Shown in pieces: positions 1 through 27,864 of a stretch of DNA of 27,864 bases. The notes below the pieces were generated by a model, which had not been told where the DNA came from, did no database searches, and worked only from the letters and a program-made list of their open reading frames with translations. A program made the translations under genes and the position numbers. Source of the stretch: a virus; IMG/VR virus record IMGVR_UViG_3300031554_000006, positions 1 through 27,864 of that record. One strand, 5' to 3'. How positions within the stretch are numbered: position 1 is the stretch's first letter; each line of letters opens with the position of its first letter.

Positions 1-40
1 CGCTATACCATAAGAGCCATTGGTAAATCTTCTTTATCAT
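1..40 (-). CDS. Partial gene at window edge, probably lysis region
   Basis: An ATG overlaps the TGA of the holin-like gene by four bases (ATGA). It opens a frame of 13 codons beginning MIKKIYQWLLWYS that runs off the window. A purine-rich AAAGAGG stretch sits at ribosome-site distance. Only the N-terminus is visible: basic, then hydrophobic and tryptophan-rich, as in a short membrane or lysis protein. No function can be assigned. Confidence 0.45.
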   Translation of the reverse strand, partial: MIKKIYQWLLWYS

Positions 41-225
41 TTGACCTCTTTGAACCGCTTTAACGCCCGCTCGCCGACATACTCACCAATAATAGCAATA
101 GTCACACCGAGTAGTAGTTCAGGTATTTCCATCTCATTTACCCACATAAACAGAACCGTCATCCAGCTTGTGCAGATGATAAATGGTCTTACGCTTGATT
201 TTAGGAACTCAGAAAGTTCATTCAT
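37..225 (-). CDS. Small two-helix membrane protein, holin candidate
   Basis: This 62-residue protein has two hydrophobic segments, about residues 14-29 and 34-50, with a short acidic turn (NEMEIPE) between them and a basic C-terminus (ERALKRFKEVK). Size, topology and position just after the tail-tip genes fit a phage holin, which makes membrane holes so that endolysin can reach the cell wall. The ATG follows AAGGAGGG at ideal spacing. No endolysin is inside the window; it may lie beyond position 1. Other small phage membrane proteins look alike, so the holin call is inference from context. Confidence 0.6.
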   Translation of the reverse strand: MNELSEFLKSSVRPFIICTSWMTVLFMWVNEMEIPELLLGVTIAIIGEYVGERALKRFKEVK

Positions 226-240
226 TTTTACCCTCCTTGG

Positions 241-1713
241 CTAACCAAAAATCCTGTGCATATCTGATAGGGTATCAGTTATGTCCCTTACTTTGTTCGA
301 AAGCTCGAGCATCATCTTGTGTGGGTTGAATAGGTCAGGATGGCTAATCTTGATGACCCGGGTTTGAATAACAATATCTAGCTCTTCGTCTATGACATTT
401 ACCATAGCCCCTAGCTGTAGTTCCTCGAACTCGAAGCCAGTAAAATCTGACAAGTCGATAGCAAACACGGCATAGGTAACCTTAGGCGTCTTCGCTTCAT
501 CGAGCAAAAGCCGGGCTGCGTCCAGCAATGCTGAAGCATTGTCTACGTCTTGGCTGGCCCGAACGCGACTGAATTGGCCATAAGTGCCAACGACATCCCA
601 GGCCATCAGATAATCAGCCCTCTGATAGTAAACCACGTAGGTAGCAGCCGGGTTATAATCGCCGATAGCGCACCGAAAGGTCCGTTCATCTGCTCCTTGG
701 TGGAAATCCGACGTAACTTCCAGTTCTGTTTTCCAATCAAACTCTTTAATTCGGATATACGCCGATGAGCCAGATTTGTTCTTAATTTTTAGTTTAGCTT
801 TCCACACCTTACGAGCTGAGAAGGTGTATTCCTTCCACACGTCGTTATCCGCATCGGAGAGGCTGGTGTTTACGACCAAATCCCAATCTTCCTCTCCGTA
901 GGTCGTGTCGGCAGTTACCCAAATCTGAACATCGACGCCAAGAGCGGAGATATTGGTAAGCATTACTCTTAATCCTATTGCTCCTATTTCACCGACTCCG
1001 CCTCCATTGGTAAGTTCAAGCGGAGCGCTCCATGCGCCCGCAGCGACATAGTCATAGGTAAACGTTCCAGTGTCTTCGTCGAAAGCTAGTGTTTCACCGA
1101 CCCATAGACTATCGATGTCAATAAACCAATCAGGACTTACCCAAACAATGCTGTCTTTTTCATAAATAAAAATGTGGGAAGGCAAAGCATTGCCTAGCCC
1201 AGTCCAATCCTTGTAGCAGGCGTATTTATCGGTGTCAGGAAGTGTAAGATAGCCGTAGCTGGCGTCGCTTGCCTTATCCACTTCCTCTCTTATCACAGTC
1301 AAGTCCGACAGCTTAGTTGACCCACTGGTAGGGAATAACCTGGTGCAAAGCTCTCCCCAATCTATCTCTCGAGTTATGCCGGTCAGGTTCTTTCGATACC
1401 GTATCTGCTGACCTTTGTCCTCACCTATATCGTTTAGCCAGTTTAGCTGGCGGTCATTATCAACATAGATATAACCGCCTACACTGTCGTGGAGTTGCAC
1501 TAAACCCCAGAGGATAGTCTCGTTTTCGACTGTGAGTGCTCTGCTCACTGTAGGTTCTATCGTGCCTACTGTGATGGGCGGACTGAGCCTCTGGAAGGCT
1601 AACAGAGCAGTTACAATAGCAGTTACTGTGCTATCGCTGGTCTCGTAGCTATCAACTATCTCATCAGCCAGCTGGCTTATCAATCCCTCTGCACTTATTG
1701 CTGTGGTTATCAT
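241..1713 (-). CDS. Tail hub / baseplate protein (Gp37- or Tal-like)
   Basis: This 490-residue virion protein should sit at the tail tip. The first 150 residues have the look of siphovirus hub proteins: an EGLISQLADE stretch, a predicted alpha/beta part, then a GGYIYVDNDRQLNWL segment followed by YRKNLTGITREIDW and LCTRLFPTSG. Residues about 220-330 look like an inserted beta-sandwich (jelly-roll) domain. The C-terminal part, rich in VNVIDEELDIVIQTRVIKI-type strands, resembles the last hub domain and ends in a short helix. Its ATG overlaps the stop of the upstream gene by four bases, so translation is probably coupled. The usual first hub domain appears to be at the end of that upstream protein. 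No peptidase motif is evident. Confidence 0.7.
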   Translation of the reverse strand: MITTAISAEGLISQLADEIVDSYETSDSTVTAIVTALLAFQRLSPPITVGTIEPTVSRALTVENETILWGLVQLHDSVGGYIYVDNDRQLNWLNDIGEDKGQQIRYRKNLTGITREIDWGELCTRLFPTSGSTKLSDLTVIREEVDKASDASYGYLTLPDTDKYACYKDWTGLGNALPSHIFIYEKDSIVWVSPDWFIDIDSLWVGETLAFDEDTGTFTYDYVAAGAWSAPLELTNGGGVGEIGAIGLRVMLTNISALGVDVQIWVTADTTYGEEDWDLVVNTSLSDADNDVWKEYTFSARKVWKAKLKIKNKSGSSAYIRIKEFDWKTELEVTSDFHQGADERTFRCAIGDYNPAATYVVYYQRADYLMAWDVVGTYGQFSRVRASQDVDNASALLDAARLLLDEAKTPKVTYAVFAIDLSDFTGFEFEELQLGAMVNVIDEELDIVIQTRVIKISHPDLFNPHKMMLELSNKVRDITDTLSDMHRIFG

Positions 1714-2978
1714 GTGCGTATATCCCTCTCCAGATGTAGAAGGAATTTTTTAACCACCTCTCCTGTCTCATAATCCCGGAGCCATATCTCCCCCAGTCGG
1801 CTAACGCCGCTTATTTTCTCCTCGTCAGCCGGGATAGAGAACTCCAGGAGAGGTGCTTCGTTAAGTGCCTCAGTAAATGAGATATTATAGGCGTTCTCTA
1901 AGATAGCCTCCAGATTGCCGCTGCTGTCGTGTAACTCCACGATATATCTGAGTCCGGACGGAGCCACCCATACGAACTTCACTACAGGCGTGCCGACGGC
2001 TTCCTCGGAAGGTATACCGGAGGGCAATAAAGTAAGTCCGAGACTCACCGCCGCCGAACCAAAGGCTTCCTCTGACTCAATACCGGTCAGAATGAGCGGC
2101 CCGGCAATAATCAAGACGCCGAAAGCCTCTCCTGACTCAGCGCCTGAAGGGAACACAACAAGGTTAAGCTGAGGAATACCCAAAGCCTCAGCCGTAGCTA
2201 TGCCAGCTGGGAACAACGTAAGGTTTAGCTTAGGTTCGCCCACAGCTTCCTCTGAGGCGATTCCAATAGCAGATATGGATATGACCATAGCAGGAGAACC
2301 TATGGCCTCTCCTGAAGATATACCGGTAAGAATAAGTGGACCGGCAACAATAGACGCACCGAAAGCCTCTAGGGAAGTTATACCGTCGGGGAATAAGGTA
2401 AACCCAAGACTTACTTTTGGTGTTCCAAACGCCTCTCCTGATGCTACGCCGGCAAGAGCCAGCAGGAAGTTTAGCTGAGGCGCACCGATAGCCTCCAAGG
2501 ACGCTATGGCTGACGGAGCCAAGTTGAGGTTGGCCTTGGGCGTTCCGAACGCTTCAGCACTAGCAATAGCACCGACGTCGCTTATGGTCAGCCCCTCAAA
2601 CAAACCAAAGTCAAAATCACGCACTCCCATGTAACCAAGCCCATCTTCACCTAGCCAGCAGATACGAGCTTGGGTTACTGTTTGAGTGCTGCCTAAGTCC
2701 TTCTCAGTATAGAAGTGACCTGACGGTATTGGGCCAGAATGTATGTTATGCCAATCACTGCCGTAATAGACATCTATGCTACAGTTAGGCGAGGCATCAT
2801 TGGTGGTGTATATCCCTATGCGAATCTTATTACAGCTAATGGAAGAATGAGTCCATATGAGATATTTGCCTGTTCCAGTAGCATCCCCATGATTAGAAAG
2901 CAAATCGTTAAAGGAATAGGTTTCATTTATCCAACCACTATTAGGGTCGCTCCACCCTGTAGGCGATGTCCAGCTCAT
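1710..2978 (-). CDS. Tail-tip protein with ten 20-22-residue EAFG repeats
   Basis: This 422-residue protein has three parts. Residues 1-130 look like a beta-sandwich carbohydrate-binding or F5/8-type fold. Residues 134-341 hold about ten tandem copies of a unit near GIxSxEAFGxPxxxLxLxP. Residues 342-422 (starting RYIVELHDSSG) resemble the first domain of Gp37-like siphovirus hub proteins. The next gene starts in the -1 frame with an ATGA overlap and seems to carry the rest of that hub. The layout suggests a receptor-facing arm attached to the hub. A ribosome site GGAAGG precedes the ATG. The fold statements are inference from sequence pattern; the repeats are directly visible. Confidence 0.65.
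   Translation of the reverse strand: MSWTSPTGWSDPNSGWINETYSFNDLLSNHGDATGTGKYLIWTHSSISCNKIRIGIYTTNDASPNCSIDVYYGSDWHNIHSGPIPSGHFYTEKDLGSTQTVTQARICWLGEDGLGYMGVRDFDFGLFEGLTISDVGAIASAEAFGTPKANLNLAPSAIASLEAIGAPQLNFLLALAGVASGEAFGTPKVSLGFTLFPDGITSLEAFGASIVAGPLILTGISSGEAIGSPAMVISISAIGIASEEAVGEPKLNLTLFPAGIATAEALGIPQLNLVVFPSGAESGEAFGVLIIAGPLILTGIESEEAFGSAAVSLGLTLLPSGIPSEEAVGTPVVKFVWVAPSGLRYIVELHDSSGNLEAILENAYNISFTEALNEAPLLEFSIPADEEKISGVSRLGEIWLRDYETGEVVKKFLLHLERDIRT
1956..2579 (-). repeat. Ten tandem protein-level repeats (EAFG motif)
   Basis: Ten diverged in-frame copies of 20-22 codons occupy residues 134-341 of the tail-tip protein. The core reads EAFG, EAIG, EAVG or EALG in every copy, preceded by a small-residue GIxS stretch and followed by a proline and alternating hydrophobic residues. 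Copies 4 and 8 share the segment IVAGPLILT / IIAGPLILT, which suggests that a four-copy block was itself duplicated. Confidence 0.9.
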
Positions 2979-2993
2979 CTATCGTCCTTCCTG

Positions 2994-3203
2994 CTAATCC
3001 AGCATAGGCTTGAGCTGTTGCTTCTCTTCAGGAGATAGGTCGTTAGCTATCCTGCGAAGTCTAAGCTCCCCGTGCTTCTCATCCATGAGCTGCGCGAGCT
3101 TTCTAGTTGTCTCCTTTAGCTCCGCTATCTGCTGACTGATTTTCCTCTTTTCAGCCTCTAGTTCTTCGTAGCTCATTAACCCATAATCCTTAGTCTTTAC
3201 CAT
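2994..3203 (-). CDS. Small coiled-coil protein of the tail region
   Basis: The 69-residue product is strongly charged. It has a heptad-like helix from about residue 10 to 50 (EELEAEKRKISQQIAELKE and onward), so it should form a coiled coil. The ATG follows AAGGAGGTAAAGGAAG and overlaps the end of the upstream gene by 14 bases. I do not recognise a family. Its place between Dit and the tail-tip protein suggests a structural or assembly role, but this rests on position only. Confidence 0.6.
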   Translation of the reverse strand: MVKTKDYGLMSYEELEAEKRKISQQIAELKETTRKLAQLMDEKHGELRLRRIANDLSPEEKQQLKPMLD

Positions 3204-3615
3204 CTTCCTTTACCTCCTTATTTGGCGGTGGATGTTGTATAAGTCTAGGTGAGCCTACATGCTCTGTAGACTCAATGCCCTTCATCCCTAAGCCTTCTTT
3301 TCTCAGCTTTGGGTCGTTGGCAGCTTGTTTTCGGGCCTCATCACGCATCCGAGGGTCAGTAGCTATGCCAATGGGGAAGCCATGGCCGAACAGAATAGCC
3401 TGGTCAACGATTATCTGCCCTGCCTTGACCTGCTCCTCTATCTTCCTTGCCTGTGCTATTACGCCCTTTGCGAAATAAATAGCAGCTTCCCAAGGCATTC
3501 GCTGCGTCTTTTCGCCCTCTATCTGCCAGATTACATCGGTCTTGTCGTGCCCAATTCTTACCGACTTCATTCTGGGGACGTGAATGTCAGGACTTTTATT
3601 ACCGTTGTCGCCCAT
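3190..3615 (-). CDS. Unknown tail-region protein
   Basis: The 141-residue protein is soluble and has no membrane segment. It has a beta-rich first third (SVRIGHDKTDVIWQIEG), a helical middle (EAAIYFAKGVIAQARKIEEQV) and a polar, lysine- and proline-rich tail that looks disordered. The start follows AAAGGAGTAAAAAA. It lies between the 135-residue structural protein and the coiled-coil protein, in a stretch that separates Dit from the hub. No function is recognised. Confidence 0.6.
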   Translation of the reverse strand: MGDNGNKSPDIHVPRMKSVRIGHDKTDVIWQIEGEKTQRMPWEAAIYFAKGVIAQARKIEEQVKAGQIIVDQAILFGHGFPIGIATDPRMRDEARKQAANDPKLRKEGLGMKGIESTEHVGSPRLIQHPPPNKEVKEDGKD

Positions 3616-3627
3616 TTTTTTACTCCT

Positions 3628-4035
3628 TTATAGCTTGAAGATTTTATTGGCGCCGGCATCCCACTGAACAGTAATGTCGCCTCCATTTGGAGTGCAAGGT
3701 AGACCAGTGGCCGTGTCAATACAACAGATTAGCCAGGACGTAGCATCAACGCCGCTATCCATGTAAATGACAATATACTCAAACTGGTCGCCTGCTACCG
3801 TAGGAACTACAACGTCGGTTGCATCCGCGACACCGAGCGTCGACGATTTGCCTGCAAAGTTACCACTCGTGGCTACGATGCCAGCATCTGTGAGGTCAAC
3901 CTGGTCTTCGTCCGTGTTTATATTTAGTGTGTAGTCGGCCGAGTCCATAAACGAGAGCACGATGTCATTGGCGCTCCAATCTATGTCCCCATCCAGGATA
4001 TGACCTCGTCCTAGTCCGTAAAGTGCGCTTGCCAT
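3628..4035 (-). CDS. Conserved phage structural protein, tail-associated
   Basis: The 135-residue product is acidic and beta-rich. It follows a pattern I associate with a widespread phage structural family: an N-terminal LYGLGRGHILDGDIDW, a central VATSGNFAGKS and GVADATDVV, then a conserved end with IDTATGLPCTPNGGDITV and a final NKIFKL. The exact role in virions is not known to me; such genes usually sit among tail or appendage genes, as here. The ATG follows GGAGGTGAGAC. Confidence 0.65.
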   Translation of the reverse strand: MASALYGLGRGHILDGDIDWSANDIVLSFMDSADYTLNINTDEDQVDLTDAGIVATSGNFAGKSSTLGVADATDVVVPTVAGDQFEYIVIYMDSGVDATSWLICCIDTATGLPCTPNGGDITVQWDAGANKIFKL

Positions 4036-4053
4036 GTCTCACCTCCGTCTTTT

Positions 4054-4806
4054 TTATAGGTATGCTTCTCTGTATTTTATGTTCAAAGTTCCAGTGTTGG
4101 AGAAGCCGGTAACCTTAATGTGATTGTCGCTTGCAGGTATCAATCTAGGGAACTGGCCGCTGACATTGGTCATATCAGCGGTGCCTTCCTTCTTGACTAT
4201 CCAAAGCCCCACGTCTATCTCCAATTCTTCGGTAATAGCCAGACTGCCTTGCCATTGAAGTTCTTCCCCGGTGTCTGTGTTCTCAACTTTGAGAGTGATG
4301 TCAGTCAGAGCTTCACCTGCCGTCAGGGTATAGACTGGCTTAACGTAGGCAGTCCCCCCCACGGCTTCGACTATAGTATCCGGGTCAGCGTCTATATTAT
4401 GGTCACTGCTGGTCTCGTTGGTCTTGTAAGCTAGAGGGTCATCAGCGATAAAGGCCAGTGAGCCACGGTAAGCGATAGGACTTACTAAGTTACCATCCAG
4501 ATGTTCGAACCTAGCCATCCAATACCGGTCGTCTTGAACATCAAATATGAGCCGTTTCGCTTCCTTCTGAGCAACGATGAGTTTAATGGCATCAAGATAG
4601 CTTTGAAGCTGTGCCGTGCTGCTACCTCGAACAAAGACATTGAGTGAAATTGATTTTGGAGGAGATATTGAACGAGCAGCCAAAGCGAGGTCTGGCAGCT
4701 GCACCGTCTCCGCCTTAAGAAAAGTAGCCAGAATAGGTGAGCTCCCCAGGACGGTTAGCCCATAGGTACTCAAATCGATACCGTTATATTCTAAGCTATT
4801 GCTCAT
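4054..4806 (-). CDS. Distal tail protein (Dit-like)
   Basis: The 250-residue protein sits directly downstream of the tape measure gene, the normal place for Dit. Dit forms the ring joining the tail tube to the tip. The N-terminal YNGIDLSTYGLTVLGSSP and the following strands, an internal helix (AQLQSYLDAIKLIVAQ) and an ARFEHL..SPIAYRGSLAFIADDP stretch match the usual Dit N-terminal domain. The second half is beta-rich and fits a galectin-like C-terminal domain. Its ATG overlaps the tape measure stop by four bases. The identification rests on both pattern and gene order. Confidence 0.78.
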   Translation of the reverse strand: MSNSLEYNGIDLSTYGLTVLGSSPILATFLKAETVQLPDLALAARSISPPKSISLNVFVRGSSTAQLQSYLDAIKLIVAQKEAKRLIFDVQDDRYWMARFEHLDGNLVSPIAYRGSLAFIADDPLAYKTNETSSDHNIDADPDTIVEAVGGTAYVKPVYTLTAGEALTDITLKVENTDTGEELQWQGSLAITEELEIDVGLWIVKKEGTADMTNVSGQFPRLIPASDNHIKVTGFSNTGTLNIKYREAYL

Positions 4807-6818
4807 GCAAAACTAATCCCCAATGCTCTATATTTTCTTTCCTGTAATCGGAGTAGTTCTTCAGCAATCTTCCTAACATCAGCCTCTTCCCTGACTATCA
4901 GCTCTGAGATATTGAACTGGTTAGTAATGGTAGCCGGCTGAGATGGACTTACCGTCTCGGGGCCCTTTTCACCAGCAATAGCGTATGGTTTCATCGACTT
5001 CAGGCCATAAAGTAGCGTTGGCTCCGGGATAAGTCCACCATGGGCGAACTCAGGCAGATGCACCTCGGGGATATTAAAGCCAAAGTGCTTGCCACCTATA
5101 AGCGGCACCCAATCTGGTATATTAACGCTGATTTTATTAATCTGGCGTATAATCCAGTTAATGGCGGTTTCAATACCTTTCACCGCGAACCTGAATGGGG
5201 CCAGCATGATATCTTTAAGGGTGGAGAACACAGCCTTTACCTTCTCCGGTATAGACCTGAAGAACTCAAAGACGTGTTCCCACATACCCCGGATTACTTC
5301 CACTATCTTGCCCCAGTTCCGTGCTATCAAGATGGGAAGACCTACAGCAGGGAACAATATCGCTAAAATCATATCCCAGTGGTTCCTGAAGATACCCGCT
5401 ATGGCGTCCCAGACCTGGCTGAAGAAGCCGGTTATTGCTCCCCATATCTCTACAGCCTTCTCTTTGATGGTATCCCAGTTCTTCCAGACAAGGACACCTA
5501 TTGCAATCAAGCCGGCAATAGCAGCGACGATAATACCGATGGGTCCGGTCATAGTAGTAAAAGCAACGCCTAATACAGGGAGCAGGTGAATCAAGGCTCC
5601 TAAGCCCAAAGATAATTGCCCCAGAATAAGCAGTAGTGGACCAAGGGCAGCCACGAGAACTCCAGCAACAATTATTGCTTTCTGCATTCCTGGGCTGAGG
5701 TTATTAAACCATTCCACCGCGCCTTTTACATAGCCTATTAATTTCTCTAACCATGGACCCAGGGTTTTCCCAATCGAATCGCCAAGCTCGATACCGGCAT
5801 TCTTGAGCTTGGTCATCATCTGCTGCCACTGGAACCCCGGGCCTTGAGCCATCTCATTGAAAGCTTCACCAGTGCGCCCGGTACTATTTTGCACTGTATC
5901 CAGGGCATCAGCGAAATCCTCGGCATTGGTGGTAACCAGAGGCAGCATAGCCCGGATAGCCCTGATATTAGGGAAGAGCTCGCTGAGTTTATCCACCTCA
6001 CCGCCGGTAGCCTCTTGAACCGCCTGTAATACTCCAGCCAGCCCGCCAAACCTCTCTATAGCCTCAGGGCCGGTGCTTACACCCCATTCCTCAAATAAGG
6101 CAAGCATGGCTTCGCTGGGGTTCACCAGGGAAGTAAAGGTAGCATTAAGAGCAGTGGCGGCTTCATCAGTAGAACCGCTCACCTTTGATAGGGTACCCAG
6201 GGCAGCTCCCACTTCCTCAATCTGAATCCCCAAACCGGCTGCCATAGTAGCGGCCTGTGGGAAGGCATGAGCCATTTCCTCGAAGGTAAGCAAGCCAGTA
6301 TCCACGATAGCAAAGAAGGTGTCCATGGCCCGGCTAGCCCCTTCAACGCCCTCGAGCTGGAAGATATTCATGGCCTTGGTCAGAGCAGCAGTAGTGGCAA
6401 CGGTATCAGCCGCGCCGCCGACTGCACCTTCCATAGCCACACGGAGAATGTCGATGGCATCCGCCCCTCTATAGCCGGCGGAAACTATCTGATAAAAGGC
6501 ATTGGTTACATCGATGGCACTTTTACTGGTAGCATCGGAAATCTCCAGGATCTGATCTTTATACTTGGCAGCCTCTTCGGTCGATGCGCCCAGCATGACA
6601 TTGACGGACCTGAATGCCTGGTCAAAGTCTCCCGCCATCTTAAAGCTGGCAAGCCCGAGCGCAGTCAGTGGGGCAGTAATTTTCATAGACATCTGACTGC
6701 CTATCTGGGTCATAGTCTGCCCGGCGGACCTGAGTTTGTCCTCAAGCCCTCCCAGCTGCTGGTTGACTGCGTTTATACCGTCGAGAGTAATCTTCCCGAC
6801 TAAAGAGAAAATATCCAC
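4803..6818 (-). CDS. Tail tape measure protein (TP901 type)
   Basis: The 671-residue protein sets tail length and is probably injected at infection. Residues 65-330 carry the TP901-type core, including FDQAFRSVNVMLGAS, FYQIVSAGYRGADA, AMEGAVGGAADTVATTAALTK and GSTDEAATALNATF. Residues about 379-446 are a long glycine- and alanine-rich hydrophobic region that could form membrane helices. The C-terminal third is helical and ends in ELLRLQERKYRALGISFA. A GTG start follows AAGGAAGCAGAGTAGA, which overlaps the end of the GT chaperone. By the usual 1.5 angstrom per residue rule, the tail would be near 100 nm, on the short side for siphoviruses. Confidence 0.93.
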   Translation of the reverse strand: MDIFSLVGKITLDGINAVNQQLGGLEDKLRSAGQTMTQIGSQMSMKITAPLTALGLASFKMAGDFDQAFRSVNVMLGASTEEAAKYKDQILEISDATSKSAIDVTNAFYQIVSAGYRGADAIDILRVAMEGAVGGAADTVATTAALTKAMNIFQLEGVEGASRAMDTFFAIVDTGLLTFEEMAHAFPQAATMAAGLGIQIEEVGAALGTLSKVSGSTDEAATALNATFTSLVNPSEAMLALFEEWGVSTGPEAIERFGGLAGVLQAVQEATGGEVDKLSELFPNIRAIRAMLPLVTTNAEDFADALDTVQNSTGRTGEAFNEMAQGPGFQWQQMMTKLKNAGIELGDSIGKTLGPWLEKLIGYVKGAVEWFNNLSPGMQKAIIVAGVLVAALGPLLLILGQLSLGLGALIHLLPVLGVAFTTMTGPIGIIVAAIAGLIAIGVLVWKNWDTIKEKAVEIWGAITGFFSQVWDAIAGIFRNHWDMILAILFPAVGLPILIARNWGKIVEVIRGMWEHVFEFFRSIPEKVKAVFSTLKDIMLAPFRFAVKGIETAINWIIRQINKISVNIPDWVPLIGGKHFGFNIPEVHLPEFAHGGLIPEPTLLYGLKSMKPYAIAGEKGPETVSPSQPATITNQFNISELIVREEADVRKIAEELLRLQERKYRALGISFA

Positions 6819-6819
6819 T

Positions 6820-7206
6820 CTACTCTGCTTCCTTCTTTACCTTTTTGACCTTTATGTTCATCTGGGCAAATAGTTCCTCATCGGACACCATACTGGTAGG
6901 AATTCTTTGACCGCTTTTAGTTCCTTTATCTTCTCCCGATAAACCAAGGGCAGATAGATATTCACCGAATGTCTTATTACCACCTAGAAGACACCCAATT
7001 TGCCAGCCTACAAAAGCTGCTAGGATAGCCTTCTCTTTGAACTCATCTTGGTGTGCTCTGATAATGACTTTTTGGAGCTGCAAAAAACGGCTGAACTTCA
7101 ATTCCTCGATTTCGGTATCAGACCAGCCGTAGCGGTGCTGTATAAGGTCAAAGAGTCGGGCTACTTCTTGCTTATAAAACGGCTCGCTAGTTGCGAGGCC
7201 TTGGCG
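6820..7206 (-). CDS. T part of the GT tail assembly chaperone, reached by -1 frameshift
   Basis: From the slippery site the -1 frame stays open for 128 codons to the stop just before the tape measure gene. It passes straight through the 93-codon frame that could begin at a TTG at 7101. Residues just after the shift (VARLFDLIQHRYGWSDTEIE, then ELKFSRFLQLQ) have the look of T-domain proteins of siphoviruses. A frameshift at 7206-7212 would give a 229-residue fusion with the upstream G protein. GT and G together coat the tape measure during tail assembly and are not in the virion. The TTG at 7101 has no good ribosome site, which supports the fusion route. Confidence 0.85.
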   Translation of the reverse strand, partial: RQGLATSEPFYKQEVARLFDLIQHRYGWSDTEIEELKFSRFLQLQKVIIRAHQDEFKEKAILAAFVGWQIGCLLGGNKTFGEYLSALGLSGEDKGTKSGQRIPTSMVSDEELFAQMNIKVKKVKKEAE

Positions 7207-7508
7207 AAAAAATCCTTGATATCCTCTTGCTCAGCCAGCTTTTCGACTATGTCCAAAACGGCATTGGCCGGCATTGCCTCGAACTCTGCTTTATCTTTGC
7301 CTACCAGGTCTGCCAGCCAGGATTTCAAGTCTTCCTCAGCTGCAGTGAAGATGCTTTGAATCATAGCTATACCCAGCTCAGTACGGTCTGCTTTGGCATC
7401 TTTTATAGCTGAGGCAAGTTCCTCCCTAGCACTCTTGGTAATCTTACCGAGCATCCGGGCAACGGCAAAGACATCCTTTATCTGTAGGGGCCTAATTTTG
7501 ATTTCCAT
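7161..7508 (-). CDS. G-type tail assembly chaperone
   Basis: The 115-residue product (starts MEIKIRPLQIKDVFAVARML) is small, helical and charged. It sits between the tail tube gene and the tape measure gene, the invariant place of the G chaperone. Its ATG follows AAGGAGGAGC. Near its end the codons GAT TTT TTC form a T TTT TTC slippery site, so a fraction of ribosomes should shift to the T frame, and the rest end 14 codons later at TAG. Sequence similarity in this family is low, so the call depends on position, size and the frameshift signal. Confidence 0.85.
   Translation of the reverse strand: MEIKIRPLQIKDVFAVARMLGKITKSAREELASAIKDAKADRTELGIAMIQSIFTAAEEDLKSWLADLVGKDKAEFEAMPANAVLDIVEKLAEQEDIKDFFAKASQLASRFISKK
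7181..7212 (-). promoter_or_regulatory. Programmed -1 frameshift site with stem-loop
   Basis: Read on the minus strand, the heptamer T TTT TTC lies at 7212-7206 in the correct zero-frame register (codons TTT and TTC). Five bases later, at 7200-7181, is a stem-loop: GG then CTCGC pair with GCGAG then CC, with one bulged C and the loop AACTA. Heptamer, spacer and stem are the classic parts of a -1 recoding signal. The new frame is open for 128 codons. Confidence 0.88.
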
Positions 7509-7518
7509 GCTCCTCCTT

Positions 7519-7989
7519 TTATGCGGCAGCGTCTTCTACGGTCCCAAACTCACCGCTATCGTCCACCAGGGCTTTGAAGGTCACCGGCACCACGGTTATC
7601 TCGCCCTTTTTGTAAGGCATGCCGACAGCCCCGACCGGGTTAACCAAGGTAAGGGTGATAGTGCGGTCAAATCCCGCCGGGTTTGTACCCACCAGCACCA
7701 GAGCCTTCTCTTGAAGAGCAGCGCCACCAAGGGTCAAGATGCTGTCTGCCAGTGAGCTCCCGGGGATAGCCTCGGCCATATTGGCGAGCGATCCCTCAGC
7801 CATGTTGAGGGCAACCTCGATTTCCTGGTCGACCAAGACACGCTTGATAGTGCCGACCAGCTCCTCCACTTTGACGTCAAAGAAGTCGGAGGATACTGTC
7901 ATTGTTACGCCGTCAGCCGTATAGCCTACCTCTGTTTCGCCGATGGTTACCGATGCCACTCCTACTAAAACATTAGCTGCAGTTCCCAT
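7519..7989 (-). CDS. Major tail (tube) protein
   Basis: This 156-residue beta-rich protein begins with ANVLVGVASVTIGETEVGYT and has alternating strands in the pattern of tail tube proteins (GVTMTVSSDFFDVKVEELVG, a later EITVVPVTFKALVDD). It is expected to polymerise as the tail tube around the tape measure. It lies between the tail terminator and the G chaperone, as in most siphoviruses. A very strong ribosome site (AGGAGGTGACAC) precedes the ATG, fitting a protein made in hundreds of copies. An intrinsic terminator lies just upstream, so readthrough or a separate promoter may set its level. Confidence 0.85.
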   Translation of the reverse strand: MGTAANVLVGVASVTIGETEVGYTADGVTMTVSSDFFDVKVEELVGTIKRVLVDQEIEVALNMAEGSLANMAEAIPGSSLADSILTLGGAALQEKALVLVGTNPAGFDRTITLTLVNPVGAVGMPYKKGEITVVPVTFKALVDDSGEFGTVEDAAA

Positions 7990-8020
7990 GTGTCACCTCC
8001 TGAATTATTTTTTGAGAAAT

Positions 8021-8044
8021 AAAAAAGCGGCTTGAAAGCCGCTT
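8021..8044 (-). terminator. Intrinsic terminator upstream of the tail tube gene
   Basis: On the minus strand a perfect 7-bp stem AAGCGGC / GCCGCTT with loop TTTCAA runs straight into a U tract. It lies in the short gap between the tail terminator gene (stop at 8067) and the tail tube gene (start at 7989). I see no convincing promoter hexamers between the hairpin and the tail tube start. Confidence 0.8.
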
Positions 8045-8066
8045 AGATTACCTTCTTTTCATACCG

Positions 8067-8507
8067 TTACCTCCCGTCGATTGCTTCCGCCTCAGCCTTT
8101 CTCACAAAAATGGCGTTCCACTGAGTGGCATAATGCCATATCCCAGGCTCCGTTTCGGGAATAAACCCGTCTGTCTGAGTCTCTAGGTGCACCCTGAGAG
8201 CCTCGACAGTATTGAAAACGAGCTCATCCAAAAGCTCGATGATCCTCTTTCTTATTGCCAGTGCCTCGTTAGCATTAGGGGAGTCGGACCAGATATCGAG
8301 GTAATATGTGCCTTTCCTGACCGCATATGTTTCACCAGCGGACTTGAAGTCTAACCGGTGAACCAGGTAAGGGAATTCAGCATCCGGGACCGCCCAAACC
8401 GGGTAAAGCCTGACCACGCCGCCCATAGCTGCTTCCAAGTCATCATCTGCCGTCAGCAAGTTAAATAGGTAGGTCAATATACTTTTTTGAGTATCTACGG
8501 TAGCCAT
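8067..8507 (-). CDS. Tail terminator / completion protein (DUF3168-like)
   Basis: The 146-residue protein matches the DUF3168 pattern: an N-terminal helix (QKSILTYLFNLLTADDDLEA), a middle with VRLYPVWAVPDAEFPYLVHRL, then TYYLDIWSDSPNANEALAIRKRIIELL, and a late WHYATQWNAIFV strand. Members, such as SPP1 gp17, cap the tail and join it to the head. It overlaps the upstream HK97 gp10-like gene by 13 bases and comes just before the tail tube gene, as expected. Confidence 0.82.
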   Translation of the reverse strand: MATVDTQKSILTYLFNLLTADDDLEAAMGGVVRLYPVWAVPDAEFPYLVHRLDFKSAGETYAVRKGTYYLDIWSDSPNANEALAIRKRIIELLDELVFNTVEALRVHLETQTDGFIPETEPGIWHYATQWNAIFVRKAEAEAIDGR

Positions 8508-8911
8508 TTCCTTGAGAAAATTCCTATAATTCTATTTGCTGCCTTTTCAAAGGCGACACTTAACCACGGGCGGGCAGCCATCTTCCGAGTTCCGTATTCC
8601 AGCATAGGACCATAGTCCTTATCGGTTCCTACTTTGCCTATAAGCTGCCCGGCTTCTCCCCCGACTTCTGTACTGATAGATTGTCTCAGCTCACCCAACC
8701 GCTGCGCCGGCGGTTCCCCTGGGGCAGAAGCAGTATAATACCTGCTGGTGCCAGGGACTTTATATTGCCGCCCCGAGCGACTGCCCGATAGTGTATCCAG
8801 GGTTTCATTCCTGACTTCATTTACTGCCTCATGCATACGCTGCCTGGCAGTTGACTCTATATTAGTTTTTGCCTCGGGGATACGGGATGTAATCTTGATT
8901 TCAATACCCAC
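8495..8911 (-). CDS. HK97 gp10-like tail component
   Basis: The 138-residue protein starts at GTG after AAGAGGTTTAA. The family pattern is clear: a long N-terminal helix (RMHEAVNEVRNETLDTL), a YTASAPGEPPAQRLGELRQSI segment and a C-terminal GPMLEYGTRKMAARPWLSVAFEKA. HK97 gp10 family proteins are minor components involved in head-tail joining or tail completion; their exact role varies. Neighbours on both sides are connector proteins. Confidence 0.88.
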   Translation of the reverse strand: MGIEIKITSRIPEAKTNIESTARQRMHEAVNEVRNETLDTLSGSRSGRQYKVPGTSRYYTASAPGEPPAQRLGELRQSISTEVGGEAGQLIGKVGTDKDYGPMLEYGTRKMAARPWLSVAFEKAANRIIGIFSRKWLP

Positions 8912-9220
8912 TTAAACCTCTTTTACCATAATGATAGTCGTGTTATTTATCTCCTGGGGAGGCTCGACCGGCTTGTATATCTTGGCACCATGCAGAAAGC
9001 GGTTATCAGCCAGGGATATGTTAACACTGCCCCGGAAGATTATCTTATGGGTGACTTCACTCTGGAGCTGCTGGTAATGCGCCCTGGCCCGGGCATCGAG
9101 TGGGACCACTCTTGCATATTTCCACTGCACAGGCTTCCAGACTTCCGTCTCGCCGGTCGCCGTTTGAGTAGTGGTCCTCTCCTGCACCTGAACCCTGTTT
9201 TTTAGGAGATTGCTGAGCAT
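8912..9220 (-). CDS. Head closure protein (head-tail adaptor)
   Basis: The 102-residue protein fits the phage head-tail joining family (SPP1 gp16 / HK97 gp7 type): an N-terminal NRVQVQERTTTQTATGETE with WKPVQWKYARVVPLDARARAHYQQLQSEVTHKIIFR after it. The family plugs the connector after packaging. The ATG shares one base with the stop of the connector gene (TGATG), which implies coupled translation. Confidence 0.85.
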   Translation of the reverse strand: MLSNLLKNRVQVQERTTTQTATGETEVWKPVQWKYARVVPLDARARAHYQQLQSEVTHKIIFRGSVNISLADNRFLHGAKIYKPVEPPQEINNTTIIMVKEV

Positions 9221-10206
9221 CAGATAAAACTCACTTTCAGGGAGTTGAGCAGCCTCTTTGATGCCGGCGGCAGCTCCCCAGGCTCCCCATAATCCACCGA
9301 GCCTACGCCGGAGACATTCTCAGACTTCACCCCCATCCGGTTGCCGTACCAAGTGGCGACAGCTATTAAGATGGCAGTAACCGCATCCGGGGCCAAAGCC
9401 TGAGTCGCCGCCCGGGTAGCCGCGTAGCCGGCGGTATAGACGATAACATACTCATAATTCTCTAGCCATGAACCGTGCAACCTGCCGATATGGAGCCGCT
9501 CGGAGTAATCATCAGCCAGGTCAAGCTCAACCTCGTATCGGAAGATTATCTTGGCGCCATCAGACGGGGCTGAAGTAAAGGTTACCGTAGAGCCGCTCAA
9601 TATATAGTCCTCATCCACTGTCTGTAAAACCCCGTCAACATAGACAGTCAAGCTGCTGGACTTGGGGGTATTGCCGAGAGCGAATGCCGTTGTGGAGCCA
9701 TCCCCCGTTTTCCTTACGACTTTCTTATATGACACGGAGGTCACTAAGGCAACTGGCTGCCGGTAAAGCCTGAGAATGTCCAGACCATCACCATTGTGGG
9801 ACTCGGTAATAGAACGCTGGATAAATGCCCTGCCAGTATATACCTCGGCTTTCTTGGTGGCGGCGTTAATCAGGTTTTCCAGCAGGTTATCATCATAGCT
9901 CTCGAATGTATTATCACCGGCCGTGGTGTCATAGCTGGCAGTAATAGGAGCATCAGCAACCGGGGCAGTCGTGAAGGTGATAGTGGCCTCACTAATCGTG
10001 AAATCAGTATCCTCCACCTGGAGCACGCCGTCCACGTAGAGTTTAAGGCTGCCGCTAATCGGCGTATTATCCAGGGTAAACTCCACGGTCTCGCCATCCC
10101 CCAGACCCACATATTCAGCGGGCACATTAAGGCTGGTGGCAGCATCTACCCGGATGAAATTTTTGGCCTGTGCTAATGTAACCAGAGCTGTATCTGAAAG
10201 GGACAT
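9220..10206 (-). CDS. Head-tail connector (gp6-like) with two inserted beta domains
   Basis: I place the start at 10206: this ATG follows GGGAG and shares one base with the stop of the 41-codon gene upstream. A TTG at 10260 would add 18 residues without a good ribosome site. The 328-residue protein has a gp6-like core in pieces: residues 1-34 (LAQAKNFIRVD), 96-165 (LLENLINAATKKAEVYTGRAF and IQRSITESH) and 230-328 (VTAILIAVATWYGNR). Two related modules interrupt it at about 35-95 and 166-229, each with GDGxT, LxVYVDGVLQ, DxDF/DEDY, TFTxAP and a closing strand. Gp6-like proteins ring the portal and join it to the head closure protein. Confidence 0.8.
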   Translation of the reverse strand: MSLSDTALVTLAQAKNFIRVDAATSLNVPAEYVGLGDGETVEFTLDNTPISGSLKLYVDGVLQVEDTDFTISEATITFTTAPVADAPITASYDTTAGDNTFESYDDNLLENLINAATKKAEVYTGRAFIQRSITESHNGDGLDILRLYRQPVALVTSVSYKKVVRKTGDGSTTAFALGNTPKSSSLTVYVDGVLQTVDEDYILSGSTVTFTSAPSDGAKIIFRYEVELDLADDYSERLHIGRLHGSWLENYEYVIVYTAGYAATRAATQALAPDAVTAILIAVATWYGNRMGVKSENVSGVGSVDYGEPGELPPASKRLLNSLKVSFI

Positions 10207-10331
10207 CAGTTCATCTCCCGACTTAAGATTTTGCGTTCCTTCTCTTTGAAGACTGGACAATCATGGCAATCGCCAGCAAAAGAGCAAATCACCTTTTTAT
10301 AGGGGCATTTGGAGCCTACCGGCCTCTTCAT
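10206..10331 (-). CDS. Tiny four-cysteine protein between decoration and connector genes
   Basis: This 41-codon frame starts MKRPVGSKCPYKKVICSF and has cysteines at 9, 16, 22 and 25 plus a histidine at 23, so it may bind zinc. The second half is charged and helical (FKEKERKILSREMN). Its ATG overlaps the upstream stop by four bases (ATGA) and its stop shares a base with the connector ATG (TGATG). Such tight coupling on both sides, with purine-rich AAGAGAAAGAG before the start, argues for a real gene. Role unknown; it may help head completion or be a small regulatory protein. Confidence 0.7.
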   Translation of the reverse strand: MKRPVGSKCPYKKVICSFAGDCHDCPVFKEKERKILSREMN

Positions 10332-10576
10332 TTTCTCTTTCTCTTGCGGGCTGGTACCAGCTTTTTGCCTCCGGCTCTGGTCTTGGACTTAGCCACTTCT
10401 GCCTCTGGCTCAGCTGCCTTCGTCTCACTCGCACCATCTAAGCTCTTGTCCTGCATAGCCATCCCATGCCTCAGCCATAACTCGGCATCCTCACGGGGAG
10501 CATCCACCACATCACCAGGTTTATAGGTCGTATCCCGTTTCTGGAAATAAAAGGATTTAAGTATCCTGATTCTCAT
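10328..10576 (-). CDS. Small basic protein of the head module
   Basis: The chosen ATG at 10576 follows AAAGGAGGATTTT; a longer frame to 10684 lacks a ribosome site. The 82-residue product has a folded first half (MRIRILKSFYFQKRDTTYKPGDVVD, APREDAELWLRHGMA) of a type common beside phage capsid genes. The second half is alanine/glutamate-rich and then strongly basic, ending ARKRKRK. The fold of the first half may be a small SH3-like barrel. No established function; the basic tail could contact DNA or the capsid interior. Confidence 0.65.
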   Translation of the reverse strand: MRIRILKSFYFQKRDTTYKPGDVVDAPREDAELWLRHGMAMQDKSLDGASETKAAEPEAEVAKSKTRAGGKKLVPARKRKRK

Positions 10577-10683
10577 AAAATCCTCCTTTAATAGTCGGGG
10601 GGAGCCGCTGCGCCAAGGAGTAAGCGCTGACAACTCCCCCCTGGTTTCGGGGTCCCACCTTGCCCAAGGGTAGGCATTATTCA

Positions 10684-11064
10684 CTAGGCGGTGTAGGTCA
10701 TTACATCGCTGATAACTAACCGTCCATCGGGCATGACTAACACTAGATAAGCCTGCTTCGTGGTTACGATGGTAATAGTTACGTCGATGACTCCATCAGA
10801 CTCGCTAACCAGCCAGCCCGCTATGTCTGCCAGGGTTTCAACAAATAGTCCATTTGTTTTGATAACGAAATCAGACGTATCTGTACCATCAGCGCAAATT
10901 TCCGCACCGGCCGCGTCTTTCGCCAGATAGGCGAATACTGCCCGACTCTCGTTTAGGGCATTACCCGCACCATCCACAAGTTGGATACTTACATCAGGTG
11001 TTTCAGTAGTGCCGTCCGTCACAGTCATTTCTGCATCGACAGGGTCAAATGCTAATTTCCCCAT
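10684..11064 (-). CDS. Beta-rich protein next to major capsid, decoration candidate
   Basis: The 126-residue acidic protein has an Ig-like or beta-sandwich pattern: DVSIQLVDGAGNALNESRAV, a middle with FVIKTNGLFVETLADIAGWLVSES, then DVTITIVTTKQAYLVLVMPDGRLV. I recall similar proteins as common phage head-module products. It is encoded directly after the major capsid protein with a strong ribosome site (GGAGGTTAAACAAA), which fits a decoration or minor head protein made in large amounts. The decoration role is inference from position and fold pattern. Confidence 0.65.
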   Translation of the reverse strand: MGKLAFDPVDAEMTVTDGTTETPDVSIQLVDGAGNALNESRAVFAYLAKDAAGAEICADGTDTSDFVIKTNGLFVETLADIAGWLVSESDGVIDVTITIVTTKQAYLVLVMPDGRLVISDVMTYTA

Positions 11065-11092
11065 TTTGTTTAACCTCCGTTCGTTTATTCTT

Positions 11093-11119
11093 AGGGGGCG
11101 GGGATTTCACCCGCCCCCT
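11093..11119 (-). terminator. GC-rich hairpin after the major capsid gene, no U tract
   Basis: A perfect 10-bp inverted repeat (AGGGGGCGGG / CCCGCCCCCT, seven-base loop) sits in the gap between the capsid stop (11130) and the next ATG (11064). Neither strand has a U run after it, so it is a poor intrinsic terminator. It more likely protects the capsid mRNA end or makes polymerase pause. Confidence 0.6.
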
Positions 11120-11129
11120 ATTATTCAGG

Positions 11130-12344
11130 TCAGCCACTGTTGTTATAGACGCCATAGAAGGCAGCCGGGCGATAGACACCGCCGCCTACCCTCCTGTGCA
11201 CCTTGAAGCCCACCAGGCCAGCCTCAGCATAAAGCTCATCCAGCCGCTGGATGGCAATGCCAGCCCTATCCAGAATCATGTAGCCGTTCTTGAAGTTCCC
11301 GAAGATGACATTGATGCTGGTGACCGCATCGGCTGGGTAGTGCATGTCATTCTGGTTGATGATGGGCAAGCCGTCGAAGTTATTAGGTGCTCCAGCAATG
11401 AGAGACGGTTGCCACAGATATTGGCCATAAACCGGGCCGGCTTCAACTACTCTCAGCAATCTCAAAGCAAGCTCGGTTTTGCGGTTCATCAGCCAGGCGG
11501 CACCATTCAGGTACTGGGTGCCAAGAGAATATTCAGCAGTCAGCATACTATTGAGGTCTGCTGTATCCGCCACATCCCAGTTATCCTTGTAGCTGGCGAT
11601 GATAGTAGCATCCAGTGCCACGCCGTCAGGCTCGCTGTAGGTAGTGTGCCCGCGCCCGATAGCAAACCTCTTGGCTTCCTCATTACCTATGGCCACGGCA
11701 AAGGAATCGGCCAGCAAGGCTTGCAGGTTGGCATCGGTATCCTGGAGTTCATCCTCGCCGATTTTGGTCAAGCCATAGAGGTCCTCAACGTAGATGTTGG
11801 GCTTGGAAGGGGTCAGGGTGGACTCGGTAATATCGGTGCCAGTCTCCAGCTTGCCCCAGCCAACGGATACCTCTGTCAGACTGCGGATACCAACCTTATC
11901 GCGAGTGGTGCCGCGGACCCGGCAGTAATTACGCAGGGTATTAATCTGGGGTATCGCCCGCACAATCTCCGCCTCCAGTTCTTCAGGTACAAGGTAAAGC
12001 CCGGTGGTGTCTTCCACCAGCGCCTTCCGCTCTTGAGGCTCCAAAGCTGCTCGGCCATCGCGGATAAACTTATAGAAGGCAGCCTTGCGGGCTTTGGTTT
12101 CCTCGGATTCCACCTTCGCTTCGCCGGCGCCAGGTACAGCCTGCCGTTCGACCTTTGTGGCAAGGTCATCGAGCTGTGTCTTCTGCTCGTCCAGGGCAGT
12201 GCTCATTTTCTCCAGGATCGCCTTGTTCTCAGCACTGACCTCTCCCTGTTTTTTTGCCTCGGCCAGAACCTCATTATTCTTGGCCTTCATCTGCTCCCAG
12301 GTTTCCTCGATTTTCTCGGTGAGTTTCTTGATTTCCTCACTCAT
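11130..12344 (-). CDS. HK97-fold major capsid protein
   Basis: The 404-residue protein has a long N-terminal coiled coil (residues 1-70, rich in K and E) that fits the delta/scaffold domain removed by the prohead protease. A flexible link (VPGAGEAKVESEETKARK) then leads to the capsid fold. Typical HK97 features follow: TTGLYLVPEELEAEIVRAI, LRNYCRVRGTTRDKVGI, YVEDLYGLTKIGEDELQDTD, GAAWLMNRKTELALRLL and GLPIINQNDM, with a closing FKVHRRVGGGVYRPAAFYG. The ribosome site AGGAGGTAAAAACAAC is very strong. It lies immediately after the protease gene. Confidence 0.93.
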   Translation of the reverse strand: MSEEIKKLTEKIEETWEQMKAKNNEVLAEAKKQGEVSAENKAILEKMSTALDEQKTQLDDLATKVERQAVPGAGEAKVESEETKARKAAFYKFIRDGRAALEPQERKALVEDTTGLYLVPEELEAEIVRAIPQINTLRNYCRVRGTTRDKVGIRSLTEVSVGWGKLETGTDITESTLTPSKPNIYVEDLYGLTKIGEDELQDTDANLQALLADSFAVAIGNEEAKRFAIGRGHTTYSEPDGVALDATIIASYKDNWDVADTADLNSMLTAEYSLGTQYLNGAAWLMNRKTELALRLLRVVEAGPVYGQYLWQPSLIAGAPNNFDGLPIINQNDMHYPADAVTSINVIFGNFKNGYMILDRAGIAIQRLDELYAEAGLVGFKVHRRVGGGVYRPAAFYGVYNNSG

Positions 12345-12351
12345 GTTGTTT

Positions 12352-13326
12352 TTACCTCCTGTTTATTTTGTCGAGTAGTTCGTCAATGCGGGCTTCAGCC
12401 CGCTTGGTATCGAAGTGAGATAACTCGGCTTCGATGCCGTCCAGTTTCCCTTCAAGTTCTGCGGCTTCCACGTCATCCAGAGTGTCTTCTGACGGCTCCG
12501 ATATGCCTGGAAGTGCCTTGAAGGGGGACTCCATGTCCATCTTGTCGTAGTATTTGTTGAGGTGGGCGATTACCTTCGGCTTATCCTCAGCCGGTATATT
12601 CACGCCGCCCCGGCCGCCCTTCAGGACCACGGCGCAGGCGAAAATACCCCGGGGGATAGCAGTCAGCCGCCCGTTGATAACATCGGCAAAGCCCAGCTTA
12701 TAGCTTCCAAATAGCTCGGGGGCATCCTCGTCATACCAGAAGAAGGCCCGGCGATATTTATTCCAGTTCATATTGTCGGCCCCACCGGCCCAGGCTCTCA
12801 CTCTCTTCTCCACAGCCGAGCCATCCCACTCTTTATCTCGGTCAGCCAAGGGCAGGTCTTCAAAAGTGGTAACGCCTTTGACACCCAGAACCACCGCCTC
12901 GGGATTGGCAGCGAAGGTCACCGGCGACACGTCCCACAGCCTGACTTCCTTCAGGTGCCGGATACCCTTGTCCCATGCCTCCGAGATGGTGTCGTAGCCT
13001 ATAGATAGCTCGGTAATTACCTCATCCTTCATTAAAGCGAGGATTTCTCGAGCCCGCTGGACACCGAGGGAGAGTTTGCCCTTAATCTTTAGACCCTTCT
13101 CGTCCTCTGCCATCTCCAGGGGCTTGCCGATTGGCTCCATGACACTGTGGTTAAAGAGAATTTTCACCCGACCGCCGCTATCTTTAAGAGTCTTCTTGAA
13201 CGCTCCCTTGTCTATCACGTCCCCATAGCTGTCGGGGTGGTCGGCGAAGGTGGCAGCATAGCCTTCGAAAATACCGGTCTCCTCATCCAGCTCCTTGACC
13301 TCAAATGGTATCGTCTTCTTTTCCAT
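12352..13326 (-). CDS. Prohead protease (HK97/S78 type) with extra C-terminal domain
   Basis: The ATG at 13326 follows AGGAGGTTAATC; a longer frame upstream would read through the terminator hairpin. The first 150 of 324 residues are the HK97 protease: GIFEGYAATFADHPDSYGDVI, LFNHSVMEPIGKPL with His60, ITELSIGYDTIS with Ser108, then LWDVSPVTFAANPEA. It cuts the capsid delta domain during maturation. Residues 150-270 form a second domain (WDGSAVEKRVRAWAGG, FFWYDEDAPELFGSYKLGFADV, GGVNIPAEDKPKVIAHLNKYY) seen in some phage head proteins, of unknown role. A charged helix (285-324) closes the protein and may act in scaffolding. Confidence 0.9.
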   Translation of the reverse strand: MEKKTIPFEVKELDEETGIFEGYAATFADHPDSYGDVIDKGAFKKTLKDSGGRVKILFNHSVMEPIGKPLEMAEDEKGLKIKGKLSLGVQRAREILALMKDEVITELSIGYDTISEAWDKGIRHLKEVRLWDVSPVTFAANPEAVVLGVKGVTTFEDLPLADRDKEWDGSAVEKRVRAWAGGADNMNWNKYRRAFFWYDEDAPELFGSYKLGFADVINGRLTAIPRGIFACAVVLKGGRGGVNIPAEDKPKVIAHLNKYYDKMDMESPFKALPGISEPSEDTLDDVEAAELEGKLDGIEAELSHFDTKRAEARIDELLDKINRR

Positions 13327-13350
13327 GATTAACCTCCTGATTCTGGATAG

Positions 13351-13372
13351 TAAAAAGCCCGCCGGAGCGGGC
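13351..13372 (-). terminator. Intrinsic terminator upstream of the protease gene
   Basis: On the minus strand a 6-bp GC stem (GCCCGC / GCGGGC, loop TCCG) is followed by TTTTTA. It sits 25 bases before the prohead protease start, so it can act on transcripts coming from portal and metallopeptidase. Capsid genes downstream would need readthrough or their own promoter. Confidence 0.78.
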
Positions 13373-13400
13373 GGTGATTTCAAGTAATATATTAAAAACA

Positions 13401-13446
13401 ATATACTGCTGGTATATACTTCTGGTATATACTTCTGGTATATACC
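13401..13446. repeat. 13-bp tandem repeat, about 3.5 copies
   Basis: The plus strand shows units ATATACTGCTGGT, ATATACTTCTGGT and ATATACTTCTGGT, followed by a half unit ATATACC. The last junction gives the palindrome GGTATATACC. The array is AT-rich and lies 29 bases before the terminator hairpin that precedes the protease gene, in the only long gene-poor gap of the window. Confidence 0.9.
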
Positions 13447-13521
13447 CTAATTCATGGTATGGAACATTAAGCTGTAACCAACAGGCATATTACTGGCCAC
13501 CGGGTAGTAGTGCGAGGCCAT
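13447..13521 (-). CDS. Doubtful 24-codon reading frame
   Basis: An ATG opens 24 codons (MASHYYPVASNM and onward) ending in TAG directly beside the 13-bp repeats. There is no ribosome site before the ATG. It starts six bases after the stop of the preceding small frame. It may be chance or a remnant. Apart from this frame and the 31-codon frame before it, the gap 13373-13619 holds only the tandem repeats. Confidence 0.2.
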   Translation of the reverse strand: MASHYYPVASNMPVGYSLMFHTMN

Positions 13522-13527
13522 GCTGAC

Positions 13528-13623
13528 TCAGGCCCTGGCGCCGAACACCTCAGATTTATCGCACCAGTAGAATTGAATATGGACCAGGTTATAATAATGT
13601 ACGAAAACATCAAATTGATTCAT
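13528..13623 (-). CDS. Possible 31-codon gene coupled to the metallopeptidase
   Basis: The ATG overlaps the metallopeptidase stop by four bases (ATGA), the spacing used by many real gene pairs in this window. The product (MNQFDVFVHYYNLVHIQFYW then a short polar end) is aromatic and hydrophobic and could be a membrane or small partner peptide. Codon count is too low for a firm call. Confidence 0.35.
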   Translation of the reverse strand: MNQFDVFVHYYNLVHIQFYWCDKSEVFGARA

Positions 13624-14132
13624 TCTGCATCACCTTGCGTCAAAAAGCGTCCGAAAATGTAACGAGTCTCAGCCTTGAGCGGATGCAGAATTTTATAGAA
13701 TTCTGCATACTCAGGCGCAACCCAAAGAGTAAAGGCTTCAGCAAAAGCCTCCTCCCTATCAGTCCTGGCATATTTTGTAACAGGCGAAAGTATCCATCTA
13801 AACCCCAAAAGCTCATCTAAGATATGCCCTATTTCGTGAACTACTATAAGGGGGCGAAGCCTTAGCGGATAGTCAGGGATAAGATTTGGCAAAACGACAG
13901 TTGTTTTCCGCAGAGCCTTTGGTAGCTTACTCAAATGATGGGGATAACAGACACACCATGTTTCCTTATATGAGCGACCGTCATCTGTCTCTTTATAATC
14001 AAAAAGCCCTGCAAAGATGGGGGAAGTTCCAGTAAAGAAATCGATATGCCCCAAGCGGGTTAGAATAGGCCCTGGGATACGGCTAAGCCCCGCACTTATC
14101 AGCTCTGAATACCCCTTTTTAATCCGTTCCAT
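13620..14132 (-). CDS. HExxH metallopeptidase next to portal-MuF
   Basis: The ATG at 14132 follows GGAG and overlaps the portal stop by 14 bases. The 170-residue protein carries VVHEIGHILDELLGF with the zinc motif HEIGH at residues 99-103, and a downstream EEAFAEAFTLWVAPEY (127-142) whose glutamate could be the third ligand, as in gluzincin-type zincins. There is no signal peptide or membrane helix. In polymorphic toxin systems, zincin domains are known to be fused to phage MuF domains. A separate zincin gene beside a portal-MuF fusion may therefore be a virion-carried effector or a head maturation enzyme. The enzymatic class is well supported; the role is not. Confidence 0.75.
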   Translation of the reverse strand: MERIKKGYSELISAGLSRIPGPILTRLGHIDFFTGTSPIFAGLFDYKETDDGRSYKETWCVCYPHHLSKLPKALRKTTVVLPNLIPDYPLRLRPLIVVHEIGHILDELLGFRWILSPVTKYARTDREEAFAEAFTLWVAPEYAEFYKILHPLKAETRYIFGRFLTQGDAE

Positions 14133-16146
14133 AGCTCTCCACACACCGGCACTGGATAAACTCCGCCGGATCACCGCTGGTATCGCCAGGGTACATCAAC
14201 CCATTGGAATAAGACTCATCGAGGAGCCGTGTCTGACCGTCAATCCCTGCATGGCTGTCCCTCACCCGGTCATCCCGGGAGGTTATCCAGGTCTTTGTTT
14301 TAACCACGCCTGACTGCCGGGCCGCCTCATGCTGGCCGTAGCCCGCAGCTGCACTTACTTCAGTTCTGGCTACTCTCATGGCTCTATAGGTCGACCTGTC
14401 TGTATAAAAAGAGCGGAGTTCCCTGCTGATTTGTGCAGTCGTCAAATTTTTATCCCAGCCCGCGAGGATAAGAGCCTGGACATCCGCTCTGTTTGTCCCT
14501 AAGATGGTTTTAACACTCTCTGCAGCATGGGTTATTATCCAAGCTCTGCCGGCAGCACTATATGGATCAAATACCCACTTTGCCTTTGTGGGTTCAGTAG
14601 ACTTGGGCTCCCCGCCCAGGTCCTCAGCTATCTCATTGCCGAAGTCTTCCACCAAGGCACTAACGACAGCAGTGATTACCTTCTCCCACTCTGGCCTCAG
14701 GTCATCGATGGCAGCATTGGCTACCTCTATGAGCTGATTGGGCTTCTGCCCCTTGAATGCCTGGATGATAGCCTCCCCTTCAGCCTCATAGAGCGGATAT
14801 ACTTTCTTGCTAACTGCACCCCACCAGCCCGTCCGGCGTTGATCTATCCGTTTCCAGTGGGTGGATTTCTTCTCCTCGGTATCCAGGTTAAGAGCTTTGG
14901 TCAGCATTTTGACTGGCTCCTTCGCAGGAGCAGAACCGGAAGGCAACAAGTTAACCGGGAGGTAGCCCATATCCCATCCCTCAAACTCCTCAAAGCCCAA
15001 CTCCAGCTGCTCGTTTATCTGGCTAAAAGGAACGCCCATCGCCCAAAGATTTTTAGCCTGCTCTACTTTCTTCCCAAAGTCCGCACGGAGGGCGGCGACA
15101 TTTTTAAGGTCATAGGTAATAGTGATATCCTCTCCGTAAAGGGGGGCTACTTTAAGATTCAGCGTAGAGCGGATATCATCCAGAAGTGGTATCCCCACGT
15201 CCTCATAGAGAGCTTTCCTGGCTTCAATAACATTGTTATATGTGGAATGCTCGCGGTCACCCAGCCACCAGGGGTCCAGCCCGAAGGCGGAGGCGATATC
15301 CCTCTTATTCTGGAGCCGTGATTCAATGAAGTCCATCTCCACCGGTGTCAGTGACATCTGGTGCCACTTTGCCCCGCCACCGAGCACCCAGGGAGCCCGC
15401 CTTCTGGTCTTCTCCAAGAATATCTCCTGAATCCGCCTGTTTTGCTCCTTAAACTGCTCATCGGTTAACTGAGATTCATGCTCGAAGACACCGCTCGGCA
15501 TACCCCGGTTTTGCATCGATATCTTCTGTGTATCCTGGGACTCATTGTCGGTGTCCACGGTGCGCGCCGCCGCCATCAGGTCGCCGATACCCCAGTAGGG
15601 ATTACCCGGGTCAAACTGCATAAAGTGTATAAAGGTCCCCGGGAGTAATTCATACTGCTTCCCCTCGGTGTCCGTCACCTGGTAGCCTTTCAGCCATTCC
15701 CCCTTTTTCTCCGCCGGGATTGGTTTTATCAGGTCTGGCATACAGATCCAGAATTCCTTAGGCCGGCCGTTTACCATGATTGGCATGATCAGGGAATTAC
15801 CCACCAGCTTAAGATGGGCGATAATAAACTCCATATTGTCCTGCCCGGAGAACTCCTTGTTAGGACGGCTCCAGACCTTGGTAAAATCGTGGTCAGGAAT
15901 TTCCTCCCCGTTTTTATCTAGGACTTTCCAGGGGATACCCGAGACAGCCTGGACAATGGTGCGGACAGCCCGGTAGACATGGAGCGAGAGCTTATATCCT
16001 TCCCGCGTAGCCTTGCGAGCCGACATCTCTGTATAAACGGGGATACCAGGCGTCGCAAACGAGGTTAGATTAAGCGGCTTCCCCTTCTCCGGGGCCTTAT
16101 ATGGGAAAAGGGCTACTGCCAGGGTTTTCCGTATTTTTTCTAACAT
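14119..16146 (-). CDS. Portal protein fused to a C-terminal MuF domain
   Basis: The first 410 of 675 residues are an HK97-type portal: SLHVYRAVRTIVQAVSGIPW, LKLVGNSLIMPIMVNGRPKEFW, HFMQFDPGNPYWGIGDLMAA, KRDIASAFGLDPWWLGD. The portal ring is the DNA gate at one capsid vertex. A linker of helices (430-540) leads to a Mu gpF-like head morphogenesis domain: AQISRELRSFYT, RVARTEVSAAAGYGQ (591-605), RDDRVRDSHAGIDGQ (624-638) and a closing QCRC motif (665-668). Portal and MuF are usually two adjacent genes, so this is a natural fusion. The start follows TAGGAGAAGCT, eight bases after the terminase stop. Confidence 0.9.
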   Translation of the reverse strand: MLEKIRKTLAVALFPYKAPEKGKPLNLTSFATPGIPVYTEMSARKATREGYKLSLHVYRAVRTIVQAVSGIPWKVLDKNGEEIPDHDFTKVWSRPNKEFSGQDNMEFIIAHLKLVGNSLIMPIMVNGRPKEFWICMPDLIKPIPAEKKGEWLKGYQVTDTEGKQYELLPGTFIHFMQFDPGNPYWGIGDLMAAARTVDTDNESQDTQKISMQNRGMPSGVFEHESQLTDEQFKEQNRRIQEIFLEKTRRRAPWVLGGGAKWHQMSLTPVEMDFIESRLQNKRDIASAFGLDPWWLGDREHSTYNNVIEARKALYEDVGIPLLDDIRSTLNLKVAPLYGEDITITYDLKNVAALRADFGKKVEQAKNLWAMGVPFSQINEQLELGFEEFEGWDMGYLPVNLLPSGSAPAKEPVKMLTKALNLDTEEKKSTHWKRIDQRRTGWWGAVSKKVYPLYEAEGEAIIQAFKGQKPNQLIEVANAAIDDLRPEWEKVITAVVSALVEDFGNEIAEDLGGEPKSTEPTKAKWVFDPYSAAGRAWIITHAAESVKTILGTNRADVQALILAGWDKNLTTAQISRELRSFYTDRSTYRAMRVARTEVSAAAGYGQHEAARQSGVVKTKTWITSRDDRVRDSHAGIDGQTRLLDESYSNGLMYPGDTSGDPAEFIQCRCVESYGTD

Positions 16147-16154
16147 AGCTTCTC

Positions 16155-17480
16155 CTATGCTACCTGAAAGGGTTTCTCAGGCGGGATGCCATCCTCACTC
16201 TCGACAGCATAGCGCAGGGCATCCATACCATGGTCATTTTCCTTTATCGGCTGCTCCTTTAGAGGTCTTCCGTCTTTACCTTCAGGCCAGATGTAAGTGG
16301 GAAATTCCTCCTCAGTGCAGGTAGGCTTGCCACTTTGCTTTAAACTCGGGTCCGTCTCCACCAGGGCACCCCGGAGGAGGAATAGCCTCGGCTTCCCATC
16401 TCCTGCCTTCCGGAGCCGGGCCTGGACATCCTGTATCCCAGTTGAGACAGCCTTAATCGCCGGCACCGTGGGGATACCCCGCCGCTCTAAGGTCGCCCGG
16501 TCTTCCGCGTCATGATCGCAGATGGTGGTTTCTATGGTTTCTCCTTCAGAAAGTCGCAGGATATCCACGGCGTGGTCCTCAACAAGCCGCTTGGTCCTGT
16601 ATATTTCCCGGTAGCGATACATCCGGCCGTCGTTATCAATTGCCCACCACTGGCAGACAAGCGGATTGGTAAAGCCGAAATCGATTACCCTTATCCGCCT
16701 CCAGGATTTGGGAATTTCTCTAGGTTCTATCAAGTGCAGAGCCGGGTCATATTCTTCGTAAACGACTCCCTCCGCCTGCACCCATTGCCCCTCTCGGAGT
16801 CGCTTCGCCACGAGTCCTGTAAGGGAGTCCAGGGCATCTAGGTATTCCTTCGGATTGTGGGGGTTATCCTGGGCCCCGCTGTAATACACCTTAGCCTCGC
16901 CGCCTATAATCAAGCGGCGGTTTATCCAATGGATGGGAGCGTCAGGGTTAGTAGTGAGAAGTACCTGGCACCAAGGAGCTGCCGTACCCCTCATCCTGGC
17001 CCGGACCTCATTGAAATCGTCCTCGGTGAATTTGTTGGCCTCTTCCATCCAGACGAAATCTACTTTACCACCCTGGCCAATAGACCTGATCTGCTCCCGC
17101 TGCTCCTCATCCTTCATGCCACCGTAAGCCAGGATGGAACTGTTAGCATACTCAAAACGATGGAAGCTCGGGTAATGCCTCACTTGAGGATCCGTCCCGA
17201 TTATTGACCGGGCCATAAATAGCACCGTGGAATTGGTCATGCTCTCCCGGGTTTTTCGGAGCATGAGAGCCATGGCATTGGGGTACTTTTTGCAGAAGGC
17301 ATTTATCTTCTCTGCTGCTACTTGGGATTTACCCCCGCCAGCGCTCCCGGTCAGCAATAACACCGGGGAAGTATCTCTCCAGGGGCCTATCTGCCAGGGT
17401 AAAGGCTCAAAGGGGAGTATCGGTTTAACCTTTTGCCTCTGTCCCTTTATTATCCTTATCCCAGTCATCAGGGCTGACAT
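16155..17480 (-). CDS. Terminase large subunit
   Basis: The 441-residue packaging motor has an ATPase half with Walker A GSAGGGKS (45-52), Walker B VDFVWMEEA (140-148) and coupling motif TTNPD (176-180). The RNase H-like nuclease half has VIDFGFTNP (Asp267), TICDHDAED (320-327) and ENDHGMDALRY (Asp416, Asp420). It pumps DNA into the prohead through the portal encoded next and cuts it. It overlaps the small subunit by 56 bases; AAGGGAT before 17480 supports that start, and an ATG at 17468 is the alternative. Confidence 0.95.
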   Translation of the reverse strand: MSALMTGIRIIKGQRQKVKPILPFEPLPWQIGPWRDTSPVLLLTGSAGGGKSQVAAEKINAFCKKYPNAMALMLRKTRESMTNSTVLFMARSIIGTDPQVRHYPSFHRFEYANSSILAYGGMKDEEQREQIRSIGQGGKVDFVWMEEANKFTEDDFNEVRARMRGTAAPWCQVLLTTNPDAPIHWINRRLIIGGEAKVYYSGAQDNPHNPKEYLDALDSLTGLVAKRLREGQWVQAEGVVYEEYDPALHLIEPREIPKSWRRIRVIDFGFTNPLVCQWWAIDNDGRMYRYREIYRTKRLVEDHAVDILRLSEGETIETTICDHDAEDRATLERRGIPTVPAIKAVSTGIQDVQARLRKAGDGKPRLFLLRGALVETDPSLKQSGKPTCTEEEFPTYIWPEGKDGRPLKEQPIKENDHGMDALRYAVESEDGIPPEKPFQVA

Positions 17481-17850
17481 TGATATATCCCTTCACTTCT
17501 ATCGGCTGTCCATCCTTTCCGGTGAGCTCATGCTTCTCCTTCTTGCCCCACCGGTCAGGGAATTTACGCTCAAGTATCCATGCTCTCGATTGCCAGTTAT
17601 CTGTTCCGGCCTTGATATAAGCCACGTTGAGGATTTCGGCTTTGGCCTCCGCCCTCTTCACAGCTAGGTAGAATTCCCGGAAGATGCCGGATGATTCTCT
17701 CTCCCCACGCTTAAGCCAGTTATAACCTGTTTGGGGGGTTATCCCCACTGCCCAACATGAAGTCTCAAAGTAGTTATCGGCTGAGATATATCTGAGGATC
17801 TCTTCCTGTAGCTCTGGTGTGAGCTTCGTCGGTCGCCCTTTCTTAGCCAT
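17425..17850 (-). CDS. Terminase small subunit-like HTH protein
   Basis: The 141-residue protein begins KKGRPTKLTPELQEEILRYI and continues with a helix-turn-helix (NYFETSCWAVGITPQTGYNWLKRG), as in phage small terminases that recognise packaging sites. A conserved-looking AYIKAGTDNWQSRAWILERKFPDRWG follows, typical for this type. It lies between the methyltransferase (8-base overlap) and the large subunit, the expected place. GTGAGGATAA precedes the ATG. Confidence 0.87.
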   Translation of the reverse strand: MAKKGRPTKLTPELQEEILRYISADNYFETSCWAVGITPQTGYNWLKRGERESSGIFREFYLAVKRAEAKAEILNVAYIKAGTDNWQSRAWILERKFPDRWGKKEKHELTGKDGQPIEVKGYINVSPDDWDKDNKGTEAKG

Positions 17851-19120
17851 TTATCCTCACCGCCTTGATCCCCCTAAAGTCCTCCCACCGGTCTATAATC
17901 ACCTGACAATAATGAGGGTCGAGTTCCATCATGTAGCACCGGCGCCCGAGCTTCTCACAGCCGATAAGAGTCGAGCCGGAACCTCCAAAAAGGTCCATGA
18001 CAATATCCCCTTCCTGGCTGCTGTTCCTGACTGCACGCTCCGCCAGGGCAGTCGGCTTTTGGGTAGGGTGGACATATTCATTGAGCGGGTCCCGGGGGAT
18101 ATACCAGACATCCAAGTAATCCATAAAGGTCATCCGGTCCATCCAGACGTCCCGCTCCTTGGCCACGGCCTTGTTATTTTGGTAAGGCCGCTTGCCACCC
18201 TTCCAGAAGTAGCCGCAGGGTTCATAGCATCGGTGATAAGTGCCATGAGAGAAGACTATATTTTCCTTAAGCCAGATAATGGCCGGTTGGCTGGTGTATC
18301 CGAACTTCCTGAAGGTGCTATAAATTAGGTCAGAAAACAAGCCGGCATACCAGAAGTAGACCGGCGCTTTTGCTACAGTAAAATCAAAGATATTCTGGAC
18401 CACCGCGGTAAGGAAAAAGTGATAACCGCTGAGCGTCTTGTCATCACTGAAAGCTTTCATGCCACCATATTTCCCCTCACTGTAGCTGTGGCCGCCTTTG
18501 GATTTATAGTCGACATTATAGGGCGGGTCCGTAAATACCAGGTGGGCTTTGGCCCCGGCCATCAACTTTGAAGCATCCTCGAAGGAAGTACTGTCGCCGC
18601 ACATGAGCCGGTGGTTCCCGAGCTGGAAGATATCCCCCACCTTGATATCAGTGGTAGTTTCCTTCGCTGCCGCCATGGCAGCTTCGATATCAAAGGTTTC
18701 TTCCTTCAATCTCATCGCTTCGGCTTCCAGTTCTCCGATAAGATGATCCAGGTCCTGCTTTGAATAGCCGATGTCCTTTAGCATTTCAGCATCTTGCTCT
18801 TTAAGGATCTCCACCAAGCCGGCTGTATCCCATTCAGTAAGCTCCTGGAGCCGGTTATCAGCGATGGCATAAGCCTCTGCGGTAACATCATCGTCCTCCA
18901 CCACAACGCACGGCAGCTCCTTAAGCCCGACAGCCTTAGCCGCCGTTAACCGCCCATGGCCGGCTTCGACGATGTAATCGCCGTTCTTCTTATTCACCAC
19001 GAGGGGTGAGCGGAAACCGAACCTCTCGATGCTCTTAATCAGCTGCTCGATATCATGCCGGCGTGGATTCCTCCCCCAGGGCTTCAAGTCTTTGACGGGA
19101 ATCACTTTAATCTCTACCAC
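17843..19120 (-). CDS. ParB-domain / DNA methyltransferase fusion
   Basis: The 425-residue protein starts at GTG with GAGGAG upstream. Residues 1-90 are a ParB/Srx-type domain (LKPWGRNPRRHDIEQLIKSI, VEAGHGRLTAAKAVG, AIADNRLQEL). Residues 155-415 form a DNA amino-methyltransferase with catalytic DPPY at 198-201, then HPTQKP (351-356) and the AdoMet-binding FGGSGST (378-384), an order typical of the beta class (N6-adenine or N4-cytosine). Such fusions are often found next to phage terminases and probably modify phage DNA, guarding it from restriction or marking it for packaging. It is the first gene after the promoter-terminator switch. No restriction enzyme gene accompanies it. Confidence 0.92.
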   Translation of the reverse strand: MVEIKVIPVKDLKPWGRNPRRHDIEQLIKSIERFGFRSPLVVNKKNGDYIVEAGHGRLTAAKAVGLKELPCVVVEDDDVTAEAYAIADNRLQELTEWDTAGLVEILKEQDAEMLKDIGYSKQDLDHLIGELEAEAMRLKEETFDIEAAMAAAKETTTDIKVGDIFQLGNHRLMCGDSTSFEDASKLMAGAKAHLVFTDPPYNVDYKSKGGHSYSEGKYGGMKAFSDDKTLSGYHFFLTAVVQNIFDFTVAKAPVYFWYAGLFSDLIYSTFRKFGYTSQPAIIWLKENIVFSHGTYHRCYEPCGYFWKGGKRPYQNNKAVAKERDVWMDRMTFMDYLDVWYIPRDPLNEYVHPTQKPTALAERAVRNSSQEGDIVMDLFGGSGSTLIGCEKLGRRCYMMELDPHYCQVIIDRWEDFRGIKAVRING

Positions 19121-19165
19121 TCTAGGTCAGCTCCTCGAATATTTCTCAAAAAATAATGCGGAAAT

Positions 19166-19191
19166 GAAAAAGCCCTGGGAAAGCCAGGGCT
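19166..19191 (-). terminator. Intrinsic terminator just after the late promoter
   Basis: On the minus strand a perfect 8-bp stem AGCCCTGG / CCAGGGCT (loop CTTTC) is followed by TTTTC. It lies about 25 bases after the predicted transcription start of the consensus promoter and before the methyltransferase gene. It should yield an RNA of about 50 nt unless polymerase is made to read through. Confidence 0.88.
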
Positions 19192-19221
19192 GAAAGGGAA
19201 AATCCGACTTGTGTTTCTTCC

Positions 19222-19248
19222 ATTATATCACTGATTTTGAAATGTCAA
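19222..19248 (-). promoter_or_regulatory. Consensus sigma-70 promoter, candidate late promoter
   Basis: On the minus strand TTGACA (19248-19243) and TATAAT (19227-19222) are both perfect matches to the housekeeping consensus. The spacer is 15 bases, shorter than the optimal 17. The predicted start is near 19215. It is in a non-coding gap, directly downstream of the sigma-like regulator gene and upstream of the terminator and all packaging and structural genes. Confidence 0.82.
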
Positions 19249-19268
19249 GCCCCCGCTCCAGATATAAA

Positions 19269-19712
19269 TTAGCTACGAATTCTGCGATTCCGCTTTGATT
19301 TATTTTTGCGTTTTGATTTCCTGCCTGCGCCAAGGCGGATTCCTCCCCTCCCACCCTTGCCGCTGAGCATCCTTGCCATTTTCCTTATAGCCTGTATCTC
19401 AATAGCCTGGACCTGCCCTATATCTTTACCCAGCCAGTAAGCACAATCTTCGAGTCGCCTACCATCAATAGAGACGGCAAGTATCACGAACTTCTCCAGT
19501 GCCGACAGTTGCTGCGCCGCCTTATCGATATCAGCCTTCATGCAGATGGGCAACTCATAAGGAGCCTGAGCTCGCCCTCTCCCGATTATCCTCGGTCCCC
19601 AGTACTCGATGTAATTACTTTCATCCTGAGGCAGCGTCCCCATCTCGAGGGCAGCATAATTCGCCAGGAGCCACCGCACTAGCCCAATTTTATAATCATC
19701 ACTGCTACTCAT
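19269..19712 (-). CDS. Sigma-region-4-like late transcription regulator candidate
   Basis: The 147-residue protein has a central HTH-type stretch (LSALEKFVILAVSIDGRRLED, CAYWLGKDIGQVQAIEIQAI, RKMARML) with the pattern of sigma factor region 4 or ArpU/RinA-type phage activators. Its C-terminus is very basic (KSKRKNKSKRNRRIRS), suited to nucleic acid binding. It is the last gene before the promoter-terminator element that leads into the late genes, the same place as lambda Q. ATGA coupling joins it to the preceding gene. An activator and an antiterminator are both possible. Confidence 0.72.
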   Translation of the reverse strand: MSSSDDYKIGLVRWLLANYAALEMGTLPQDESNYIEYWGPRIIGRGRAQAPYELPICMKADIDKAAQQLSALEKFVILAVSIDGRRLEDCAYWLGKDIGQVQAIEIQAIRKMARMLSGKGGRGGIRLGAGRKSKRKNKSKRNRRIRS

Positions 19713-19939
19713 CCCGGCGGCCTCTTTCCATATTTAGGCCGCTGCCGCATCTGCCGGCCAATTTCCTCAATATGAGATGCATCGGCAGGCGGTTCATAAC
19801 CCCGGTAGTTCCGCTCCAGAGCTTTATCTTGCCTTTCCATCTCCTCTTCTAATTTCTTGACATCAATACTCAGCTTACTGGCGACCTCACACAGATTCAC
19901 CATCCCCTTATCAGTCAGGCTATACCAGAACAAAGCCAC
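19709..19939 (-). CDS. Small helical protein upstream of the late regulator
   Basis: A GTG at 19939 preceded by AAGAGGAG ten bases earlier is my preferred start, giving 76 residues; a TTG at 19969 or ATG at 19903 are alternatives. The visible pattern is YSLTDKGMVNLCEVASKLSI then DVKKLEEEMERQDKALERNY, like a winged or HTH segment followed by a charged helix. The end is basic (RQRPKYGKRPPG). It overlaps the zinc-finger gene before it and the sigma-like gene after it. No family assigned. Confidence 0.55.
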   Translation of the reverse strand: MALFWYSLTDKGMVNLCEVASKLSIDVKKLEEEMERQDKALERNYRGYEPPADASHIEEIGRQMRQRPKYGKRPPG

Positions 19940-20114
19940 GAGTCTTGCACTCCTCTTTATGTTTCTCAAGCCCGGTCTCTATGACAAAATGGCCGCAGGT
20001 CCTGCACCTAAAGTACCTGAAGTACTTTGGCCGGCGCGGGGAGTCGGTGGCACTCCGGGGTAGCTCCTTGCCCGCCTTGATGCGTTCTTTTCTTTCCCTA
20101 TTCCGTTTGCCCAT
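19920..20114 (-). CDS. Small zinc-finger protein
   Basis: The frame could begin at 20177, but that start lies before a terminator hairpin, so I chose the ATG at 20114 (64 residues, MGKRNRERKERIKAG). A CRTCGHFVIETGLEKHKEEC segment forms a likely CxxC...HxxxC zinc finger behind a very basic N-terminus. This suggests nucleic acid binding. No clear ribosome site precedes the ATG, so translation may be weak or leaderless after processing. Function is unknown. Confidence 0.55.
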   Translation of the reverse strand: MGKRNRERKERIKAGKELPRSATDSPRRPKYFRYFRCRTCGHFVIETGLEKHKEECKTRGFVLV

Positions 20115-20122
20115 TTTGCATA

Positions 20123-20171
20123 TAAAAAAGAGGCGACACTCTGAGCCTATAAGCCCATACAATGTCGCCTC
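20123..20171 (-). terminator. Terminator hairpin before the zinc-finger gene
   Basis: A 9-bp stem (GAGGCGACA / TGTCGCCTC) encloses 24 bases and is followed on the minus strand by TTTTTTAT. It lies between the DUF2292-like gene (stop at 20217) and the zinc-finger gene (start at 20114). Confidence 0.75.
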
Positions 20172-20179
20172 CTGCATCT

Positions 20180-20205
20180 GCCCGGTCAGCTCGTTGCCTC
20201 CGGGC
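20180..20205 (-). promoter_or_regulatory. Upstream hairpin of the 20.2-kb leader
   Basis: A 6-bp inverted repeat (GCCCGG / CCGGGC) with a 14-base loop lies just before the terminator at 20171. Two direct copies of GGTCAGCTC (plus strand, 20184-20192 and 20208-20216) overlap it. Together they could form a small attenuator; no known riboswitch class is recognised. Confidence 0.4.
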
Positions 20206-20216
20206 CAGGTCAGCTC

Positions 20217-20402
20217 TTATTCAGTTGTTAAGCCTCTATCCTCCCGTGTCAAATCCTGGGTAGCTTTACTCTCTATATGGACGATAACACCATCGGCCAC
20301 TTTTATCAATACTTCACCATGGCCGGCTGCATAAACAAAAGCCAGGTGCTCATCCACCAACGCCCGGCCTTTGGACTTTTCTTTATTTTCCTTCTCAGGC
20401 AT
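20217..20402 (-). CDS. DUF2292 (YezD-like) small protein
   Basis: The 61-residue protein has a charged lysine-rich start and a core HGEVLIKVADGVIVHIESKA that fits the short DUF2292/YezD pattern (a beta hairpin with a conserved glycine and an IE ending). Family function is unknown. The ATG shares one base with the RuvC-like stop (TAATG), so it is probably co-translated with the resolvase. Confidence 0.6.
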   Translation of the reverse strand: MPEKENKEKSKGRALVDEHLAFVYAAGHGEVLIKVADGVIVHIESKATQDLTREDRGLTTE

Positions 20403-20875
20403 TATTCTCTCGCCATCCTTAGTAATTTCCCCACTCCGTAATGGTGCTGCCCGATGCCTATAGCATCTGTTTCGTGGTCAGTGATATCTCGGGGCAGCTG
20501 GGGATATATCAAGTGAACCGCCCCGGCCGCTATCGCTTTATCCGCTTTACCGGTGCCGGTAACACTCCGCTTCCACTCCGCTGGGCTGTAGAAAGATATC
20601 TTTAATTTACTCATCTCCGCCCACTTCTTGATGCTGGTGACCGCCACCTCCAGCGCCGGTATCCTTTTGCCATAGAACCGGATGGCACGCTCGCAAGCCA
20701 CCTCGGTAAAGCCGTACATTGTATGGAGTCTTTTCAGCTCTCCCACGATGTGCATAAAGCGGCGGTCGTAGGCTATCCCTTTGGTGCTGATGAGCCCCCA
20801 TGCCGCCAGGTCCTCATTATCGAAAAGCGCCCAGCCCAGGACAGTAGATGAAGGGTCAACCGCCAGGAATTTCAT
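20402..20875 (-). CDS. RuvC-like Holliday junction resolvase
   Basis: The 157-residue protein follows the RuvC RNase H fold: MKFLAVDPSSTVLGWALFD with Asp7, VACERAIRFYGKRIPALEV with Glu62, YSPAEWKRSVTGTGKADKA, and a final DHETDAIGIG with acidic residues 133 and 137. It should cut branched DNA during recombination or before packaging, working with the RecT-type protein upstream. Length is close to bacterial RuvC. A strong GGAGGAATAAATAA precedes the ATG, which overlaps the LuxR-type gene by four bases. Confidence 0.88.
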   Translation of the reverse strand: MKFLAVDPSSTVLGWALFDNEDLAAWGLISTKGIAYDRRFMHIVGELKRLHTMYGFTEVACERAIRFYGKRIPALEVAVTSIKKWAEMSKLKISFYSPAEWKRSVTGTGKADKAIAAGAVHLIYPQLPRDITDHETDAIGIGQHHYGVGKLLRMARE

Positions 20876-21114
20876 TTATTTATTCCTCCATTCCCGAGGG
20901 GCAGTTCAAAGGGATGAATCCAGCGTTTATACACGGCAAAGGCCACCGCTTGGGTAGTGGTCTTGGCAGCCAGCTTTGTTCTTATAATACGGACATAGAC
21001 ATCAAGAGTAGCCACGCCGACCGCCTGCTCCTTGGCGATTGCATCATAATTGAAGCCTCTCGCCAGCCGGTCGAGGATTGTAATCTCCTGCAGGGTGAGG
21101 GGCGACGTTATCAT
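20872..21114 (-). CDS. LuxR/GerE-type HTH protein
   Basis: The 80-residue protein is essentially one GerE-type helix-turn-helix: SPLTLQEITILDRLARGFNYDAIAKEQAVG, ATLDVYVRIIRTKLAAKTTTQAVAFAV. There is no receiver or ligand domain. Small proteins of this type in phages are likely transcription factors of middle or late genes. GGGAG lies eight bases before the ATG. The partner promoter is not identified. Confidence 0.82.
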   Translation of the reverse strand: MITSPLTLQEITILDRLARGFNYDAIAKEQAVGVATLDVYVRIIRTKLAAKTTTQAVAFAVYKRWIHPFELPLGNGGINK

Positions 21115-21155
21115 CTAGGCTTCTCCCTTTTTTATAGTCTCAAATAATGCGCGGC

Positions 21156-21920
21156 TCAACGCTCCACCCCCAGCCAGTCAAGTAGTATCGCCCGGACATA
21201 GCTGACATTACATTTATTGTGATTCACGGCTTCTGAGAAGGCATCATGTATCTGTTTCTCGGTGGCGCCGCCGGCCTGTGCAACCTCTACGGCAAGATCC
21301 CTTAACTGTGCCATCTCCCTACTACCAGGCTCTCTCCCAAAAGCATAGGGGAACTTTTTAAGAAATTTTTTTAATACTGGTGAAATAGCTGATGAGGTTG
21401 TGGGATCCCGCCCCTCTCCCTCTCCTATAGTTTCATTTAGTTTAGTATAGTTTAGTTTAGTATGTGGATTTCTGACAGTAGAAATAGGGGTAGCGCTGGG
21501 GTTTTCGCCAGTAGAAACCTTTGCTTCGCTGGATTTCTGCTGTAAGAAACTGGGTTTTGGGGGTGGTTCGGTTTTTCTGTTCCGGTAGGCATCGGCGACC
21601 CCGTCCACGAAGTTCTGCACCCACACTATCCTCTTCTCCCACAATTCTTTGTCGATGGCTTCCAGTTCCACGAGTAACGACATAATCTGATTACCTTTAT
21701 CCTCATCCACATGGGTTTTCGCCAGTAGAAACTCCCACGCTGCGGGATTTCTACAGTCATAAAAATGCCCTGGACCCTTAGCCAGCAGCTCCAGGAGTTT
21801 GAACCAGAAAGCATAGCCGTCATTGCCGAACTTGCTCTCCAGGATAAACAGCGTCTTCTTATCACTGGCATCAGCGTCATGGGGGAAGTAATCGACTGTT
21901 TGTTTTTTCGGTCTACCCAT
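21156..21920 (-). CDS. Replication protein with Lin1244/Lin1753-type N-terminal domain
   Basis: The first 110 of 254 residues match the Lin1244/Lin1753 (DUF4373) domain: VDYFPHDADASDKKTLFILE, SKFGNDGYAFWFKLLELLA, and VWVQNFVDGVADAYRNRKT. A proline/serine-rich linker (118-180) follows. The C-terminal helical part (KKFPYAFGREPGSREMAQLRDLA to YVRAILLDWLGVER) resembles DnaD-like tails. Such proteins are phage replication initiators or helicase loaders in Gram-positive hosts. AAAGGAGTGACCG precedes the ATG. No helicase or loader gene follows here, so host proteins would be needed. Confidence 0.8.
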   Translation of the reverse strand: MGRPKKQTVDYFPHDADASDKKTLFILESKFGNDGYAFWFKLLELLAKGPGHFYDCRNPAAWEFLLAKTHVDEDKGNQIMSLLVELEAIDKELWEKRIVWVQNFVDGVADAYRNRKTEPPPKPSFLQQKSSEAKVSTGENPSATPISTVRNPHTKLNYTKLNETIGEGEGRDPTTSSAISPVLKKFLKKFPYAFGREPGSREMAQLRDLAVEVAQAGGATEKQIHDAFSEAVNHNKCNVSYVRAILLDWLGVER

Positions 21921-21931
21921 CGGTCACTCCT

Positions 21932-22273
21932 TTACAACAATCTCCTCTGCTCCGCCGGCTTTAGATGACAGTCGGCGGCACGTCTGAAATCGCGCCGCCT
22001 CAAAGCGTCCTCAATTAGCCTGCTCTTGATGGAGTCGGCATATTCTCGGGCTTCCTCATAACTGGTCACCAGGAAGTAGCCGGCGGGCGGCTTGGTGGTG
22101 CTGGCCACCGGCAACCCCTCGGCTATCAGTTCCCGGATAATTTGCCGGATTACTCGATCTTCTTGGTGGCCAAGCATCCGCGCCAGTTCTCCGCCGGTGA
22201 TAGCCCGGTCCCGGCCTTCATGCCGCTCCAGGATATATCTCAGCTCCGTTTTCAGGTCTTGAGCAAGCACCAT
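21932..22273 (-). CDS. Winged-HTH protein
   Basis: The 113-residue protein has an HTH core (AITGGELARMLGHQEDRVIRQ, IIRELIAEGLPVASTTKPPAGYFLVTS) like the winged HTH of phage and BirA-type regulators, where a PVAS...GYFL wing is common. It continues with a long charged helix (EEAREYADSIKSRLIEDALRRRDF). The ribosome site is weak. It precedes the replication gene and may regulate or assist it. Confidence 0.7.
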   Translation of the reverse strand: MVLAQDLKTELRYILERHEGRDRAITGGELARMLGHQEDRVIRQIIRELIAEGLPVASTTKPPAGYFLVTSYEEAREYADSIKSRLIEDALRRRDFRRAADCHLKPAEQRRLL

Positions 22274-22452
22274 AATTTAGTGATTATCCTCTCACCCATA
22301 TATTCCACTATCACTGTCCGCCTCGGGCAGAATTTCACGACCTGGACTGTCGCTCCCTGGGGGATCTTGCTCCCCAGGGCTTTGGTCCACCGATCACCTT
22401 TGAATACCCTGGTTACCAATTTCTCCTTTTGATAATTCAACATAAGATTCAA
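22252..22452 (-). CDS. Small beta-rich protein of unknown function
   Basis: The frame has 66 codons from an ATG at 22452, but other starts are possible: an ATG at 22443, or a TTG within KEKLVTRVF three bases after AAAGGAG. The body (KALGSKIPQGATVQVVKFCPR then RTVIVEYMGERIIT) looks like a small five-strand barrel, loosely like the NfeD C-terminal domain. It overlaps the neighbours at both ends. Function is not recognised. Confidence 0.5.
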   Translation of the reverse strand: MNLMLNYQKEKLVTRVFKGDRWTKALGSKIPQGATVQVVKFCPRRTVIVEYMGERIITKLWCLLKT

Positions 22453-23278
22453 ACCAAGAAACTTTTACCTTGTCCCTCCATTCCTCATTGAAGGCGGGAA
22501 AGTTTGGTAAGCGGGTTGATGATTTGACCGGAGCAGCCTTTGGCTGCTGTTTCTTGGGACATGGGGATAGCTTAGGCTGCCGGCTCGGTGAATATGGTAA
22601 TAAGCCCCACTTCATTTTCCTGGTTGACCAGGTTGAATCAGCTATCCCCCATCTTCTCTTGGTAAATCTTTCTCCATAATCCCCAACCTCAGCGAGGATT
22701 TGGGCGGTATTTTCATCAAGATACTTCCTCATGGCGCCCTTGGTATAAGGGTCAGGCAGGGGAGGCACCGGGATCAGCTCTACCTTCGCCTGGTGACTTT
22801 GGTTTACTTTGGTAGCAGAAGGTGACCCTTTTTTGTTCTGCCTGCTCCTACCCCATTTACCTATCGGCAGTCCCCATCTTTTTTTGAGATATGCCCAGGT
22901 GCCGGATGGAATTCCCCACCGCTTCCTGGTGGTCAATTCCCTAAGTTTTTCAACCTCGGCTTTTATCTGTTCCTTATTCTCCTCATAATAAGCATACATG
23001 ATAAGCCTGTGTTTAGGCCATTTATCTCCGCTTACATCGGGTTTCGGAGGGACCGGTAATTTCAAGAGAGTGTCTTTATCAAGGTCCTTGAATCTTAATT
23101 TTCCCGCCATAATTTCCCCCATTTCTAACGCTTTCTTCCTTCTCACCCGCCTATTTACGATTACCTCCATCGTTTCTTGTGTTTTTCTCTCCCCACATTG
23201 AATACAGACCCACCTTTCTTCTTCATCATTCCATCCCATATCGCCACCGCACTTCGGGCAGGCCCTGGAGAGAATCAT
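22394..23278 (-). CDS. Zinc-ribbon protein with duplicated RWGI..TW..WGL domain
   Basis: The 294-residue protein opens with a zinc ribbon (Cys7, 10, 25, 28). Residues 75-138 and 169-228 are diverged copies of one domain. Each starts with a proline-rich (L/I)PVPPxPD, has a charged helix, and ends in a tryptophan-rich RWGIxxxTWxxxKxxWGL. A third degenerate copy (257-281) keeps only the LPxFP and the helix. Between copies are basic, proline-rich linkers. I recognise no family. Nucleic-acid binding is likely from the ribbon and the basic repeats. It is encoded just after the ParB-like protein. Confidence 0.65.
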   Translation of the reverse strand: MILSRACPKCGGDMGWNDEEERWVCIQCGERKTQETMEVIVNRRVRRKKALEMGEIMAGKLRFKDLDKDTLLKLPVPPKPDVSGDKWPKHRLIMYAYYEENKEQIKAEVEKLRELTTRKRWGIPSGTWAYLKKRWGLPIGKWGRSRQNKKGSPSATKVNQSHQAKVELIPVPPLPDPYTKGAMRKYLDENTAQILAEVGDYGERFTKRRWGIADSTWSTRKMKWGLLPYSPSRQPKLSPCPKKQQPKAAPVKSSTRLPNFPAFNEEWRDKVKVSWFESYVELSKGEIGNQGIQR

Positions 23279-23300
23279 TTATTATTTCCCTCTCTTATAG

Positions 23301-25202
23301 TTAGTCTTTATCCTGTGAGCTTCGCCGTGTCTGGCATATGCCCTTTTCGACTTTAATGACATCATCGGCTATGCAACACGGCTCCCCGGTCCCCACTCTC
23401 TCCTTTATGGCGAAGTAGCATCCTGGGCAGTTGGCATTCTGAAAGGCAGCCAGAGGATTTTTAGCTCCGGTGTAGGCTGATAACTGATCATCGCTGATAT
23501 AGACGATCGGTTTTTCCTCTTCCGCTGCCGGCTCTATAATCTCCTCCTCATCCTCCAGCTCGTTATCCTCGACCTCTTCCGCCGCCGGCTCACACCGCCC
23601 GCGGCATTTCCCAGCACTATCCAGCTGCTTGTGATAGGTATAATTGCAGCATTCCTCCCCGGTACCGATGAGATTCTCCTTGGCATGGATACAGCCCCGG
23701 CAGTTCGCTTCCTGGAAGGCGGTAACCTCGGCAATAAAGGCTTCCAGGGTACCGGTGATAATGGCCAGATCTCGCTGCTGCTCATGCTTGAGGACCACGC
23801 TATAATCATGGTAAGCGCTGGCCCGCCGGCCCCGGGTAAACTGGGCAGCGATCGTTAAATTCAGGAGCTTCTCGAGAGATTTACCATTAAGGCCGACGAT
23901 TAAAGTATCTATATCCAGCCTGCCATTGTTCAATTTGGGCAGGTCTTCAAACATGAGCCCCAGGTCCTGCCGCCCGGCGGCATCCAAGGTGGGGAGGATA
24001 TGCTTCGCCAGGACCAACAAGCAGCCGCGGGGATTTTCATTTGCGTGCTGAAACGTCTGCCCGAGCTTGATAGTCAGCTCCCGGTCCTGCTCTTTTTTGA
24101 GCTTGTTCGTATCTCGAGTTTTCTTAGTCTTTTTCTTCCGATAGCAGCTGGGGTCAAGGCAGATCCGCTCTGGCTCTTCTTTGTCAGTCACCCGGTACTT
24201 GAAGAGGGCTGTCTTGGGGCATTTTTCGCATTCCTCGGGGCTGTCAATCTCATCCGGGCGGATGGTTTCCCGCTGGCTATAACTGATTTCGTCACCGGTA
24301 AGGAATTTCTCCTTGGCGCCCTGTCCCTTCAGGGCTTTTTGGGCTTCTTCAACCCAAGCTCTAACCGCGGCGGAGTTTTTCTTCTCCCAGCATTCGATAT
24401 TAAGGCACCGGTCCTCTTTCTTTCTGGACTCCCAAGGCTCTGATGCTTTTATCTTAAACTCACAACCTTCGCATTCGCTGACGTCAAAAGCTGGCTTCTC
24501 CCATCTATCAGATTTCGGGTTGAGGCTTTTACTACTATTCCAGAGTTCCCTCTCCACAGAATTTGATAGCTCGGCTACCGAGAAATTTCGGCTGATACTC
24601 TGTTTCGCCAGGTCCTGCTGCAGTTTCGGCGCCTTGTTCATCCGGAGCAGCTGTCGGCCATGGGTAGGTGATATTTTTTGAGAAATAATTTCCTGCTGGA
24701 TCTCCGCCGGCAGCTCCAGGAGCCGGATAGTATTGGCTATCTCGCCCTGGCTGCAGTTGTGGCACCGGGCCAGTTCCGTCTGGGATATCTTGAAGTCCTC
24801 CAGGTACCGCTTATAAAAAGTGGCCAGCTCGATGGGGTTAAGGTCTTTGCGGACTGTGTTGGCCTCCATCACCAGGTCGGCCATTTGCTGATCGCTTAGA
24901 TCCCGGACCACACAAGGTATCTCGGCATATTCCTGCAGTTTGAACTCCTGGAGATTAAACAGAAAGCCAGCCCTCCGCAGCCAGCCATCCCCAATCTCAT
25001 ATTTGCCAGGCTCCTTGCCAGGTCGGACCACCGGCATCTGTATCAGTCCGTGCTCCTGAAAGGATAGGGCGAATTCCTTCGCCGTCTCCGGGGATACCTT
25101 TCTCCTGCTCTCCGGCTGATAGGGATTCGGGAGCAGGTCCTCCACCTTAATGAACCGGGCCACCTCCACCCCGGTCACTTTGGGCTTAGTCTTTGTTGCC
25201 AT
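23301..25202 (-). CDS. Large ParB-like protein with four cysteine clusters
   Basis: Residues 15-225 of 633 are a ParB domain: DLLPNPYQP, GLIQMPVVR, the box-II equivalent GDGWLRRAG (71-79), ANTVRKDLNPIELATFYKRYL and an HTH (SQTELARCHNCSQGEIANTI). Then come cysteine clusters at 244/247/266/271 and 325/328/348/353, each CxxC...C...C like a zinc finger. Two further clusters at 501/504/518/519 and 592/595/609/610 share CxGCxxAxxxxxGTGExCC. An acidic linker (540-565) separates them. ParB proteins are CTP-dependent DNA clamps; a role in phage DNA segregation, replication or gene control is possible. No ParA is present. AAAGGAGAAGTC precedes the ATG. Confidence 0.82.
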   Translation of the reverse strand: MATKTKPKVTGVEVARFIKVEDLLPNPYQPESRRKVSPETAKEFALSFQEHGLIQMPVVRPGKEPGKYEIGDGWLRRAGFLFNLQEFKLQEYAEIPCVVRDLSDQQMADLVMEANTVRKDLNPIELATFYKRYLEDFKISQTELARCHNCSQGEIANTIRLLELPAEIQQEIISQKISPTHGRQLLRMNKAPKLQQDLAKQSISRNFSVAELSNSVERELWNSSKSLNPKSDRWEKPAFDVSECEGCEFKIKASEPWESRKKEDRCLNIECWEKKNSAAVRAWVEEAQKALKGQGAKEKFLTGDEISYSQRETIRPDEIDSPEECEKCPKTALFKYRVTDKEEPERICLDPSCYRKKKTKKTRDTNKLKKEQDRELTIKLGQTFQHANENPRGCLLVLAKHILPTLDAAGRQDLGLMFEDLPKLNNGRLDIDTLIVGLNGKSLEKLLNLTIAAQFTRGRRASAYHDYSVVLKHEQQRDLAIITGTLEAFIAEVTAFQEANCRGCIHAKENLIGTGEECCNYTYHKQLDSAGKCRGRCEPAAEEVEDNELEDEEEIIEPAAEEEKPIVYISDDQLSAYTGAKNPLAAFQNANCPGCYFAIKERVGTGEPCCIADDVIKVEKGICQTRRSSQDKD

Positions 25203-26070
25203 GACTTCTCCTTTCTGGCATCTCCTGTCTTAATTTATATGCACCATGAAGCAGTGGTTTACCCTTAATACTCATTGGTAATTCAGCAAGTAAGTTGTTT
25301 TTTATGAACACCGGTATCCCCGCTTGGTCAGCAGCCTTAACTATCTCCTCCACCCACTCAATCTTGGGCGGTTTATAGGGCTTGGTCTGGGCACCGATGA
25401 TTACCCAGTTGATATATCGTTTTAGCTGACCTGGTGTGGTTAAAATTCTGCCCAGCAAAGGCTCAAAGGAAATAAACCTTATCTTTGCCTGAACATAGGG
25501 TAGATACTTCATGGCTTTTTGGAACATTGGCTCATTGCAGACAGTAACTCCCACCCAGCAGTTATCGGGGAACGGCGACCACTTCACTAGGTTCTGCGGT
25601 TGCTTGGTGAGTAGATAGAAGCGGTGATGACGATTAGCTTTAATACAGTCAAATATTTCATCTTGCCACACTCTGGGTATCCAATCGCCGAAGAGTTCCC
25701 CCATATCACATACAAAAATACCCTTTGCTTGGGAGCTAAAACGCTTTATGGTATAGGTTTTGCCCTGATTAGTTGTCCAAGCTTTGACCTGATGTAACTC
25801 TTTTAACCTCTCCTCCCAGAAGCGGGGATAGAAGGGATCTAACATACAGTTAGGATACCGTTCGTGAATGGATGAGCTAATAGGGAAGATGCCACCTGAT
25901 AGATACCTTTGCCTCAACCGCCCGTGAGCCAGCTTGTAGGCATAGCAGGGGAACAGCCCCCCAAGACAAAGCCCTTCTGGGGTATGGTTGAGACAGCCGG
26001 TTATCGGATTCCAAGTATAGCCCTGGCTGCCGTCAGGGTTTTTTACCCATTCTATATTCGTCTTGTTCAT
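25186..26070 (-). CDS. DUF5131 (phage Gp37/Gp68) family protein
   Basis: The ATG at 26070 (MNKTNIEWV) gives 294 residues; the 11-codon upstream extension lacks support. The family signature TWNPITGCLNHTPEG with a later PCYAYKLAHGR gives cysteines 26, 35 and 42, a possible iron-sulphur or zinc cluster of the radical-SAM-like type. IFVCDMGELFGDWIP, HRFYLLTKQPQNL, NCWVGVTVCNEP and RFISFEPLLG are further family blocks. The family is common in phages next to ParB or recombination genes; its reaction is not established. Its end overlaps the ParB-like start by 17 bases. Confidence 0.88.
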   Translation of the reverse strand: MNKTNIEWVKNPDGSQGYTWNPITGCLNHTPEGLCLGGLFPCYAYKLAHGRLRQRYLSGGIFPISSSIHERYPNCMLDPFYPRFWEERLKELHQVKAWTTNQGKTYTIKRFSSQAKGIFVCDMGELFGDWIPRVWQDEIFDCIKANRHHRFYLLTKQPQNLVKWSPFPDNCWVGVTVCNEPMFQKAMKYLPYVQAKIRFISFEPLLGRILTTPGQLKRYINWVIIGAQTKPYKPPKIEWVEEIVKAADQAGIPVFIKNNLLAELPMSIKGKPLLHGAYKLRQEMPERRSHGNKD

Positions 26071-26121
26071 TCTGATAACCCTCTCATCCCAGCCCACTGT
26101 CACCAGGGCTGGGTCAGGGGG

Positions 26122-26457
26122 TTACTTCTCGTCGGTTTCGGCTTTATAATTAACGCTTGTCATCTTCATGACTTTCTTTACCGCTTGGGCGAAGGCTATA
26201 AGCAGATCAGGGGCGGTAGCGATGCCGGCAGTATCCACGATCCCATTCAGGCTAATAACCCTCGGCCGTTGCCTTTTGAACCACCTGAAGACGCCTCGTG
26301 GTGTATCCTGCCGTACGGGCAAAATCTGGTGGAAGCCGACCGGTCTCCCTTCTTTGATGTCGGCCTGGATCTGGTCGCCATTTGGGAACGTAACGATGAC
26401 AGGCAACCGGGCAGGTGTCCCTATGACAATGCCGTTAGGTAATCTTTCGCTCTTCAA
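26122..26457 (-). CDS. Unknown protein of the early module
   Basis: The 111-residue protein begins at TTG, backed by the very strong ribosome site AAGGAGGAGAATT. It has a beta-rich first part (IVIGTPARLPVIVTFPNGDQI), a basic middle (FRWFKRQRPRVISLNG) and a C-terminal helix (PDLLIAFAQAVKKVMKM). No family is recognised. It lies between the DUF5131 gene and an 87-codon gene next to recT. Confidence 0.6.
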   Translation of the reverse strand: MKSERLPNGIVIGTPARLPVIVTFPNGDQIQADIKEGRPVGFHQILPVRQDTPRGVFRWFKRQRPRVISLNGIVDTAGIATAPDLLIAFAQAVKKVMKMTSVNYKAETDEK

Positions 26458-26552
26458 AATTCTCCTCCTTTTTGTATTTACTATAAGTATCTACTAATAC
26501 TCACTACTAAAACTCGATTCCACCACCTCCCTTTATTTATCTATGTATCTAT

Positions 26553-26816
26553 CTATGTCTCAGCAAAGACTGGCTCTTTGCTCTCCACCACCTCCATGAC
26601 CGCCTGGGGAGAACCTATAATTGCATGGACCGGTGCTTTTACAGCCATTAGGCGGTGGATATTAGCCAGGACAGTAGGATCAACCTCGCCCTCAAACTGG
26701 ACTTTGGTAATCAGGCGGCGGTCTATTTCCTGCCCTGTCTCCTTATCTATTTCCACCTTGGCACCGGTACTGGTCTTCAGGTTCTCGATATCCTTGATGT
26801 GGACCTTGACTTCCAT
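26553..26816 (-). CDS. Small unknown protein next to recT
   Basis: The 87-residue acidic protein has an alpha/beta pattern (MEVKVHIKDIENLK, RRLITKVQFEGEVDPTVLAN, IHRLMAVKAPVHAIIG) and the start follows AAAGGAGGTAGCCC. It immediately follows the RecT-type gene, so a recombination-linked role is possible. No family is recognised. The 95-base gap after it has AT-rich GATA-type short repeats only. Confidence 0.6.
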   Translation of the reverse strand: MEVKVHIKDIENLKTSTGAKVEIDKETGQEIDRRLITKVQFEGEVDPTVLANIHRLMAVKAPVHAIIGSPQAVMEVVESKEPVFAET

Positions 26817-26835
26817 GGGCTACCTCCTTTCCTTT

Positions 26836-27720
26836 CTACTTTCTAGCTTCAACAATCTGCCGCCAGGCGTCTTGAACATCGGCTATCTGATCCTTAGTGA
26901 TGCCGCCGAGCTGCTCCAGGACAGCACTTTGGTTTAGCCCGAAGTGCTTATGGCAGGCACTAAAGAGCTCACCGAGGTTTTTGATGGAGAGGCTCATTAG
27001 CTCGGTGTTATTCTCTTCAGGTTCTTTACCTGTTGGAGGGCTAATCTCCTCCTTTACTTCAGTAGCTTCGCCTTCAATGAAATCCTCCTTGCCCTCTCTC
27101 CCCGCGTAAGTTTCATCAATAACCTCAACCCCAATGGGCATTTCGCCAGGGCAGAGCCGGTCCAGAGCTTGACTCTCGGCTCGGATAGTAGCCATGTTAA
27201 ACATAGTGTTGCCTTTATCCGTGCCATACGGCTCATTATCCACTTCCACAAACTTTTTCAGTTCCTTATCCCACTGAGACTTTTTCAGTGGCCATTCACC
27301 ATAGCCAACTGCTTCGGCGCCGGTCTGGGGATCTTTCAGCTTGACTATAACCACAAGTTTATCTTCCTTGACCTTGCCAAATCGCCTGACCTGTTCTTCT
27401 TCGGTCATAATGCGTGGCGTATCATCCACGTAGCTAAAAGGTCGCTTCCTAGAAGCAAGCAGGCGCTTGGCTTTGATACCTATTACCGTAGCCCAGCTTT
27501 CATTCTCCTTCCCCTTATTAAAGGGGATGAGAAAGACATGCCCCATAAGAGGATTAAGACTGTAGCTGGTGCAAAGCAGAACCGCCCTTGTCATTTCCTT
27601 TTCCGGGGCATCGGGGAAAACCGATTGCAAAATCTCCAATGCTTCCGGTTTGGTGAGTGAGGTTACTCCGTGATACTTCTCAAGTGCCCTTGTTGTTTCC
27701 TCGCCGTGTTGCTGTTCCAT
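26836..27720 (-). CDS. recT: RecT-type single-strand annealing protein
   Basis: The chosen ATG at 27720 follows AGAAAGGAGAAAAATC, giving 294 residues. The RecT core is clear: EMTRAVLLCTSYSLNPLMGHV, FLIPFNKGKENESWATVIGI, AKRLLASRKRPFSYVDD, EAVGYGEWPLKKSQWDKEL and GNTMFNMATIRAESQALDRL. An acidic linker (205-240) leads to a C-terminal helical domain. RecT proteins anneal complementary strands in phage recombination. The partner exonuclease is not in the window and is likely upstream. The same frame stays open to the window end, so a longer protein is not excluded. Confidence 0.9.
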   Translation of the reverse strand: MEQQHGEETTRALEKYHGVTSLTKPEALEILQSVFPDAPEKEMTRAVLLCTSYSLNPLMGHVFLIPFNKGKENESWATVIGIKAKRLLASRKRPFSYVDDTPRIMTEEEQVRRFGKVKEDKLVVIVKLKDPQTGAEAVGYGEWPLKKSQWDKELKKFVEVDNEPYGTDKGNTMFNMATIRAESQALDRLCPGEMPIGVEVIDETYAGREGKEDFIEGEATEVKEEISPPTGKEPEENNTELMSLSIKNLGELFSACHKHFGLNQSAVLEQLGGITKDQIADVQDAWRQIVEARK

Positions 27721-27864
27721 GATTTTTCTCCTTTCTGCTATTGTTAGGGACTCCAGTCCCTTTTGCTGAAATGGGCTGGCTTCTCTCATAATGCCTTCGT
27801 GGTGAGTTCGGAGCCAGTCGTGGCAAGCCACGAAAGCAAGTCCGGTGTCCTTATCCAGAAATAC
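27721..27864 (-). other. Upstream edge without a firm gene
   Basis: The frame of recT remains open to the edge and reads FLDKDTGLAFVACHDWLRT and on, which looks protein-like. A second frame ends at a TGA near 27764. One of these probably belongs to a gene that begins outside the window. No promoter or terminator is seen. Confidence 0.4.

Follow-up and report, generated by a model that had tools for sequence, protein, structure and literature searches.

The locus analysed here raises the question of what a row of short, regularly spaced sequence units does in a phage tail protein, and why a single unit of the same type is located near the end of a small protein encoded beside it. The DNA under study, hereafter the window, comprises an entire viral record (27,864 bases). 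The array-bearing gene, identified in the list of open reading frames at positions 1710 to 2978 of the minus strand, encodes a protein of 422 amino acids that contains ten copies of the unit G-I-x-S-x-E-A-F-G, each 20 or 22 residues long, at positions 1959 to 2570 (minus strand). A position-weight scan placed the unit starts at residues 137, 157, 177, 199, 219, 239, 259, 279, 299 and 321 of the protein, with successive spacings of 20, 20, 22, 20, 20, 20, 20, 20 and 22 residues. When the region was shuffled 2000 times and scanned with the equal cut-off, 1985 of the shuffled sequences yielded no unit and 15 yielded one, which confirmed the ten-copy EAFG repeat that had been noticed in a sequence-only reading of this DNA. 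The array matched PHROG 13352, a family of minor tail proteins, over three stretches with an E-value of 1.4e-28, and no family matching the array was found in Pfam or NCBIfam. A PDB sequence search with a three-unit profile returned no chain at E 1, and the sole match of the whole protein in this type of search, a solute-binding protein with an E-value of 0.28, was not regarded as credible. For the array of one relative (L003), the resemblance to a leucine-rich-repeat effector model of NCBIfam (22.6 bits against a cut-off of 1243) was rejected as a matter of composition.

The DNA of the units was used to judge the age of the array. Units 4 (GITSLEAFGASIVAGPLILT) and 8 (GAESGEAFGVLIIAGPLILT) possess the common ending described for them earlier and are 70% identical at the amino acid level and 66% at the nucleotide level. 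The block duplication that had been deduced from this ending was not supported by the distance classes, as units positioned four apart, with a mean nucleotide identity of 55.7%, are no closer to each other than those positioned five (56.8%) or six (57.6%) apart, and a recent duplication involving units 4 and 8 within the window array was accordingly rejected. The DNA identity between units of the array ranges from 41 to 66%, the codons at the conserved residues are mixed, and the TRF program at a minimum score of 30 did not report the array as a DNA repeat. Judged from the mixed codons and the strongly diverged unit DNA, the window array is old and has been kept at the protein level, with no recent expansion. 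Elsewhere in the window, a tandem repeat of 13 bases (3.5 copies with 96% matches) is present at positions 13401 to 13445, where it adjoins the start of an open reading frame of 349 amino acids (12352 to 13401).

Relatives of the array are numerous. When viral contigs were scanned with an array alignment of four rows, 380 pattern matches were obtained, 272 of which encode relatives, and 80 of these 272 were retained for analysis. The scan of genome contigs detected 18 relatives among 282 matches, including Dehalococcoidia, Anaerolineae, Pseudonocardia and several Pseudomonadota bins, and mycobacteriophages account for 50 of the 52 named-phage records that match a long array. The distances between detected units, counted over a locus set that contained a few repeated contigs, were 20 residues in 905 cases, 21 in 94, 22 in 197 and 23 in 347. 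The same-length consensus of 651 distinct 20-residue units is characterized by isoleucine at position 2 (92%), serine or threonine at position 4 (97%), glutamate at position 6 (96%), phenylalanine at position 8 (78%) and glycine at position 9 (99%), with hydrophobic residues at positions 13 and 17 in 98% of the units. Very long arrays with like spacing were observed in the loci L033, L054, L060 and L064, the longest of them comprising 79 detected units (L033) in an open frame that extends past the end of the locus. A divergent array occupies positions 9123 to 11351 of locus L132, where the unit reads LGSSEAFFTH and the glycine of EAFG is replaced; the small proteins A and B of this phage, which are introduced below, are untagged. 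In the excerpts of the literature on unit strings, fibre repeats, copy number, Marvin and shared motifs that were available, including those of PMC3706429 and PMC6949934, the EAFG repeat is undescribed.

The protein carrying the array is composed of a head domain, the array and an N-terminal hub domain, in this order, with the hub being continued by the next gene. The C-terminal domain, designated D1 (residues 344 to 422; positions 1713 to 1949, minus strand), matched positions 14 to 54, and hence the start, of the profile phrog_22322 with an E-value of 5.9e-5, and it aligned with the domains of seven relatives with 31 to 54 identities over 76 to 78 aligned residues. The match of PF18994 to the same C-terminus (E 0.017; 15.7 bits) stayed below the cut-off of 23.6. 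The adjacent hub gene (positions 241 to 1713, minus strand) encodes a protein of 490 amino acids that matched PF06605, the prophage endopeptidase tail family, with 98.3 bits (cut-off 31.3; E 7.3e-28) and additionally later portions of phrog_22322. Both the ATGA overlap between the two genes and the D1-ended arm gene recur in five other loci (L013, L019, L006, L011 and L012), and the split hub is therefore not a sequencing error. The tape measure gene (phrog_991) and the Dit gene (phrog_33) are located upstream in the gene order tape measure, Dit, phrog_644, A, B, arm and hub. From A to hub, this arrangement is shared by a relative from a Dehalococcoidia bin (L097), which provides a lead only, namely to Dehalococcoidia, with respect to the host.

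The N-terminal head domain comprises residues 1 to about 136 (positions 2571 to 2978, minus strand), with strands predicted between residues 51 and 123 and AlphaFold pLDDT values of 73 to 82 for residues 51 to 110. The domain formed by arm residues 2 to 128 recurs in the hubs of L013 and L019 as well as in the hub of the window itself, where a second copy is inserted at positions 721 to 1146 of the minus strand (iterative profile search, E 5.6e-37); the insertion point in the former two hubs differs from that in the window hub. Assignments of the head to a cytokine-receptor, fibronectin-type or glycoside-hydrolase fold were rejected, as the matches were middling, with Z scores up to 8.5 and Foldseek E-values of 0.09 or worse, and a Pfam search with the head homologue L018 yielded no carbohydrate-binding family at E 0.1. 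In view of these fold matches, no carbohydrate-binding family is claimed for the head. Of the carbohydrate-binding-like domain linked to a hub-like domain that had been deduced from the sequence, an N-terminal beta-rich domain joined to a hub-type domain thus stands, and its carbohydrate-binding nature is not established.

Structure prediction, which had been suggested as a check, gave a divided answer for the array when run on single chains. A full-length AlphaFold run based on a ragged alignment of 25 proteins left the array unstructured, with a pLDDT of about 30 and one short strand only, which counts against the reading of this protein as an arm. An array-only run based on 30 in-register arrays produced a repeated beta model, a low-confidence beta-solenoid with a mean pLDDT of 59 and a pTM of 0.53, and the remaining four models of this run were worse (36 to 50). 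The model with a pLDDT of 59 was comparable to beta-helices, including those of phage tailspikes, with Z scores up to 14.3 over 201 to 202 residues and an rmsd of 2.8, as calculated by a tool that cautions against reading much into Z scores up to about 13 in the case of repeats. Foldseek searches with the low-confidence array-only model yielded a best E-value of 0.18, and the comparison with predicted viral proteins one of 0.06. The residue pattern of the units makes it likely that the array forms a beta-rich repeat, and the model makes a solenoid a possible fold. Solenoids of this kind rise by about 0.48 nm per coil, and an array of ten units, if folded in this way, would span about 5 nm and one of 22 units about 10 nm.

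The unstructured full-length model, along with the large differences in copy number among lineages, would also be consistent with a flexible linker without a defined fold, which is tolerated and not selected for its length, and in which the motif serves solubility or weak interaction. This linker would require neither so strictly conserved a motif (I 92%, S or T 97%, E 96%, G 99%), with its hydrophobic positions 2, 8, 13 and 17, nor a spacing that is mostly 20 or 22 to 23 residues, and we consider it improbable, if still the strongest of the alternatives.

Among the D1-bearing arms, the window protein contains 10 EAFG units, the two arm proteins of L013 contain 22 and 14, that of L019 contains 15 and that of L097 contains 8 or 9, depending on the cut-off. 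The arm genes of L013 are arranged in tandem (396 to 2510 and 2535 to 4622), both are D1-ended, and no similarity was detected between their heads. The two arrays of L013 (L013a and L013b) and that of L019 are collinear in alignment, with none of 500 shuffles being as good in each case; the unit-by-unit alignment of L013a with L013b includes two gaps of four units, and an AGP-type unit recurs every two to four units in L013 and L019. A corresponding unit-by-unit relationship of the window array with L013a, L013b and L019 was weak and was not accepted, since 18, 91 and 85 of 500 shuffles, respectively, were as good.

Near relatives presented a uniform picture. Equal unit counts were found in 39 of 40 array pairs, derived from 16 clusters, in which identity in the better flank reaches 90% or more, with the reservation that the flanks of 21 of the 40 pairs are fully identical, so that these pairs possibly represent one phage and are little informative. 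The fortieth pair differs by one unit that scores below the cut-off, and its open reading frames are of equal length (661 amino acids). In Marvinvirus, five units with identical spacing are present in all seven loci examined, the C-terminal parts of which fall into two groups that are about 61 to 63% identical, and eight units are present in four of four related M. abscessus and M. chelonae prophages. Two further prophage loci, L121 and L122, did not reach three units at the cut-off and were excluded from these counts. As far as seen in these sequences, copy number changes between lineages and not between strains. Lineages thus differ, with 8 to 22 units in the hub-linked arms, and the earlier proposal of variation between strains is not supported. 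A fast change of copy number via slippage was rejected as well, as the units are only 41 to 66% identical in DNA and near relatives have equal counts.

The domain D1 is common to eight arm proteins, of which five contain EAFG arrays and three contain different repeats. The latter three (L006, L011 and L012) retain D1, and in the slot of the array they have repeats of another kind that, as judged by eye, are about 17 to 22 residues long. The head of L006, which is attached to such a repeat, is 49% identical over 325 amino acids to the head of L028, which is attached to 20 EAFG units, and 35% identical to the head of L013b. Likewise, L012, whose arm is of another repeat, shares 37% identity over 406 amino acids in its head with L017 (12 EAFG units). 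The three relatives with other repeats in the slot and the similar heads on different arms indicate that the arms are exchangeable, and recombination would be the process exchanging arms, heads and bases. In the pair L158/L159, the arm DNA is 98 to 99% identical over 224 and 522 bases, the neighbouring genes are 81 to 86% identical, and the heads and C-terminal parts are without similarity; a mis-assembly at the identical stretches is possible in this pair, and L158 represents the same contig as L012. At positions 1901 to 5050 of L159, a head-type (adhesion-type) domain is inserted mid-arm; it shares 58% identity with the head of the L004 EAFG protein.

The domain order, the synteny and the exchange make it probable that the 422-amino-acid protein is a tail-tip arm. 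Such an arm would consist of an adhesion-type head, a beta-rich stalk made up of the ten EAFG units, and the first hub domain. The stalk would hold the head outside the tail tip, the number of units would set the reach of the arm, and the head may bind the host.

Beside the arm gene, the window encodes two small proteins, A with 141 amino acids (positions 3190 to 3615, minus strand) and B with 69 amino acids (2994 to 3203, minus strand; profile E 3.6e-5). Protein A, an open reading frame without a Pfam, NCBIfam or PHROG family, contains a single EAFG-type unit, GIESTEHVGSP, near its C-terminus (3247 to 3279, minus strand; score 12.9). Apart from the array-bearing frame, it is the sole open reading frame of at least 40 amino acids in the window that scores at least 8, and B is untagged in the window. 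A search of the named-phage collection with two members of family A, from L099 and the window, gave no match.

The initial A homologues came from array loci that were searched with the complete window protein, including its tag. The profile A6, which ends before the tag, detected 52 open reading frames with 27 distinct C-termini in the loci searched, and two further scans of viral contigs for A were performed with tag-free alignments, the queries of which came from array loci. Among 25 distinct complete A tails, 15 score at least 7 and 18 fit a simple motif, compared with fractions of 0.0000 and 0.0038 of shuffled tails; for the 12 tails reached by the tag-free scans alone, the respective numbers are 7 and 9. 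The unit was also present in 11 of 25 distinct complete B tails, for which the fair count is 5 of 19, as six seeds of the B profile had been picked for the tag. Protein B is coiled-coil-like by eye and unrelated to A, since no open reading frame was found by both profiles. A third pair of small proteins (L074/L098) likewise ends in a unit, L074 being weakly like phrog_1084. Among the distinct open reading frames with exactly one unit, 21 of 23 carry it within 40 amino acids of the C-terminus, where a uniform distribution leads to an expectation of 8.4. In the record of L042 (G031:C1:14425-14703), a family A homologue contains one in-frame TAG, which is consistent with either recoding or a broken gene.

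The association of A with arrays was examined in records that were reached through A alone, comprising 14 distinct viral records and one unseeded genome (L163). Five of the new viral records extend for 2 kb or more to either side of A, and each of them has an array nearby, namely EAFG arrays in L136, L140, L142 and L151/L152 and a divergent SEAFF-type array in L132/L133, where A is untagged. Four of the ten records with less than 2 kb on one side contain an array (L129, L134, L150 and L163). The six of the 15 new A records without an array (L124/L154, L127/L149, L131/L138, L141, L155 and L157) each end less than 2 kb downstream of A, and L127 and L129 possess an identical A tail and are possibly one phage. 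Family A is present in none of the three loci with other arms (L006, L011 and L012), and among 789 genomes of two classes it was found in three (two seeds and L163), always beside an array. Array records without family A make up 28 of 33 in a set that excluded most loci known to carry A, and a tagged small open reading frame is present on the strand of the array in 20 of 114 array loci and on the other strand in 2 (repeats included). Both of these counts speak against a docking function of the tags, as do the six new A records that lack an array, the use of a tagged query for the initial A homologues and the untagged B of the window.

Such a function, with the C-terminal tags docking small proteins on the arm, would account for the recurrence of one unit at the ends of unrelated neighbours, and it was weakened when the tags were recounted without the seed sequences; we put it forward tentatively and think it somewhat doubtful. 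The single units on A and B might pack onto the array, or onto the same partner, and this packing would place or hold the small proteins at the tail tip during assembly. The covariation of tag and array within a phage is marginal (p 0.03 and 0.05), with the own array being the best in 1 or 2 of 19 cases, so that docking, if real, would operate via the shared core and involve no private code. The EAFG unit might even represent a tail-tip assembly code, in which a row of units builds the arm and a single C-terminal copy docks A, B and others as an added coil or cap, but this wider proposal, likewise weakened by the recount, is rather unlikely. Taken together, an arm combined with docking is the explanation towards which we lean slightly.

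The lone units at the C-termini of unrelated small proteins and the strict short core with its few conserved residues might instead denote a short binding motif for another phage or host protein, which would be multivalent in the array and monovalent in the tags; a structural repeat would better explain the regular spacing and the length of the arrays, which reaches 79 detected units (L033), no partner protein is known, and this alternative appears quite improbable. It is hardly more plausible that the C-terminal units of A and B are functionless relics of fusions or splits with the array gene, as the position of A and B next to the arm gene and the missing unit in several A and B homologues might suggest, since relics would be expected to decay and the unit keeps its C-terminal place in A homologues located upstream or downstream of the array gene and is also found in the unrelated B and L074/L098 proteins.

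The reading of the array as a tail-tip arm with docked neighbours can be compared with known systems. PHROG 13352, which the window array matches, is listed as a family of the tail category, and this listing includes no repeat, fold, mechanism, hub fusion, arm exchange or C-terminal tags. The minor tail proteins of mycobacteriophages (Marvinvirus, Wildcatvirus and the prophages of M. abscessus and M. chelonae) contain five or eight EAFG units near the N-terminus and a large C-terminal part, whereas the window protein has an N-terminal head and the hub domain D1; moreover, no tagged small open reading frame was found in the mycobacteriophage loci examined, unlike in the window. In the tail of crAss-like phages, BACON tandem repeats are altered via duplication and inter-lineage transfer, as stated in the sections available of PMC6949934. 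BACON repeats and the EAFG array are both tandem repeats in phage tail proteins, but BACON is a named domain family, no BACON domain was detected in the window protein by Pfam at E 1, and the EAFG units have 20 to 22 residues. According to the excerpt of PMC4518210, the fungal HET-S/NWD2 system is based on an amyloid motif about 21 residues in length, which one protein contains repeatedly and on which the partner acts, and the role of the system is cell-death signalling through a beta-solenoid amyloid. In the window, two adjacent genes likewise have a short motif in common, which in one of them is located close to the C-terminus, and this likeness concerns the arrangement only, with no membership among the amyloid signalling pairs being claimed.

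Phage tail tips are mosaics, and what permits the exchange of head, stalk and base is rarely visible. The similar heads on stalks of different families, with the hub domain common beneath them, suggest that the stalk itself is an exchangeable part. If the assembly code were true, partners would be changeable by moving a tag of 20 residues. Stalk units that end small neighbours provide a testable idea for how the parts of a tail tip may find each other, and the tag could mark uncharacterised tail proteins of uncultured phages.
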